DNA of 64,000 nt, from assembly GCA_016432545.1 (NCBI GenBank), contig CP066694.1, positions 992,001 to 1,056,000 of the forward strand, given 5' to 3'. This document shows, one piece after another, positions 1 through 64,000 of this stretch. This DNA is from an archaeon. Its GTDB lineage: Archaea > Thermoproteota > Nitrososphaeria > Nitrososphaerales > Gagatemarchaeaceae. Under the pieces are notes generated by a model, which was given only the letters and a program-made list of their open reading frames with translations, searched no databases and had not been told where the DNA came from. Position 1 is the first letter of the stretch, and each line of letters starts with the position of its first letter. The translations under genes and the position numbers were made by a program.

Positions 1-1318
1 GGGCGACCGCTGAAGGTGACCCCGCGGCCGGCGGGTCGAAAGCCCCTGCGATGGTTAGGAGCACGGCGAGTCCGACAGGAAACCCGATACGAAAAGACGT
101 GTTGACCACGCCGGAGGCGAGGCCCTCCTCTCCGGGCTTCGTCCCCGCCACGGCAGCGATGTTGACGGCTGGGAACCCTATGCTCGCCCCGAAGGCCCAG
201 ACCACGAAGCCCGGCATGAGCACGAAGGGGCTGCCGTTGACGGACATCGGCGTCATCAGTAGAGTACCGAAGATGATCAACAGCGCCGACAGGAGGATTG
301 CCCGCCTTGCCCCGAGGCGATTGACCAGGCGCGAAGCCCCCCATCCACCCACGAGGAAGAAGACGAGAGCCGGAGGAAGCGTAAGGATGCCAGAATAGAC
401 TGCCGAGTAGCCTAGGACGTTCTGGAAGTAGACCGGGACGATGAACGAGACGCCTCCGACGACCGAGGTCAAGACAAGGGCGATGGCGTTGGCCGTCAGG
501 ACCGACCCGCGCCTGACGAAGGAGAGAGGCATCAGAGGCGACTTCGATTTCGATTCGATGGCCACGAATGTGGCCAGGGTGGCGACCGCCAGGCCGAGTG
601 GGACCAAGGTCGAGATTGATGCGAATCCGACGCCCGCCGCGTTGGTCAGCGCGTAAACGAACAGAATGATGCCGGTGGTGACGGTGAGGGCGCCTGGGAC
701 GTCGAGGCGCTGGTTCTTCAGCCAGCCTCCTCCTCCAGGAAGGTACCTCTGGCAGAAGAGCACCGTCACAATCCCTATCGGGACGTTGATGAACATCACC
801 CAGCGCCAGCCAAGAAAGGTCGTCAAGACTCCCCCTGTGACGGCGCCGGCCGCAAACCCGCCAGACAGGACGGCGATGATGTAGCCGAAGGCCTTGTTCC
901 GCTCCGGGCCTTCCGGGAAGAGTCTGATGAAGATCGCGAACGCTGTGACAGTGGTCATTGCAGCCCCTATCCCCTGGAGCGCCCTTGAGACGATCAGGAA
1001 CAGGAGGGACGGCGCGAGACCGCCCGCGAAGGAGGCGACCGTGAACAGGACCAGCCCGGCCATGAATATCTTCTTCTGGCCATAGACGTCCCCCGCCCTC
1101 CCCATCAGGAGCAGGAACCCTGCTAGGGTGATCGCATAGGCGCCGTATATCCACTGGCTGGCTGCGATCGAGGCTATGAACTCGGTCCTGATGGAAGGCA
1201 GCGCGACAGTGACGATCGACGCATCGATTATGTCCATGAAGAACGCGGCTATGACGAGGATGAAGACCAGGCGGACGTGGGGCGGCCGGCTCGGGGGAGC
1301 TGCAGGTGGATTCTCCAT
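1..1318 (-). CDS. DHA2-type MFS multidrug exporter (3' end cut by window)
   Basis: Read from the reverse strand, ATG at 1318 opens a frame running off the window edge (about 439 codons visible). The protein begins with a short Pro-rich tail, then TM1 followed by the motif FMDIIDASIVTVALPSI (D1 motif of the 14-TM DHA2/EmrB/QacA family). The loop 2-3 motif GRAGDVYGQKK and the antiporter motif C region (GGFAAGAVTGGVL) follow. The family exports drugs or toxic organics by proton antiport across the cytoplasmic membrane; the substrate cannot be read from sequence. No regulator lies next to it in the window. Confidence 0.9.
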   Translation of the reverse strand, partial: MENPPAAPPSRPPHVRLVFILVIAAFFMDIIDASIVTVALPSIRTEFIASIAASQWIYGAYAITLAGFLLLMGRAGDVYGQKKIFMAGLVLFTVASFAGGLAPSLLFLIVSRALQGIGAAMTTVTAFAIFIRLFPEGPERNKAFGYIIAVLSGGFAAGAVTGGVLTTFLGWRWVMFINVPIGIVTVLFCQRYLPGGGGWLKNQRLDVPGALTVTTGIILFVYALTNAAGVGFASISTLVPLGLAVATLATFVAIESKSKSPLMPLSFVRRGSVLTANAIALVLTSVVGGVSFIVPVYFQNVLGYSAVYSGILTLPPALVFFLVGGWGASRLVNRLGARRAILLSALLIIFGTLLMTPMSVNGSPFVLMPGFVVWAFGASIGFPAVNIAAVAGTKPGEEGLASGVVNTSFRIGFPVGLAVLLTIAGAFDPPAAGSPSAVA

Positions 1319-1438
1319 TGGAGTTCTTTGCCCGCCCAATTGCGCCGGTTCTTAAGCCACTCTGATGGATTCTTCCCTCCTAGGTTTCTGTCCAAGCTTC
1401 AAGGCAACGGCTAGGCCGCTTAGCTCGACAGATTGAAG

Positions 1439-2293
1439 TCAGGTGGTTGAACTGGAAGTAGTCGTGACCGTCACTTCACAGTTGAAACACGTGACGTTTG
1501 TCGACGCCGTCGCCGTAGTGGTCTCGTAAGTAATGACAGTCGAAGTGGACGTAAGGAAGGAGGTACTGGTCACCGTGGTGGCATTGGTGAGCGTGATTGT
1601 AGAGAGCGTGGTCGTCGAGGAGACTCGGGGCCTGCAGAGGTCCCCGGTGCTGGCCGTCTGCCCCCCGTTCAGATGTACAAGGGTGACGTCGCAAGTCCTG
1701 ATCACGATGTTGTCGGTGCCGGGAGTCGAAGCGCCTGTGAAGCCTGATTGAGTGTATCCGACTACGTAGGCCTGCGTCGCGAAACCAATCTTTAGCTGGA
1801 AAATCTCGAAAGTGATACCCGCAGCCCCTGACGCGAAGATGTGTATTATTGCCTGGATCTTGTGTCCTCCCAGAAGTGCGTTCACTACACTCGTACTGTA
1901 AGAACAAGGTAGGTCGAAGCCGTTAGCGTTCAGGCCGCAGCCTGAGCCCTCCGTGATGTTCACCAAGTTCAGGCCGGCCGCTCCGAGGATGATGTGACCT
2001 GCCCCGTTGGCAGAAAATCTAGTCCCTCCCCATACGAAGGTGCTAATCGGAATCCAGGCGGTCTTTGGAGGGTTAGGTCCCTGAATCAGGGCGCATGGAT
2101 TCTGAGCGATAGTGCAGTCTCTGAGCTCGAGGCTCAGTGACGCTGGGTCAGAACCCAGATCGAGCGTAGTCCCCGGCGTCAGGCCAAGCGAAGGAGCTGA
2201 GGAGGGATATCTTCCAAAGGCGGCCAGGGCGCCGATTCCGAGAAGCGTGACGACTACAACCGCTGCAGCGACCATCGGAGACCCTGCTCGCAC
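1439..2293 (-). CDS. secreted or anchored protein with Ser/Thr-rich C-terminus
   Basis: 284 aa from GTG at 2293. Residues 8-27 form a hydrophobic signal or anchor segment. The middle 200 residues look like an extracellular beta-rich domain with several Cys and no recognised family. The last 60 residues are almost entirely Thr, Ser and Val (runs such as TSTSFLTSTSTV), a likely glycosylated stalk similar in style to the stalk of the giant protein at 39366-42185. Expected at the cell surface. Function unknown. Confidence 0.7.
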   Translation of the reverse strand: MRAGSPMVAAAVVVVTLLGIGALAAFGRYPSSAPSLGLTPGTTLDLGSDPASLSLELRDCTIAQNPCALIQGPNPPKTAWIPISTFVWGGTRFSANGAGHIILGAAGLNLVNITEGSGCGLNANGFDLPCSYSTSVVNALLGGHKIQAIIHIFASGAAGITFEIFQLKIGFATQAYVVGYTQSGFTGASTPGTDNIVIRTCDVTLVHLNGGQTASTGDLCRPRVSSTTTLSTITLTNATTVTSTSFLTSTSTVITYETTTATASTNVTCFNCEVTVTTTSSSTT

Positions 2294-2560
2294 AGTTCAT
2301 CCATGGTAGACGAAAATAGTAGGGGATTTTCGCGCGGACCAGGGCTGGGTTTTTTCCCTTTCTAGCTTCGTCAGGGCTGTTCTATGGCATTTTCTTCGAT
2401 TTGGTATCGAGATTCGAGTCCATTGGCGCCATTCTTATGGAATACACCTCCTTTGGTTAGACGAGGCGTGGAACATGAGATTTCAATTTCGCTCGGCTGG
2501 CGGGGAGCTTCAGCAATCTATTAGAATCAAGCCGTCGCCCCAGCGAATCGAGCCAGAGCC
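2294..2560. other. intergenic region, nothing recognised
   Basis: About 270 nt between the divergent genes at 1439-2293 and 2561-4345. It must hold both promoters, but I see no convincing TATA box at the expected spacing and no RNA gene. Confidence 0.4.
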
Positions 2561-4345
2561 TTGAGTCGCTCAGCCGCAGGTGCTTCGCTGAAACTCTCTC
2601 GACGGCCGGATGACCAGAGTCGCAGGCTCTTCGAATTCCTTGCCGCTTCGTTCGTTCGGGATTACATGCGGGACCGGCTCGCGCTCGAGAGTTCTGGCTG
2701 GAGGAGTTTGACTGAAGCGGCGCGAGGCGCGCACATCTCCCCCAGAAACATGTACGGGGAAACGGGCGGCCTGGGGAGTTTCGTCAGGGCCTTGATCCGC
2801 GAAGGGTCTCTAGAGGCCAGGGTCTTCCCAAAGGAGAGGGGGAGGGGCGGGCTCGTCTCCAAGCTTAGGGTGGCCTACGACAGGAAGCCAGTCCAGGCCT
2901 TCGTCGATTCCCTTGCCCTGGGGAAGACTCTCCGGAGACAGTCGGGAGGGTTGGACAGGACGAAGATAGCCGTCCTGCCCTTCGCAAGCATGAGCCGCAA
3001 CCCGAGCGATGCCGACTTCGCCGACGGAGTCTGCGAGGAGTTGATTTCTAGGCTCTCAATCGTCAGCGGGCTCTCCGTCATCTCGAGGACCTCGACTCTG
3101 GCGTACCGGGCCACCGACAAGACCGCCCCGGAGATCGGTTCCGAGCTCTCGGCCGGGTCCATCATCGAAGGCAGCGTGAGGAAGTCAGGGAACAGGATAC
3201 GCGTAACCATACAGCTCATCGACGCGAACACAGACGGCCACGTCTGGGCGCAGAGCTACGACCGGGAGCTCGGGGACATCTTCGAGATCCAGTCGGACGT
3301 TTCCGAGAAGGTCACCGAGTTCTTGAAGGTCAAGCTACTGCCCTCCGAGAGCCAGAGAATGGGGACGCCCCCCACTAGCAGCACGAAGGCGCTCGCCCTT
3401 TACCTAAAGGGCAGGCACTATTGGGGAGAGAGGACTGAGGCGGGCTTCGAGAAGGCGATAGCGTACTTCGAGAAGGCCGTGGAGGCCGACCCTAACTACG
3501 CCCTGGCGTACTCTGGACTCGCTAATTGCTTCTACTTTCGGGCAGCCTACGGGTTCGCCGAAAGGAAAGCGGCTTCAAAAAGGGCGAGGGAGATGGTCCT
3601 CCGTGCGATCGAACTAGACCCCGACTTGGCCGAGGCTCACGCTTCCCTCGGTTGGGTGATCTATCATGAGATTGACTGGAATTGGAGAGACGCACAGACC
3701 GAGCTTGAGAGTGCAGTCCGATTGAAGCCGAGCTTCTCGTCGGCGCACCAGTGGCTCAGCATACTCCTCAGCGAGAACGGGGTCCACGACAGGGCGATCG
3801 ACGAAGCGAAGAAAGCCCTCGAACTCGACCCGTTTTCGAACGCGATGCAGACGACACTCGCGCAGGCATACTGGATGGCGCACAGAGAGCGCGAAGGCAT
3901 CGAGGTGCTGGAGCGCGCAGCCGCGGCCAGCCCCGAGTTCTCCAGTTTCTACAACTACCACGCTTACTTGGGGCTGCTCAGGGTGAGCCTGGGACTTTAC
4001 AGAGAAGGCGTCAAAGAGATGCAGACCGCGGTCCGCCTCAGCCATGGGCAACCCGTGCTCAAGGCTGACCTGGGCTACGCCCTTGGCAAGGCCGGGAAGA
4101 GAGTCGAAGCATTGCGAATACTTCACGAGCTCGAGTCCGGGAAGAGAGGGCTCGTGACAACCCTCAATTTGGCGGAGGTGCATTTGGGGCTGGGGAACTT
4201 CGACAAGTGCCTGGGACTCTTGGAAGCAGCTCTCAAACAAAGAGTCCCGGACTTCAGGACCCAAGTTGCGGGGCCGATTTTCGGGGAGCTGAGTGAATCC
4301 TCCCGATTGAAGAGAATACTCGAGCTGCTTGAAGTACCGCACTAG
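2561..4345 (+). CDS. TolB/FlgO-like domain protein with TPR repeats
   Basis: 594 aa from TTG at 2561. Residues 20-110 look like a winged-helix-type region. From about residue 135 the motif KIAVLPFASMS starts a TolB/FlgO-like alpha/beta domain, including GVCEELISRL and VWAQSYDREL, as found in many bacterial CadC-like and adenylate-cyclase-associated proteins. Residues 275-590 are TPR repeats, for example AIAYFEKAVEADPNYALAY. The architecture suggests a cytoplasmic regulatory scaffold. It resembles a family common in soil bacteria, so transfer is possible. The exact role is unknown. Confidence 0.75.
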   Translation: MSRSAAGASLKLSRRPDDQSRRLFEFLAASFVRDYMRDRLALESSGWRSLTEAARGAHISPRNMYGETGGLGSFVRALIREGSLEARVFPKERGRGGLVSKLRVAYDRKPVQAFVDSLALGKTLRRQSGGLDRTKIAVLPFASMSRNPSDADFADGVCEELISRLSIVSGLSVISRTSTLAYRATDKTAPEIGSELSAGSIIEGSVRKSGNRIRVTIQLIDANTDGHVWAQSYDRELGDIFEIQSDVSEKVTEFLKVKLLPSESQRMGTPPTSSTKALALYLKGRHYWGERTEAGFEKAIAYFEKAVEADPNYALAYSGLANCFYFRAAYGFAERKAASKRAREMVLRAIELDPDLAEAHASLGWVIYHEIDWNWRDAQTELESAVRLKPSFSSAHQWLSILLSENGVHDRAIDEAKKALELDPFSNAMQTTLAQAYWMAHREREGIEVLERAAAASPEFSSFYNYHAYLGLLRVSLGLYREGVKEMQTAVRLSHGQPVLKADLGYALGKAGKRVEALRILHELESGKRGLVTTLNLAEVHLGLGNFDKCLGLLEAALKQRVPDFRTQVAGPIFGELSESSRLKRILELLEVPH

Positions 4346-4364
4346 CCTGCCGGGAGTACAGCTC

Positions 4365-4655
4365 CTACTTCAAGGCGGAAGGATCTATGTAGTGAGTTTC
4401 AGGCTTGCAGACCTTGCAGCGCTTGGCCCCGAACTCGCGCCCGGCGGTCGCTACGCTGTCGACCCAGAAGTAGCTTCCAGTCCTCCTCTCGTTGAGGATC
4501 ACCTTGACGTTGAAGTTGTCCGTGGAGATGCACGTTGAGTTGATCTTGTGCACAATCGGGTCGCGAGCGGTGTCCTTGATTACGATGTAGCCGTCGTCGG
4601 CGAGCCGAAGTTTGCGCAATTCCTCGAAGGTCGTAATCTCCTTGGACTCAGCCAC
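4365..4655 (-). CDS. small protein with C-terminal CxxC motif
   Basis: 96 aa. No family recognised. A central beta-rich stretch is followed by RCKVCKPETHYIDP, where the CxxC and a nearby His could bind metal. It lies just upstream of, and in line with, the coiled-coil gene's neighbourhood on the minus strand. GC and codon use match its neighbours, so I treat it as real but uncharacterised. Confidence 0.55.
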   Translation of the reverse strand: MAESKEITTFEELRKLRLADDGYIVIKDTARDPIVHKINSTCISTDNFNVKVILNERRTGSYFWVDSVATAGREFGAKRCKVCKPETHYIDPSALK

Positions 4656-4703
4656 GACCCACTTAGAAGCTTCCCCGTTATCTTCTTTCGCAGTGGAAAC
4701 GGT

Positions 4704-5231
4704 TCAGTTCTTCTTCGGGTTCCTTTCCCCGAAGTAGCGGTCGTACCTGGCCTGAAGGCCTTTCAGCCTCTCTTCTTCCTTCTCTAGTCTCTGCTTCTTG
4801 GCCTGGAGCTCTTCAAGGATGTCAGGGGTGTCTCGCCCAAGAACTATCGCATCGAGCCTGCGGAGACTGGCGCTCATCTCCTGAAACTGGTTGACCGTAG
4901 AATCTGTTGCTTCGAGCGCTTGCTTGATGCTGGACTTCAGAGAGGTGTGAAGGTTTGCAATGTCCTGGGACGTCCGGACTTCGTTGAACGAAGGCCCGCA
5001 ACGCCCGACGGCGTTCTTCAGCGCGCTGCGATGGCTAGACCACGAATCGCCCTCGAGCTTCATCAGGCTGGCCTCGAGAGGCCGGAATATCACGCCGTAA
5101 GAGGTGAGGAAAGATTCCTGGGTAGCCTGGGAGTCCGCCCTCAGGTCATCGCAAATTTTCCTCTGCTTGGCGATTTGAGCGAGGACCTCCTGCTCGGCCT
5201 TCTCCAGCTTGAGAAACTCGCTGTCGGACAT
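4704..5231 (-). CDS. coiled-coil protein
   Basis: 175 aa from ATG at 5231. Residues 5-40 and 140-170 are heptad-rich and highly charged (EELQAKKQRLEKEEERLKGL), predicting long coiled coils around a helical middle. No signal peptide or membrane segment, so likely cytoplasmic. No family or function recognised. Confidence 0.6.
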   Translation of the reverse strand: MSDSEFLKLEKAEQEVLAQIAKQRKICDDLRADSQATQESFLTSYGVIFRPLEASLMKLEGDSWSSHRSALKNAVGRCGPSFNEVRTSQDIANLHTSLKSSIKQALEATDSTVNQFQEMSASLRRLDAIVLGRDTPDILEELQAKKQRLEKEEERLKGLQARYDRYFGERNPKKN

Positions 5232-5331
5232 CCGGACTACCGAAGCCCTCTCCCCGGCCTATAATGGGGTTTACGGAGATGTACTAGATGTAAGGGCAAG
5301 ATCAGCGTAGGATACGTGACCAGGACGGGGC

Positions 5332-5940
5332 CTAGGCGCTGACAGGTGTGGTCTGAACGGAACCAGCGACCTCTGCAATTCTGGTTCGCTCTAAGAGTTG
5401 CGCCAGAAGAGCCTTGACGAGTTCCTTGGTGGTCTCGTCTTGCAGGATGAGGCCCTGAGAGAACTTCTCGTGGGCCTTTGCCACTAGGACCTGGGGATGG
5501 TTCAAAGGATGCATGTCAAGGTCGACCATTATCTGCCTGAGATGTTCCTGCGCTCTGGCGCCTCCTGTAAGTGAAGTAGAGGCGCTCACTATAGCCGCCG
5601 GCTTCCCCTTCCAGGAGTTGTCCCCCCAAGGCCTGTTGCCCCACTCGATTGCATTCTTCAGGACCGCGGAGATGCTGTGGTTGTACTCAGGGGTGGCAAA
5701 GACGATCGCGTCGGCAGCGCGGACCTTCTCCTTGAACCTCTTGACCATGGGAGGCATCTGCGACTCGGCGTCCGGGTCGTAGAGTGGGAAACGCGAAACG
5801 TCATGGATCTCCATGGAGACACCCTCGGGAAGGAGCCCCATCGCAGCTTTGAGCAGGGCCGTGTTGAATGAGCCCTTCCTGCCGCTGCCCGAAATGGCGA
5901 GGATTCGTGCGGAGTTTGTCTGAAGGGGTGTCGCTAACAT
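5332..5940 (-). CDS. NAD(P)H-dependent FMN reductase (flavodoxin fold)
   Basis: 202 aa from ATG at 5940. Flavodoxin-like FMN reductase of the ArsH/ChrR/azoreductase type. It has the phosphate-binding loop SGSGRKGSFNTAL (residues 15-28), TPEYNHSISAVLKNAIEW (about 80-97) and the GGARAQEHLRQIM segment. Such enzymes reduce FMN, quinones, chromate or azo dyes in the cytoplasm. The gene is divergent from an HxlR regulator at 6000-6347 with a shared promoter, so it is probably regulated by that protein in response to quinone or electrophile stress, as for bacterial HxlR/YodB targets (inference). Confidence 0.88.
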   Translation of the reverse strand: MLATPLQTNSARILAISGSGRKGSFNTALLKAAMGLLPEGVSMEIHDVSRFPLYDPDAESQMPPMVKRFKEKVRAADAIVFATPEYNHSISAVLKNAIEWGNRPWGDNSWKGKPAAIVSASTSLTGGARAQEHLRQIMVDLDMHPLNHPQVLVAKAHEKFSQGLILQDETTKELVKALLAQLLERTRIAEVAGSVQTTPVSA

Positions 5941-5956
5941 ATCGTTAGTTGCTAAC
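5934..5956. promoter_or_regulatory. candidate HxlR operator
   Basis: Alternating half-sites CTAAC (5934-5938), GTTAG (5944-5948) and CTAAC (5952-5956). The last two form an inverted repeat with a 3-nt spacer. The site overlaps the ATG of the FMN reductase and sits between the two divergent leaderless starts, where a dimeric winged-helix regulator could block both genes. Confidence 0.55.
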
Positions 5957-5966
5957 AGAAAGCAAG

Positions 5967-5974
5967 TTTATAAA
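5967..5974. promoter_or_regulatory. palindromic TATA box shared by two divergent genes
   Basis: TTTATAAA reads the same on both strands. It ends 26 nt before the ATG at 6000 (plus) and begins 27 nt from the ATG at 5940 (minus), the normal TATA-to-start distance. Both transcripts would therefore be leaderless. This spacing decides the HxlR start at 6000 rather than further upstream. Confidence 0.7.
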
Positions 5975-5999
5975 ACCCGATGGACCCGGTGTCTACCAG

Positions 6000-6347
6000 A
6001 TGACATCGCTGTCAGTTGCCCAAGGGGAGGAGATCGCAACCCCTGAAGTCTGCTCACTGGTCCGCGGGATCAAGAGGGCGGGCTCGCCCTGGCACCTGAT
6101 CGTGGCGGCGTACCTCCTCGACGGGCCGAGGAGGTTCAACCAGATATTGGCCATGGGGAAGAGCGGCTCTCTCAACTCCAGGACGCTCTCAAGGGCCCTA
6201 CGACATATGGTCGACAGTGGCTTCGTCAGGAGGAAGGTGCTCGACACCCAGCCGTTCGCGGTGGAGTACTCGCTCACGCCTCAGGGGGAGCGCCTCAGGG
6301 CCCTCCTGCAGGCCTACAGGGACCTCGACCCTCGGATAGAGGCCTGA
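6000..6347 (+). CDS. HxlR-family winged-helix regulator
   Basis: 115 aa from ATG at 6000, chosen because the TATA box at 5967-5974 places transcription start there. The HxlR signature is clear: CSLVRGIKRAGSPWHLIV, then FNQILAMGKSGSLNSRTLSRALRHMVDSGFVRR and a wing with VEYSLTPQGERL. DNA-binding repressor or activator, usually one regulating its divergent neighbour. Here that is the FMN reductase, with the operator-like repeat 5934-5956 between them. A Cys near residue 18 could be a redox sensor as in YodB/HypR (inference). Confidence 0.85.
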   Translation: MTSLSVAQGEEIATPEVCSLVRGIKRAGSPWHLIVAAYLLDGPRRFNQILAMGKSGSLNSRTLSRALRHMVDSGFVRRKVLDTQPFAVEYSLTPQGERLRALLQAYRDLDPRIEA

Positions 6348-6359
6348 ATCTCTTTCCGT

Positions 6360-6770
6360 TCACATGCCGAGCCACACTACGCCAGAAAGTCCCTTGGAGT
6401 GTGGGTCGCCCGTGAGGACCTCTGCCTGCTTGATGCACGCAGTAGCGAGCACAATCTCATCAGCTAGGCCGGGCTTGGACAGTCCCCTCTCCTTGGCCCT
6501 CTTCGTGAGGTCGAGCGATGCCCTTGCGGATTCTTCGGCAACGGGGATGTTGATCCCGAGCACCTCGGTAGCTCCGTTTGTCAGCGACAACCAGTTTCTG
6601 ATGGACGACTGCCCTTCGCCTGCCCTCAGGTATTTCGTTGTAAGCTCGGCCGGTATCACGTCGGGTGTGAACGCCTCATCGGAGGATTCTATCCGCTCTT
6701 TCGCGACCTCACCGGCGGCGCTCGCCTTGAAGATCTCTACCCAGGCGTAGGAGTAAACCAGGGTCTTCAA
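6360..6770 (-). CDS. PIN-domain (VapC-like) protein with altered first catalytic residue
   Basis: 136 aa from TTG at 6770. PIN-domain ribonuclease fold: N-terminal LVYSYAWVEIF, a middle PAELTTKYLR acidic site and LADEIVLATA plus LTGDPH near the C-terminus. The usual first-strand Asp (pattern VDS-AW) is Tyr here (codon TAC instead of GAC), removing a metal ligand, so catalysis is doubtful. The partner antitoxin frame just upstream carries a stop codon. Together they look like a decaying toxin-antitoxin module. Confidence 0.75.
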   Translation of the reverse strand: MKTLVYSYAWVEIFKASAAGEVAKERIESSDEAFTPDVIPAELTTKYLRAGEGQSSIRNWLSLTNGATEVLGINIPVAEESARASLDLTKRAKERGLSKPGLADEIVLATACIKQAEVLTGDPHSKGLSGVVWLGM

Positions 6771-6972
6771 GTCGGTCTGACTCCATGAAGACTCTAGACT
6801 TCACGTTGTCATCCCCGAAAGCAGACTCGAGAGCTTCGTTTCGAAGTCTCTTGACGAGGACGCGTATGGTCTAGTCCATGTTCTTGGTGTGAAGGGTCTT
6901 CTGAAGCGCAGCCAGTTTCCTTACAGTCTCCTTCGAGACCTTCACAGTTGTTGATGCTCCCACTTCGCTCAC
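6709..6972 (-). pseudogene. VapB-like antitoxin with in-frame stop
   Basis: From GTG at 6972 the minus frame reads MSEVGASTTVKVSKETVRKL, a typical ribbon-helix-helix or AbrB-like antitoxin start. It then meets TAG at 6871-6873 after TKNMD and continues in frame as TIRVLVKRLRNEALESAF, exactly what an intact antitoxin would encode (expected GAG, Glu). The frame ends at 6709, overlapping the PIN gene start. A single nonsense change is the simplest explanation. Too broken to appear as one long ORF. Confidence 0.65.
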
Positions 6973-7023
6973 CGAGCATAACGGTATACCCGTACATAAG
7001 AACCGTTGAAGGATGCGGGTCGT

Positions 7024-7797
7024 TCAGGGGCCTTTGAACAGGCTCTTCGGGCAGACCGGGTTGTACTCGCAGGCCCTGCACTTGCCCACGCTCGTGCTGG
7101 AGGTGGGCTCCCTCTCCCCGAGCCAATACCCTCGGGTCTCCATGACGTTCGCCACTGCCGCAGACCTGTCATGCGGAAGGAGGTGCACCTTCATGGTGTC
7201 CTTGTACATGGCCTCAAGCTCCACCACCTTGTCTGACTGCAGACGCTCAGACACCCTCTCGACCCAGAGCCTCCGTTCCTCATCAGAGAGTCCTTCGGTC
7301 CTCAGTCTGACAAGGGCGAGCCTGAGCCGGGAGCAGTCGAACCCCATCAGATCCAGAAGCAGCGCGTAGATCCGGATCTGGGCCATCTGGTCCGGCCAGA
7401 GGGAGGTCGGGTCGCCCCTGGTGGTCTTGAGCTCGACGAGCCAGAGAGGCTTCCCCTGGGACCAGACGATGTGGTCGGGCATCCCCACTATCCTGAGGCC
7501 CCCGACGCTTCCCCAGACTCCAAGGACCGCGAAGCTCGGCTTCTTCCTCTCTACCAGGCTGGCGAACTGTTCCTTTGTGATCGGCTCCTGGGGGATGAGC
7601 TCGTTGTGGAGCTCCGTGCCTGTGCTCTTTGCCTCAGTGGGAACCTCGCCGAAGGCGAACTCGTTCTCCAGCTTGTACTCGCAGTAGAACTGCTCCGCGA
7701 TGGAAGAGACCGCTACGAAGGCAGTCTTGTGCCGGAATTCGGGCTTGGCGGACAGGCGGAATCTCTCTTCGCGCTTCCAGAGGTCGTCCCAGAACAC
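7024..7797 (-). CDS. Cas4-like PD-(D/E)XK nuclease with Fe-S cysteines
   Basis: 257 aa. RecB/Cas4-type nuclease. The N-terminal single Cys (QFYCEYKLENEF) and C-terminal CRACEYNPVC form the four-cysteine Fe-S site. The catalytic set is GTELHNE (His), GMPDHIVW (Asp), LVELKTTRG (Glu-x-Lys) and the DQMAQIRIYA Gln motif. Cas4 proteins are 5'-3' exonucleases, either in CRISPR adaptation or stand-alone in archaea. No CRISPR array or cas gene is visible in this window, so this is a stand-alone copy, perhaps for DNA repair (inference). Confidence 0.85.
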   Translation of the reverse strand: MFWDDLWKREERFRLSAKPEFRHKTAFVAVSSIAEQFYCEYKLENEFAFGEVPTEAKSTGTELHNELIPQEPITKEQFASLVERKKPSFAVLGVWGSVGGLRIVGMPDHIVWSQGKPLWLVELKTTRGDPTSLWPDQMAQIRIYALLLDLMGFDCSRLRLALVRLRTEGLSDEERRLWVERVSERLQSDKVVELEAMYKDTMKVHLLPHDRSAAVANVMETRGYWLGEREPTSSTSVGKCRACEYNPVCPKSLFKGP

Positions 7798-7862
7798 AGC
7801 CGAGGCCTCAGCACCTGGCTTGGACCTCGTTGGTTAAATCTACCCTGGAGCGCCACCGATGC

Positions 7863-8315
7863 GTGGTTTCCAGAAAACTTGTGATCAGCCAGAGTTACTA
7901 TTACGATTCTCCCCCGGAGACCGTGTTCAAAGCGCTGACCGAGCCGAGGCAGCTGGTGAAGTGGTTCCTGGGGAAGGCGAAAATCAAGCCGGTCGAAGGA
8001 AGCACCTACACCTTCACTTGGAGAGGAGGGAGCAGCCACACGGGCATCGTCAAGAAGGTCGTCCCAAACAAGAAGCTGGTGCTTACCTGGCCTGACAGAG
8101 TGAAGGGCAAGAAGTTCGAGACCCAGGCCTCGTTCACCCTTGCGAAGAAGGGGAAAGGGACTCTCCTGGAGGTCAAGCACACGGGATTCAAGGACGGCGA
8201 CGACTGGCTCTGGCTCTTCGGGGCGATTCAATCAGGCTGGGCCTACTTCCTGACCAACCTGAAGTCCGTGCTGAGCCAAGGGGTCGACCTACGGTCGGTC
8301 CACGACAACCCTTGA
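7863..8315 (+). CDS. SRPBCC/AHSA1 (START-like) domain protein
   Basis: 150 aa from GTG at 7863. That start lies 24 nt after a TATA-like GTTAAAT (7833-7839), giving a leaderless transcript. AHSA1-like fold: ISQSYYYDSPPETVFKALTEP, LVKWFLG, and C-terminal GWAYFLTNLKSVL. These small cytoplasmic proteins bind hydrophobic ligands or act as Hsp90 activator-like modules. The specific ligand is unknown. Divergent from the Cas4-like gene. Confidence 0.82.
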   Translation: MVSRKLVISQSYYYDSPPETVFKALTEPRQLVKWFLGKAKIKPVEGSTYTFTWRGGSSHTGIVKKVVPNKKLVLTWPDRVKGKKFETQASFTLAKKGKGTLLEVKHTGFKDGDDWLWLFGAIQSGWAYFLTNLKSVLSQGVDLRSVHDNP

Positions 8316-8430
8316 GTTTCGCAAGGCCAAGCCGCCGAGGGCAAGGGCGACCTCCAGCCTGGTGGGAGAGAGCTGGGTTGAGACGGAGGAAAAGCAGAAA
8401 AAAGCCTTCGGAGGGCGTTGGCGCTGAGCC

Positions 8431-8718
8431 TTGAGCGAAGAGCAGTTCCGTGAATGGGTAAACAGGAGGTCGCAGCTTCCTCTCGCGGTCAAGGGGCACA
8501 GCTTCGTGCTCAAGGGAGACAACGTCATCGCGGTCGACGGGGGTAAGTTCGTCTACGAGGAGGCACTGGAACTGGTGAAGATGCTCAACTCCAGGAGCCC
8601 CCTCGCGCAACTGAACGCTACCTTCATGATCTCCGAGCGGAACGGGGCCCTCAGGCTCATCGTGATCGGATTGATAGCGGTGATCGTCGTGGTCGTCATC
8701 ATCCTCGCCAGGCGCTAG
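8431..8718 (+). CDS. small tail-anchored membrane protein
   Basis: 95 aa from TTG at 8431. A soluble 70-residue N-terminal part is followed by one strongly hydrophobic segment (residues 75-92, LIVIGLIAVIVVVVIILA) ending in two Arg, the layout of a tail-anchored protein facing the cytoplasm. No family recognised. Lies between the SRPBCC gene and the convergent UPF0182-like gene. Confidence 0.6.
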   Translation: MSEEQFREWVNRRSQLPLAVKGHSFVLKGDNVIAVDGGKFVYEEALELVKMLNSRSPLAQLNATFMISERNGALRLIVIGLIAVIVVVVIILARR

Positions 8719-8728
8719 TCCAGGTTCG

Positions 8729-11473
8729 CTAGGGCTTCACCGTGACGTAGTACAGGTAAGTGACCCCCTGGGCGGGGACTACGAAGACGCCGAAGTTGAG
8801 GTCTCCTGAGCTGTCGCTCCAGGAATAGACGGTGTGGTCGACGCTCCCGGGGCCGTAGGTCGTTATCAGGTTGGCCACGAGGGCCTTCGTCTGGTTCTCT
8901 CCCGCAGTGCTCAGGGACAAGCTGCCCTGGCTGATGTAGACCGTCGGGTTGACTGAGGTCGCGTTGACCAGGCCGTACCCCTGGGCGGCGATCAGAGCAT
9001 CTACTTCATGGACCAGGGCCTCCCTGCTGGGAGTCACCCCGGTCGTGGAGTTGCCCGCTCCGAGGTCCTCAAAAGCCGCCACCGCGCTCGGGCCGACCCC
9101 GACGGCGCCTGACGAAGGGTTGACCGCAGTCATGAAGGGAAGCTGGGTCACAACTCCTGAGCTGCCCGGGTTCGTGTAGACCGCCACGAAGTATGTGAGC
9201 TGACCTCCTACGGAGTAGAGGAGGTAGGAGCCGAACCTGTAGTTGGGGAGCAGGGTCAGCTGGGTCCTAACCTGCTGGTTGGTCGTCAGGGCGTTCTCCG
9301 CGGCCGTGGGGCCGATGATCAGCGCCGACTGAGAGGGGTTCTGGTAGAGGTAGACCTGCCCCAGCCTGTCCCCGCCGTAGGCTATGTAGAGCGCCCCCAG
9401 GTTCTTGCTGACTACGCCTTGGTACTGCGCGAGCTGCAGACCTACGAAGTATGTCTGGTTCCCGACCGCGAAGGGGATGTACTGCACGCCGCTGTCCCCA
9501 GCCCTCTCGTAGAACTGGGTGCCCGACCGGAAGACGAAGGGGTCGCTGATGTGATAGATGAAGTCGTAGTCGAGCTGCCCCGGCACGTCGGGCGAGCCGA
9601 GGAGCTGTTCAGGATACCTGAGCTGGGGGACGAGCCAAGCGGGAGGGGCCGTCCAGCTGCTGTAGTACTTCTGGTAGAACTTCGTGATGAAGTCAGAAGA
9701 GTTCGTCCCCAGCAGGTTGGAGACCGTGTATCCCTGCACCGCCCCGTCCTGGATGTTGACGAGGGCCACGCCGAAGAACCTCAGGTAGGGGCTCGCGGAG
9801 AACCCCGACCGCAGGGGGTAGTCGATGTAGACCTGCACAGCGTAGAAGAGGCTGTGACCGTCTGATACGATGTAGGCCGAGGGGTCCATGGTGAGGCCCG
9901 GTATGAGCAGGTCCCCGACCCTTGAGAAGACGTTCCTGTTCCACTGCATGTCCACGGACTTGCCGGAGAAGGCGAAGCCCAGCTGCGCCTCCGCGAAGGT
10001 GAACCACATCGACTTTTGCCAGCCGTCCAGCACGTAGTCGGGCGCTCCGGCGTAGGAGGCGTTCTGAATCTCGTCGTAGCCCTGGACGTGGAGGTACACG
10101 TTCTGGTTGAACCCGTCCCCTTCGCCGTAATAGATCGGGGGCTCGGAGCCGATGCCGTAGGCGCTCTCAGTCGGGATCACCGAGCCGTTGTGCGTGTTGA
10201 TCACGAGGACTTTCGCCGCGTGGGTGTAGATCAGGTGCTCGCTGATCCAGTCAGTAGAGGGGAAGGTGGGAGTCGTCGGCGAGACCCAGTACTCTGTGCG
10301 GTTGTAGAAGACGATCTCCGAGCTGGCGAGGCCCATCCAGTTGTAGGCGCCTATCTCCTTGGTGTTGGTGACCGTCGCTGCCTGCTGGTCCCACTGCCGG
10401 ACGAGGTCCAGGGTCGTCATCGGGTTGCTCGTCGGCAGGCTCGTGATGTTGTTGACGTGGATCCCGTCGAGGCCAGCGGCCCACCTCGTGACAGCGATCT
10501 GCTTCTCGGTCTGGGGGTGCCACGAGTAGGCGAGGTAGTTGTTGTTCCAGTTGAAGAAATAGACTGCGCCGGCCGCCACCTGGACGAGCAGGAGTATCAC
10601 GAGGACGACGGCGACGGCCTTGAAGAGCTTCAGCGTCGGTGCCTGGGCGTTCCTCCTAGAGAGGGAGGCGATGCCTAGCGCAGTGAGAAGGAGAGCGCTC
10701 CAGGCTATGCCATAGACGTAGGGCGTTGCTATGTTCATCAGCCAGTAGGGCGCGCCCAGTATGACCTCGAAGAGTATGGCGGCAATCAAAGTGAGGAAGT
10801 TCCTGATCCAGACGTCGCTCTTCCGTATGGCAAGGTTGGCCAGCAGGCGGAGCAGAGTCCGGACCGCCAGGACCAGGAGGACGGCAGAGAGAGTGTAGGA
10901 GAGGACGGCGTACTGGATGGACATCGAGGGCATGAGGGCCACGAACCCGGCACCGGACGCCGGAGCGAAAGGGAGCGTGAAGATGCGCGGGAGGTCAGAC
11001 CAGCTCCCCAGGCCCATCGACATCATCATGATGGGATTCATGATCTGGCCTAGGAAGGGGAAGCCCCCTGCGGCGGTGAAGAAGTAAAAGCCCATCGCCC
11101 ACTTCAAGGTCTGCCAGAGGGCCCAGAGCCAGACGTTCATCTTCTCGCTGAGTCTCAGCCCTCCCTGCTCCGATTCGTATGGCCTCGCGAGCCTCTGGAG
11201 CACAGTCCCAAGCCTCCACAGGTCGCTGCCTCCGGGCTTTGGGTGCACGAGAAGGAGTGCGAAGAGCCCCGCGGCGATGAAAGTGTACTCGTGGTAGAAG
11301 ACGATGCCGAACCAGTCGAGGCCCGCCTTGGTTGAGTAGACCGACTCGGCGATTGACCACTGCAGAATCACCCATGCTATCGCCAGGACTATTGCGACCG
11401 CGATCAGAACAAGGACGAGCCGGGTCGCCCACTTAATCAGCCGGGAAGGTCCAACCGCGGAGTCAGACTCCAA
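8729..11473 (-). CDS. UPF0182-like large membrane protein
   Basis: 914 aa from TTG at 11473, 25 nt downstream of a minus-strand TATA (11498-11505). About seven N-terminal TM helices (residues 15-310) precede a roughly 600-residue extracytoplasmic domain. Features resembling the UPF0182 (COG1615) family are EHLIYTHAAKVLV, PIYYGEGDG and the KQIAVTRWAAGLDGI start of the outer domain; length also fits. The family is known mainly from actinobacteria and cyanobacteria and has no established function. The assignment rests on motif memory, not a search. Confidence 0.65.
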   Translation of the reverse strand: MESDSAVGPSRLIKWATRLVLVLIAVAIVLAIAWVILQWSIAESVYSTKAGLDWFGIVFYHEYTFIAAGLFALLLVHPKPGGSDLWRLGTVLQRLARPYESEQGGLRLSEKMNVWLWALWQTLKWAMGFYFFTAAGGFPFLGQIMNPIMMMSMGLGSWSDLPRIFTLPFAPASGAGFVALMPSMSIQYAVLSYTLSAVLLVLAVRTLLRLLANLAIRKSDVWIRNFLTLIAAILFEVILGAPYWLMNIATPYVYGIAWSALLLTALGIASLSRRNAQAPTLKLFKAVAVVLVILLLVQVAAGAVYFFNWNNNYLAYSWHPQTEKQIAVTRWAAGLDGIHVNNITSLPTSNPMTTLDLVRQWDQQAATVTNTKEIGAYNWMGLASSEIVFYNRTEYWVSPTTPTFPSTDWISEHLIYTHAAKVLVINTHNGSVIPTESAYGIGSEPPIYYGEGDGFNQNVYLHVQGYDEIQNASYAGAPDYVLDGWQKSMWFTFAEAQLGFAFSGKSVDMQWNRNVFSRVGDLLIPGLTMDPSAYIVSDGHSLFYAVQVYIDYPLRSGFSASPYLRFFGVALVNIQDGAVQGYTVSNLLGTNSSDFITKFYQKYYSSWTAPPAWLVPQLRYPEQLLGSPDVPGQLDYDFIYHISDPFVFRSGTQFYERAGDSGVQYIPFAVGNQTYFVGLQLAQYQGVVSKNLGALYIAYGGDRLGQVYLYQNPSQSALIIGPTAAENALTTNQQVRTQLTLLPNYRFGSYLLYSVGGQLTYFVAVYTNPGSSGVVTQLPFMTAVNPSSGAVGVGPSAVAAFEDLGAGNSTTGVTPSREALVHEVDALIAAQGYGLVNATSVNPTVYISQGSLSLSTAGENQTKALVANLITTYGPGSVDHTVYSWSDSSGDLNFGVFVVPAQGVTYLYYVTVKP

Positions 11474-11637
11474 CTCAGTCGGAGGCCCGCGCCGTGGTTA
11501 TTTAGAGTGGCATCTCAAGGAGCCAGGACAGGAATCCTCTCAACCAGTTTCGTGAATTGCGTCTTGGCGAGAGTCACCTCTGGAGTGAGATTGTCGTGGA
11601 GTTCCTCTTATATCGTGGGCCTTGGATATGTGTAGTA

Positions 11638-12009
11638 ATGGCTCCGATTGAGAAGCGGGTCCATCACGACTCCGCATACCAATTTATCATTGGAATCGCC
11701 TTGATAACTGCCTTTATCCTGTTTTACGGCGATGTATTGTTCTCCAATGTAGGGACTACGAGTCTCTCCGCCTCCCTGGAGGCCGTAACATCGACCTTTG
11801 GTACGCTCGTTGCAGCCGTAGTCGCATTCTACTTTGGGCAGCGCCCCACCCAGACCCTCGCTCAACAAGTTCAGGACTTGACAGGTGAGCGGGAAGGTTT
11901 CAAGACGGCAGCGACCAATGCCTTGGGCACATTCCGATCCACCGAACAGGTCGTCCAGACGACGCAGGAACAATTGGAAACGATTAAGAAGATGCTAGGG
12001 ATAGAATGA
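11638..12009 (+). CDS. membrane protein with C-terminal coiled coil
   Basis: 123 aa from ATG at 11638, 24 nt after the TATA CTTATATC (11607-11614). Two TM helices (about 18-36 and 50-72) are followed by an amphipathic helical tail. The stop TGA overlaps the ATG of the next small gene (ATGA), so the pair is translationally coupled. Function unknown. Confidence 0.65.
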   Translation: MAPIEKRVHHDSAYQFIIGIALITAFILFYGDVLFSNVGTTSLSASLEAVTSTFGTLVAAVVAFYFGQRPTQTLAQQVQDLTGEREGFKTAATNALGTFRSTEQVVQTTQEQLETIKKMLGIE

Positions 12010-12185
12010 CTGACATGGGAACCGAGAAAGAACAGATTGCTAAGAAGCTGAAGGATCTGGCGGATGATCCCAAGAAACTCGAGCTGATAGCTGCTCAGAT
12101 TGCAATTCTGTCAGCCAGCCTGGAAACCGCGAAGGTCAAACTCCGGACTAACAAAGTCGAGTTGGAAAAGCAACTTCTGGCATAG
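12006..12185 (+). CDS. 59-aa helical protein coupled to upstream membrane protein
   Basis: ATG at 12006 overlaps the stop of the 11638-12009 gene; TAG ends at 12185. The protein is nearly all charged helix (KEQIAKKLKDLADDPKKLEL), a probable coiled coil that could bind the helical tail of its partner (inference). No family recognised. Confidence 0.6.
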   Translation: MTDMGTEKEQIAKKLKDLADDPKKLELIAAQIAILSASLETAKVKLRTNKVELEKQLLA

Positions 12186-12257
12186 GTTCCGTCAATGAAC
12201 GGCCGTTGGAAGGAATGAAAGAGGAGGATGGGACGCTTCGTTGGGGACGGTTCCAAG

Positions 12258-12539
12258 TCATGAGAGTCCGTTGTTGTAAACTGTCCTGACGAGCATCTCG
12301 TTCCACCCGGGGCTGGGGGAGAAGTCGTTTCCATAGTCCCCTTCGTCTCCCCAGTGGGAGAGCTCGTGCAGCAGAATCACAATCAATGTGGTCGCGACCT
12401 CGTCGACCAGGTTCCTCTCGAAGTTGTCGATGAGGCTCGGCAGGCTTATCCTCACCCTGTTGTCCGTAATCTCGCCTATCACATCCCGCGAGGCCCCGTG
12501 GAGGTAGGTCAACTGGTAGTCGTAGGAGAGCCTGCGCAT
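12258..12539 (-). CDS. small HExxH putative metalloprotease-like protein
   Basis: 93 aa from ATG at 12539. Contains HELSHWGDEGDYGND at residues 58-72: the zinc-binding HExxH helix with downstream acidic residues that could supply the third ligand. Far shorter than most metallopeptidases, so it may be a minimal zincin. Follows the 12612-13013 gene on the same strand. Confidence 0.6.
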   Translation of the reverse strand: MRRLSYDYQLTYLHGASRDVIGEITDNRVRISLPSLIDNFERNLVDEVATTLIVILLHELSHWGDEGDYGNDFSPSPGWNEMLVRTVYNNGLS

Positions 12540-12611
12540 CCTCGTTGAGGCCCCGTTCCCTGATGTCTGGCGCTTCCCGCTTGAGGACGTCTCAAGCCAC
12601 CCCGGGACTCT

Positions 12612-13013
12612 CTATCTGAAGTGCCCCGGCTCGGGTTCCCTTTCCGCTGGGAACAGCTTGTAGTAGGTCGGAGGGACTGGGCTTTCTGGCATGTCGATTG
12701 ATTCGGCGTCCCAGGCGTCCTCGGGCCTGACCTCTCTTCCTTCGAGGCCTGCGAGGATCGTCCTCAGCCATGGGAGCGACATCTCATGGTTGTAGAGCTT
12801 GCCGCCCTGGTCTATGGCGGTCTGGACGAGGGTCCTCTGGTACTCGACGCCGCTGGAGTCGAACTTGTGTGTCTCTGTTGGTGGAGATGCCGGAACTGTG
12901 TTTTCGACTCGTGGCTCTTGGTCCGCCTCGACCTCTGGCTCAAGCGCCTGGTCTGGGTCCCAGCGCCCGGCTGTCGCGGGCTTGCTGACGGTTCGCCTGA
13001 TTCGTTCGAACAT
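12612..13013 (-). CDS. hypothetical acidic, Pro-rich protein
   Basis: 133 aa from ATG at 13013. A low-complexity Pro/Glu-rich N-terminal half is followed by a short ordered part around YQRTLVQTAIDQGGKLYNHE. No family recognised. It may form an operon with the HExxH protein downstream (72-nt gap). The longer overlapping frame at 12812-13228 looks like a shadow. Confidence 0.5.
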   Translation of the reverse strand: MFERIRRTVSKPATAGRWDPDQALEPEVEADQEPRVENTVPASPPTETHKFDSSGVEYQRTLVQTAIDQGGKLYNHEMSLPWLRTILAGLEGREVRPEDAWDAESIDMPESPVPPTYYKLFPAEREPEPGHFR

Positions 13014-13263
13014 CGCCAGTGGTATCGTCCGGAGGGCATTTGATACACCACTTTTGAAAGCCAGGCCAGCCCGCGTTTAGCTTGGCTGAACGGCTTCGTC
13101 AAGTGTGAACTGTCTTTCTTTCTGGCCAGGCGTTGTAATGTCGCAGAACTGAGATCTGAGACGCTCAAACGGGGGAGCAGCTGACGCAGCAACCCTGAGG
13201 AGGCTGAAGGAAGTGCGTTACTTCCCATTCGGACGTGTCTCGCTTAGTTTCTTGTGGACCTGA

Positions 13264-13701
13264 TCAGCCGACTCTTCCTGCGAAGTGCCGGGCTACTGCA
13301 GGAGTCAGCAGCAGACCCAGGATTACGAAGTGAACCACGATGTCTATGGGCAGGAGTACGATTGCTGGCCCGAAGAAGGCGCTTACGGCCCCGAAGGCCC
13401 CGCCGTACGTGGTCACCCCCGCAGCGAGCAGGAGGTCGACTAGTCCTGCGACGTCCCACACAAGGGCGAGGGCGTACGTCCGAACGCCCCCCCTGCCTAG
13501 CATGTAAGCAACGGGAAGCGCTGTCAGCCCTACCGTGGTATCGCCGATGCCGAACGGCACCGCAAAATAAGAAGGCAACTGCCCGTTGAACCCGGCGACT
13601 ATCAAGAGAGACCCGAGAAGCCTCAGGACTAAGATGACCATCAGGTATCGGGCGTATCGAAGCGTTTTGGGCATCGCCGTAGCGCTCGAGGTTGACTGCA
13701 T
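13264..13701 (-). CDS. four-TM membrane protein divergent from HxlR
   Basis: 145 aa from ATG at 13701. Four to five hydrophobic segments (LMVILVLRLLGSLLIV, YFAVPFGIGDTTVGLTAL, ALVWDVAGLVDLLLAAG, IVVHFVILGLLLTPAV). No named family recognised; small DoxX-like or DUF membrane proteins next to HxlR genes are common. Probably under control of the divergent HxlR regulator. Confidence 0.65.
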   Translation of the reverse strand: MQSTSSATAMPKTLRYARYLMVILVLRLLGSLLIVAGFNGQLPSYFAVPFGIGDTTVGLTALPVAYMLGRGGVRTYALALVWDVAGLVDLLLAAGVTTYGGAFGAVSAFFGPAIVLLPIDIVVHFVILGLLLTPAVARHFAGRVG

Positions 13702-13733
13702 TACTCTCTGACATCTGGTATCGAAAAGTAAGC

Positions 13734-13770
13734 GATATAAACTCGCACTAACAAGTCTGTAACCGACTTG
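13734..13770. promoter_or_regulatory. TATA box and inverted repeat between divergent genes
   Basis: GATATAAA at 13734-13741 lies 27 nt before the TTG start at 13768. An inverted repeat CAAGTC (13752-13757) / GACTTG (13765-13770) overlaps that start codon and is a plausible autoregulatory operator for the HxlR protein it encodes. Confidence 0.5.
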
Positions 13771-14208
13771 CAAGAGGAGGAGTTCATCCTCGCAGTGGAG
13801 AACTACGCGAACCTGCGCCGCTGCCCGATAGCCACCGGTTTCAAGGTGCTGGGCAAGAGCTGGTCGGTCGACATCCTGAGGGAACTGGTCTTAGGGAGGA
13901 CCAGGTTCAACGACATAATGAGGCACTCTCGCGGAAGCAACGCCAGGATGATTTCACTCCGGATGCGGGAGCTGATCGAGCACGGCCTCGTCGAGCGGTT
14001 GGTCGCCAGGGAGGACCCGGTCCTGATACAGTACAATCTGACTGCGAGGGGGAGGGACTTGATCCCCGTGATGTTCGCGATGGCGAGCTTTTCCTTGAAG
14101 CACTTCCCGGAGGAGGTCCTGGCTGACGGGCTGGGCAGGACACCGGACCAGGTAATGAGAGAACTTCGTCGTCCGCAGTCTCTTCGAAATCCGACTTCAG
14201 GCCCCTAA
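13768..14208 (+). CDS. HxlR-family regulator
   Basis: 146 aa from TTG at 13768 (leaderless spacing from the TATA at 13734-13741). HxlR hallmarks: CPIATGFKVLGKSWSVDILREL, RFNDIMRHSRGSNARMISLRMRE and a wing ending YNLTARGRDL. The Cys near the N-terminus is the usual redox-sensing position. Likely target is the divergent membrane protein. The C-terminal tail is longer than in the 6000-6347 paralogue. Confidence 0.85.
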   Translation: MQEEEFILAVENYANLRRCPIATGFKVLGKSWSVDILRELVLGRTRFNDIMRHSRGSNARMISLRMRELIEHGLVERLVAREDPVLIQYNLTARGRDLIPVMFAMASFSLKHFPEEVLADGLGRTPDQVMRELRRPQSLRNPTSGP

Positions 14209-14478
14209 CTCAGTTACCAAAGGGCCACGCGCCATGAATGGCCCCCTCCAGGCTAACCATTGGCTGCTGAATGCCCTGCCAGGTTTGATACCGCCGGGAA
14301 TGAATACCGCTGTCTTAGCTTGTGCCATGACGACACAAACTACCTGACGGCCCGTTCTTACCCGGCGAGGGTGTGAACGAGAGGCCGAAATTTGAGCGCG
14401 GCACCATGAAATCCTAACCTTATCCTGATGCTCGCGTTCTCGACCTTAAATACGAACTTCGAGACTCGCAAAGCGCAC
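14209..14478. other. intergenic region with one TATA box
   Basis: About 270 nt. CTTAAATA at 14445-14452 is the promoter of the next gene. I see nothing else. Confidence 0.5.
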
Positions 14479-14892
14479 GTGAGACAGACCAGCGGGCCCG
14501 TTCCTCCGCTCCGAGCAACCGCCGCGGCGAGTCCTATGGATTCGATGGAGAAGATGATTCCGATGGTCGACGACATGACCTTCTGGCTCGTCGTGAACGT
14601 GGTCCTCTTCCTTTACGTGGGAATCTTCCAGCTCGCCTACGGATACGGCCCCGGCACGTTCCTGTCAGCAGGGGCGATTTTGCTTGCGGTACTCTACCTC
14701 GTGCTCTGGATGTGGGGGAAGACGAACAAGAAGATGGCCCGCCAGGCGATAATGATGATCTCAGGGCTTGCGGTCCTGGGCGACCTCGTCGTCATTGCAT
14801 GGCTGAATCATGGAGGCTTCAGCGGGACCAGCGCCCTCCTGGACTTCGCAGGGATTATGTTGTTCCGCTCGACATACAAGCTCAAGGGTTAG
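14479..14892 (+). CDS. four-TM small membrane protein
   Basis: 137 aa from GTG at 14479, 27 nt after the TATA box at 14445-14452 and in frame with the longer reading frame. Four TM helices (FWLVVNVVLFLYVGIF, FLSAGAILLAVLYLVLWMW, MMISGLAVLGDLVVIAWL, a last weaker one). No family recognised. Confidence 0.65.
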   Translation: MRQTSGPVPPLRATAAASPMDSMEKMIPMVDDMTFWLVVNVVLFLYVGIFQLAYGYGPGTFLSAGAILLAVLYLVLWMWGKTNKKMARQAIMMISGLAVLGDLVVIAWLNHGGFSGTSALLDFAGIMLFRSTYKLKG

Positions 14893-14967
14893 GTTCGAGC
14901 GGCTAGGCCTTCTCTTGCGATGACGGCACATGCCTCGGGAGTCTTTATTCCGACCCGCCGCTCACCT

Positions 14968-15090
14968 ATGTTAGCTCAAATCCATAGATTTTGGAACCGT
15001 CGGCTCGAAGAGGGGCCTGGACCCGCACATAACTACCGGAGGAGAAACCTCTTTGACAAGCTGCTTGCAGCAGAGAAGCTGGCGCAGTAG
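14968..15090 (+). CDS. 40-aa basic protein
   Basis: ATG at 14968 to TAG at 15090. The sequence starts MLAQIHRFWNRRLEEG and ends FDKLLAAEKLAQ: short, basic and helical. A TATA-like CTTTATT lies about 20-25 nt upstream. No family recognised; the good codon usage and promoter spacing are the only support. Confidence 0.4.
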   Translation: MLAQIHRFWNRRLEEGPGPAHNYRRRNLFDKLLAAEKLAQ

Positions 15091-15116
15091 CCTAGCAGAC
15101 TAATCCTATTGCTCGA

Positions 15117-15905
15117 CTATTCCAGCCAAGGCGAAATCGTCTCCTGCAACTCTTTCGTTTTCCGAGTTCCGTCATCGGACCATTTGCAAGGGGAACGATA
15201 AAGATCGCGACCACCAGCGAACAAGGGGACCTTGCGCTGGCGCTCCCCTCCGCATTGCTCCGTTACAAACCTCCTGAGTACCGCCTTCTCCTCCTCAGTA
15301 CGATGTGAAGTGACAGTGTACCAGAAATGAGCAAACTGACAGAGAACCCGTCTGTCAGCACCGTCTCGGATAGCACGTACAACTCTTGCGATACCATCAT
15401 CGCCTCGCCCCTGACTCCCCATGACTCCCAGATATTTGATAAGCAAGTCGGGATCTATTGGGTCGATTCTCAGCGCTCCTTCAATGGTCTCTAGCACTTC
15501 CGACAACTTGGCAGCATCTTCGAGTGCGATTATCTTGTTGGTGTAGTAGCCGCGCTCACTTTGACCCGATTCGATTGCTTTGGTGAATTCGAGCAGAGCC
15601 TCGTCTTCTCTCCCCGAGAGCCAGAGCACGACGCCTTTGTTATTGTGAATGTGGGACGTATTTGGGGATAGGGAGATTGCTTTGTCGTACACGACGATGG
15701 CTTCGTCCTTTCTGTCCATACTGGACAAAGCATTACCCTTGTTAAAGTTGTAGTCTGGACGCTTGGGCTCTATTGCGAGGGCCCTGTCGAATTCATTAAT
15801 TGCATCTTCATTCCTGAGGACGAACCACAGGGCCACCCCCCTGTTGTTGTGGAGGTCGGGATTGTTAGGGTCAGCCTTTCTCTTCTTCATAATCGTCGAT
15901 AGCAC
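15117..15905 (-). CDS. TPR-repeat protein
   Basis: 262 aa from GTG at 15905. At least four TPRs (LHNNRGVALWFVLRNEDAI, YNFNKGNALSSMDRKDEAI, IHNNKGVVLWLSGREDEAL). A protein-interaction scaffold, function unknown. Just upstream a second frame reads MLKAIKSAIDDYEEEKG and stops. With one base fewer near 15887 it would join the TPR frame and complete the first helix, so the N-terminus may be frameshifted. GC is lower than in the core genes. Confidence 0.7.
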   Translation of the reverse strand: MLSTIMKKRKADPNNPDLHNNRGVALWFVLRNEDAINEFDRALAIEPKRPDYNFNKGNALSSMDRKDEAIVVYDKAISLSPNTSHIHNNKGVVLWLSGREDEALLEFTKAIESGQSERGYYTNKIIALEDAAKLSEVLETIEGALRIDPIDPDLLIKYLGVMGSQGRGDDGIARVVRAIRDGADRRVLCQFAHFWYTVTSHRTEEEKAVLRRFVTEQCGGERQRKVPLFAGGRDLYRSPCKWSDDGTRKTKELQETISPWLE

Positions 15906-16580
15906 TCTTGATTGCCTTCAGCATTGCTGCCTTCGGGGACCGATGGCAGAAGGCCCTAAAACTCCTCATCGCCCCAACCTTTCTTCACGTGGCCATGAGA
16001 AATTTCCGAACTGGCCCGTTCTGACAAGGCCTGAATGCAACAAGTTGTATCACCTATTGTCTTCGCGGCTTTCTTGCGTAACTCATCCGGCTCAATATGA
16101 AACTCTCTCGGAGAGAGGGAGGTTTTCGCATGCGTGCTCCAAGTTCTTAGAGGGTGGTGTTATCAAACATTCATTTGTTGATTTGTCATGGTCCAGTTAG
16201 ACTTGACCCCTTAGAGAAAGACCCGTTCCGCCCCTTGACATTTCCCCGCGCATAGGGTCACTACGCCTCCGCCGGGAGTGACTCCATCCCTGTGTTGAGC
16301 TATGACTAGCGGACGGGCTGAACTGGTCGCCCTTGCGGACTTCCAGCTATCATCTCGAATGAAAGACCTTCTGTGACGGTGCCGATTGTGACTCGCGCCT
16401 AACTCAAATAAGGTGCCGTCAAGAGTCGTGGCGACGTGGGAGCACGCCTGGACCCCCTCGAACGTCGGGAAAGCCAGTGTTGAGTGGTGCGGCCCGTCCG
16501 CATCGAAAGAATGCCCCATTCGAGGGTGAAGTGAATTAGTTCAGGAGGAAACTCACGACATCGGAGAGGTTGCAAGAGGA
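15906..16580. other. gene-poor left junction of the island
   Basis: About 675 nt with no supported gene. It holds the partial copy of the 23S 3' end (16249-16347). The rest shows no coding signal I trust and no tRNA. Confidence 0.5.
16249..16347 (-). repeat. partial copy of 23S rRNA 3' end plus processing arm (candidate distal att site)
   Basis: Matches 25548-25646 in the same orientation. The right 41 bp (16307-16347) are identical to 25606-25646, which is the 3'-terminal helix region of the 23S rRNA gene. The left 58 bp are diverged but alignable and contain the 3' arm of the pre-23S processing stem (GCATAGGG, CCTCCGCCGGGA). The rest of the 23S gene is not here, as expected for a displaced gene end at the far side of an integrated element. 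Confidence 0.75.
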
Positions 16581-18155
16581 GTGTATGTCCTAACCGAGGG
16601 CTTTGAGCTTACGGACGGAACCGGCGAGATCCCCTTTGACAGGTTCCTCAATGGATTGAACGGAAAGAAGATGTCAGAGTCGTTCAAAGTCGGTGATAGG
16701 ACTGTCACTCTCGAGGAAGTTGCCCCGGATTGGGCTAGACGCGTTTCAAGGCGCAGGTATGCAGGAGAAATTAGAGAATATGCAACTGGGAGTTCCATTG
16801 ACGCGTCGGGCCATGACGAGCTATTGGCACGCATGTTCTTCAGGAAAACGACTCTTCTCACCACGAAGGGACGCAGGGGGCTAAGGACAATCAAGCTCAG
16901 AGAGATTCCTGACCTCGAAGTCTCCTTCTCCGAAGCGAATCCCGAGGCAAGAGACCAAGGTCGTCACTCACACAAGCAAATTGTGATGTCTGGTACCCAA
17001 CCAAGTGATGTGTTGGAGGTAACCCCTACCACGAAAAAGACTGAATGGAGAGCGAAGGCACAGATCCTTCTCCAGGTTCAGACTGCTGAAACCGTCAAAT
17101 CTGCCGAATTTCAAGAGTCAGAAGGTACCGATTCAGGATCTGAGCGCGAGACTCTCGCGAGGGCGGGAGCAATATCCCTGATTCTCGAGCCAAAGGAGGA
17201 CAGAGGTGACCTCCTAGAATTCTTCAGCAACACTGACAGGTTACGCGTCGACCTAGGAGGTCTTCAAGGAACTCTCAACGGTCCTGCCCTTAGCGCTGTA
17301 ATCAAGAACGGATGTCAGGAGTATTTGGAAGGGGAAAGCATTCTACTTGTGGACTTCTTGGCAGCGGTGGCTTGGGTCGAAGTTGTAAAACCTCTCAACT
17401 CGATGGTAAAGAGGAAGGGAGATGATTCGAAGGTAGAATCAACAGTACGAAGTTTTGTCAAAGGAATCCATGAATCTAGGAACGAGATATCATTCCATTA
17501 CAAGGAAGTCGAGATGACGAAGCTTCCGAGCACCCTACAGTCCTCGCCTTCAAATCCATCATGGACAAGGTTTGTGACCAGACTTCTCGGATTCACCAGT
17601 GGGTTGGAGCAGGATCAGAATGCATTCGTTGAGAGGAACTTGATCCAGCTGACTCCTCACGCCCTGTTTGTCTTGAATAGAGGTCTCTATCTTTCAGATA
17701 TCTCAGACCACCCCGAAGCCCTCACGGCCGCGGGGATTCTTGACTACTCAGAATGGGGGCACAAGTGGGGGGTGAGCTGGGCAATCTTGATGAGTGGAAT
17801 GCTGTGCCTGCTAGCAGAGACTTTCATGATCTACAACAAAGAAATGGAAAAACACGTTAGCGAAAGGAAGAAGACCGCCGAGCTAAGAGACCTAACTCAC
17901 AAGGCATTCGAGGACTTCGCGTGGTTCTATGACGTTGACTTAATTCAGGCCCACCTCTACAAAGAAGAATTCGAGACTGCCAAAAAGACGTTTGAGATAG
18001 GCGACTACTACGATATCTTGGTTAAGCGGCTCAACCTGTTCTCAAACTATGAAATTGCAGGCGAAGCGGCAAAACTCACCAGGATTTGGTTCAGGGTTTC
18101 AATTCTGATTGGCGTATCGGGCGTATTGATAGGGATCATCCTGAAGTTTGCCTAA
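16581..18155 (+). CDS. island membrane protein of unknown family
   Basis: 524 aa from GTG at 16581, the first usable start after an in-frame TGA. Residues 1-390 are soluble and mixed alpha/beta. One hydrophobic helix lies near 400-422 (WAILMSGMLCLLAETFMIY) and another at the extreme C-terminus (505-524), with a charged helical segment between. No family recognised. It converges on the STAND gene with a 27-nt gap. In defence loci, TM proteins often act as membrane-disrupting effectors, but that is only a suggestion here. Confidence 0.65.
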   Translation: MYVLTEGFELTDGTGEIPFDRFLNGLNGKKMSESFKVGDRTVTLEEVAPDWARRVSRRRYAGEIREYATGSSIDASGHDELLARMFFRKTTLLTTKGRRGLRTIKLREIPDLEVSFSEANPEARDQGRHSHKQIVMSGTQPSDVLEVTPTTKKTEWRAKAQILLQVQTAETVKSAEFQESEGTDSGSERETLARAGAISLILEPKEDRGDLLEFFSNTDRLRVDLGGLQGTLNGPALSAVIKNGCQEYLEGESILLVDFLAAVAWVEVVKPLNSMVKRKGDDSKVESTVRSFVKGIHESRNEISFHYKEVEMTKLPSTLQSSPSNPSWTRFVTRLLGFTSGLEQDQNAFVERNLIQLTPHALFVLNRGLYLSDISDHPEALTAAGILDYSEWGHKWGVSWAILMSGMLCLLAETFMIYNKEMEKHVSERKKTAELRDLTHKAFEDFAWFYDVDLIQAHLYKEEFETAKKTFEIGDYYDILVKRLNLFSNYEIAGEAAKLTRIWFRVSILIGVSGVLIGIILKFA

Positions 18156-18182
18156 TGCGAAAGTGGGGCAAGAACTTGCCCT

Positions 18183-20264
18183 TTACCGTTCAGAGATGAC
18201 GCCACAATTGGACGGTTCTGGGCTGTTCTTTATCTCAATCTTGGACTCTGTATGCTTATCCCATGAACAGAACTGAAGATTGCAGTTGTCGAAAGTAAGC
18301 TTGTGATTTCCCGACAGGTTATCGAACCGAGCTGACTCGACGCTCTCGCTCCTTCCTCCCCTGGCCCCGGCAAAGGACCACCCGCCAGTCATATGTATGT
18401 TGTAGAACCCGACTTGGACTAGCCGCGTCGAATTGAACTGCATTCGCCCCATAACGGCATCTCTGAACCACGTGCCGTCCGCGCCGCAGTCCTTGAATTC
18501 GACATCGTCCATTTCGCACCCCTTGAAAAGTGCTCCTGGGAGCTCGCAATCGATGAATGTGCAATGGCGAAATACGCACTTGAAGGAGAAGAGTACTCCT
18601 TTGAAACTGCATTTGACGAAACGTATGTTCTCGAGTATCGCCTTCGGCGATTTCCCAGAGCCTATCCAACAACCTGCCCAGTTTGCCCCACGAATCTCCT
18701 TGGGCAAGGAGCTCGCAGATTCGATGATTATGTCATCGCTTAGTTGGTTGAGCGAACCTAATGCGTCCTCAATAGTATGCTGTCGGGCCGCAGCCCAATC
18801 GATGAAGGGTTTGGCGAACCCGTCGTGAACCAGCTCCCAGACCTTGTCCTTCTTGTAGTCGACACTAGACCTGATGACATTCCCAGCTCCCAGCCGCTCC
18901 AGAGCTTCAAGGGCTACCTCCACTAATGTCCTGATTGATTTTGTGCGCGTCCACCCCTTGTCACTTGCCGGTCCTCCCGTAACCTCGTGAACCTCTGGGC
19001 CCGAATCTTCATTCTTAGTGAATCCAAAGGAGAACCCTTTGTCCCCAGCTTTGATTTGGGCAGCTAGCTCGTCAATAAGCTTGAATCTCTTGCTTTGGTT
19101 GAATCCTTGCGGGAAAAGCCTCCTAAGATCGTCCTCGAGACTTCGGTTGACGAGGTCGCTTTGAAGCACTAGGATTTTGAAGGAGCCTGAAGAGAAATGC
19201 GAGGCCATTCTAGTAATGCAGTGGGCCATGATCAGATCTCGGTCCTCCTTCGTGAGTTCCTTTGCTGTGATGAGGGTCTCCTTCAACCTTGTCTGTTCCA
19301 GCGAGGTCGTAATCCATCTCTGGAGAGACCCACCCACAAGCTTCTCAAGAGTGTCGGAACCCCGGTAGGATTCGAATGATGAATCGTCCAAATCAACTTC
19401 ATGTTGCTTGCAGTAGGCATAGTATTCCAACAGGATTGCCTGGAGTGTTAAGAGGTCAGCATATTGCGAAGCGGAGGAGTAATTCCCCTGGGTTGAATCG
19501 GGCCGTTGATAATCTTCCAATAGTTTGAGTATCTTTCGGAGAGTGCCCAAGTCTATTCCCTTCTTCTTCTCGGCGCTCTTGATTATCGCCTCTTCGGCCC
19601 CTTTGACCGTTAGCGGCCGCAGCCAGAAAGTTCTCCCGTAGAGGCCACCAACGTGGCCCTCAAGGGACCTTAGGTCTTTGTGATACTCCTCTCGCAGCCC
19701 GACGAGAATCTTAACCCGGGGATCCCTCCTGTTCAATTGAGAAATTATCGATACAATCTCTTCCGCCGTCTTGTTTCTTAACCGTAGTAGTTCCTCGAAC
19801 TGGTCGAAGATTATGACAACGCTGCCAAACGCGCTGCAAAGTTCGGAGATGTACTCGTATGGGCTACCAGTCGGCCTGACTGACCGGAATACTCTTCCGT
19901 CGGACTTGGACCTCGTTTCGAGTTCCTCCCCCGCGTTCCTGAGCATCGTTTTCAGCACTTCTTCAGGAGCTGCATTCTCGAGGGCGGGACCCCATTCGCG
20001 AAGCAATAGCACTGGCCCCACGTCGGGATTCCTGACTCCCTTCCCATGGCGAAGACTTTGTAGCGAGGACACAACTCCCGCTCCGAGCAACGAAGTCTTT
20101 CCTGCTCCGCTGGGACCCGTGACAACGACAAACCTCTCTCGCAAAATCCTTTGGACCAGTTCAACAATCTCTGACTCGCGGCCGTGAAATGAATCCCTGA
20201 ATCTCCAATCGTAGGGCACAGGGCCTGGCCAAGGTGATCCTTCCGACGCCTGAGAGTAGTTCAC
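18183..20264 (-). CDS. STAND-type NTPase with C-terminal pentapeptide-like repeats
   Basis: 693 aa from GTG at 20264, directly after the SIR2 stop codon. N-terminal FHGRESEIVELV leads into Walker A GPSGAGKTS (residues 50-58). Walker B is VVIIFDQFEELL (149-160), whose DQFEE form is typical of the nSTAND1 group. A helical arm follows. From about residue 545 there are alternating FxxCxF/ALFKGC repeats resembling pentapeptide repeats (CSFKGVLF, CTFIDCEL, FKGCEMDDVEF). STAND proteins oligomerise on sensing a ligand and switch on an effector. Here the effector is probably the co-transcribed SIR2 protein; the repeat domain may be the sensor (inference). Confidence 0.82.
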   Translation of the reverse strand: MNYSQASEGSPWPGPVPYDWRFRDSFHGRESEIVELVQRILRERFVVVTGPSGAGKTSLLGAGVVSSLQSLRHGKGVRNPDVGPVLLLREWGPALENAAPEEVLKTMLRNAGEELETRSKSDGRVFRSVRPTGSPYEYISELCSAFGSVVIIFDQFEELLRLRNKTAEEIVSIISQLNRRDPRVKILVGLREEYHKDLRSLEGHVGGLYGRTFWLRPLTVKGAEEAIIKSAEKKKGIDLGTLRKILKLLEDYQRPDSTQGNYSSASQYADLLTLQAILLEYYAYCKQHEVDLDDSSFESYRGSDTLEKLVGGSLQRWITTSLEQTRLKETLITAKELTKEDRDLIMAHCITRMASHFSSGSFKILVLQSDLVNRSLEDDLRRLFPQGFNQSKRFKLIDELAAQIKAGDKGFSFGFTKNEDSGPEVHEVTGGPASDKGWTRTKSIRTLVEVALEALERLGAGNVIRSSVDYKKDKVWELVHDGFAKPFIDWAAARQHTIEDALGSLNQLSDDIIIESASSLPKEIRGANWAGCWIGSGKSPKAILENIRFVKCSFKGVLFSFKCVFRHCTFIDCELPGALFKGCEMDDVEFKDCGADGTWFRDAVMGRMQFNSTRLVQVGFYNIHMTGGWSFAGARGGRSESVESARFDNLSGNHKLTFDNCNLQFCSWDKHTESKIEIKNSPEPSNCGVISER

Positions 20265-22022
20265 TCAACCACCACTCAATAGCGAATGTTCAATCATCTT
20301 GCCGAGCTCTTCCAAATCGCCCAAATACACTCGTACTTGCAAGGTTCCAAGCAGCGCAGACTTGATGGCATCAATCTTACGGTTCATCGTGTTTCGGAAC
20401 TCATTACTGGGTTTGTTGATGAAGTGTTCATGGGCCTGACGATAGAGACTAAGCCTTACGTTCCAGTCGCTCAGGGAATATCCAAGGAACCAAAGCTGAC
20501 GGCGTGACTCTGACATCTCGGAATTCAAGAACTGCGGATAACCCTGTGGGCCCACCATTGATAGAAGATATGACGCCTCCGACAACACTAGGAAAGGTTC
20601 CTGCCTGGCGTTTTGGACTGGGTGGAGGGGCGAGCCGTGAAGTTTCACGATTATTGGCCCTTGGACGTCCACCTGCAAGGAGCCGGAGTCATCATCTCTC
20701 AGGATTCTGAACCCGCGCTCATCCTTGACCTCTGACAAGACTCCCTTCACCACTTCTCTGGGGCCATCTGAGCTTGGGATGCCTAGGCTTACGAGCCACT
20801 TCGTGTCAGGGAGTTGATCGGGCCGGTTCCTTTCAAGTACAGGATAGATTACATGATACTTTGATTGCTGATCGCTGAGGGCGATTTCCAAGCATCTATC
20901 GTAGTTTGTAGTGAACGCGATGGGGTAGAGGCCTCCTTCTTGTTTTCCTTCGACATTGTTCCATTCGTACGTCTTGAATTCCTGGACAAGCAGTTCTGCA
21001 ATATCTCGATGGAAGTCGGTTGTCGATTGATGTTCGTCACCTTCGCAATACTTTAGCCAGTTCTTCAGATGCTCCACGAAGAGTGTTTCCTCTCCAAGTG
21101 CGTTCGCTCCCTCAGCCAAAGCTGCTCTTCTTGGGAGATCTTCGGTGTCCAATAGTAGGGATGCAAGGAAAGCGAGTTCGGAGGAAGATGGGTAGGCTGG
21201 AATGTCGAATCGCATGGTATACCACAGAAGGTCCCCAAGCCATTGGATTAGACTGAGTCTCATGTGCGGAACCTGGTTCTCCTTGAAGGGATTGCACTCT
21301 TCGTAAAGCGCGCTCAACATGGGAAGTTTGGCCTCATGCACCTGTTTCGATTGGTCGTTCTGAATCCACCTCACCTTTGACTTCCCCCAGACTTTACTAC
21401 TTAGGAGCTTACAGGTGATTACGCCCATTCGTTTGTAGATTATTGAGGTCTCCAGTCTACGGGGCTTTCCCCCAGATCTTGTCTTATCGAGGACAAGGGC
21501 GAGCGACGCTTCGACCGCGTCGAAAAGGGGACCAACGATTCTTTCTTGTTCCCCCTCACTCATTTCGACTGAATAATCGTCAGAATCGATTCCGGGATTC
21601 TGTTCACGGGAAACGCCTGCTGCGAATGCCGCTATCAAGGCTGAAGCCAGCTTGGCAATCTTCAGCTGGAAGTTGACAATCGGGGTCTGCTTGGCCATCC
21701 TTGGCGAGACTCCTTGCGATTGACTTCGTATCCTGTAGTTCATCGCGAGCGATTGAATGTACTTTCTTGTAGTCTCGTTTCCCTTGCCCAGTGCGGATTC
21801 CAGAGTTTGGAATCTGCCTTGGACTGTTGCCCAGTAGGATCCTGGTTCGATTTCGAAGTACAAGCCCACAGAGCTTGGAGAGGACGCAGACACCCCTGCC
21901 CCTAGAAAGGGAGTGAAGGTGCCTTGCTTTATCGAAGTGGTTAGAAGGTGTTGGATGGCCTGCTTCTGCTCTGGTACGTTGATCTTTATTGGGACTACCC
22001 TCGGGCCCGAGCCATAGCTCAT
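20265..22022 (-). CDS. SIR2-domain protein (putative defence NADase)
   Basis: 585 aa. SIR2_2-type signatures: TPFLGAGVSASS (residues 37-48, NAD-binding), AFTTNYDRCLEIAL (about 370), IVKLHGSP, and LWFLGYSLSDWNVR near the C-terminus. A large helical insertion (about 60-340) separates the first motif from the rest. In Avs5, DSR and SIR2-HerA systems such domains degrade NAD+ on phage sensing and cause abortive infection. The stop abuts the GTG of the STAND gene, so the two are almost certainly co-translated. Twenty-five nt upstream is the ATP-grasp gene. Confidence 0.88.
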   Translation of the reverse strand: MSYGSGPRVVPIKINVPEQKQAIQHLLTTSIKQGTFTPFLGAGVSASSPSSVGLYFEIEPGSYWATVQGRFQTLESALGKGNETTRKYIQSLAMNYRIRSQSQGVSPRMAKQTPIVNFQLKIAKLASALIAAFAAGVSREQNPGIDSDDYSVEMSEGEQERIVGPLFDAVEASLALVLDKTRSGGKPRRLETSIIYKRMGVITCKLLSSKVWGKSKVRWIQNDQSKQVHEAKLPMLSALYEECNPFKENQVPHMRLSLIQWLGDLLWYTMRFDIPAYPSSSELAFLASLLLDTEDLPRRAALAEGANALGEETLFVEHLKNWLKYCEGDEHQSTTDFHRDIAELLVQEFKTYEWNNVEGKQEGGLYPIAFTTNYDRCLEIALSDQQSKYHVIYPVLERNRPDQLPDTKWLVSLGIPSSDGPREVVKGVLSEVKDERGFRILRDDDSGSLQVDVQGPIIVKLHGSPLHPVQNARQEPFLVLSEASYLLSMVGPQGYPQFLNSEMSESRRQLWFLGYSLSDWNVRLSLYRQAHEHFINKPSNEFRNTMNRKIDAIKSALLGTLQVRVYLGDLEELGKMIEHSLLSGG

Positions 22023-22047
22023 AGGCCGTGCCCTCCGTCAGCCTGTG

Positions 22048-23370
22048 TCACGAGCTAGCCTCAACTCGAGAAGAGGATTTGCTGAAGTGGCTTGCTGAAA
22101 AGCCTTCTGTCAGCTTCCTGTACTCTGGGGAAAGACTCAGCCCGTCTTGTGTCACTGATTCGTCGACGTATACCTTTGCCAATACTGCATTGGGTTTGAT
22201 TCCGATTCCTTTCTGAGGCACTATGAGATACCGATTGGGCCCTTCCAAGGTCCCATTGTCTGTCCTCTCCAGAGTGGAGGGGGTGCAGTTATGGATGATT
22301 ACTTGCGAAACCCTCCCTTGACTGGACGCCAAGTCCCTGAGATGGTCAATGGGTGGAGGTGTTAACCCTTGAAAGGAGGCTATGTGACAAAGAAAGACGT
22401 CTGGCCTATCGAGTTCGGCGTCCAAGCTTGCCGAGAGGGCCGAGGAACCCTGGAATCTGGGATTGACTTCCGCCAAGAGTACCTTCGCGTCGTGAACAAT
22501 CGCGTCGACTCCGAATGCCCCTAGATAGCCCACCGATGCGAGCCATCTCCCGGTCTTCAGGACAATCTCTTCTAATGAATCTAGAATATTGGCTGGGAGC
22601 TCTCGAATTCTGGCGAAGTCGTTCCCGCAATAGCCGAAAGTTCTGCTTGTACATGACGGGACTCCAATTAGCTGTAGTGAGGGAGAATGGAGAGAGACAG
22701 TCCCGTCCTTGAACACGCATGCATTGACATTCAGCGGTATGTTGGGGTGGAGAAACGGGGCGACGGCGATGAACCCGTCTGCGTGATCCGGCAAGTGTTG
22801 AGATAGCCCCTTCTTGTCATGGATAAGCCCAACCCCCACTCCGCCGTCGGTCCTAGACGTCCTAACGACAACTGGTCCCAGCTCGAGGGCTTCGATGAGC
22901 CGGGTGCGATCCTCGTCTTTCACGTATCTCCACGGGACGGTAGGGACGCCAAGCTTCACTAACTCCGACTCCACCCATGGTTTGTACGTGAAAGCCTCCC
23001 TTCTTTCGTTGAACAGGCCCAGATATTCGGTCGTTTCCCATCGGGGGTAATAGGCGGCCGTGATGAAACCCCCCGTCGTGTAGGGAACCACAGCGCTGGG
23101 CTCGGAGAGGGCCTCGAACAATGCCCGCCGGAACTCGGACGCTTGTATGGTTGTGTCGTCGTCAACGCTGTATCGATCGAGGTCTGGCCGCTCCTTCTTC
23201 ATGTTCTCCAAGCACGTTTCTCTCTCGACTGAAAGCGACTGGAGTGGCGCTATGATAGAGAAGACCTCCCTGAACTGCTGCAATTCCAACAAGGGAACGG
23301 CGTCTGCGCCTCGAATCCCAAACCAGATTAGCTTCCGCCTTCCCAGGCGCCCATCGATCTCTGAAATCAT
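22048..23370 (-). CDS. ATP-grasp ligase
   Basis: 440 aa. N-terminal Rossmann-like region, then an ATP-grasp domain with LGPVVVRTSRTDGGVGVGLI (residues 164-183) as the glycine-rich ATP loop and GAFGVDAIVHDAKVLLAEVN followed by PRFQGSS as the metal-binding site. Such enzymes join a carboxylate to an amine or thiol through an acyl phosphate, in small-molecule or peptide biosynthesis. Third gene of the five-gene minus-strand operon (gaps of 32 and 25 nt). Substrate unknown. Confidence 0.85.
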   Translation of the reverse strand: MISEIDGRLGRRKLIWFGIRGADAVPLLELQQFREVFSIIAPLQSLSVERETCLENMKKERPDLDRYSVDDDTTIQASEFRRALFEALSEPSAVVPYTTGGFITAAYYPRWETTEYLGLFNERREAFTYKPWVESELVKLGVPTVPWRYVKDEDRTRLIEALELGPVVVRTSRTDGGVGVGLIHDKKGLSQHLPDHADGFIAVAPFLHPNIPLNVNACVFKDGTVSLHSPSLQLIGVPSCTSRTFGYCGNDFARIRELPANILDSLEEIVLKTGRWLASVGYLGAFGVDAIVHDAKVLLAEVNPRFQGSSALSASLDAELDRPDVFLCHIASFQGLTPPPIDHLRDLASSQGRVSQVIIHNCTPSTLERTDNGTLEGPNRYLIVPQKGIGIKPNAVLAKVYVDESVTQDGLSLSPEYRKLTEGFSASHFSKSSSRVEASS

Positions 23371-23402
23371 CCGGCGCCTGTTCGTAGACCCACCCCCACT
23401 AA

Positions 23403-24506
23403 CTAGGAATAGAAGTAGTCCTTGCTGCCGTCAGGAAATGTAAGGGTGTTATTCTGGCATGGAATACACCGGGGCCCCAGCTTTACGCCATATCTCTCGG
23501 CGATCCTCTCCGCTTGAACATAGACGCGCTCTAGATATTCCATTGATGGTGCCTCCACAGCTTCCAGACCAGTTCCTGCGGTCGGCCTGAACGGACTTAT
23601 GACCGGGTCACATCCAAGTTTGGCGAGAAACTCGATTCCCTCCAGAGTGGTATCAAGAGGCTCCAGCCCCACTACGATCAGGGACCTGACTCTGCCCGGG
23701 CCTCCCATGTGTTCGACAGCGAACTTCAGGTTCTCAGAGAGTACTGTCCTTCCCATGTAGCGGTTCTTCAATCGGGTGATTGACCTTGCCGCATCCTCGC
23801 CGAAGACTTCCATGTTGAACGAGAAACCATGGATTCCCCAATCAAGAAGTTGACCTGTGAATTGAGTTTCCCTGCGTGGAACCATCATTATGTCCACAGG
23901 TATTCCGGCCTGTTTGATCAACGTCTCGCAGGTCTCCGCGAAGTGCGCAAAGTCCCTTTGGGTTGGTGTTCCCCCACTCAACAATAGATGTCTGACACGT
24001 AGGGCTTTGTCCTGCTTGGCAATTTCAAGGGCTGCCAACAATTGTCTTGCTGATCTTGGTACGTACCTCAAACCCACGAGGCTGCAGAATTCACAGTCCA
24101 TAGAACATCCGGATATCAAGGAGAGCCTTGCCCTGTCTGCATGAGTCATCACCACGTCGGTGGCGAGGTTTCCTTCAGAATCGCGGATGTCTAGGTATCC
24201 AGGCAGAGGTAGCACACGTGCAAGAAAGTCGGTACCTCTGAATCTTACGTAGTGACCTTGGGTGTCGGGGTTGTACTCCAGTGAGGCCTCTGGGTTCTTG
24301 CAGAGTGGTTCGTCGAAGGGCGCGTTGATGTATACCCCACCCTCCAGTTCCACAGTCACACCACCAGTCGTTGAGTATTCGTGCAGGGACAGTGGGACTT
24401 TCCCGTCCTGTGTCAAAGACTTCGAAGCGGACGGGCTTACTGCGATTCCTCTACTGAAGCAACTAATCTTGAGTTGTTGAATCGGGGAGAGATCCGTCTT
24501 TAGCAT
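23403..24506 (-). CDS. radical SAM enzyme
   Basis: 367 aa. The cluster motif CSMDCEFC (Cys134, Cys138, Cys141, CxxxCxxC) follows a 130-residue N-terminal region rich in beta strands. Then come LLLSGGTPTQRDF and SLIVVGLEPLDTT, and a PFRPTAGTGLE segment resembling biotin-synthase-like enzymes. The C-terminal CIPCQNN adds two cysteines that could bind a second cluster. No SPASM domain is evident. Reaction unknown; the neighbours argue for a modified small molecule or peptide. Confidence 0.85.
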   Translation of the reverse strand: MLKTDLSPIQQLKISCFSRGIAVSPSASKSLTQDGKVPLSLHEYSTTGGVTVELEGGVYINAPFDEPLCKNPEASLEYNPDTQGHYVRFRGTDFLARVLPLPGYLDIRDSEGNLATDVVMTHADRARLSLISGCSMDCEFCSLVGLRYVPRSARQLLAALEIAKQDKALRVRHLLLSGGTPTQRDFAHFAETCETLIKQAGIPVDIMMVPRRETQFTGQLLDWGIHGFSFNMEVFGEDAARSITRLKNRYMGRTVLSENLKFAVEHMGGPGRVRSLIVVGLEPLDTTLEGIEFLAKLGCDPVISPFRPTAGTGLEAVEAPSMEYLERVYVQAERIAERYGVKLGPRCIPCQNNTLTFPDGSKDYFYS

Positions 24507-24543
24507 CGTTCTACTCCCAACATGCTGGATTGCTCAGCGACTT

Positions 24544-25332
24544 TCAGGTTTCTCCTACCACCAATGGGAACTCGTCGAAACCCTCATGAAGTTCGAACCC
24601 ACGCCGGTCGAGGATTCTCGCTGATTTATAACCGCAATCCAACATCAGGTTTGCAAGAGCCTGAGGTCGGAGAAGTAGATACGACTTTACATACTGCGTA
24701 AACCACGGACGTCTTCCTAACCTAACGCACAGATAGTTGACCTTGACGCGTCCAAGGTCATATAGGCGGAAGTCCACCCGCATTTCGATACCTTCCCTGT
24801 TGACTCTGGTCCCTCGATATGACAATCGATGTTTCTTGAGACCTGGCCAGAGATAGTTGTGTAATCCTACCACACCGATGCCGTGGAGTCGTGTTACACT
24901 AGTCATGGCTCGAAGGGAGCGTCTTACCTCATCGAGATCAGCGACCAGAGGAATAGAGTTTCCACAGCAAATGACCGCGTCGAACGTAGAGCCTTTCCAT
25001 GGTTCGAGGGTCCGGAAATCGGCAAGTGCGGTCGGAATCCTGAGTCTCTTGTCAGCTGCCTTCCTTCCCAGCTGTTTGAGCATCTTGTCTGATATGTCAG
25101 AGGCACTGACGTCGTATCCCCCTTCTGCTAGTCCTATAGCCTGAATCCCTGTGCCAGCGGCACAATCTAGTACGGACTTAACCCCGTAACGCTCGAACAC
25201 TCGACTTAGAGAGTGCGATTCAAGCCGGGTCAATTCATCAGGATTCTGGAAGAGAAGGTCGAAATCGGACGCCATGTCATCGAAATCGGACTTCGGTTGA
25301 CGGGTCATCGAGGTTAGCTGGAGATGCTCCAA
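24544..25332 (-). CDS. class I SAM-dependent methyltransferase
   Basis: 262 aa from TTG at 25332; ATG at 25308 (MTRQPKSDFDD) is an equally good start. Motif I is VLDCAAGTGIQAIGLA (about residues 54-69), followed by VSASDIS and FDAVICCGNSIPLV. The set resembles glycine/sarcosine N-methyltransferase-like enzymes. First gene of the operon leading through radical SAM, ATP-grasp, SIR2 and STAND genes. A 14-codon frame (25314-25358) precedes it but is too short to call a precursor peptide. Confidence 0.85.
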   Translation of the reverse strand: MEHLQLTSMTRQPKSDFDDMASDFDLLFQNPDELTRLESHSLSRVFERYGVKSVLDCAAGTGIQAIGLAEGGYDVSASDISDKMLKQLGRKAADKRLRIPTALADFRTLEPWKGSTFDAVICCGNSIPLVADLDEVRRSLRAMTSVTRLHGIGVVGLHNYLWPGLKKHRLSYRGTRVNREGIEMRVDFRLYDLGRVKVNYLCVRLGRRPWFTQYVKSYLLLRPQALANLMLDCGYKSARILDRRGFELHEGFDEFPLVVGET

Positions 25333-25545
25333 TTGTCGTTAGAACTCAACTTTGGCATAGCCGCTCCCCCCGCAGACGGGCCTGGGACGGTGTCGCGACT
25401 ATCCATGTCTATTATCTCTTGACGCATACCGGCATCTGTGCCAACTGAAGCCAAGCCCTGAACTCATCATGACTTCCCTTGCTACTGACAGCGATAAGTG
25501 TTGGGGGGAGCCCTTGCGCCTCAAGAGGCAAAAGGGGCCTGTACA
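25333..25545. other. spacer between operon and rRNA processing arm
   Basis: About 210 nt. On the minus strand it continues past the rRNA processing stem with a GCCTC/GAGGC hairpin near 25518-25530 next to a CCCCTTTT tract, perhaps the rRNA operon terminator. The promoter of the island operon should lie here but I find no clear TATA box. Confidence 0.4.
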
Positions 25546-25589
25546 CCGTGCATAGGGTTCATTGCGCCTCCGCCGGGAATACCTCATCC
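25546..25589 (-). ncRNA. pre-23S processing stem, 3' arm
   Basis: Complementary to 30306-30352. The outer helix of 14 bp pairs CCGTGCATAGGGTT with its complement. Then comes a 3-nt bulge on this strand, a 4-bp GCGC helix, a 3-nt bulge on the other strand and an inner helix TCCGCCGGG. This is the bulge-helix-bulge site cut by archaeal splicing endonuclease to release and circularise pre-23S rRNA. Confidence 0.75.
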
Positions 25590-25646
25590 TGCGTTGGGCT
25601 ATAATTAGCGGACGGGCTGAACTGGTCGCCCTTGCGGACTTCCAGC
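25548..25646 (-). repeat. 23S 3' end copy of the direct repeat (candidate proximal att site)
   Basis: Partner of 16249-16347. The 41 identical bp at 25606-25646 are inside the intact 23S gene; the remainder is the 3' flank with the processing arm. This copy pairs better with the 5' arm at 30306-30352 than the distal copy does, so it is the functional one. Confidence 0.75.
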
Positions 25647-25751
25647 GTACACCCCCGCCATTTCAATGCCATCTTCTATGGCCGCCCTCCTCCATCCGCT
25701 CCTCCACCTTGCGGCAGAGGTTAGGACGGATTGATCACTCTTGTCGGGAGT

Positions 25752-25784
<33 letters not shown>

Positions 25785-25909
25785 ACAATTGCTTAGCTGC
25801 CCGGCGATGCCCTCTCGGACAACCGGTACGCCAGAGGCAACGCTCCGCTGTTCCTCTCGTACTGGGCAGAGCTTCCCCTCAGTGATCATCCCCTTCCATC
25901 AGGTAGAGG

Positions 25910-25954
<45 letters not shown>

Positions 25955-26398
25955 GATGGGCGAGCAGCCCCACCCTTGGCCCCTGCTGCAGGACCAGGAT
26001 GGGAAGAGCCGACATCGCAACTTTACCCAGGCTTACGCCCGGAGTTAGACTATGTCTTCACCCTCCAGCACTTGGAGGGGTCGGCGTATGATGGCCGAAG
26101 TTTTGTATGGCGCACCCGAGCGAATGTCGCGACACGTCGGAACGTGACGCGTCCCTTGCGGGATTCTCGAGCTTGCCCTTCGGCATCTCATGACGCACTA
26201 CTTCTGCGCGCTCAGTCGTTACGGGGTCACAACGGAAATGGTCGTACCTCGCTGATGATCAGAGGCATCCGGGATGTTGGCAACGCGCGACCGAGGGGAG
26301 ATCAAAGGCCCCCACGGGGTCGTTTGCGCTGCCTCCGCCGTATGCCTGACTGAATCTTTCCTGTCAAAGGAAAAGAAAACCGGTGGACGCTTTCGCGT

Positions 26399-26668
26399 CT
26401 ACTTTAGCCAGCTGACGACCTGGTCTCGCCCGAAGGCGACCAGGGTCTCCGACTTTCCGAGGTCTGTTGGAGTTCCCATGTTGAACTTCATCATCGTCTC
26501 GGCGTCGGGCGCTTCTGTGATGAACACGGCGTCATACCGGCCGAGCGTCCAGAAGGCGTGGTGCCGTTTGACACCCCACTTTTCTGCCTCGCTCCAGTAT
26601 GAGTTCATCTTCTCTGTGTCTTCTTTGGTCGGCTTTCGCCTGAACTTGACCAGGACGACGAACCACAT
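26399..26668 (-). CDS. GYD-domain protein encoded inside the 23S intron
   Basis: 89 aa from ATG at 26668, 24 nt from the TATA at 26692-26698. Matches the small GYD/dimeric alpha-beta barrel family: MWFVVLVKFRRKPTKED, HHAFWTLGRYDAVFITEAPD and ETLVAFG. The function of GYD proteins is not established. Being on the same strand as the rRNA but with its own promoter, it can be expressed apart from the intron. Confidence 0.75.
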   Translation of the reverse strand: MWFVVLVKFRRKPTKEDTEKMNSYWSEAEKWGVKRHHAFWTLGRYDAVFITEAPDAETMMKFNMGTPTDLGKSETLVAFGRDQVVSWLK

Positions 26669-26690
26669 GAGCGGTGCGTAGCCCCAGTAT

Positions 26691-26698
26691 GATATAAG
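26691..26698. promoter_or_regulatory. bidirectional TATA inside the 23S intron
   Basis: GATATAAG/CTTATATC lies 24 nt from the ATG at 26668 (minus) and 25 nt from the ATG at 26723 (plus). Both flanking genes would make leaderless mRNAs from one TATA element. Confidence 0.6.
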
Positions 26699-26722
26699 AG
26701 TCAGGGGACGTCTGCCGTGCCG

Positions 26723-26860
26723 ATGCAACGGCTGATCATCACCTGCGCTGATTGTGGGTGTGCGCCGAGCGAATGCAAGGCGAGCAGCTCCCCGAGGGAG
26801 TGCCCGAACTGCAAGCTCGACGAATGTTGCTGCTGGTCTTCGGTTAATCCTTCCATCTGA
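26723..26860 (+). CDS. 45-aa cysteine-rich mini-protein inside the 23S intron
   Basis: ATG at 26723 to TGA at 26860, divergent from the GYD gene. Eight or nine Cys in pairs (TCADCGCAPSEC, CPNCKLDECC) indicate a small zinc- or metal-binding fold. No family recognised. It is antisense to the rRNA intron, so expression needs its own promoter, which is present at 26691-26698. Confidence 0.55.
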   Translation: MQRLIITCADCGCAPSECKASSSPRECPNCKLDECCCWSSVNPSI

Positions 26861-28182
26861 CCGGGTGCTGAAATCCCGTTGGACTTCCCTCGGCGTTGCC
26901 CTCTCCCGCTCTTCCCAAAGATCCGATTGCTCGGACTCCTGGATAAAGGAGGTCGGGTTTCGCCGATATAAGCCGATACTCGTTTTTTCTTTCGGAAAAC
27001 TTCAATCGCGTTACCACGATCTTGCCCCAAGGCCCACTAATGGGCCGAGGTACCAAACCGCGGGGTCGATTGGAGCTCTCGCCCGCGACGAGCCTGTTAC
27101 CCCTGGGGTAACTTTTCTGTCACATCCAGCCCCCAACAGTGAGGACTTGAATGATCGCTAGGCCAAACTTTCGTTGCAGAAAGCTCTGCGTTTAAGCTTC
27201 CTGTCAGGCTGGCTTTTCGCCTTGCCGTCAACTCTGGAGTTCTGACCCAGATGAGCCAACCTTAGGGCCCCCTCGATATCTTTTCAAGGGGGTGCCGCCC
27301 CAGCCGAACTGCCCACCTGCCGTTGTCCTCCCTTAGGAGTTAGCGACGCAGTCCTGAAAGACTGGTGTTACATTGTTGCCTCCACGCCACCCGAAGGCAG
27401 CGCTTCGAAGGCTCCCAGTTACACTCTGCAACCAAAACCGCATCGCAGCAACAAGCTGCAGTAAAGCTCCACAGGGACTTCTCTCCCCGATGGAAGTTGA
27501 TGGACTGTTCGTCCACCTTACGTAGGTTCGCCGGGTCGTAGATAGGGACAGCGGGGCCCTCGTTGGTCCATTCATGCACGTCGGAACTTACCCGACAAGG
27601 CATTTGGCTACCTTAAGAGAGTCAGAGTTACTCCCGGCGTTTACAGGCCCTTAGCTCGGTTGAACCCAAGTTTTAGGTACCTGCACTGGCCAGGATTCAT
27701 AAGCCGTACTCATCCTTTCGGACTTGCGGCTTACTGTGTTTTTAGTAAACAGTCGAGACCCCCTTGTTATTGCAACCTGCGAACGCAATTTCACATTACG
27801 AACGCAGGCACCACTTCTAGCTAACGTACGTGGCTAATTTGCCGAGTTCCCTTACCTACAGTTCCCCGACACGCCTTAGGCTACTTACCTAGGGGCACCG
27901 GTGTCGGATCTGGGTACGATCTTCGACGAACCTTTCCAGCTCCGTTTTCACGGTCTCCGAGAGTCTGGTGAACCACCCCAACGGGCGGCCATTCTCCACT
28001 CATCATGGTTCTCGTCATTACGACACTCCCCACGACTAGTTAGATTAGACAGAGCGATAAACTCTGCACACCGTATCTCAAAGCACCGGAGCTGATGTCG
28101 AGCCTTGCGGCTCATCGGTCCGTCAAAGGCACTGGAATTTTGACCAGTTTCCCTGGTTCGTGTCTCCCTGTTGAGGATACAC

Positions 28183-28788
28183 TTAGGATCGGCTAACCCC
28201 TGGCTGACGACGCATTGCCAGGGAACCCGTGCCCTTGCGGCGGTCAGGACTTGAGAATGTATCGCGACGCGTAAGCTGGTCAGTCCAGAACGTGAATAGC
28301 TTTCCGACTATTCCGGAGTTGATCCGGATCGAAATTGTACCATAATTGCTCCGCCCGGCCCCCTTCTTGAGGCGGACGGACGGCTTTCTGAACTTGGCCA
28401 GGGGTATGCCCATGCTCTTGGACCAGAATTCCATCAGAGGCTGGACCCTGCCGGTCGAATCCCCGAGGGGGATTCGTATCTGCAATCTTGGAGATATTGT
28501 CGATTTGTCAATTCCCAATCGGTCGAGCAGTCTCAGCATGACCGCTACGATCTTGGGGTTGCTGTTTGCGAACTCGAATGGGGTCCCTTTCCCTCCCTTG
28601 GTTCCCTCTCCTCCGAAGAGACCGCATCCGAAATTGAAGAGTTGTGTATTGATGAATCTGTTCAGGACGATACAGAACCTTCTGCCGTTGCTGTACCGTC
28701 CTGTGAGTTGAATCTGTTTGGTTGAAACTTCCTTTGTGATTCGAGTCCCTGTGATTTCCGCAGGTATCAAACCACTCAGGTCCAGCAC
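28183..28788 (-). CDS. LAGLIDADG-like homing endonuclease in 23S intron
   Basis: 201 aa from GTG at 28788. FNFGCGLFGGEGTKG (about residues 51-65) fits a divergent LAGLIDADG helix with the acidic Glu, followed by FEFANSNPKIVAVMLRLLDRLGI. A second such motif is not obvious, so it probably works as a dimer. The frame runs past the 3' splice region and stops in the rRNA exon (TAG near 28183), so the last 27 or so residues come from exon sequence. It would promote intron spread. Confidence 0.72.
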   Translation of the reverse strand: MLDLSGLIPAEITGTRITKEVSTKQIQLTGRYSNGRRFCIVLNRFINTQLFNFGCGLFGGEGTKGGKGTPFEFANSNPKIVAVMLRLLDRLGIDKSTISPRLQIRIPLGDSTGRVQPLMEFWSKSMGIPLAKFRKPSVRLKKGAGRSNYGTISIRINSGIVGKLFTFWTDQLTRRDTFSSPDRRKGTGSLAMRRQPGVSRS

Positions 28789-28836
28789 AGAATTGGTGCC
28801 TCACACGTTGAGGCCCATACCCTATTTACGCGCCGA
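28263..28836 (-). other. about 0.57-kb second intron of the 23S gene
   Basis: Interrupts the conserved stem that normally reads GTCGGG-loop-CCTGAC before GGTTAGCCGATCCTAAG. Flanking strands pair as GAGAATG/CATTCTC and CGCGTAA/TTACGCG around a 4-bp ATCG/CGAT helix with small bulges, resembling a BHB splice site. Exact boundaries are uncertain by about 10-20 nt. Contains the LAGLIDADG-like ORF. Confidence 0.65.
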
Positions 28837-30305
28837 TGCATCATTCTCACCCGACTTAGCTGCTACTACTACCAGGATCTGCACTAGAAATCGGTCCACC
28901 GGACCTCACGGCCCGGCTTCCGCCCAATCTCTACGCCCACCTACCACAAACTACTCTCAGAGTAGTTGTCCGGAGTATCGGTATCAGGCTTTAGTCCCGT
29001 CCATTTTCGGGGCCCACAAGCTCGGCAGGTGAGCTGTTACGCTATCTTTGAAGGATGGCTGCTTCTAAGCCTACCTCCCTGCTGTCTGAGCTCATAGACG
29101 CCCTTTGGCTTGACACTTAGCCTGAATTTGGGGACCTTAACTCCAGTCTGGGTTAATCCCCTCTCGGTTATGAGGCTTACCCCACATAAACCCGCTTCCC
29201 CGTTTCTCTTGCGCCGACACATTCGGAGTTTGAAAAAGAAGTGGATCCTTTCGAATCCTTGTTTCTTCATCAGTGCTCTACAGCGTCGGCTACATCCACG
29301 GAGACAGGACTGGGATCCGCTTCGGTGGGAACTAGCAATCACCGAGTTAGATAGGCTTTTGGCCCCTTGCCCCCGATCAGGGGACTAAGTTGCACGTTAA
29401 GACCCTTGTAGTCTTCCAGCAGGCTTTCGCCCGCCTTCAACTTGTCGAGGGCACGATCACTCGGTTTCTAGTCTAAACCGCCATGACTGTAAGGCACTTT
29501 CACACCTCCTCCCTGGGGCCTTGCGGCCTTGCGGAGTATCGCTTTCGCTTCGCCTCCGGGCTTTGAACCCTTAGGCTCGCCATGACAGTTAACTCCCTGG
29601 CCCGTGTTTCTAGTCAGCGGAGCTTACGCTCCGCCAATTTCTAGACGGAATGCGCGACCCTGCAGCACTTACCCCCAGATGAGCTCCATTGCTGGAACTC
29701 GACCAGGGATCGTGCTCCTTTCGGGCCGCGCACGTCTGTAACCGTATGGTTTCAGGCTCTTTTCACACCCCTTTCGGGGCTCTTTGCAACTTTCCCTCGC
29801 GGTACTAGTTTTCTATCGGTCTTGGGTAGTGTTTAGCCTTGGAGGCTGCTTTCCCCCAATCTTCCCTAGCCACTGTCAAGGCCAGGTACTCTGCCTTCAA
29901 CACGACCTCGTCCCCGCACAGCCTACGTGAGTATCACACTCTTTTCTCTGCCTTTCCAGGCAAGTTCGGCCAGACGGGTCCAGGGTCGCAATCGCTGAAG
30001 GCTAACCCCACATCTCCCTCACCTTTCGATAAGGGATTCGGTTTGGGCTCTCCCGGTTTCGCTCGCCGCTAATAGCGGGATCTCAATTGATTTCTCTTCC
30101 TGCTGGTACTCAGATGTTTCCTTCCCCAGCGTTCGCGATCCTTGCGGATCACCGGGACGCCTTGCGGCAATCCCGGCAGGTTCTAACCCATTCGGAAATC
30201 CCAGGATCAATGGCTGCATGCTCCTCCCCTGGGCTTATCGCAGCTTGCCACGTCCTTCATAGCCACCCAAGCCAAGTCATCCACCATACGGCGTCGGTGC
30301 GTACG

Positions 30306-30352
30306 GATGAGTATAACATCCCGGCGGATGCTTGCGCGAACCCTATGCACGG
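30306..30352 (-). ncRNA. pre-23S processing stem, 5' arm
   Basis: Pairs with 25546-25589: 14-bp outer helix CCGTGCATAGGGTT, central GCGC, 3-nt bulge AAG, then TCCGCCGGG with one extra A. Lies in the 16S-23S spacer. The rest of the spacer (30353-30436) carries no tRNA. Confidence 0.75.
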
Positions 30353-30436
30353 CTTAATCGCGGGAGCACCGTGCGGGCGCTCCAGCTGGCCCTTCGCATC
30401 CAATCCGAGAACTGGACGCTGCATCTTTCGTGGGTC

Positions 30437-30488
30437 GTGCTCTACATAGATACTTTCCTCGTTGCAGTGCGTGGTCGTATCCCTCGAT
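30437..30488 (-). ncRNA. pre-16S processing stem, 3' arm
   Basis: Complementary to 31863-31907. On paired strands the order is helix CCTC, 3-nt bulge on this arm, 4-bp GCAG helix, 3-nt bulge AAA on the 5' arm, helix TGCGTGG and then about 12 more pairs. This is a canonical 3-4-3 bulge-helix-bulge. Confidence 0.78.
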
Positions 30489-30496
30489 TGTTACAC

Positions 30497-31859
<1,363 letters not shown>

Positions 31860-31862
31860 TCG

Positions 31863-31907
31863 ATTATCGAGGAGTACGACCACGCATTTCTGCGAGGTGT
31901 AAAGCAC
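31863..31907 (-). ncRNA. pre-16S processing stem, 5' arm
   Basis: Upstream partner of 30437-30488; see that entry for the bulge-helix-bulge. It starts within a few nucleotides of the 16S 5' end. Confidence 0.78.
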
Positions 31908-32050
31908 AACCCACGTCAGATCTAACCAAAGTCAGATCTCCACTTGTGTCCGCGCACCTGGAGGTCGTGCGTTTCATGGCGTTCGGGCTATGCCCTTTGC
32001 TCGAGGCAGACGCCGCCAATTAATGCGCAAAACGGCCCACGGTCGGAGGT

Positions 32051-32062
32051 TCGTATATATGC
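32051..32062 (-). promoter_or_regulatory. rRNA operon TATA box
   Basis: CGCATATATACGA on the minus strand, about 190 nt upstream of the 16S 5' end and pointing at it. Strong AT-rich core in GC-rich surroundings. Transcription would start near 32025, giving a leader that contains the 5' processing arm. Confidence 0.6.
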
Positions 32063-32098
32063 GTTCCCCAGTGAGAGGGATTTGCCCGTTCGTTCGGA

Positions 32099-32132
32099 GA
32101 AAAAAGTCGGAGGCAGGGAGTCGCACCCTGCC
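32099..32132 (-). terminator. hairpin with T-tract after the DUF1059 gene
   Basis: On the minus strand GGCAGGG-TGCGACT-CCCTGCC is followed within 6 nt by a run of T. It fits an intrinsic terminator for the 32143-32322 gene, insulating the rRNA promoter just beyond. The stem plus CTCCGAC also looks like a tRNA T-arm and acceptor end, so a tRNA remnant is possible. Confidence 0.5.
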
Positions 32133-32142
32133 CGCAGGGGCC

Positions 32143-32322
32143 TTACATCGTGGGCCGCATGGCTTCGTGGAGCTTCTGACCGAGCTCGGCGGAGACCTCG
32201 TTCATCTGATGGGTCTCCTTCGCGTGGACCTTCGTCTTGGAGACGACCTCGTCCGCGCTCGAACCGACCACGGCCCAGCTACACCCGCACACCTGCTTTA
32301 GGTCTGCTGAGAAACCGTTCAT
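32143..32322 (-). CDS. DUF1059-like small protein
   Basis: 59 aa from ATG at 32322, about 22 nt from TAATTAT (32344-32350). The pattern CGCSWAVVGSSADEVVSKTK, then VHAKETHQMNEVSAEL, matches the DUF1059 layout: Cys pair, strand, helix, HAxxxH. Function of the family is unknown. Too short to stand out among ORFs. Confidence 0.65.
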   Translation of the reverse strand: MNGFSADLKQVCGCSWAVVGSSADEVVSKTKVHAKETHQMNEVSAELGQKLHEAMRPTM

Positions 32323-32415
32323 GGACTGAAGGGACTGCCTGAGATAATTAGTGATTTGCCCAGATTGCGCCCGGTTCTGTCCCCAATCTAATCGAATGGC
32401 CGCGAGTCTATTGAC

Positions 32416-32712
32416 CTAGGGAGAAGTCCGGTCTTCAGGCTCCTCGGGGTCGGCCACAGGGGGGCGGGCCATCCTGACGGAACCAATGACGATCAGAAAC
32501 ACTCCGACGCCGACGAGGGAGGAGCCCCATAGCCCCGTCGAAGCGGTGCTGATCCAAGTTGGAGGCGAGTAGGCAGCGGGGCAGTCCTGAGGGTTGAAGC
32601 AACCCGGAATTGAGGATGAGGTGTTCGTGTCCGGATTCATTGTGAGCTCCCAGGCTCCCAGGGCGAGAAGAGCCACTCCTGCAATTATTAGGAGTCCCCT
32701 CATGCTGCTCAC
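32416..32712 (-). CDS. small two-TM protein
   Basis: 98 aa. TM helices at residues 5-22 and 65-82 flank an extracytoplasmic loop with two Cys (GCFNPQDC) that could form a disulfide. Charged cytoplasmic tail. No family recognised. Confidence 0.6.
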   Translation of the reverse strand: MSSMRGLLIIAGVALLALGAWELTMNPDTNTSSSIPGCFNPQDCPAAYSPPTWISTASTGLWGSSLVGVGVFLIVIGSVRMARPPVADPEEPEDRTSP

Positions 32713-32759
32713 TGGGCGGACGAACCGCGTTCCGTATTACTGTTACCTATCCTGCAGGT

Positions 32760-33287
32760 TCAGAACCCGTAGACGCCGCGGTGGTGCCAGGGGATGAGGG
32801 CGGTGAGGACGCACTGCTCGGTCAGCTCGGCGCGGGTCATGCGGTCCTTGGTCAGGTGCTGGATGAGGCCTCCCTTGTCCCCGACCTCGGGGGTCCCGCT
32901 CAGGGCCACGGCCCACTCCTCGAGCTCCTTGCCTTCGGCGAGGAGCTTCTCCATCGAGCCCTTAGGGAGCATGTAGCCGGCGGAGTGGCCGAGGGAGGCC
33001 TTGCCCGCGGAGTCTACGATGGCGGCGAGCTGCGTGTCGAAGTAAGAGTCTCCGATCTTGAAGAGGCCCGCTTCTACTCCCACTCCGAAGTCGCCCCCGG
33101 CGGTGGACATTGCGTGCCTTGCCCTGGCTGTGGCGCCCAGGGCCATCTCTTCGAGGCCGTGGGGCTGGGCCCTGGCTATCGATGAGGCGTCGACAGGCCT
33201 GAGCTGGACGTCAGGGTAGTATCTTACGAAGGCCTTGGTGATGCCCTCGAGCTTGGATGGGTTCTCGGTCCCGGCGGAAACTATCAC
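32760..33287 (-). CDS. inosine/xanthosine triphosphatase (DUF84/YjjX)
   Basis: 175 aa from GTG at 33287, overlapping the stop of korB (GTGA). DUF84 signatures: [14 protein letters not shown] at the N-terminus, [25 protein letters not shown] and DTQLAAIVD. The enzyme hydrolyses ITP and XTP to keep deaminated purines out of nucleic acids. Third gene of the KOR operon. Confidence 0.88.
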
Positions 33288-35347
33288 GAGACGCGGAGCT
33301 CTTCGAGGAGCTTCGAGATGTTGGTCAGAGGGGTCCCGTCGGGGTGGGCGATCTCCTGGGCTGCGGGCGGGTTGGTCTTGTAGGAGGGGGACCTCTTGGT
33401 GAGGCGCTCCTCGTATGTTGGGACGAACTCATTCTGATAGAAGATCCCCAGAGGGGTGTGGTCGCCGAACTCGAATGACTTCAGGACAGCCTGCTGGACC
33501 TTCTTCTCCATCTCGGCTGCGTCGGCGTTGTGGACTATCCCGTCGTATCCGGTCTCCTCGAGCTTGTAGGTCCGGGGCTTGATTTTGCCGGCTTCGTCCA
33601 GCTGTCCTTCGCCTGCCCAGTACTCCTTGGTCTGGATGTCGTTGTAGGTGGGGCAAGGCTGTAGGACGTCCAGGAACGCGAAGCCCTTGTGGCGGATGCC
33701 CTTCATTATCATGTCCTTGAGGTGGCGGACGTCGTAGGAGTAGCCTCTGGCGACCCAGGTGTATCCTGAGGCGATGGCGAGCATGATCGGATTGATCCCC
33801 TGGTTGATGTTCGGCAGGGGGAGGGACTTTGTCTTCATCCCGAGGCCCATCGTGGGGGATGCCTGGCCCTTGGTCAGGCCGTAGACTTCGTTGTCGTGGA
33901 TGATGTAGAGCATGTCGAGGTTGCGCCGCCCGGAGTTGACGAAGTGGCCCGCGCCAATGCCCATGCCGTCGCCGTCGCCGCCTGCGACCACCACCTCGAG
34001 GTTGGGGTTGGCGAGCTTGATGCCGGAGGCGAAGGGGAGGGACCGTCCGTGGAGGGTGTGGACTCCGTAGGTCTTGATGAAGTGGGGGACCTTGGAGGAG
34101 CAGCCGACGCCGGAGACGACCACGGTGTTGGTAGGGTCGACGTTCATCTCTGCGAGGGCCATCTGTATCGCGTTGAGGATCCCAAAGTCGCCGCAGTTGC
34201 CGGAGGCCGTTACGCTCGTAACGAATGTGTGGGATGGGTCGTCCATCGTAAGGTCGTAGACGTGGCCGTCGAACTGGAATGTCTTGATGCTCGAAATCGG
34301 GAGGTATGCCTTTCCGTTCTTCAGGACGGTGGACCGCTTGTCGCGCATGGTCTCCCTCCTGTGGGGAACGCCGACTATCTCCGCCAGTTTGTTGTAGTCT
34401 CTCCAGTAGCTGACATACAATCGGTATGCCGTCCTGTGGATGCCTCTGGCGGGCTCAGTCTGAGTGATTGGGATGATTCCTTGTCTGAGGAGAAGCATCT
34501 TCATCTGTTCGGCGAGGACCACTGAGGTAGTCGTGTATCTGGCCTTGGACTTCTTGAAGTCGCCGTCCCCTCTCCAGAGTCCCCTAATCAGGGCCCTTTG
34601 CTTCAAGAGCGGGAGGAACATGAACTCGTGTGGGATCCTCTTGTCCTCGGCGTCCCCTCCGAAGGTCTCCTCGAAAATCTGCGCGAGGTAGGAGGAGTTG
34701 AAGACGAGGTCTACCCCTTGCCCGTCTCCAGACCTACGGCCCTTGAGGCTGAATAGCGTCTCCATGAGGCCGTTAGTGTCGTCGATGTACTCGGTCTCGT
34801 TCTTGTTGAAGCTGAGAATCAGGGACCGCTTGTGGCTGCTCCCCTCTGCGATGTAATATCCTGAGAGCCTCAGGAAGTCGTCGTCCAATGGCACCTTGGA
34901 CGGGAGAGGGGCGCTCCGGGTGTCCTTCGCCTTCCTTTGGTATTCGATTTCAAAGTGGGCGAGGTCGGAGATTGTCCGCATCACAGGAAAGACGAGATAG
35001 TCGCCTACCATCAGGTCCGAAGCCTTGACTTTTTCCTCGGTGAACCTGGAATTGTGCCTGTGTCTGCCCCAAGTCCTCCTGACGGCCACGAAAGGATGTT
35101 CCGGAGTGGCGGTGATTTCCCCAAAGGCTTTCGCACGGACGCGGTACATCAGACCTTGGTGGCGGTGTCTGATCCTCGCAGCCACTCTATTGTACTCGCC
35201 GTAGGCATTTAGGACCTTGTCTCCAGGCTGAACCTCTTGAATCTGCTTGACAGAAGGATTGGAGACGACTAAGGTGTCGCCGGTCACGCAGCCTGGGCAC
35301 CAGTCGTTGTGCGCCGTCGTCTTCAGGTCTGTGAGCTTAAGCGCCAT
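33284..35347 (-). CDS. korB: 2-oxoacid:ferredoxin oxidoreductase beta subunit with intein
   Basis: 687 aa from ATG at 35347, overlapping the alpha stop by 11 nt. The extein is residues 1-19 plus 385-687 (322 aa, normal beta size). It carries the TPP-binding set [11 protein letters not shown], then [10 protein letters not shown], and the conserved WCPGCGDFG that is split by the intein between G19 and the Cys at 385. With the alpha subunit it oxidatively decarboxylates 2-oxoacids (2-oxoglutarate or pyruvate) to acyl-CoA, passing electrons to ferredoxin. Substrate preference is not certain from sequence. Confidence 0.92.
34196..35290 (-). mobile_element. intein with LAGLIDADG endonuclease in korB
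   Basis: 365 residues (20-384 of the ORF). N-terminal splicing block [10 protein letters not shown], block [11 protein letters not shown], endonuclease motifs [11 protein letters not shown] and [11 protein letters not shown], block [17 protein letters not shown], and end TASGN followed by Cys+1. The penultimate residue is Gly instead of the usual His. It sits in the cofactor-binding motif, so the enzyme is inactive until splicing. Confidence 0.9.
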
Positions 35348-37325
35348 GGGTCAACACCAATTTCTTAGGGGCCTTGCCTTCGTGAATCATCTTCAGGGAG
35401 TCGTAGATCTCCTCGGAGGACATGGGGCGCCCGTTGTACTTTACGACCAGCTGCTCAACGGGGATGCAAGTGCGCTCGCGGAGGATCCCGATCAGTTGGG
35501 CGGAGTAGTTCATCTCGATACCCACAATTTTCTTTGCCCTGGAGAGGACCTTCGTGACGTACTCTGTGGGGAAGGGATGGATCAGGCGGAGCTGGAGGAA
35601 GTTGACCGTGATGCCGTCCGTCTTGAGCCAGTCCATCGCGTCGAGGATGGCCCCCTTCGTGGAGCCCCAGCTGACGACCGTGACTTCGGCCTGTTCGGGC
35701 CCGAAGAAGTTGACGCGCTCCTCCATGGGGATCTCCTTGTCGGCGACCTCGAGCTTGCCCATGCGCTTCTCCATCATCAGGTTGCGGTTGGTCGGGTCCT
35801 CGCTGATGTGCCCGAGCTCGTCGTGCTCATCGCCGGTGTGCCAGTAGACCCCGCCCTTGGTGCCGACCACCGCCCGGGGGGAGATGCCGTTGGGGACGTA
35901 CTTGAAGCGCTTGAACTCGCCGTTGACTGCGTCGGTGATCGGGCCCTTGATGAGAAGGCCTCGGTCGATCTTCACTCGGTTGACGTCGAACATCGGCATC
36001 GTGGCGTCCGAGTTGGCGATGGCCTTGTCCACCATGTGGATGACTGGGGTCTGGTACTTCTCGGAATAGTTGAAGGCCCTGACCGTGTCGTAGAAGGCCT
36101 CCTCTAGGTCCCCGCTCGCGAGTACGATTCGCGGGAACTCGCCGTGCCCCGCGTGGAGGGCGAAGCGGAGGTCTCCTTGCTCGTGGCGCGTCGGGAGGCC
36201 CGTGCTGGGGCCGCCTCGTGAGTATAGAGTGACCACGACTGGGACCTCGTTGATCCCCGCGTATCCGAGCCCCTCGGCCATCAGGGAAAAGCCTGGGCCT
36301 GAGGTGGAGGTCGAGGAGCGAACGCCCGCGAGGCCTCCGCCAATGGCCATGGTAACCGCCGCAATCTCGTCCTCTGACTGGACGACCGCTATCGAGGCCC
36401 TGGCCTTCATCGAGGCAACCTCTGCGACCTGGGGGTTCTCCTGGGCCGAGCCGTCGAGCTCCATCTCTGAGTGCCCCTCGAGGAATTCGCTTTCATCGCT
36501 CGCGGGTGTGATGGGATAGTAGGTCTGGAGGCGGCATCCTGCCAGCTGCTTGGCCAGTGCCACGGTCGAGTTGCCCCTGACGAAGAGGCGGACTCCGTCG
36601 ATCTTGGAGGGAGAGAGCTTGTATGCGAAGCTTCCTGCGTACTTCTGGGCGACGTAGTCGTAGGTTGCGCCCACGGCTTCGGCGTTCATCTCGCCGACCT
36701 TGGGCTTGGACTTGAACTGCTTTCGGACTGCGTCCTTGACGAGGTTGGGGTCGTAGGAGAGTAGAGCGTAGGAGGCGGCGACCGCCATGATGTTGAGCAT
36801 GCGCTGGAGGGTGCTGAGGGAGGTCTCGCCGAACTTGGCGCCGACTGCCTTGAGGAGCTCGTTGTAGGGGACTGGATAGATGTGGACCCCGCGCCTCCGG
36901 GCGAGCTCGAGGATGCCCTTGATGTCCGCGGAGAGGCCTGCCTTTGAAAGCTCAGCGGCCAGAGCTATTCGCGCGTCAGCTTCGATCGTCGGGACGCCGT
37001 CGAGGCGCTTGGTGTCCTGGTCGGGGTCGTAGATTATCGCACCTTCGGGCCGCACCTCGAGAGCGTGGCGGAAGATCGTTTCCTCCTCGAAGGTCGCGAG
37101 CATGTCGACGGTGTCGACGTGGGAGCGGATCTGGTCCTTGGAGACGCGGACCTGGAAGTAGCTGTGCTCACCCTTGATGTTAGAGTAGTATTCCCTCTTG
37201 CCGAATACGTAGAGCCCTCCGGACGCTGAGGCCCTGGCGAAGACGTTCGCAGAGGTGTCGACGCCGCTGCCCTGGACTCCACCGATCATCCAGGAGAAGT
37301 CGTTTCTCTTCAATTCCTGAGACAT
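35337..37325 (-). CDS. korA: 2-oxoacid:ferredoxin oxidoreductase alpha subunit (gamma-alpha fusion)
   Basis: 662 aa from ATG at 37325. N-terminal gamma-type domain ([20 protein letters not shown], then [19 protein letters not shown]), then the alpha domain with [10 protein letters not shown], the [14 protein letters not shown]-like segment [19 protein letters not shown] and the C-terminal domain. The fused form is typical of archaeal KOR. A GGAGG Shine-Dalgarno 8-12 nt before the ATG and TATA-like elements at 37346-37363 drive the operon korA-korB-DUF84. Confidence 0.92.
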
Positions 37326-37345
37326 GGGGTCGCCTCCTCGTTTAA

Positions 37346-37363
37346 GAGTATAGCATTTATAGT
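37346..37363. promoter_or_regulatory. divergent promoter between korA and the PhoU-type regulator
   Basis: ATTTATAG (37355-37362) ends 23 nt before the GTG at 37385. On the minus strand CTATACTC (37346-37353) is 21-28 nt from the korA ATG, which also has a Shine-Dalgarno. The AT-rich stretch continues to 37380. Confidence 0.5.
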
Positions 37364-37384
37364 AGTTATCAGTATATAGAATTC

Positions 37385-38416
37385 GTGGACGAGCTCAGGA
37401 AGGTGCAGAAGGTGGGGTGGTCGACTCTATCGGTGTCGATCCCTCAGGAGTTCGCGAAGAGGATGAGATTGGTGAAGGGGGACAGCCTGCTGGTCAGGGA
37501 GGACGTGGATGGGACTCTGAGGCTCATACCAACGACCAAGGCGAAGGAGGCAGGCAAGGCGATCATCAGGGCGGAGCAGGCTGGAGGGGACGAGATGCTG
37601 ACGAAGCTTATCGTCGGGTCGTATGCGTTGGGGTATGATACGATCGAAGTGGTGGGGAGGGAGCCGCTGGCCCAGATGACAGTGGACCGCGTGGTGGGGA
37701 CGGTCAAGAGGCTGAGGGGGATGGAAGTGGTGGAGTCGGACAGAAGGAGGATCGTGGCGCAGAGCTTCATGGACCCGACTAGGTTCCCGGTCGACTCGCT
37801 GGTCAAGAGGCTCCAGATCCTGGTGTCGCAGAGCCTCGAGTACGTGACGGATGCGCTCGACCTGAAGCAGACGGGGAGCCTCAACGAAGTCGCGAGGGTC
37901 CAAGAGCAAATCGACGAGCTTTACTGGCTCATCCTCCGCCAGCTGCTGGTCGCCCTCAACAGGAGGGAACTGGCGTCTGAGATTGGAATCGAGTCGCCGC
38001 TCCACGCGTCGGGGGACAGGGTCTCGGCGAAGACGCTGGACGAGATCGGGAGCATCATCAGGGATGTGGCCGAGGAGCTAGTCAGGCTCAGGGGTCAGGG
38101 GACCAAGATGGACCCCAGGATCGCAGAGACCATCAAGAAGCTGGCGGCGAAGTCGGGGGAGGCGTTCAACACGACGGTGGAAAGCCTGCTTGCGCCCGAC
38201 ATCAAGTTGGTCGCGAGGTCGGTGGAGCTGGTCGAGGAGGCGATGCAGATGGAGAGGGAGGTCTCTCACCAGATGCTCGAGTCGGGAGAGTACGGGTATG
38301 CGAGGGTGCTGGTGTCGCACTTCGGGCAGCTGGCAAGGTACTGCAACATCATCATCGAGATAGCATCCCACAGGCTCCTGAGGAAGACCAGCAGAGTCGC
38401 CGTCGTCCAGGCGTAG
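37385..38416 (+). CDS. PhoU-domain regulator with N-terminal AbrB-type DNA-binding domain
   Basis: 343 aa from GTG at 37385. Residues 1-45 form a SpoVT/AbrB swapped-hairpin domain (RKVQKVGWSTLSVSIPQEF, KGDSLLVRED). The rest is a pair of PhoU-like three-helix bundles (EYVTDALDLKQTGSLNEVAR, REVSHQMLESGEYGY). This AbrB-PhoU fusion is common in archaea. PhoU proteins bind metals and act in phosphate signalling; here it may also control the divergent kor operon (inference). Confidence 0.85.
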   Translation: MDELRKVQKVGWSTLSVSIPQEFAKRMRLVKGDSLLVREDVDGTLRLIPTTKAKEAGKAIIRAEQAGGDEMLTKLIVGSYALGYDTIEVVGREPLAQMTVDRVVGTVKRLRGMEVVESDRRRIVAQSFMDPTRFPVDSLVKRLQILVSQSLEYVTDALDLKQTGSLNEVARVQEQIDELYWLILRQLLVALNRRELASEIGIESPLHASGDRVSAKTLDEIGSIIRDVAEELVRLRGQGTKMDPRIAETIKKLAAKSGEAFNTTVESLLAPDIKLVARSVELVEEAMQMEREVSHQMLESGEYGYARVLVSHFGQLARYCNIIIEIASHRLLRKTSRVAVVQA

Positions 38417-38465
38417 GCCCGTTCGTCAGGGTAGAACTATAACCGGTGGGCCGCCTCCTAAGCGT

Positions 38466-39161
38466 GTGGTCGAGCGGACGCTGCTTCAGAACAAGAAGAC
38501 CTCCCTTCTCATCATAGCCGTCGTAGGGGGCCTCATCATCGTGGCGGCAGCGGCCCAGTACTATCCAACGCTGGCGGGATACCTCGGGCGGAACTCCCCG
38601 GCGACCAACTCGGGAGGAGGGAATTTGGTACTAGTCTCGAAGGAGTGCGCCCCAGAGCCTCGGGTGCCGGCAAACGAAAACGGTTCACAGGTCTCCTTCG
38701 AGGTGCTGGCAGGGAGCCCGCCAACCCAGACGACCACCGTAGTAGAATATTCGACCGCGACGGTCGGCTCTGGAACGGCGACGGCCAGCCCCGGAGGGTT
38801 TAGCGTTCTCAGCACTGGCCAATCGGTGGAGATTCACTGGAACCAGCTGGTGCTTACGGGGTCCTACCAGGTCGCTGATGGAGGCGTGGTAGCCGCGTGC
38901 GGGATCGCCTATTGCGAGGGAGCGAGTTGTACGCCTTCGACTGGGCTGACGACCGACAATGAGAACGTGACCACCGTTTACACCCAGACGTCGTGCCTGG
39001 AGGTGTGTTATGTGCCGCACACGACCACCACGCTGGGCCTGAAGGCGCTGTCGCCGGTGCTGCAGGTGGGGACGCCGTACACGTTCGCGTTCTACGCGGT
39101 CGATGGGACCGGGAAGGCGGCGGTGTGGACTTTGACCGTGACTTTCGTCGGGAACCAGTAG
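38466..39161 (+). CDS. membrane-anchored extracellular protein
   Basis: 231 aa from GTG at 38466. A positively charged start (NKK) and TM helix at residues 14-31 act as signal anchor, followed by an extracellular domain with Thr/Ser-rich patches and several Cys (ACGIAYCEGASC, CLEVC) that likely form disulfides. No family recognised. Confidence 0.65.
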   Translation: MVERTLLQNKKTSLLIIAVVGGLIIVAAAAQYYPTLAGYLGRNSPATNSGGGNLVLVSKECAPEPRVPANENGSQVSFEVLAGSPPTQTTTVVEYSTATVGSGTATASPGGFSVLSTGQSVEIHWNQLVLTGSYQVADGGVVAACGIAYCEGASCTPSTGLTTDNENVTTVYTQTSCLEVCYVPHTTTTLGLKALSPVLQVGTPYTFAFYAVDGTGKAAVWTLTVTFVGNQ

Positions 39162-39213
39162 TCCTCCTCTGCTCAATAGATTCTTTATCGCAACCCGCTG
39201 AGGAGGCCGCTGT

Positions 39214-39322
39214 GCGGGGGTAACGAAGCCTGGTCAACCGTGCGGGACTCAAGATCCGGCCTTGCTTCGGATGGGGCATCCCGTCCCTTAGGGGTTCGTG
39301 GGTTCAAATCCCACCCCCCGCA
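39214..39322 (+). tRNA. tRNA-Leu(CAA) with 24-nt intron
   Basis: Acceptor GCGGGGG pairs with CCCCCGC, A73, no encoded CCA. Anticodon stem CGGGA/TCCCG closes loop CTCAAGA with anticodon CAA at 39250-39252. The intron 39254-39277 sits at the canonical 37/38 site with ATCC/GGAT pairing. A long variable arm (CCC-TTA-GGG) and T-arm GTGGG-TTCAAAT-CCCAC confirm a class II Leu tRNA. Confidence 0.9.
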
Positions 39323-39365
39323 TTGAATATCGCAAAACCAGACACTCGCCTCTGGTTGGAGTCTG

Positions 39366-42185
39366 TCAGGACTGTACGGGGGGCCTACGGCCGACTTTTC
39401 CAGTCTTGTATGCCACGAGTATCACTGCGACAACGAACGCGACTCCCCCTGCGAGAACGAACCAGCCCACTAAATGGCCAGGGAAGGCGGATGTGGAAGG
39501 CTCCTGGAGCCAGTTGGTGAAGTTGTAGCTCGCAACTGGCGAACTCCCATTCGGTCCAAAGATTAACAGCTTCGGAGCTGATTTGGTGTTGTTCAGATGA
39601 CCCCAATCTGGAATGGAGACCGACACCGTTTGAGAAGGGCGCACAGATATGGACGAAGCGTTGAGAGCTGCATGGGAACTCTGGTTGATTGAAAAGAGGA
39701 CCATCGTGGTTTCGATGTCACTCGAAGTTGTCATTTCAACCCCGCTCTCAGTCGGGGAGATTGTCAGGTTGAGTGGAAGTTGTGACGAGGTGGTTAGTTG
39801 ATAGCCCACAATGGACGATTCATTTCGCGGGATGATCACGGTGATCATTGAGGACGACTCTCCTGGATCTTGAATTGAAAACAGGATGCCTTTGGGAATC
39901 CCATAGACTTGGATGTTGTCCTCTTCAAACCCTACCACTCCTTGGACAGTGCTATTGAAAGTCAGGGTATTGCCGGGGTTCGTGAAAAATGAAGTTCCCT
40001 CAGATGTCACTATCTTTGTCGGTACGCTGGAGAAGACGTACGTATAGTAGGGATTTGTTGAGTTTACCGTAGAACTCCACTGAGAAGCCAGAATCCCCCT
40101 TAGTGCTAACCAGTTCCATTGCAAAGTTGTGGGCGTGATGACGTTGAAACTGTTCCACGTGAAGGACCCGCCACCTGCCACTCCCGTGTAGGAGAAGAGC
40201 CCATTATGGTAGCTCGCATGACGGGCCTGATTGCCGAAGTTGGGATCGGAGACATCGATGATAATACTACCATTTGAAGTCAGAGCGTACCCCGAAGCAA
40301 CAACGGCATGTCCTTCCGAAGGACCAAGCGCGAGGATAACAGGCAGTCCGCTCTGTATGCTCTTCTCGAGTGCGAGTACGGAAGCCTGTTCATCCGTTGG
40401 GTTCAGCACTTGGTTGTTCGGATCATAGGTCTGATGGATGTAGATTGGGAAGGTGTTTTGCGAAAGACTATTGCCTCCCGTTTGACCAGACAACTCGCTC
40501 AAGTGCTTGCCCTGAGATGGGAAGAAGGGAAAGCTTAGGTCCCCTAGAGAGTAATGCCTGAAGTAGAGTATTGAACTGCTTGCAAATCCATAGCAATCTC
40601 CGCCATCGTTGAACACTCCGTAGTTTCGGAAGCTGTAGAAGTCAGCTAGGGGGTCCCAATTCGTGGTCACGTTGCCAATTGAGACTGTCAGTGCGCTAGT
40701 AGCGCTCGTTGTCGTGATTGTTTTAACGGAACAGGATGTCACTGTGTTGGTTTGACTGGTCGAGCTTGTGGAAGTGGTGAGGTAAGATGTTCGGATTGTT
40801 GATGTGACGGTCGAGTTCGACAACAAGGTATTGGTCGATGCAGATGTGCTGGTCGTGGCAATCGGGACTGTAGCAAGAATGGTCTGGTTTGAGGTGTATG
40901 TCGAGGTCGTGACCCCAGTTGTTTTCTTGACCGTAACGGTGGCTGAACTAAGAAGAACGCTTGTCGAGCTCGAGAGATAAGTCGAAGTTGTTGTATACGT
41001 GGAACCAAGGCTGCTTGATGAAAGAAGAGTGAGCGTTGTTGTAGTCGCAGTTGGGCTTGAGAATGATGTGCTATAGACCGAGGTGACCGTTGTGGTCAAG
41101 GGGCCGCCCGAGGTCGAAGTGGTATCACCAGGCAGAGTCGAGGTTGACAATATGGTCACGGTGCTGGTGACTGTAATCGTGCTCGATGTTTTGAAAGTCT
41201 GAGTGCTGCCAACGGGAGTCGTCGTCAGGTATTCGGTAGAGGTTGATGTCATCGTCGAAGCAAGGTAGCTTGTGGTGGTCACGTTGACTGGAACCAATAC
41301 TGTTGAAGTCGAAGTGGATGTCGTTGGCCCGGTAGTGGAGGTCACTAGGTAGGAAGTGGTCACAACCGCAGTGAGTGTTGTCGTGCCCGATATTGTCGTT
41401 GTCGACCTTGAAGTGGATGATGAGAGAGTACTAGTGGCTGTCCGGGTAAGTGTGGACGTATGGTAAATTGTTGTAGTAGAGGTGCTAGACACAACAGCTG
41501 TCGAAGTTGCGGTAGTTGTGAGTCCTGTCGAGTACACGGATGACGTCACTGTAGTGCCCCCACTTGCCGCGGTGACGATGCTGTTGGAGGTTGTGCTTGT
41601 CTTGGATGTAACGGTCCTTAACGATGTACTGGTGGTTGTTGATGGCAAGGTAATTGTTGAGAGAGTGTAGTTGGTTGCGGTCGTGGTCGACTTGACGGTG
41701 TAAGTGCTGGTCCCGGTGGTCGTGAGGGTCTTCGTCGACGTAATTCGCGTTGTGGCGGTGGTCAAGGCTGTTGCGTTCGTAATGACAATAGTTTGGGAGG
41801 CGGTAATGGTGGAGGTACGAGTCGAACTGGTGGTCGCGGATGTAGTGGTGTAGGTGCTCACTTGAAAGGACGTACTCTTGTTTACGACGTAAAGTGTGGA
41901 GGTCGCAACCGAAGAATTGATCGAATATGTCGTGGTTTTGAGACTTGTCACGGTTGAAGTAACTGGAGACTTCGAAGTCAACGTTGTTGAAAGCGGCACA
42001 GGGGTTGTGCGCGTCGTCGTGACGGTGGAGCGCACTGTGGTGGTCACTGGAGTACCCGTTTGGCAGATAGTCGAGGATGTAGAAGCTTTGACCGATGCAG
42101 GTGCGAGCAGAATCAGTTGGATAACGGTGGATGCCGTCAGGATGAGAAGTAACGTAGTTGAGGCATCCTTGGAGAGTCGCCTCAC
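39366..42185 (-). CDS. giant Ser/Thr-rich surface protein with papain-like cysteine peptidase domain
   Basis: 939 aa from GTG at 42185, 24 nt after the TATA CATAAATA (42209-42216); the first residues then form a clean signal peptide (RRLSKDASTTLLLILTAST). Residues about 35-490 are almost pure Thr/Ser/Val stalk. A domain at about 490-700 has GGDCYGFASSS (Cys), EGHAVVASGY (His) and IIDVSDPNFG (Asp/Asn), the order of a papain-like or C39-type peptidase. A beta-rich region and a C-terminal TM helix (WFVLAGGVAFVVAVILVAY) with basic tail follow. Probably a cell-surface anchored, heavily glycosylated enzyme. Confidence 0.75.
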   Translation of the reverse strand: MRRLSKDASTTLLLILTASTVIQLILLAPASVKASTSSTICQTGTPVTTTVRSTVTTTRTTPVPLSTTLTSKSPVTSTVTSLKTTTYSINSSVATSTLYVVNKSTSFQVSTYTTTSATTSSTRTSTITASQTIVITNATALTTATTRITSTKTLTTTGTSTYTVKSTTTATNYTLSTITLPSTTTSTSLRTVTSKTSTTSNSIVTAASGGTTVTSSVYSTGLTTTATSTAVVSSTSTTTIYHTSTLTRTATSTLSSSTSRSTTTISGTTTLTAVVTTSYLVTSTTGPTTSTSTSTVLVPVNVTTTSYLASTMTSTSTEYLTTTPVGSTQTFKTSSTITVTSTVTILSTSTLPGDTTSTSGGPLTTTVTSVYSTSFSSPTATTTTLTLLSSSSLGSTYTTTSTYLSSSTSVLLSSATVTVKKTTGVTTSTYTSNQTILATVPIATTSTSASTNTLLSNSTVTSTIRTSYLTTSTSSTSQTNTVTSCSVKTITTTSATSALTVSIGNVTTNWDPLADFYSFRNYGVFNDGGDCYGFASSSILYFRHYSLGDLSFPFFPSQGKHLSELSGQTGGNSLSQNTFPIYIHQTYDPNNQVLNPTDEQASVLALEKSIQSGLPVILALGPSEGHAVVASGYALTSNGSIIIDVSDPNFGNQARHASYHNGLFSYTGVAGGGSFTWNSFNVITPTTLQWNWLALRGILASQWSSTVNSTNPYYTYVFSSVPTKIVTSEGTSFFTNPGNTLTFNSTVQGVVGFEEDNIQVYGIPKGILFSIQDPGESSSMITVIIPRNESSIVGYQLTTSSQLPLNLTISPTESGVEMTTSSDIETTMVLFSINQSSHAALNASSISVRPSQTVSVSIPDWGHLNNTKSAPKLLIFGPNGSSPVASYNFTNWLQEPSTSAFPGHLVGWFVLAGGVAFVVAVILVAYKTGKVGRRPPVQS

Positions 42186-42309
42186 CTTGTCTCTTCCATC
42201 AATCTCCATATTTATGGAAATCAGGAACGGACATGTTACCAAGGTTGTGGTCGTTCAACCGCTCTTGCCTGTTGAACTTGCCACGCCTAGAAGATCCGAT
42301 ACTAGACCT

Positions 42310-42798
42310 TCAATCCAGATTCGCGTAGGCCCAGATTCGCAGTCCATACACGGTAGAAACTACTCCGACGGGGGCGAGGGGAACGCTAAGGATCAAGAGT
42401 TCGGGAAGTCCTGAAACCATGAACAGGCCGGACATGAAGGTCGTGACTGCCCCGAAAGCGGCGAAGGAGAAGCGGGCGACGGCGGAGAGCCTTGTGATCC
42501 CAGGCCCCAGAAGGGCCATCCAAGCCACGCATAGGGGGAAGGCGTATGTGAGTAGGACACCGAAGGTCGTCAGGTTGCCTACAGAGGGAGACACGTAGCC
42601 GCCCTCGAAGTAGTAGGTCGCGCCCCATTGTGATGCCCAGTAGGCAAGGGACTTCAGACCGGAGGTGTCGCTAAGGCAGACAAAATGCAGACCGCACCTG
42701 AACAGGGCAGGGTCGTACAACACGGGGACGAAGATGACGACGAAGGTTCCCATGAGGAGCAGCGCCAATCCTATCCGCAACAGCCTTGAATTTGACAA
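42310..42798 (-). CDS. four-TM membrane protein
   Basis: 162 aa from TTG at 42798. TM helices near residues 8-26, 75-95, 105-122 and 128-150. Extracytoplasmic loop 1 contains two Cys (FRCGLHFVC). No family recognised. Confidence 0.6.
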   Translation of the reverse strand: MSNSRLLRIGLALLLMGTFVVIFVPVLYDPALFRCGLHFVCLSDTSGLKSLAYWASQWGATYYFEGGYVSPSVGNLTTFGVLLTYAFPLCVAWMALLGPGITRLSAVARFSFAAFGAVTTFMSGLFMVSGLPELLILSVPLAPVGVVSTVYGLRIWAYANLD

Positions 42799-42895
42799 GT
42801 GGGCCAGTCAACGACTTCCTCTGCCTGTCACTTACCCTTTGCGGGGTCAGATGCAGTGAAGGTTTATCACTCGTAAGAGAGGAATTCTGGATGAC

Positions 42896-43728
42896 TTGGC
42901 AGGTCAGTCGGAGAAAGCGGAAGCCTTCAGGGCCCTTCACAAAGGGAAGATACTGGTCCTCCCCAACGGCTGGGACGTCCCAAGCGCGAGGGTCTTCGAA
43001 GACGCCGGGTTCCCGGCGGTCGCTACGTCAAGCGCAGGCCTGATGGTGTCTCTGGGCTTCCAGGACGGGGAGGAGATTGGGATTGACATCCTCGCAAAGG
43101 CAGTCGGGAAGATCGCGAACGCGCTCTCTGTCCCGCTGAGCGCCGATGTGGTCGGGGGATTCGGGCGGACGCCCGAGGAGGCGTCGGCTTCGGTACTGAA
43201 GATAGTCGAGGCGGGGGCCGTCGGTGTCAACGTGGAGGACTTTGTCACAGCACGAAGGAGCTTCTCCCGGTCGAACAGCAGGTGGAGAAGCTGAAGGCTC
43301 TGGTCGAGCTCAGGAAGAGGTGCGGAGTCCCGTTCGTAATCAACGCGAGGACGGACGCCTTCAGATTCTGCCCGGGCGACACAGAGGCGAAGTTGGCTGA
43401 GGCTGTTAGGAGGTCGAATGTGTACAAGGCCCTGGGCGTCGACTGCGTCTACCCGATGGGGCTCGTGGAGTCGGCCCACATAGGCAAGTTCGTAGAAGAG
43501 GTCCAGTTCCCGATGAACGTGATGGTCAGGAAGGGCCTGCCCCCTGTCGCAGAGCTCCAAAAGCTGGGGGTGGCGCGGATGAGCTTCGGGCCCGCGGCGT
43601 CTTATGCGACCTTCGGGTTTCTGAAAAGGGCCGCCAAGGAGGTGATGGAGAAAGGTACCTTCGAGTCTCTGGTCGAGGGTGCAATCAACTTCGACGAGCT
43701 GAACGCGCTTGCGGTACCGAGGAAATAG
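42896..43728 (+). pseudogene. PEP mutase/isocitrate lyase family gene with frameshift
   Basis: The 5' part (TTG 42896, 27 nt after TATA GTTTATCA) encodes LPNGWDVPSARVFEDAGF, DVVGGFG and GVNVED, hallmarks of the PEPM/ICL family. It loses frame at about 43240-43250 near a TTT run. The 3' part continues the family in another frame (STKELLPVEQQVEKLKAL, INARTDAF, GLPPVAELQKLGVARMSFGP) to 43728. One extra base would restore a single 277-residue protein. Either a sequencing error in the T run or a recent inactivation. The family makes or breaks C-C or C-P bonds of 2-oxo acids. Confidence 0.8.
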
Positions 43729-43731
43729 TCC

Positions 43732-44706
43732 TCAGACTTTCACTCCCAAGACCTGCTCGATGATGTCGGAGAGAGTGATCATCCCGACCATGTTCTCCCC
43801 CTCATAGACGAACGCGAGCGTGGCCGCAGAGTCCTGCATCTTCTCCATGACCGTGGGCAGGGGGTCCTCGGCCAGGACCCGGGCGGGTTGAATCATGTAG
43901 TCGTGGATTTCGGAGTCGAGGAGGCCCCGGGACAGGGCCTTTGCGAGCGTCCGGAAGGTGACTGCTCCGACATAGACCCTCTTCCTCGTGTCGTAGACCG
44001 GCATCCTGGGGTGGTTGGCTTCCCCCATCTGCTTGAGGGCCTCGAGAATCGTGGAGTCGCTGCCGATTGAGATGATCTGCCCGATGGGGGTGGCCGCCTC
44101 CTGGGCGCTGCTCTTGGAGGAGGCCAGGGCAGTCCGGAGGAGCCTGCCCGCGTCCGGCTCGATGTGCCCCGCCTTCTCGAGCATCGTGACCACGTCTTCG
44201 AACTCGGCCGCGAGGTCCACCTCTCTGTATCCGGGCTTCCCTACGATCCTCTCCGAGAGGTTGCGGGCGAAGTTGGTCATGGGGACCGCGAGGGGGGCGA
44301 AGGCGTCCATCAGCATCTTCGAGGAAGGGGCCAAGAAGAGCGACATCCGAAGGGCGTTCTCAATCCCTATGGCCTTGGGGAGGAGGTAGAGCAAGGTCAT
44401 GATCACGAAAGAGCCTGCGACGACGCTGATGACCCAACCGAGGGGTCCGAAGAAGTCGGACAGGATGAGGCCGATTGTGCTGGCCAGGACGACGTTGGAG
44501 ATTGTGTCGATGAAGGTGGTCACGCTGACGAGGCGCGTCTTCTCGCTGACGATTTCGAGGGCCATCGACGCTCTGGAGGAGCCACCTCCGATCGACGAGC
44601 TCAGGGAAAGAGGCCTGAGGGTCAGGTAGGTGGCCTCGATCAGGGACGACCAGAAGGCGACGACGACCGCGACCGCCAGGGCGGCGTAGACTACTATTGG
44701 TACCAA
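43732..44706 (-). CDS. CorC/HlyC-like protein: DUF21 membrane domain plus CBS pair
   Basis: 324 aa. Three to four N-terminal TM helices with the CNNM/DUF21 pattern, a linker, then two CBS domains (IGQIISIGSDSTILEALKQM, PARVLAEDPLPTVMEKM, ending VGMITLSDIIEQVLG). The family is linked to Mg2+ or other divalent cation efflux; CBS domains bind adenine nucleotides. Twenty-eight nt downstream of pyrH on the same strand. Confidence 0.83.
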   Translation of the reverse strand: MVPIVVYAALAVAVVVAFWSSLIEATYLTLRPLSLSSSIGGGSSRASMALEIVSEKTRLVSVTTFIDTISNVVLASTIGLILSDFFGPLGWVISVVAGSFVIMTLLYLLPKAIGIENALRMSLFLAPSSKMLMDAFAPLAVPMTNFARNLSERIVGKPGYREVDLAAEFEDVVTMLEKAGHIEPDAGRLLRTALASSKSSAQEAATPIGQIISIGSDSTILEALKQMGEANHPRMPVYDTRKRVYVGAVTFRTLAKALSRGLLDSEIHDYMIQPARVLAEDPLPTVMEKMQDSAATLAFVYEGENMVGMITLSDIIEQVLGVKV

Positions 44707-44733
44707 GTGTTCTCGATGCGCCGCGGCTCCGTG

Positions 44734-45399
44734 TCAGCTGACAAGCGTGCCTATCTTTTCGCCATGGACGGCCTTCGCGACCCCCCTGGGGTCGGCGCCG
44801 TTCATAACAATGAGTTTGACCTTTGACACCACCAGCTGGTCCACCGCGACGGGGTCGACGATGCTGTGGATGCCGGGCTTGTGAGACCCTCCTAGGATCT
44901 GCTTCATCTTGTCGTAGGTGAGGTGGTCGAGCTTCTTGGCGTTCTTGTTGACCCTCGGGTCTTCGGTGTAGATCCCTTTCTGGTCGGAGGCCTTGACCAT
45001 GAGGTCCGCCCGCCATCTTTGAGCCACTATCGCTGCGACCGTATCGGTGGTGATGCCGGGCTTCAGGCCGCCCATCACCGCGACCCTGTTCCTCGAGAGG
45101 CGCTGGAGCATGCCGTCGATCGAAGTTGGGACGGAGCTGACCCCGCCGAGCTTCATGGCGACCAGGCGGGCGTTGAGCCTGGATGCGTGGATTGCGATCG
45201 TGTCTTGCTGATAAGAGGAAAGGCCCATCTGCGCGGCCGATCTGATGTACTCCCTGGAGACCTGACCTCCTCCGACCACTACTGCGACCGAGTGGCCCTC
45301 GTAGTTCAGGTCGGAGACTACCTCAGCGTACCCGTCGACCACCTTTGCGGAGGGCGGGGAGCCCAGCACCGAACCACCGATTCTTAGGACGGTTTTCAT
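44734..45399 (-). CDS. pyrH: UMP kinase
   Basis: 221 aa from ATG at 45399. Amino-acid-kinase fold of the archaeal PyrH type: LRIGGSVLGSP, VAVVVGGGQVSREYI, LNARLVAMKLG, VMGGLKPGITTDTVAA and KASDQKGIYTEDPR. Phosphorylates UMP to UDP in pyrimidine nucleotide synthesis. Transcribed from the TATA at 45433-45440 with a leader of roughly 8 nt. Confidence 0.92.
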   Translation of the reverse strand: MKTVLRIGGSVLGSPPSAKVVDGYAEVVSDLNYEGHSVAVVVGGGQVSREYIRSAAQMGLSSYQQDTIAIHASRLNARLVAMKLGGVSSVPTSIDGMLQRLSRNRVAVMGGLKPGITTDTVAAIVAQRWRADLMVKASDQKGIYTEDPRVNKNAKKLDHLTYDKMKQILGGSHKPGIHSIVDPVAVDQLVVSKVKLIVMNGADPRGVAKAVHGEKIGTLVS

Positions 45400-45432
45400 T
45401 CTCAGAACCTGTAGGATTGATATGTGAATGGT

Positions 45433-45440
45433 TTTATAAA
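45433..45440. promoter_or_regulatory. palindromic TATA between pyrH and the aRF1 leader ORF
   Basis: TTTATAAA. On the plus strand it ends 28 nt before the ATG of the 45468 short ORF; on the minus strand it starts 34 nt from the pyrH ATG. Confidence 0.6.
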
Positions 45441-45467
45441 TGGGTAAGGGAGTTTTCGACCGTTCAA

Positions 45468-45509
45468 ATGCCTAGTACGTCTGGATTCGACTACTCGCCT
45501 GCCGCCTGA
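45468..45509 (+). CDS. 13-aa upstream ORF before aRF1
   Basis: ATG at the predicted transcription start, 13 sense codons ending SPAA, then TGA followed by C. The aRF1 start is 18 nt downstream with its own Shine-Dalgarno-like GAGGT. A stop codon read by the protein made next suggests autoregulation of release factor level, but this is inference. Confidence 0.45.
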   Translation: MPSTSGFDYSPAA

Positions 45510-45527
45510 CCCAGAGGTATTCCAGCA

Positions 45528-46772
45528 TTGTCGACAAAGGCCGATTCTGTCAGGCTATACAAGGTAAGGAAGCTCATCTCAGAGCTGAGCAGCAAGGAGG
45601 GGAGGGGGACCGAGCTCGTGTCTCTCTACGTCCCGCCCAAGAAGCCGGTGCACGAGGTGATCTCCAATCTTAGGGAGGAGTGGGGGACTGCAGGCAACAT
45701 CAAGTCCGACACGACCAGGAACCACGTCCAGGACGCCCTGACCAAGACCATGCAGAGGCTCAAGCTGTACAGGACTGTCCCAGAGACTGGCCTGGTCATC
45801 TTCTCAGGGGCTCTCCCGACCAACGGGTTGGGGAGCGAGGTGGTCAACGTGTACGAGATCATCCCGCCGAAGCCTGTCACGGCCTACCTCTACCAGTGCG
45901 ACGACCACTTCCACCTGGAGTGGCTCAAGGACATGCTCAGGGCGGAGAAGGTCTACGGGATCCTCGCGATAGACGCGAGCGAGGCAGGGCTGGGCATACT
46001 CAGCGGAGACAGGCTGGAGATTCCTGACGTGCTCACCTCCGGCATTTCGGGGAAGACGAGGAAGGGGGGCCAGTCAGCCCGGAGGTACGAGAGGGGCCGA
46101 GAGATGGAGCTGACGTACTACTACCACAGGGTCGCCGACCATGCGACCAGGGTCTTCATCGACGGAGGGAAGGTGACTGGGATGATAGTGGGAGGGCCCG
46201 GGCCGACCAAGGAGGAGTTCCTGAAGGGGGGGTTTCTGCACTATGAGCTGCAGAAGAAGATCCTCGTCACCCTGGACTTGGGATACTCGGGGCGAGAGGG
46301 GGTCAGGGAGCTGGTGGAGAAGGCAGCGGACACACTGAAGGACGTGAGGCTAATCGAGGAGAAGAAATTTGTCCAGAAGTTCCTGGGGGAGGTCAACAAG
46401 CAGGGCGGCCTGGCGGTCTACGGCCTTCCGAGGGTTCTGGAAGCGCTCCAGAAGGCGAGCGCGGACGTAGTCCTGGTCTCCGAGGACTTGGACACGGTGA
46501 AGGTCGAGGCGAAGTGCAAGAAGTGCGGGACTGTCAAGAGTCAGGTCGTGGAGTCGGCCAAGAAGATCAGGACGAAGCAGGAGATGCTCGCCGTGGGCTG
46601 CGAGAAGTGCGGCGCGACGGACTACGAGGCATGGGAGAGGGACTTGGTGGACGTGCTGGAGGAGCTGGCTTTCCAGGCAGGGTCCAAAGTCGAAGTGATC
46701 TCGTCCGGGACGGAGGAGGGGAGCATGTTCAAGACCTTCGGGGGCGTCGCCGCCCTGCTCAGGTACAGGTAG
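45528..46772 (+). CDS. prf1: peptide chain release factor aRF1
   Basis: 414 aa from TTG at 45528. Domain 1 carries the stop-codon reading motif AGNIKSDTTR (NIKS), domain 2 the catalytic KGGQSARRYER (GGQ), domain 3 a CxxC..CxxC mini-zinc region (CKKCGTVKS, CEKCGATD). Recognises all three stop codons and triggers peptide release, with aIF2/EF1A-type partners. Length normal for archaea. Confidence 0.95.
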   Translation: MSTKADSVRLYKVRKLISELSSKEGRGTELVSLYVPPKKPVHEVISNLREEWGTAGNIKSDTTRNHVQDALTKTMQRLKLYRTVPETGLVIFSGALPTNGLGSEVVNVYEIIPPKPVTAYLYQCDDHFHLEWLKDMLRAEKVYGILAIDASEAGLGILSGDRLEIPDVLTSGISGKTRKGGQSARRYERGREMELTYYYHRVADHATRVFIDGGKVTGMIVGGPGPTKEEFLKGGFLHYELQKKILVTLDLGYSGREGVRELVEKAADTLKDVRLIEEKKFVQKFLGEVNKQGGLAVYGLPRVLEALQKASADVVLVSEDLDTVKVEAKCKKCGTVKSQVVESAKKIRTKQEMLAVGCEKCGATDYEAWERDLVDVLEELAFQAGSKVEVISSGTEEGSMFKTFGGVAALLRYR

Positions 46773-46773
46773 C

Positions 46774-47844
46774 CTAGGAAGCGAGAACGCTCTGGGCCGC
46801 CAGGACGTGCGAGCCCACTACCACCACGTAGTATGCGGCTCCTGCCCTGATCCCCGACCGGCCCAAAAGGGTCGAGATCGTGCCGGAGTAGCTGAAGGTC
46901 GTGGTGTTGCCTCCAAGTAGCGTGTAGCCGGACGACTGGAGCGCGGTCTTGACGAGTCCCTGGGGCCCTCCCTGTCCGGTGGTCAGGTTGAGGAGCGTGA
47001 GCGAGCCGTTGGGTCCAATCACGAAGACAGCGGCCCGGGGAAGCGAGGCCAGAGCCACCGATGGGAGGGCCATCGGAGTGACCTCCGCGATTATGACCAG
47101 TTTCAGGGTCACGGGGTCGGAGGACGGGTTGGTCGCGGAGAAGCTGAAGGAAGCGGCGGAAAGGGAGACGGAGCCCAGCGTTAGGTTGTCGGGATTAGAT
47201 GTGATGAAGGACCGGAACCACGGACGACCAAGCAGAGACGCCCTGAAGCCGACGTGCCTCATCTGCTCCAGCACCTCGTGCGAGGGGACCTGGAACGCCC
47301 TAGCGCCGGTGGTAATCACGAAGTCCGGGTTGGTGGCGTTGCCGAGGTTGAGGACCGTCGGCTGGATGTCGACCACGGCAGCTGCTGGGTCGGTGGAGTT
47401 AATCGTCAGGCCGCCGAGCAGGGGGACCACAAGCTTGCCGCTGTTGACGGTCGCGCTGTAGTTGGCGCCCTGGTACTTCACTAGAGCGGATGATATGTTG
47501 AAGGCGAGGAGGTTGTACCTCCCGCTAGGGACGCTGCCCGCGGAGATCGTCTGGCTGAGGTTCACGAGCCCGAGGGTCTCGATGGTGCCCGAGGAGCCTG
47601 TCGAGAACCAGCCTGCGGAGCCGAGGCCCCTTTCGTGCACGGCCACATCTGAGTAGGTGATGTAGACTGCTGTGACACCGTCCGGGATGTTGGGCGGGTC
47701 GGTCAGCATTATCGAGAGGAATCCGGGAGAGGAGGGGTTGAATTCGCCCGTATAGAGGCCCAGGCCCGACCCTGAGAGGAGAATGAGGCCTGCGAGCGCG
47801 ACCCCGGCCAGTCCGTAGGTCGCCGCCTTTGTTCTGGGGCTCAA
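46774..47844 (-). CDS. DUF4382-type secreted protein
   Basis: 356 aa from TTG or ATG near 47844. Signal/anchor helix at residues 10-28, then the DUF4382 core IMLTDPPNIPDGVTAVYITY and the SVPSGRYNLLAFNIS segment, followed by further beta-rich sequence. Expected outside the membrane. Family function unknown, perhaps adhesion-like. Confidence 0.75.
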   Translation of the reverse strand: MSPRTKAATYGLAGVALAGLILLSGSGLGLYTGEFNPSSPGFLSIMLTDPPNIPDGVTAVYITYSDVAVHERGLGSAGWFSTGSSGTIETLGLVNLSQTISAGSVPSGRYNLLAFNISSALVKYQGANYSATVNSGKLVVPLLGGLTINSTDPAAAVVDIQPTVLNLGNATNPDFVITTGARAFQVPSHEVLEQMRHVGFRASLLGRPWFRSFITSNPDNLTLGSVSLSAASFSFSATNPSSDPVTLKLVIIAEVTPMALPSVALASLPRAAVFVIGPNGSLTLLNLTTGQGGPQGLVKTALQSSGYTLLGGNTTTFSYSGTISTLLGRSGIRAGAAYYVVVVGSHVLAAQSVLAS

Positions 47845-47923
47845 CTCCTATGAGTGGTGAGCGGTCGGGATATCAATCAACGTTTTTGAACGTAGAGAAA
47901 AGACGGGGCGGGAGGGACTCTTC

Positions 47924-48397
47924 GTGAGCGAACCAGCCAGACAGCCACTGCCTGACAAGCCCCCTCAGAGCATGGTCGACGCCGTCCTGAAGGGGAACAC
48001 GCTGAGGGTCTACGTGTACGCTCTCAAGAAGAGGAAGGTCGGCGTGAGAGAGGTCCAGAGGGCCCTTCTCATGTCAAACCCGTCTCTGGCGCAGTATCAC
48101 CTCAACAAGCTGAGGGAGTTGGGCCTGGTTGCAGAGAACAACGGAGAGTATGAGATACTGAACGAGGTCAAGGTCGACGTGATGAGAGACTTCCTGAGGG
48201 TGGGCACCCTGATCGTGCCGAGGTTCATCTTCTATGCGGCGTTCTTCACGGTCTTTGCGGGATACCTGACGTACCTCGCGGTCCCATACTTCCAGGCGGT
48301 GCCGATCCTCGAGTGGTTCGCCGGGCTCATCCTCGCCTCTGCGGCAGTCTTCTGGTACGAGGCACAGAGGGCGTGGCGCTCCGCCCCCTCCCCCTGA
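47924..48397 (+). CDS. winged-helix protein with two C-terminal TM helices
   Basis: 157 aa from GTG at 47924. Residues 25-85 are an ArsR/MarR-like winged helix (VGVREVQRALLMSNPSLAQY, HLNKLRELGLVAENNGEYE). TM helices at about 100-122 and 128-147 tether it to the membrane. A membrane-bound transcription regulator with DNA-binding end in the cytoplasm. Target unknown. Confidence 0.75.
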   Translation: MSEPARQPLPDKPPQSMVDAVLKGNTLRVYVYALKKRKVGVREVQRALLMSNPSLAQYHLNKLRELGLVAENNGEYEILNEVKVDVMRDFLRVGTLIVPRFIFYAAFFTVFAGYLTYLAVPYFQAVPILEWFAGLILASAAVFWYEAQRAWRSAPSP

Positions 48398-48450
48398 CAG
48401 AACCCCTCGGCTCGCAATCGTTAATATTGCTCGGGGACGGCCAATCATCG

Positions 48451-49678
48451 GTGGTCGAGGGCGCCCATCAGAATCGGACTGATAGGGAAGACGAACGCCG
48501 GGAAGACGACGCTCTTCAACTCGATGACCCTTCTTTCGGGCGAGGTTTCTAACTATCCGTTCACGACCAAGACCCCCGAGACGGGGGTCGCGAGCGCTGT
48601 GACGCCCTGTGTCCACAAGGAGTTCGCGCTCACCGACAGCCCGATGAACTCGAAGTGCGAGGACGGGTGGAGGTTCATCCCTGTGGAGGTCACTGACCTG
48701 CCGGGATTGATCAAGGGCGCGTGGATGGGCAAGGGGCTCGGGAACCAGTTCCTCAGCGTCGCCGCCCAGTCGGACGCCCTGCTCCACGTGGTGGACGCCT
48801 CCGGGAGCGTGGACAAGGACGGGAAGATTTCGGACCCGGGGACGGGGGACCCGATGGCCGACTTCGCGGACGTCGAGCTGGAGCTTGTGCTCTGGTACAC
48901 GAAGCTCTTCACCCAGAACCTGCCGAAGATCTCCAAACTCTCGAAGACGCCGGGATATGGGGTGCCGAACGCTGTGGAGGAGGTGATGCAGGGAATCGGC
49001 GTCCGGAAGGAGCACGTGGTGATGGCGATGAACGACGCAGGGCTGATGGACAAGCCCTTCGATTCTTGGAACGAGAAGGAAGCCCAGGCCTTCTGCTGGT
49101 CGCTAAGGGAGTATTCGAAGCCGACGCTGCTCATTGCCAACAAGATGGACCTGCCGTTCGCAGCTGAGAACTTCAGGAAGCTGAGGGAGAAGTTCAAGGG
49201 CCTGATCGTAGTGCCTACGAGCGGAGAGGCAGAGCTGACCCTGCGGCGGGCTGAGGGAAGGCACCTGATCAGGTACATCCCAGGCGAGGAGAGGTTCGAG
49301 ATCCTGAAGCCCCAGGAACTGAACGACGCGCAGAGGAGCGCGCTGGCCTACATCAAGAGGAAAGTCTTCGGGGAGTACCTGAGGACGGGCGTCCAGTTCG
49401 CCCTGAACATCGAGGTCTTCAAGCTCCTGAAGATGAATGCGATCTATCCGGTCGCCGACGCGCAGAAGCTCACCGACACGCACGGGCGGGTCCTGCCTGA
49501 TGTCTACTTGATGCCCACGGGCTCCACGGTCGAGGAGCTTGCGAAGGCGGTCCACACAGACCTGGTCAAAGGGTTGGTGTATGCTGTCGACGTGAGGACC
49601 GGGCTGCACCTGCCCACCAACTACGTGCTGAGGGACAGGGACGTCCTCTCGATAGTCTCGACGGCGAAGAGAAGTTAG
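48451..49678 (+). CDS. YchF/OLA1-type GTPase with TGS domain (frameshift at N-terminus)
   Basis: The first in-frame ATG is 48524, but the P-loop (IRIGLIGKTNAGKTTLFNS) is encoded in the same frame upstream, where no ATG, GTG or TTG exists before a TAA. A GTG at 48451, 23 nt from TTAATATT (48421-48428), is in the next frame. One G fewer in the GGG run at 48459-48461 would join them and give a normal N-terminus. G3 DLPG, G4 NKMD and C-terminal TGS (VYLMPTGSTVEELAKAVH) mark a YchF-like translation-linked ATPase/GTPase. Confidence 0.85.
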
Positions 49679-49719
49679 GAAGAGGCTTAAAGGGCCTAGA
49701 AGGCTTCGGGGGCAGACCG

Positions 49720-50694
49720 ATGTCGTACGGAAGGCCCCTACTGTCGGAGTTGGAACTCAAGTATCCGTTTGCGCCGAGCTCGAGGAGGTTCTTCGAGTCG
49801 ATACCTGTGGAGGACGGGCTCAACAGCAGGGAGGTCGTCGATCAGACCGGAAGTCGGCTCTTGAGCGCCCTGGGGCGGGCCAAGTATGAACCGCACATAT
49901 CGGAGTTGACGGAGTTTTCGAGTTTCTTTGCCGCCGCCCTGGTCGCGAGCCAGGACCCTGTGCTGACTTCTCGGTTCTCGAAGAAGGAAGCGGAGAGGGC
50001 AAAGGAACACTTCCTGGCGGAGGCCCCCAAGGCGAAGGCAGTCGCCCTGGCAGAGTGCTTCGGGGCAGCGGTCATGCTCGAGGAGAGTCAGAACGAAGGC
50101 AGGAGATACTCGATGCCCTTCGAAGTCTATCTCTCGGTCGTGTCGAAGCATGAGCTGGGCAAGAACCCGAAGTGGAAGCTTGCAAGGCAGCCGCTATCGG
50201 CGGGGACAGTCCACCTCACCGAGAACATGGTCAACGATTTCTTCGGCGACTGCGCCCAAGCCGCCATCGGGGACGGGGTCAGGAACCTCCGCAAGGCGCA
50301 GCTGCCGAAGCAGCTCTTGGGCGTGAGGGCTGAGGTCATCCAGTACGTCCCAGCTCCGAGGCCCAGGAGCGGGAAGGGCTACCTCTACGTCGAGGACCTT
50401 CTGAAACATCCGGTCTCAGACGGGAGGCACAGGCTCGTGTGGTTGGTATTGGCTCCTTACATGGTCAACGTCAAGAAGGTGGACGACACGGAGGCAGTAG
50501 AGAAGATAAGAGCGTTCGTCGCCGCGGCGGGAGAAACGAGTGCCATGAGGCGGTTCGTGGAGTACAACGTCAAGAGGGCACGGAGGAACGGCCTGCTCCC
50601 GCCGACCTTCTCGACCCTGAAGCTGGAGCATCCGGACATCTTCGGGCTCCTGCCCAAGGAAGTGGTGGCCGCCGAAGTCGCGAAACAGAAGTGA
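49720..50694 (+). CDS. DNA primase large subunit-like protein
   Basis: 324 aa from ATG at 49720. N-terminal YPFAPSSRRFF and helical repeats resemble archaeal PriL. The region YLYVEDLLKHPVSDGRHRLV followed by WLVLAPYM resembles the PriL C-terminal or PriX fold. PriL supports RNA primer synthesis with PriS. Only two Cys occur, so the usual four-Cys Fe-S cluster of PriL cannot form. Assignment is by memory of family patterns; PriX-like is an alternative. Confidence 0.5.
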   Translation: MSYGRPLLSELELKYPFAPSSRRFFESIPVEDGLNSREVVDQTGSRLLSALGRAKYEPHISELTEFSSFFAAALVASQDPVLTSRFSKKEAERAKEHFLAEAPKAKAVALAECFGAAVMLEESQNEGRRYSMPFEVYLSVVSKHELGKNPKWKLARQPLSAGTVHLTENMVNDFFGDCAQAAIGDGVRNLRKAQLPKQLLGVRAEVIQYVPAPRPRSGKGYLYVEDLLKHPVSDGRHRLVWLVLAPYMVNVKKVDDTEAVEKIRAFVAAAGETSAMRRFVEYNVKRARRNGLLPPTFSTLKLEHPDIFGLLPKEVVAAEVAKQK

Positions 50695-50712
50695 CTGGGC
50701 GAGGCCCTAGCG

Positions 50713-51276
50713 ATGAAGCTCAAGGAGTTTGGGAAGACTGGACGCCAGGTCTCCGAAGTAGGGATGGGGACATACTACGACCCGGCCTGGATTGCGACCG
50801 CATTTCTAGGATGGAAGAGGGGAGCCGCGGAGAAGGTTAGGGCGTTGAGTGTGGGGTTCGATGCGGGGGTAACAATGGTTGACACCGCCGAGATCTATCA
50901 GTCGGAGCCCTTGGTCGGCAAGGCCCTTCGGGGAAGGAAGAGGGACGAGCTCTTCGTGGCTACCAAGGTCTGGTCGAGCCATCTGCGCAGGGAGGCGATG
51001 GTGAGGTCGTTCGAAAGAAGTCTTCGTCGCCTGGGGACGGAGTACATCGACCTGTATCAGGTTCACTGGCCCAACCCTGGCGTCCCGATTAGGGAGACCA
51101 TGGGCGCGATGGAGGAGCTCGTGAACAGAGGGAAGCTCAGACACATAGGGGTCAGCAACTTCAGCCTTGCTCAGATCAGGGAGGCACAGGAGGCCCTGCC
51201 CAAGAGCGAGTTCCGCATGGGAACTTACAGACATCGAAGTGCGGGAACTAGACGAGGGCTTCCGGTAATCGCTTAA
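50713..51276 (+). pseudogene. C-terminally truncated aldo/keto reductase
   Basis: 187 aa. It follows the AKR family through FGKTGRQVSEVGMGTYY, DTAEIYQSE (catalytic Asp and Tyr), ATKVWSSH (Lys), YQVHWPNPGVP (His) and IGVSNFSLAQI. After AQEALPKSE it turns into 22 unrelated residues and stops. The intact paralogue at 55758-56609 is 283 aa. The lost half includes cofactor-binding strands, so it is probably inactive. The out-of-frame tail DIEVRELDEGFR looks like the end of another gene, suggesting a deletion junction. Confidence 0.75.
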
Positions 51277-51306
51277 ATCGGCACAGGCGAAGCGGCTGGC
51301 AGGCGG

Positions 51307-51366
51307 GTGAGTGACCTCCACCCGATCCGCCATAGAAATCACGGTGTTGGAGGGAGCAAGAAATAG
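51307..51366 (+). CDS. 19-aa leader ORF before the transporter operon
   Basis: GTG at 51307, about 27 nt after TATA-like CTTAAATC (51272-51279). It encodes SDLHPIRHRNHGVGGSKK and ends with TAG sharing its last base with the GTG of the next gene. A GGAGG precedes that GTG. The peptide has three His, one Asp and one Asn among its first ten codons, so a leader-peptide control is possible. Confidence 0.45.
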   Translation: MSDLHPIRHRNHGVGGSKK

Positions 51367-52085
51367 TGATTCAGAGTCAGGGGGAAACAGAGCCGCCCAG
51401 TGCGGCAAGTTCGACAGGCTACTCTGAACCCTCCAATCGCACGAGGAGGCTGGCCTTGGTGGGTGTTCTCACGGCCCTGTACGTCGCTGCCAATGCCGTT
51501 CCCATAGACGCCTTCATTGGCGGGGCGGGTTTCATCACCGCAGGAATTCTGATTCTTCCGGTCATCGCGAGGCTTGTGCGACCCATGGAGGCCGTGGTCG
51601 TCGGAATCGCAGCTCCGCTTGGCCTCTTCGCGTTCCAACTCTCGGTAATTCCAATCTTCGGTTTCTATGGTATGCTAATCCCGGCGTCCGCGATCGTCCT
51701 CGGTTCCCTAGGGTTCTACAAGTCGTACCTCGTCCCCACAGCTTACATCGTCCTTGGCGCCTTCTGGTACCTCGCCTTTTCAGGCGGGACCATCGTCTGG
51801 CTCGCTCCTTACGTCCTCGCGGTCTCTTTGGTCATAGTGAACCAAGTGCGCCCCTTCGTCCGCGGGACAAGGGCGGAGGTATTGCTCTTTTGTTTCCTTA
51901 CCACAATGTGTGAACAGGTCACCATGAACATCGGGTCGGTGAGCCTCCTCCAGCTCCCTGGATTTCTGTGGACAGTGATAGCCCCCTTCATGTTCCTTGA
52001 GAGGACGGTGGCGGTGGTTGGGTCCTCTTCCGTCCTGATAGCCCTCATCAGGGTCAAGTCTGCCTTGCGGATGGCGGAAATCTGA
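51366..52085 (+). CDS. ECF-type transporter S component-like membrane protein
   Basis: 239 aa from GTG at 51366. After a 30-residue polar tail there are about six TM helices, beginning LALVGVLTALYVAANAVP in the style of substrate-binding S components of energy-coupling-factor transporters (QueT/vitamin type). The gene starts an operon with a Cys-rich protein and a QueC homologue, so a deazapurine or related substrate is plausible (inference). Confidence 0.65.
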   Translation: MIQSQGETEPPSAASSTGYSEPSNRTRRLALVGVLTALYVAANAVPIDAFIGGAGFITAGILILPVIARLVRPMEAVVVGIAAPLGLFAFQLSVIPIFGFYGMLIPASAIVLGSLGFYKSYLVPTAYIVLGAFWYLAFSGGTIVWLAPYVLAVSLVIVNQVRPFVRGTRAEVLLFCFLTTMCEQVTMNIGSVSLLQLPGFLWTVIAPFMFLERTVAVVGSSSVLIALIRVKSALRMAEI

Positions 52086-52370
52086 ATGTGCAGAGCGACC
52101 ACTCTCTGTTGCTTCAAGTGCGCAGGCTGGTTCGACAAGGAAGGGGTCGAGTCGTGTAGGACCTGCGGAGACTGGAAGTGCCCCCACTGTGGGAGTTGCC
52201 TCTGCAGCCTAACTCTGGATGGGAAGAAGATTGCCATCGCCTACATGGCGACCTATGAGAACCTCCTCAGGGAGCTCACCGGCGAGTCCTACGACTTCGG
52301 CAGGCACAGGCGGGTCCTGAAGGAGATCGGGGTCGGGCGCAAGATCGTGACCAAGGGGAGGGTGAGCTAG
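52086..52370 (+). CDS. cysteine-rich zinc-ribbon protein in the QueC operon
   Basis: 94 aa from ATG at 52086, directly after the transporter stop. Ten Cys in the first 40 residues (CCFKCAGWF, CRTCGDWKCPHCGSCLC) indicate two zinc ribbons; the rest is helical. The stop TAG overlaps the GTG of the QueC gene. No family name recognised. Confidence 0.65.
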   Translation: MCRATTLCCFKCAGWFDKEGVESCRTCGDWKCPHCGSCLCSLTLDGKKIAIAYMATYENLLRELTGESYDFGRHRRVLKEIGVGRKIVTKGRVS

Positions 52371-53116
52371 TGGAGACCGATAGGAACGCCATCGACATGA
52401 TCTCCGGGGGAGTTGACTCGGTCACCACAGCGTACTATGTCAGCAAGGTCCTGAAGCCCAAGGAGCAGATCCTGCTCTTCTGCGACTACAAGCAGAGGAC
52501 CTACCAGTACGAGGAGTTCTGCATCAAGAAGATCGCGGAAGCGTTGGGCAAGCCCCTCAAGCTTGTCGACCTCAGGTGGCTCGGGGACATCAGTACGTCA
52601 GCGCTGACCCATCCGGAGATAGAGATTGGTCCGACCAAGGAGTCAGACCTCTGGGACCCGGACAAGGCGAGGCAGAGGATCCTGAAGTGGTGGGACCCCT
52701 GCAGGAACGCGCTCCTCCTCCTGGTGGGGCTTTCGCATGCAGAGTCGCTGTACATATCGACCGGCGCCAGGTACGACGTGCACATAGGAATCCGACGGGA
52801 GACGCCCGTCGCGATGAAAGACAACACGCCCGAGTTCCTCGAAGAGATGAACAGGATGGCCGAGCAGGCCACCCATCACGGAGGGTACAGGCTCCTAGCG
52901 CCCCTGATCACTTACGACAAGGACAAGGTCGTCAAGCTCGGGGAAGAGCTCGGTGTCCCCTGGGAGTACACCTACAGCTGCTACGCTGGGCACGGCTTCC
53001 TAGAGGTCAGCGGAAGGAGGCTCCCGGTGCACTGTGGGGTCTGTTCGAACTGCGCAAGGAGGAAGGTGGCTTTCAGGGACGCGGGGGTAAAGGACCCCTC
53101 GCTCTACAACGCATGA
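52370..53116 (+). CDS. queC: QueC-like 7-cyano-7-deazaguanine synthase
   Basis: 248 aa from GTG at 52370. PP-loop SGGVDSVTTAYY binds ATP. The C-terminal Cys set SCYAG and HCGVCSNCARRKVAF is the zinc site of QueC. Converts carboxy-deazaguanine to preQ0, precursor of archaeosine at tRNA position 15. Middle region (residues 60-130) is longer than in bacterial QueC. Other archaeosine genes are not in the window. Confidence 0.82.
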   Translation: METDRNAIDMISGGVDSVTTAYYVSKVLKPKEQILLFCDYKQRTYQYEEFCIKKIAEALGKPLKLVDLRWLGDISTSALTHPEIEIGPTKESDLWDPDKARQRILKWWDPCRNALLLLVGLSHAESLYISTGARYDVHIGIRRETPVAMKDNTPEFLEEMNRMAEQATHHGGYRLLAPLITYDKDKVVKLGEELGVPWEYTYSCYAGHGFLEVSGRRLPVHCGVCSNCARRKVAFRDAGVKDPSLYNA

Positions 53117-53177
53117 GACGTCAGACCCTGATTTCAGAAAACGCATGAAAAGTTGTTCTTAGGTTCAAATAGGTCAG

Positions 53178-55535
53178 GTGGTCGAGTTTCCGCGTCTGTT
53201 GCAGCCACAATTCACAGCGAAGCTTGAGGCGACCACCTGGGACCCCAAGCTGGAGGCAGAGATGAGGCAGATGTGGGACTACGAGCCGCTGTTCGAGTTC
53301 AAGCCCAGGAAGAACAAGAGCTCCAACTTCGTGATGGACACGCCGCCGCCCTACCCCTCGGGGAAGCCCTGGCATCCGGGGGCGCTGACGCAGTATTCAC
53401 AGATCGACATGATGGCCAGGTCGGCGAGGATGAGGGGTCTCGAGGTCCTCTACCCTGTGGGGATTGACCGGAACGGGTTGCCCGTCGAAATCTTCGCGGA
53501 GCGCAAGTACAGGGTCCAGATGAGGAAGACTCCCAGGGAAGAGTTCATCAATCTCTGCAAGCACGCGCTGGACGACCTCGAGGCCTACATGGTCGGCCTC
53601 CTGAAGACCCTGGGCATCTCCGGGGATTTCCGGAACAAGTACAGGACCGACTCCGAGGACTACCGCAAGCTGACGCAGTGGTCGTTCATTGAGCTCTGGA
53701 AGAAAGGCCTGGTGTATCTGGCGAATAGGCCTAACAACTACTGCGTGGATTGCAACACGACCATCGCAGACGCCGAGATCGAGTACGAGGAGCTGCCGAC
53801 GTATCTGGTCACCAACACTTTCAAGGTCAAGGACGCAAAGGGAGAGCTCCCCGTAGCGACCACCAGGCCCGAACTGCTGGCGACGTGCCAGATGCTCCTG
53901 GTGAACCCGACGGACGCGAGGTACAAGAAGTTCATCGGGAAGACGGCCGTCGTCCCTCTGTACAACAAGGAGGTGCCCATCAAGGCGCACCGGAGCGTGG
54001 ACGCGAAGTTCGGGAGCGGAGTAGTGATGGTCTGCAGCTACGGAGACTATAACGATGTCCTGATGTTCAGGGAGTTCAAGCTGAAGGAGACTGTGGCCAT
54101 CGACATGGAGGGGAAGATGACCGCCGTGACTGGAAAGTACGTCGGGATCGCGGTCAAGGACGCCAGGGCACAAATCATCCAGGACCTACAGGACATGGGC
54201 GTCGCTACGAAGGTGGAGCAGATCCAGCACAGGACTCCCCTCTGCGAGAGGAGCAGGACCCCAATCGAGATCGTCCCGATGGAGGAGTATTACCTCAAGC
54301 AGCTCAGCTTCAAGCCGGCTCTTAGGAAGCTAGCGAAGCAGATCGAGTTCCATCCAGAGATGCACAGGCAGATCCTGCTTGACTGGATCGACGTCCTGAC
54401 TACCGACTATCCCATCTCGAGGAGGAGGTACTACTCCACAGAAATCCCCGTATGGTTCTGCAGCAAGTGCAACACTCCACACCTGCCGAGGCCCGGCGTC
54501 TACTACAGGCCCTGGAGGGACGAGGCGCCCTTCAAGAAGTGCAAGAAGTGCGGCAACACGAAGTTCGTCGGCGACTCGAGGACATTCGACACCTGGATGG
54601 ACTCGAGCCTCTCCACGATGTACATCACGAAGTACCTGAAGAGCAAGCGCTTCCATTCGCTCACCTTCCCGACCACCATCAGGATGCAGGGGAAGGACAT
54701 CGTGAGGACCTGGCTCTACTATTCGTTGCTGAAGTCCTACCAGCTGACCGGCAAGGCCCCGTTCAAGCACGCGTGGGTCGGAGGCCTGGGACAGGACTCT
54801 CAGGGGAGGGCGATGAGGAAGAGTCTTGGCAACTTCGTGGACGTGGAGCCGGTGTTGGCGAGGACCGGCGCGGATGCGTTCAGGCTCTGGGGCGCCTCGG
54901 AGGCCGGGCAAGGGTTCGACTTCCGGTTCAGCGAGGAGAGGATCGTGGGGGCTGGAAAGTTCCTCAACAAGCTGTGGAATACGAGCCGGTTCATCAGCTC
55001 CTTCCCTGTGCCTGAGTCTGCTCAGCTGACATGGACGGACAAGTGGATGCTCAACGAACTAGGGAAGCTGACCGAGGAGTGCGTGAAGGCGTACGAGAGG
55101 TTCGACGTGTTCACAGTCTCCACGAGGATCAGGGAGTTCCTTTGGAACGTCTTCGCCTCGAACTACCTCGAGATGGCGAAGGGAAGGGCCTACGGGGACG
55201 GCGTGCCCAAGGAGGAACAGGAGGCCGCCTGGTACACCCTGCACAAGGTGGTGAAGGGCTTGCTTCTCTTGCTCGCACCGATTACGCCCTACATCACGGA
55301 CTACATCTGGAGGAAGCAGTACGGCGCATCGAGCATCCACCTGGAGGCCTTCCCCCAGGCCGAACGGTTCGAGGTGAGCGAGAAGGTCAGCCAGAGCATT
55401 ATGGAGTACAACGCCGTGGTCTGGAAGACCAAGAGGGAAAGGGGACTCGCGCTCAAGGACTCGATAGCCAAGAGGGTCCCCGCGAATCTCAAGCACTTCG
55501 AGAAGGACCTCGTGCGCATGCACCACCTTACCTAG
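53178..55535 (+). CDS. valS: valyl-tRNA synthetase
   Basis: 785 aa from GTG at 53178. Crenarchaeal-type class Ia signature: PPPYPSGKPWHPGALTQYSQ in place of HIGH, VLYPVGIDRNGLPVEIF, editing domain with TTRPELLATCQMLLVNP, a Zn site (CSKCNTPHL, CKKCG), DTWMDSS and MRKSLGN in place of KMSKS. Charges tRNA-Val. Slightly shorter C-terminal region than bacterial enzymes, as expected. Confidence 0.9.
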   Translation: MVEFPRLLQPQFTAKLEATTWDPKLEAEMRQMWDYEPLFEFKPRKNKSSNFVMDTPPPYPSGKPWHPGALTQYSQIDMMARSARMRGLEVLYPVGIDRNGLPVEIFAERKYRVQMRKTPREEFINLCKHALDDLEAYMVGLLKTLGISGDFRNKYRTDSEDYRKLTQWSFIELWKKGLVYLANRPNNYCVDCNTTIADAEIEYEELPTYLVTNTFKVKDAKGELPVATTRPELLATCQMLLVNPTDARYKKFIGKTAVVPLYNKEVPIKAHRSVDAKFGSGVVMVCSYGDYNDVLMFREFKLKETVAIDMEGKMTAVTGKYVGIAVKDARAQIIQDLQDMGVATKVEQIQHRTPLCERSRTPIEIVPMEEYYLKQLSFKPALRKLAKQIEFHPEMHRQILLDWIDVLTTDYPISRRRYYSTEIPVWFCSKCNTPHLPRPGVYYRPWRDEAPFKKCKKCGNTKFVGDSRTFDTWMDSSLSTMYITKYLKSKRFHSLTFPTTIRMQGKDIVRTWLYYSLLKSYQLTGKAPFKHAWVGGLGQDSQGRAMRKSLGNFVDVEPVLARTGADAFRLWGASEAGQGFDFRFSEERIVGAGKFLNKLWNTSRFISSFPVPESAQLTWTDKWMLNELGKLTEECVKAYERFDVFTVSTRIREFLWNVFASNYLEMAKGRAYGDGVPKEEQEAAWYTLHKVVKGLLLLLAPITPYITDYIWRKQYGASSIHLEAFPQAERFEVSEKVSQSIMEYNAVVWKTKRERGLALKDSIAKRVPANLKHFEKDLVRMHHLT

Positions 55536-55541
55536 ACGCGA

Positions 55542-55661
55542 CTAGTCTGTGGGAAGCGGGATCAGGCAGTCGCTGCAGGTCTGGTAGGAGACTTCGAGGC
55601 TCCTCGTCATGTCCAGCGGCCTGCCGCACCATACGCAATGCTGGACTAGTATGCTCTGCAT
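55542..55661 (-). CDS. 39-aa zinc-ribbon mini-protein
   Basis: ATG at 55661, 24 nt from the TATA CATAAATA (55685-55692); TAG at 55542. Contains CVWCGRPLD and QTCSDCLIP, two CxxC knuckles. Convergent with valS. Below the size usually annotated, but promoter spacing and the paired cysteines support it. Confidence 0.65.
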   Translation of the reverse strand: MQSILVQHCVWCGRPLDMTRSLEVSYQTCSDCLIPLPTD

Positions 55662-55757
55662 GTTCGGCTGACTCGACCTTTTCGTATTTATGTTAGGCCT
55701 AATGCGTATTGGTCTTCTACAGATGACGACTTCGTCAAATTGGAAGCCGTCGGCGCG

Positions 55758-56609
55758 TTAGTTAGCCATGGAGAGGTACTCTTCCTGAGTGAAGCGAACG
55801 GAGACGGAGTTCGCGTTCTCTTCCATGTGGTCGGCCCTGGCGGTCTTGGGTATTGCCAGGACCCGCTCGCTTCTGGTGACCCAGTTGAGCATCATCTGGG
55901 CCGGGGTCATCCCATAGCGTTCGCGGATTGGTGCCGGGAATCGAGATGACGGAATCGAGCCCCTCGCTAGAGGGGTATAGGCGATTAGGGAGATCCTCTC
56001 CCTTTCGCAGTAAGGAAGAATGTCGCGCTCGACTCCTCTGCTGACGAGCGAGTATTCGACCTGGTTGGAGGCGAGCTCGTTCTTCCTCAGGGCACTCTTT
56101 GCCTCTTCTGTCTGGGGGACGCTGAAGTTGCTGACGCCGATGTACCTGACCTTCCCCTGGTCAACCAGCTCTTCCATCGCACGCATCGTCTCCTCGATGG
56201 GGATCGACGGGTTGGGCCAGTGGACCTGGTAGAGGTCGATGTGGTCGGTCCCCAGTCGCTTGAGGCTGCTGTTGCATGAAGAGATTACCGAGGTCCGGCT
56301 GAGATTCTCAGGAGAGACCTTGGTCGCGATGAAGGCGTCATCCCGCCTTTCCCTGATTGCCTCGCCCACAGTCTCCTCTGACCTTCCTCCGGCGTACATC
56401 TCAGCGGTGTCGATCAGGTTCATGCCCAGGTCGAGTCCCCGCCGTATCGCAGCGGTCTGCTTGGCCTTCTCCTCGGGCGAGCTGAAGACTCCGATGCGCC
56501 ACGTGCCCATGCCGATTACAGAGAGCTTCTCGTTGGTCTTTCCCAGCCGCCTGTATTCCACATCCCCACCTCGAGTATTGCTTGTCTTTGAAGTATCGGA
56601 GGCTGGCAT
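55758..56609 (-). CDS. aldo/keto reductase
   Basis: 283 aa from ATG at 56609. TIM-barrel AKR with catalytic DTAEMYAGG (Asp, Tyr), FIATKVSPE (Lys), DLYQVHWPNPS (His) and NADPH-binding IPKTARADHMEEN near the C-terminus. Reduces carbonyls in the cytoplasm; substrate unknown. The truncated copy at 50713-51276 is a close paralogue. Confidence 0.9.
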   Translation of the reverse strand: MPASDTSKTSNTRGGDVEYRRLGKTNEKLSVIGMGTWRIGVFSSPEEKAKQTAAIRRGLDLGMNLIDTAEMYAGGRSEETVGEAIRERRDDAFIATKVSPENLSRTSVISSCNSSLKRLGTDHIDLYQVHWPNPSIPIEETMRAMEELVDQGKVRYIGVSNFSVPQTEEAKSALRKNELASNQVEYSLVSRGVERDILPYCERERISLIAYTPLARGSIPSSRFPAPIRERYGMTPAQMMLNWVTRSERVLAIPKTARADHMEENANSVSVRFTQEEYLSMAN

Positions 56610-56650
56610 CCAAGAAAGGTGATAAACCGAGCCCCAAGCTCGAGGTGCGA

Positions 56651-56761
56651 GCCACGGTAGCTCAGCCTGGTTAGAGCACCTGCCTTGTAAGACCGGTCAA
56701 GGAGAGCAGGGGGTCGCGAGATCGAAAGCCAGATGGCACGGGAGTCTCGCCCGTGGCTCCA
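56651..56761 (+). tRNA. tRNA-Thr(UGU) with two introns
   Basis: Acceptor GCCACGG/CCGTGGC, discriminator U73 (archaeal Thr) and encoded CCA at 56759-56761. Anticodon stem CCTGC/GCAGG, loop CTTGTAA, anticodon TGT at 56686-56688. A 15-nt intron lies at 37/38 (56690-56704). The T-stem GCGAG/CTCGC is separated by 25 nt instead of 7, so a second intron of about 18 nt (about 56726-56743) lies in the T-loop. Confidence 0.85.
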
Positions 56762-56773
56762 TCAATTCGCGGG

Positions 56774-57151
56774 TCAGCTTCTGCCCAGGACTTCGAAGGT
56801 GTCGGCTACAATGGCGGTGAGGTAGGCTGGGTACTCCTCGTCGTCGAACTCGATAATCTCCACCAGGCCGCTGGCAGAGGCAATCTTCAGGCCCAGGAGG
56901 TGGTAACAGTACTTGTCGTTGCCCCTCGTGACCTTGAAGTAGAAGTTGCCGCAGGAACAGTAGGGCTTCTCAAGGTCGACGAACTCGTCTCCGAGCTTGC
57001 CCACGACCGAGAGGACCTTGCGGCCGCTGGGGAGGAAGCGAGCCTCCTTCACCGAGCTGGTCAGGGCTGCGTCGAGGGCTTTTTCGAACTTGGCCCCGTA
57101 CTTGGCGAGGTCAGCGAACCTCTTCTTCAGTTCGTCCCGTTGATCGCTCAT
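56774..57151 (-). CDS. SWIM zinc-finger protein
   Basis: 125 aa from ATG at 57151, overlapping the Dpo4 stop by 4 nt. The SWIM motif is CSCGNFYFKVTRGNDKYCYH (CxC...CxH). SWIM proteins of the Sws1 type act with recombinases in homologous recombination; co-translation with a translesion polymerase suggests a damage-tolerance role here (inference). Confidence 0.82.
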   Translation of the reverse strand: MSDQRDELKKRFADLAKYGAKFEKALDAALTSSVKEARFLPSGRKVLSVVGKLGDEFVDLEKPYCSCGNFYFKVTRGNDKYCYHLLGLKIASASGLVEIIEFDDEEYPAYLTAIVADTFEVLGRS

Positions 57152-58254
57152 CCTCGGGTCTCCTGTTCGAACTCGAACAGATTGCTCTGTGCCTCAACTG
57201 TCGCGAGTCCGGAGACTCTGACGCCTGCCCTCCGAAGGTCCTTTGCCGAGGCGTTGCACAGGTCGGCCAGCAGGATTTGAAAAGACTCCCGAATCTTTGA
57301 CCCGTCAGCTATCATCGGCGAGCTGAACGTCTTGTTCTTTGTCATGATTGAGAGGTCGGTCAGGACTCCCATTGCGGTCAGCGTCCTGAAGGAGGACTTT
57401 GAGTCGGAGAGCTTCTTCGCCACTGACTCGATGCCCGCTTCGAGTTGCCCAAGGATTTCGTCGGGCCTCCTCGTATCTTGTTTCAGCGTCACCATCCGTC
57501 CGAATTGGGTCGGAGCCCGGCCGGCCTGTACGGGTTGGAGGTCGGACCCTGTCGAAGCGGCCAGGAGGTAGCTCGAGAGGTTTCTTCCCAACGCAGCTTC
57601 CAACGCCGATGGGTCGGTTCTCGAGAGCTGGAGCACCGTCAGGATCCCGAGCTGCCTCAGCGCGGCAGTGGCTTTGGGCCCCACGCCGTAGAGCCTCTCT
57701 ACTCGGAGCGGGTCCAGGAAGGAGGATGTGGATTCGGGAGGGATAATCGTCAGCCCGTTGGGTTTCATAGCATCCGATGCCAGCTTGGCAACGACCTTGC
57801 TCCTCCCCAGGCCGATTGAACAGGTAAGGCTGGTCTCCTTCAAGACCGCTTCTTTGATTCCTTCTCCGAGGCCTCGCGCCCTGATGAAGTCGCCCCCGGA
57901 AGCATCTGTAATGTCGAAGAATGCCTCGTCGATGCCCGTCGGCTCGAGGACGTCCACCCTTTCTCGCACTAGTTCCATGACGTTCTCGGAGACTTTCTCG
58001 TATTTCTCGTGCTCCATCTTGATGAAGACCGCGTCGGAGCCGTCGAGTTTCCGTTTTGCGAGGGATATGGGGACTCCCGACTTCACGCCCATCGACCGGG
58101 CCTTGTAGTTCGCAGTGGCCACGGCCCCGCTGTCTTCAGTCCTGCCTGAATAAACGCAGACGACAACAGGTCTGTCTCTGATGGACGGGTTCTCGACCTC
58201 TTCTACTTGCGCATAGAAGTAATCCAAGTCAAGGTGACCTATGACCCGACGCAA
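57148..58254 (-). CDS. dbh: Y-family DNA polymerase (Dpo4/DinB)
   Basis: 368 aa from TTG at 58254. Palm motifs GHLDLDYFYAQVEE and TGIDEAFFDIT supply the catalytic acids; YKARSMGVKSGVP and the HhH region VERLYGVGPKATAALRQLG follow. The C-terminus AQSNLFEF is a PCNA-binding box. Translesion synthesis past damaged bases. Operon with the SWIM gene. Confidence 0.93.
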   Translation of the reverse strand: MRRVIGHLDLDYFYAQVEEVENPSIRDRPVVVCVYSGRTEDSGAVATANYKARSMGVKSGVPISLAKRKLDGSDAVFIKMEHEKYEKVSENVMELVRERVDVLEPTGIDEAFFDITDASGGDFIRARGLGEGIKEAVLKETSLTCSIGLGRSKVVAKLASDAMKPNGLTIIPPESTSSFLDPLRVERLYGVGPKATAALRQLGILTVLQLSRTDPSALEAALGRNLSSYLLAASTGSDLQPVQAGRAPTQFGRMVTLKQDTRRPDEILGQLEAGIESVAKKLSDSKSSFRTLTAMGVLTDLSIMTKNKTFSSPMIADGSKIRESFQILLADLCNASAKDLRRAGVRVSGLATVEAQSNLFEFEQETRG

Positions 58255-58350
58255 GCAAACCGAGTCGGCGGCAGTCGATAAAAGAGGTTGCTGATGTTCG
58301 AGTCGCTAGGATCTTGCCATACATCCATGCGTGACGAGAGATAGAAAGAC

Positions 58351-59394
58351 TTGAAATCGCTAAATAAACAGGGAAGTGGCGCAGTCAGGTTGACTGACCA
58401 GGACCTTCAGGGTATTTGGTTTGAGAGGCTCTGCCAAAGGACCGGCGTTCCCTTCTGGGTGGGCGTCTTGCTCTATGGCGTCCTTCCGGTCACCCTGCTA
58501 CTCCCCGCTTCGTACTTCGCAGCTGGACTCTGGGGGGGATTTGTCTCCGGCGGGGGTCTGGGACTTGTGCCTCTATTGGTAGTCGTTACGATTTACACTT
58601 TGTACGCATCGAGATTCGTACGCAGGAGGCTCGAAGGAGTCGCCTCCTACGCAAACACGCTCATCCCAGCTGGACAGGGGATGGAATTGCGAGAACTGTA
58701 CGGGATCAGAGGGATCGCCGTGACATATGTGGCATTGGTGACAATAGTCCAGTATTTCTACTTGGAATACGAGATTCCGGGGTCCTACAGCCTATTGCAA
58801 GGGATGATGATTTCAGCGGCCTTCTTTTACTGGAACGTCTTCATCATCACATTCATCTTCGCATTCGCGTATTCGCTTTACAAGATCTACCAAGCGGGAA
58901 AGCTACCACTCGTTCTCAGGCCCTTCACCGAGGACAGGACTCTGGGATTGAGGCCTTTCGGAAGGCTATCGCTCCAGTTGACCGCCTTGTATATTCTGAT
59001 GGTCGCAATAATCATTGTCCCTCAGACTGGGCTAGGATATCCAGCCGTGCCGCTCGTCGCCTTTGGGGCGATTCTCATGCTTGGGGGAATCGTGTTGTTC
59101 ATGGTCCCACTACTGAGTTTGCACGGAAGGTTGGTCGAAGCGAAGCGGATGGAGAACGGTCGGCTCGCTCCACAGTACACCGAGCTGGTCCACCAGCTCA
59201 ACCAGGACGGGGTCAAGAACAGCGATGTAAGGCTCTTCCACCAGCTCATGGGAATCGACAAGGTCCAGAGAGACATTCAGCAGATTCATACTTGGCCTTT
59301 CGATGTCGGAATCATAACGAGACTCGCGGCCATAGTGTTCTCAGTGGTCGCGATACTGCTCGCGAACTACCTCAGGCTCATCCTGAAGTTCTGA
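58351..59394 (+). CDS. multi-TM membrane protein, paralogue of 61259-62263
   Basis: 347 aa from TTG at 58351; a later TTG (about 58390) is possible. About seven TM helices. Shares with the gene at 61259-62263 the segments KLPLxLxPxTxDxTLGxRPF and IDKVQRDIQQIHTWPFD, and a C-terminal TM. The conserved cytoplasmic helix near the end suggests a specific partner. Family not recognised. Confidence 0.7.
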   Translation: MKSLNKQGSGAVRLTDQDLQGIWFERLCQRTGVPFWVGVLLYGVLPVTLLLPASYFAAGLWGGFVSGGGLGLVPLLVVVTIYTLYASRFVRRRLEGVASYANTLIPAGQGMELRELYGIRGIAVTYVALVTIVQYFYLEYEIPGSYSLLQGMMISAAFFYWNVFIITFIFAFAYSLYKIYQAGKLPLVLRPFTEDRTLGLRPFGRLSLQLTALYILMVAIIIVPQTGLGYPAVPLVAFGAILMLGGIVLFMVPLLSLHGRLVEAKRMENGRLAPQYTELVHQLNQDGVKNSDVRLFHQLMGIDKVQRDIQQIHTWPFDVGIITRLAAIVFSVVAILLANYLRLILKF

Positions 59395-59400
59395 GCCATC

Positions 59401-60660
59401 TTACGTCTGTGTGCTCGATTGTTCGAACATCTTCACGACGTTCCCGAGAGCCTTCTCGACTGCGAGTAGCATCTTCGGAGCGTTGGGAGCTCTCGCCAGC
59501 TCGGAGCAGAACCCAGTGAGTTCTAGCGCCCGTTCGTGAAGGACGATCCACGCTGCCTGGCTCCTCGGGAGCAGGTAGCTCATCCTGAACATCTCAAACG
59601 AAGGGCCTGCCGTGAGGCCTGGTCTGTGGGGTCCGATGGGCATGGTCGTGAGCAGGGTCCCTAGCGGCTTGATCACGGTGACCATGAGTCGGATCGAAGC
59701 ACCGCTCAGCTTTGACAACTCCTCGTGGCTCGTTTCTACCTGCAGGAAGAACCTGCTGAGGACCTGGAGGAGGACTTCGTAGCTGGCATTGAAGAGGTCG
59801 GAGACCTTGGCGGTCATCTCGTCATCGATGAGCTCTGCGATCTCGGCGTCTCCAGGGAGCCTCGTGAAGGCTGCGAGCGCCGGCCTTGAAGGGGAGAATT
59901 GGGGGTCCGCCTTCTTGATCTCGAGGAATTCGTTCAGGATTTGCACGAACTTGCCGAAGTGCGCGTCCCTCCAGTCTCCTCTGGCCCCCTCGCCCTCTGT
60001 CACGATAGTGTCTATCGCGGCCTTGGCCGATGCCAGGTCCTTCACCGCGATGAGCTTCTTCCATCCGAAGTGCTCCGCGGTCGCCTGCGACTCCTGGGAA
60101 CCGATGAAGACCTCCTTCTCACCATAGTTCTCGGCGAGGAAGTTGATGCCTTCCTCGACTCCGCGATACAGCTGTCCGATGGTTGCGAATTCCTGGCTTT
60201 CAGGGACTATCTCACCTCCCGAGGCTTGCATGCCTTCCCTTACGAACCCGGGCACGTCTTCTATGGCCATGGTCTCGGGTCTTTCCAGGTACAGGAAGTG
60301 CCGGAGGGCGACTTCGTCCAGTGGCATCAGGACGAGCCTTACCCTTGAGGGGAAGTACCTCGACTGGAGGGGAAAGTTCGGTCGCCCAAAGTAAGGGGCT
60401 GCTCCGATTGAGATTAGCAGGTTGTTGACTAGGGAGAGATGGAGCATCTCCTGTTCGGCGACCTCGGTGATCACCTTGTCCCACCTCCGTACGGCCGCGA
60501 GTTGGTCCTCAGAGACCCCTTCGGACGTGTTCCTCTTCAGGGCGAAGGATGCGTAGAGATACTGGCACATCACCATGTGCTCGAGCGTTGCCGCCTCAGA
60601 GAGCATGAAGATCAGTTGTTCTCTGTTCCTGATCACAACTGGGTTTTCCAAGCCGCTCAC
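59401..60660 (-). CDS. ferritin-like protein (VioB/iminophenyl-pyruvate dimer synthase type)
   Basis: 419 aa from GTG at 60660. N-terminal ferritin-like four-helix region with EAATLEHMVMCQYLYASFAL and VAEQEMLHLSLVNNLLISIG (Glu and ExxH iron ligands), matching the Ferritin-like domain found in VioB/RebD. C-terminal helical half of unknown role. Possibly an oxygen-dependent metalloenzyme. Convergent with the TM gene at 58351-59394. Confidence 0.75.
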   Translation of the reverse strand: MSGLENPVVIRNREQLIFMLSEAATLEHMVMCQYLYASFALKRNTSEGVSEDQLAAVRRWDKVITEVAEQEMLHLSLVNNLLISIGAAPYFGRPNFPLQSRYFPSRVRLVLMPLDEVALRHFLYLERPETMAIEDVPGFVREGMQASGGEIVPESQEFATIGQLYRGVEEGINFLAENYGEKEVFIGSQESQATAEHFGWKKLIAVKDLASAKAAIDTIVTEGEGARGDWRDAHFGKFVQILNEFLEIKKADPQFSPSRPALAAFTRLPGDAEIAELIDDEMTAKVSDLFNASYEVLLQVLSRFFLQVETSHEELSKLSGASIRLMVTVIKPLGTLLTTMPIGPHRPGLTAGPSFEMFRMSYLLPRSQAAWIVLHERALELTGFCSELARAPNAPKMLLAVEKALGNVVKMFEQSSTQT

Positions 60661-60715
60661 GTTTCCTGCATTAGGGCCTTGCGAGGAGCAGGATTGGCAG
60701 GCGACATCCCTGGCA

Positions 60716-61156
60716 CTACTTCACGACAAGGACCGGGCAGGTGGAACTCCTTGTTACACCCGCCGCCACGCTTCCAAGCATCAACTTTGCCACTCCGCCA
60801 GTCCCGCGCGTCCCTATCACTATCATCTCGGCGCCATCCTTCGAGGCAAAGTCGCACAAAGCAGAGACGACTGATGTCGTTTTCTCGATGACCCTGCAAT
60901 CGACTTCCACCCCGCTCTTCTGGGCTGAACTCTGGACCCCAGCAAGTGCCGATTGGCCTCTCTGTGTGAGCTCCTCCTTCAATCTGGAGAGCACGCTTTC
61001 AGAGAGATACTGCGGGAGTTGGATGACGTGCAGGGCCACCACCTTGCCGCCCGTGGTCTTCGCGAGCTCGATGGCATACCCTGCCGCCTTCATCGATTCC
61101 TCTGAACCATCGACCGCCGCCAGAATCCTGGTTGGAAGATGCTTGGAGGATGACAC
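60716..61156 (-). CDS. universal stress protein (UspA family)
   Basis: 146 aa. RILAAVDGSEESMKAAGYAI at the N-terminus and the ATP-binding motif GTRGTGGVAKLMLGSVAAGV near the C-terminus. Cytoplasmic nucleotide-binding stress protein. Same strand as the ferritin-like gene, which it precedes. Confidence 0.9.
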   Translation of the reverse strand: MSSSKHLPTRILAAVDGSEESMKAAGYAIELAKTTGGKVVALHVIQLPQYLSESVLSRLKEELTQRGQSALAGVQSSAQKSGVEVDCRVIEKTTSVVSALCDFASKDGAEMIVIGTRGTGGVAKLMLGSVAAGVTRSSTCPVLVVK

Positions 61157-61258
61157 CTACTACCTCGACCTGTTGTCGGCTAGAGAAGGCCGTATTTATC
61201 GCAGTCGGGGAAGAAAAGCCATAGGCAACTCGGAAATTGAAGGCCCGAGCTCCAGGCG

Positions 61259-62263
61259 TTAGAACTTGAAGAGGTCCCTGATTATTGCGCTAATCAAAAT
61301 TGCCAGTAGAGAGAAGATCACCGCTGCCAATCGAATAACAATCCCGGTGTCAAAGGGCCAAGTGTGAATCTGTTGGATGTCTCGCTGGACCTTGTCTATC
61401 GCCGTGATCTCGTTGACTAGGCGCTGATCTATTTCGGTCCTCTGGGTCGACTTTAGATCCCGAAGCACCGCCGTCGCCCAAGGTTCGAGCCAGGCCATCT
61501 CTCGAGACTTGGCCTCCACCAATTTGCGGTGGATGCTGTAGAGCGGCAGGAGGAAGAAGAGGAACCCCGGTGGATAGAGTACTAGAGGCACGAGTAGGGA
61601 GGCTGAAAGTGGTAGGGCGCCTCCGAAGATTATTGCCAGCGAAAGGAAAGTCGCGATTGCCAAGTAAATCAAGCTGAACCGCAATGACGCGGCGGCGAAA
61701 GGCCTCGTACCGAGGGTCTTGTCCTGGGTGTACGGCTTCAGCCTGAGGGGGAGTTTCCCAATCCTGTAGATCGAGAACATGGAGTAGCCGAATACCCAGA
61801 AGAAGGTCGCGATCAAGAAGTTCGAATACAGGTATGGAATCTCCCCTGTGAGGTTGTAGTAGATATCGCCGCCGGGGCCAAGGGTGAACAGTGGAACGAA
61901 GAACGAAAGCAGCAAGACCCACACTAACAGGACTCCTCTGATTGAAGACAGTCCTCTGACTCTCGACTCGAATGCTTTCTCTACTGCCTCATCGTCGGTC
62001 TCGATGAATTCGTGCAACGCTTCTACGCTATTTCTGAGCCGGATTGCAGTGTAGAATCCAAGGCCGACGTCCACAACTGAGATCAAACTCAGCTGGGCGA
62101 TGTCAGTTAGAAGCTCTCCCAGCCCGATTGGGATGAAGAAAACCGTAAGAGAACCAAGGGCAGCCGTGGGCACTAGCGCCAAGACGAGAGCACCAACCCA
62201 TAGAGGCAGGCCGACGCGCCTGGTGAATAGCTCAAACCACAGCTCGTTAGTAGGCGTCTTGAC
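61259..62263 (-). CDS. multi-TM membrane protein, paralogue of 58351-59394
   Basis: In-frame TTG at 62182 gives 307 aa. But the frame is open upstream and encodes NELWFELFTRRVGLPLWVG, which matches IWFERLCQRTGVPFWVG of the paralogue, so the true start is earlier. A minus-strand TATA (TTAAAAGG, 62287-62294) predicts transcription start at about 62263, where the codon is GTC. No ATG, GTG or TTG is present, so the start is unusual or mis-sequenced. About seven TM helices. Family not recognised. Confidence 0.7.
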   Translation of the reverse strand, partial: VKTPTNELWFELFTRRVGLPLWVGALVLALVPTAALGSLTVFFIPIGLGELLTDIAQLSLISVVDVGLGFYTAIRLRNSVEALHEFIETDDEAVEKAFESRVRGLSSIRGVLLVWVLLLSFFVPLFTLGPGGDIYYNLTGEIPYLYSNFLIATFFWVFGYSMFSIYRIGKLPLRLKPYTQDKTLGTRPFAAASLRFSLIYLAIATFLSLAIIFGGALPLSASLLVPLVLYPPGFLFFLLPLYSIHRKLVEAKSREMAWLEPWATAVLRDLKSTQRTEIDQRLVNEITAIDKVQRDIQQIHTWPFDTGIVIRLAAVIFSLLAILISAIIRDLFKF

Positions 62264-62369
62264 CCCGCAGCGACCTCCTCTGCTTGCCTTTTAACGATGA
62301 GACGACTTAGGTAGACTTGAACACCAAAATCGGTTCAAGCATTCGGGCTGGAAGTGAGGGTTAGTGGGG

Positions 62370-62456
62370 TCGGCCGGATTTGACCTAGCAGTTTTGATGG
62401 GGTTGGACTAAATCGGAATATCGATAGGGTATGGGTTCAAATCCTGGCGACCGCAG
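62370..62456 (+). other. tRNA-like sequence or remnant
   Basis: GGTTCAAATCCTGGCGACCGC resembles a T-arm and acceptor end, and GGGGTCG about 60 nt upstream pairs with CGACCGC at 6 of 7 positions. No good anticodon stem or D-arm is seen. Probably a degraded tRNA or one with unrecognised introns. Low-GC DNA starts right after it. Confidence 0.35.
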
Positions 62457-62591
62457 ATTTTCAGCCTCTCTCTCTTCTGTAGGCTGAGCCTGTTTCTGTG
62501 AGTTTGTGAGAGATTAACTGCCGCAGAATATCTCAGAAAAAAATAATAGCGGTTAGGTCAGGCTGTCGTCTACCCCAATAATCACTACCCT

Positions 62592-63383
62592 TCAAACAAC
62601 GGCGTGAATCAAGAAAAGAAAGGTGATTCCTAACGCACCGAACATCATCTCCTGGTAGTTGAAGTAGACAAAAGTTCGGAAAACATAGCGGGCGGGCTTG
62701 CCTACGAGGCGAGCCCAACCAAACCTCTCTATTCCCCACCGGACCAGCATCCCTGTTTCTATTAACGCAATCACAATCGCGACGCCTAATAGAGCAAGAT
62801 CAAACTCGATAGCATAGGAGATTGCAATGCTTGGGGGAAAAACCGGGGCAAACGGAATCGTGAAGGCTATACCAACCAGCCCTATGAGAAACAGGGTCAA
62901 AATAGCGGGCACTGTGAACCTTCTATCCTCAGGAGGGACCCGTACCAAGTTGATGAAATACCCAATTACTGGTATCCAGAGTTCAATTGGGACAATCGCC
63001 TTGCTCCATATCTCAACTTCGTTCTCTACTCTGCTGAGGCGATAACCAACCTTGCGCCAAAAGACTTCTGACTCAGGCCCTACATCCCAGGCCTCTATCC
63101 TCGATACCCCTTGAGCATGCACTAATTGTGCCAATGCGAATACGAAATACCTGCCATATCCTTTGCGCTCACCATCTGGTCTTGTCTGCATCATTCTAAT
63201 CGACAAGATGCCTTTTGTTGCATAAGCCAAGGCGTGGACCACAGGCTCCCCACCCACATCAAGCACGTGCGTTGCATCTGGACATCGGCTGAACCTTTGG
63301 TCGTCCTGGTCCGTGTCTCTTGCTAGTCTAAGGTCGTAACTTTTCAATCGTGTCGCACCCTGGAAGCTTTGTAATGAAACAAT
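62592..63383 (-). CDS. GNAT acetyltransferase fused to membrane helices
   Basis: The open frame extends to 63509; start uncertain (an ATT at 63383 lies 28 nt from the TATA at 63411-63418, GTG starts lie further up). The N-terminal half has GNAT features GERKGYGRYFVFALAQLVH (acetyl-CoA loop) and FWRKVGYRLSR. Four TM helices follow (ILTLFLIGLVGIAFTIPF and others). An unusual fusion; substrate unknown, perhaps a membrane-associated acceptor. Confidence 0.6.
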   Translation of the reverse strand: MVSLQSFQGATRLKSYDLRLARDTDQDDQRFSRCPDATHVLDVGGEPVVHALAYATKGILSIRMMQTRPDGERKGYGRYFVFALAQLVHAQGVSRIEAWDVGPESEVFWRKVGYRLSRVENEVEIWSKAIVPIELWIPVIGYFINLVRVPPEDRRFTVPAILTLFLIGLVGIAFTIPFAPVFPPSIAISYAIEFDLALLGVAIVIALIETGMLVRWGIERFGWARLVGKPARYVFRTFVYFNYQEMMFGALGITFLFLIHAVV

Positions 63384-63410
63384 CGTCGTCTGTCTGAATA
63401 CACCAATAGT

Positions 63411-63418
63411 GCTTAAAG
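63411..63418. promoter_or_regulatory. TATA box between divergent genes
   Basis: GCTTAAAG ends 25 nt before the ATG at 63443 on the plus strand and is also correctly placed for a minus-strand start near 63384. Confidence 0.5.
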
Positions 63419-63442
63419 GACTCGCCTTTGTTCGTTCCCATA

Positions 63443-63685
63443 ATGGCGCCAGAAGATGACGAGATCCGCATTGGAGAAGTAACAGACATTCACCACATTC
63501 CACTACCAAGGAACCAGCGCTTCAAGCCAAGCGAGCTCTCCATGAGGGTAGTCAGAGGAGAATGGACAGCTGGGCCTAAGCCGGGCCGCAACGGTCTCAA
63601 GGTCCAGTCCAAAATCAATCTGATCCGGCGCAAAATTAGAGAACTCGACAGGTTGCTCACCTTGGCAAAAACTACCGAGGACTAG
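63443..63685 (+). CDS. small basic protein
   Basis: 80 aa from ATG at 63443 (leaderless spacing from 63411-63418). Starts MAPEDDEIRIGEVTDIHHI; C-terminal half is a basic helix (VQSKINLIRRKIRELDRLL). No family recognised. Confidence 0.55.
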   Translation: MAPEDDEIRIGEVTDIHHIPLPRNQRFKPSELSMRVVRGEWTAGPKPGRNGLKVQSKINLIRRKIRELDRLLTLAKTTED

Positions 63686-63728
63686 GCGTGAACGGCTGTG
63701 TCCTGCGAACCGGGGAGAGCTAATGCAG

Positions 63729-63848
63729 CTATGGCTCGTATTGCTTCAGCCTGGCTCGCAGTCTTTCAACCTCTTTCTGGCACTCAGCCAGTTGCTGTTG
63801 AATGCTGCTCGCTCTCGCCTCGGCTTCACCCCTTTGCTTTCTGGCCAT
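63729..63848 (-). CDS. 39-aa coiled-coil mini-protein
   Basis: ATG at 63848 to TAG at 63729. The whole product is a charged heptad helix (SIQQQLAECQKEVERLRARL). No clear promoter spacing. The last 150 nt of the window beyond it hold nothing I recognise. Confidence 0.45.
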   Translation of the reverse strand: MARKQRGEAEARASSIQQQLAECQKEVERLRARLKQYEP

Positions 63849-64000
63849 GATACCCGGCCAAGGATTATCGTATCCCATGTGGACGAAGGTTGGGATGGTC
63901 CTCTAATAGTCTTGGAGATTGTGTCTGCTGGTGTACGTCGAAAGAAGTGCCGAATGTTTAATAGAAAACTTCTACCAGCCGTCCAAGGTTGGTCTCAAAG

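Follow-up and report, generated by a model that had tools for sequence, protein, structure and literature searches.

The tRNA-Thr(UGU) locus

The window, i.e., the whole stretch of 64,000 nucleotides that was analysed, belongs to the genome of a soil-type archaeon (G000, hereafter the window genome) that consists of a single contig of 1,504,237 bases and is 100% complete by tool estimate. It contains a tRNA-Thr(UGU) gene located between an aldo/keto reductase gene and a SWIM zinc-finger gene (Table 1). The acceptor, D, anticodon and T stems of this gene are all intact, with perfect pairing in the acceptor stem (GCCACGG/CCGTGGC) and the T-stem (GCGAG/CTCGC), whereas the anticodon loop and the T-loop comprise 22 nt and 25 nt, respectively, compared to the normal 7 nt. 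The sequence bears out the description in an earlier note on this DNA, according to which the gene carries a 15-nt insert at 37/38 and a T-loop that is 18 nt too long between the perfect T-stem strands. The same note pointed out that the gene encodes CCA and that tRNA-Leu does not, which is correct for the tRNA-Leu(CAA) gene at 39213-39323; the encoded CCA is present but is not a special mark of this gene, being missing in 3 of the 4 nearest intron-bearing orthologues (G027, G020 and G009) and encoded both in the G026 orthologue and in the tRNA-Thr(GGU) gene of the window genome itself. The same motif as the promoter-like element of Table 1, or a similar one, is found in the upstream sequences of the orthologues examined. 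In most relatives, tRNA-Thr(UGU) lies between the same two neighbours, on a strand that differs by genome (window 55758-57151, L042-L061), and every copy in the genus that is wholly free of introns has the same orientation as both neighbours.

Table 1. Features of the tRNA-Thr(UGU) locus and related genes. Positions refer to the window unless a contig (C1, window genome) or locus (L) is given; dots within bulges mark the predicted cuts.
Feature	Position	Strand	Basis or remark
tRNA-Thr(UGU), two introns and encoded CCA	56651..56761	+	sequence; ARAGORN on the form without T-loop insert; orthologues
Exon 1, tRNA positions 1-37: acceptor 5' strand, D arm, anticodon UGU	56651..56689	+	
Intron 1, 15 nt, position 37/38	56690..56704	+	named by ARAGORN after T-loop insert removal
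Exon 2, positions 38-59: anticodon stem 3' strand, variable loop, T-stem 5' strand, T-loop AUCGAA	56705..56726	+	
Predicted intron 2, 18 nt, T-loop 59/60	56727..56744	+	register common to 16 T-loop inserts; orthologues without insert
Putative motif of intron 2			bulge AA·A, inner helix GCC/GGC, central helix UCG/CGG, bulge AG·U
Exon 3, positions 60-73: U60, T-stem 3' strand, acceptor 3' strand, U73	56745..56758	+	
Encoded CCA	56759..56761	+	sequence; presence in orthologues, see text
Promoter-like AGAAAGGTGATAAACC	56613..56628	+	AT-rich core some 25-30 nt before tRNA-Thr(UGU); putative function
Aldo/keto reductase gene, conserved upstream neighbour	55758..56609	-	PF00248, E 9.7e-67
SWIM zinc-finger gene, conserved downstream neighbour	56774..57151	-	PF04434, E 0.0004
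Endonuclease-fold (EndA) genes, window genome	C1:293937 and C1:764540		
LAGLIDADG-like genes against tRNA genes	L094:6165-7437; L249:208-1369; L250:1295-2262; L262; L263; L289		

Detection of the gene and search for a second tRNA-Thr(UGU)

ARAGORN with default settings called no tRNA gene anywhere in the 64-kb window, and with introns allowed it called only tRNA-Leu(CAA). Rfam at the gathering score gave zero matches across window positions 50000-64000, and the Rfam tRNA covariance model scored tRNA-Thr(UGU) at 16.7 bits, under the cut-off of 29. When the T-loop insert was deleted in a script, ARAGORN called tRNA-Thr(tgt) with a 15-nt intron, and when the 37/38 insert alone was deleted, it called nothing; removal of the T-loop insert restores a tRNA recognisable to ARAGORN, and recognition is limited to forms without this insert. 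A warning follows for the annotation of such genomes: an essential tRNA goes undetected in standard searches.

The earlier note named the existence of another, functional tRNA-Thr(UGU) gene as an outcome that would overturn its reading. Searches of the complete 1.5-Mb genome with the tRNA family model, the gene, the T-arm pattern and the intron-free form as queries found no second UGU gene, and the remaining threonine tRNAs seen in the genome have the anticodons GGU (C1:1078965) and CGU (C1:1264324, minus strand). ACA accounts for 128 of the 738 Thr codons in 20 long open reading frames of the window, so that a UGU tRNA should be needed.

T-loop inserts in tRNA-Thr genes of the family

We searched 61 genomes (the window genome and 60 relatives) which, together with fetched stretches, yielded 49 script-readable tRNA-Thr genes in the family. 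A T-loop insert is present in 14 of these genes (9 of 22 UGU, 3 of 16 CGU and 2 of 11 GGU), and the other 35 have a T-loop of exactly 7 nt. The T-arm GCGAG ATCGAAT CTCGC, which is identical to the predicted spliced T-arm of the window gene, occurs in the UGU genes of G008, G012, G015 and G023. Among the tRNA-Thr(GGU) genes, the intron-free T-arm GTGAG TCCGAAT CCCAC is found in G002, G014 and G027 (among others), and in the gene of the window genome 16 nt separate A59 from U60, that of G026 being likewise interrupted. Outside the family, both introns are present in G084. The inserts vary in sequence and in length, from 13 to 46 nt, whereas the exon ends and the splice register are constant.

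These observations bear on two other readings of the window gene. It could be a decaying pseudogene in which the 18 nt are a random insertion, and the failure of standard tRNA finders to detect the unspliced gene fits this; we consider it very improbable, given that all stems are intact, that the promoter-like motif is retained, that the complete genome yielded no other UGU tRNA, and that inserts recur at the same spot in other tRNA-Thr genes of the family with a fixed splice register. It is just as improbable that the mature tRNA retains the enlarged 25-nt T-loop, because removal of the inserts restores a 7-nt loop every time despite their variation, and because the inserts keep a bulge-helix-bulge pairing that a retained loop presumably would not need.

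With 14 genes that have the T-loop intron and 35 that lack it, the family offers a clean natural experiment: close relatives can be set side by side to study gain, loss and what the splicing enzyme demands. The tree built from both flanking proteins intermixes genomes with a T-loop intron, with a D-arm intron and with an intron-free gene: G008 (D-arm intron) and G029 (T-loop intron) are sisters (support 100), and G003, without a T-loop intron, is sister to G000 plus G026 (support 90). A simple single gain of the T-loop intron is not supported by this intermixing, and individual gains and losses are left unnamed because support at several nodes is low (32-46). Nor was support found for one intron having moved between tRNA-Thr genes by transposition, as the UGU and GGU inserts of the window genome have, by eye, little in common apart from the motif ends.

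When 400 genomes belonging to the class were scanned with a sequence pattern, at least 10 matched, including the window genome, in 2 of 82 genera; this count is a lower bound because the pattern demands AYCGAA and a fixed frame, and the T-loop-intron genomes G001, G019, G031 and G035 do not match it. In a contig scan, the negatives of which are limited in the same way, the pattern matched 88 stretches, mostly bacterial, and of 10 that were inspected, one (L117, a halophile) looks like a chance match. Contigs of Hermodarchaeota and Heimdallarchaeota (L118, L121 and L128) contain tRNAs, apparently with anticodon CAU, in which a long insert follows ATCGAA in the T-loop, seemingly at the same 59/60 position.

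The bulge-helix-bulge motif

We analysed 16 T-loop inserts (the 14 family genes, G084 and a stranded fragment in G023) with cuts placed after position 59 and before position 60 in 3-nt bulges. Pairs C56-G and G57-C are present in 16 of 16 inserts; position 55 pairs as U-G in 6, U-A in 5 and C-G in 5, and position 54 is paired in only 5 (A-U in 3 and U-A in 2). All 4 central pairs are present in 5 genes and at least 3 in all 16. Across the set, 53 of 64 central-helix cells are paired in this register, compared to 14-21 when the register is slid. None of 20,000 shuffles reached 53 pairs (mean 22.9), a count that overstates independence because the 16 inserts are related sequences and that, for this reason, does not translate into a probability.

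The window copy is a relaxed bulge-helix-bulge, in which 3 of the 4 central positions are paired, including one as U-G. When its 18 nt were shuffled alone, 8 of 20,000 shuffles equalled its central and inner helix. Folded without constraints, the window T-arm favours a shifted register, not the motif, whereas the G009 T-arm folds exactly into the motif. The motif of the 37/38 intron is imperfect too, and its fold is hardly above shuffles (z -0.88). The decisive support for the T-loop intron is comparative.

Splicing machinery and predicted processing

The product of the EndA gene at C1:293937, the catalytic subunit, can be aligned over residues 5 to 184 with the crenarchaeal chain 3p1z_B (E 6.4e-42), and 2cv8_A was also matched over its length. 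It keeps a His where the otherwise similar 3ajv chain has Ala, and its GYYG is followed by a stretch with KP that the M. jannaschii match, beginning at residue 50, does not include. This stretch is taken to be the Crenarchaea-specific loop, the name and role of which are given in the available part of PMC12397907. The product of the second gene (C1:764540) matches EndA chains and, by inspection, is without that His. An RtcB gene is present in the window genome. At least one EndA match was found in 56 of the 61 genomes (own and relatives), and two in most complete genomes. Judging from these alignments, the window genome encodes a splicing endonuclease of the two-subunit type, which is linked to non-canonical introns, with a predicted broad specificity.

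In the proposed mechanism, the precursor transcript would fold a second bulge-helix-bulge on the T-arm, with the T-stem as the outer helix and T-loop nucleotides 55-57 (54-57 in some relatives) paired with the 3' part of the intron. Cleavage would take place within the 3-nt bulges on either side, behind A59 and ahead of U60, and would be the work of the (alpha-beta)2 splicing endonuclease, which would also cleave both bulges at 37/38; ligation of the exons by RtcB would give a T-loop of the usual 7 nt, AUCGAAU. The anatomy, the exact boundaries of presence and absence, the fixed register, the exchange of base pairs and the enzyme genes are observed, and from them we infer cutting, ligation, the order of events and T-loop modification following splicing. 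Taken together, the relatives that lack exactly the insert, the fixed register and the encoded type of endonuclease support the second, T-loop intron proposed in the earlier note, and it is very highly probable that the sole tRNA-Thr(UGU) gene found in this Gagatemarchaeaceae-type thaumarchaeon has a second bulge-helix-bulge intron at T-loop position 59/60 that is predicted to be spliced.

Comparison with known archaeal tRNA introns

The available text of PMC4090602 lists 59/60 among the known archaeal tRNA intron sites and describes non-canonical introns at this and other T-arm positions in Crenarchaeota and Nanoarchaeota. The inserts described here resemble these in position 59/60, short length, bulge-helix-bulge, the coexisting 37/38 intron and the two-subunit endonuclease, and differ from what that text describes in lineage and in that the Gagatemarchaeaceae inserts recur in all three tRNA-Thr isoacceptors. 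The window genome is placed in the genus of SubAcS15-57 (group I.1c thaumarchaea), identified as Ca. Subgagatemarchaeum, Gagatemarchaeaceae, in the accessible portion of PMC10640624; its placement in Gagatemarchaeaceae (group I.1c, Nitrososphaeria), and not in Thermoproteales, is by tool-assigned kinship with G009, of the same genus, and not by a tree of our own. The tRNAscan-SE 2.0 survey counts 107 non-canonical introns in Thaumarchaeota, of the same intron class and broad phylum, which the part of PMC8450103 at hand gives as counts without positions and without naming the family. The word 'intron' appears nowhere in the main text of PMC10640624 as available, and a literature search, the coverage of which left out most subscription papers, found no publication on tRNA introns of Gagatemarchaeaceae. 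Introns at 59/60 are already known and rare; for group I.1c thaumarchaea, no earlier report of them was found.

The permuted tRNAs of Thermofilum pendens are likewise joined at 59/60, with a bulge-helix-bulge at the junction (PMC3218864, from the portion available), so that a split or permuted tRNA with its junction at this position might be considered for the window gene. The gene order excludes this reading almost entirely: the exons of the window gene are contiguous, in normal order and on one strand, within 111 bases. A T-loop intron in a gene of ordinary order is the reading that we retain.

Genome-wide (L001-L038), 27 of the 38 detected tRNA genes of the window genome fail to parse as intron-free cloverleaves, many of them with long D-loops or two inserts, in a census based on loop lengths in which about 8 of the 38 genes parsed badly and were counted merely as not intron-free. 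In the Asgard lineages Atabeyarchaeia and Freyarchaeia, according to the accessible part of PMC11291895, 92-95% of the tRNA genes are interrupted; the likeness lies in the interruption of most tRNA genes, many at non-canonical positions, and the difference in the proportion.

LAGLIDADG-like genes beside tRNA genes in relatives

In G023, an open reading frame of 278 amino acids (L094:6267-7103, minus strand) lies tail-to-tail behind tRNA-Thr(UGU), and on its far side is a stranded tRNA-Thr 3' end in which a T-loop intron is still present. This reading frame has a sub-cut-off match to the Pfam family LAGLIDADG_3 (E 4e-4), as do two relatives (0.026 and 0.015). A profile search for LAGLIDADG-like reading frames gave matches in 19 of 46 family genomes, with a close subfamily of six loci (G023, G018, G009, two in G033 and one in G032). 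All six lie tail-to-tail at a tRNA gene, which is tRNA-Thr in 5 cases and a CAU tRNA in 1; one of the G033 matches is a fragment that scores below many weaker full-length matches and, because it was included for its neighbour, it is not independent evidence for the tRNA association. No recognisable tRNA gene was found beside any of the 25 inspected weaker loci (L264-L288). A stranded tRNA 3' end beyond the reading frame is present in 4 of the 6 (G023, G018, G009 and G032), in G018 as a 24-nt repeat (92%), and was not found at either G033 locus. In the three Thr cases (G023, G009 and G032), the stranded end resembles the intron-bearing type (complete in G023, last bases only in G009 and G032), and the intact tRNA-Thr gene has an intron-free T-loop. 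The close subfamily is absent at the window locus, and no LAGLIDADG-like reading frame was found near T-loop-intron genes in the stretches examined (350-560 bases for three of them).

The arrangement by itself suggests that the LAGLIDADG loci are small cassettes that would insert at, and replace, tRNA 3' halves. It is conceivable, if on balance doubtful, that the tRNA-Thr genes of the family are contested by T-loop introns and mobile LAGLIDADG cassettes: a cassette would land at the tRNA 3' half, swap this half or the whole gene for its own intron-free T-arm and strand the old 3' end about 1.0-1.2 kb away, and T-loop introns would be lost by such replacement and perhaps kept for breaking the target of the cassette. 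If confirmed, the stranded tRNA ends beside LAGLIDADG genes would represent a route for tRNA intron turnover. In the literature within reach of our search, no publication clearly describing this arrangement was found.

Other tRNA sequences in the window genome

Two tRNA 3' ends, GGGTTCAAATCC.GGCGACCGCA, occur without a 5' half, at window positions 62434-62456 and at G000:C1:1460770. Both match the end of a tRNA-Gly-like gene at C1:1218761, and these orphan ends are possibly integration relics. Box C/D guides reside in the tRNA-Trp intron in other archaea; in the window genome, a tRNA-Trp-like gene (L032, G000:C1:880190) has an anticodon-loop insert of about 65 nt, and its D-loop is long as well.
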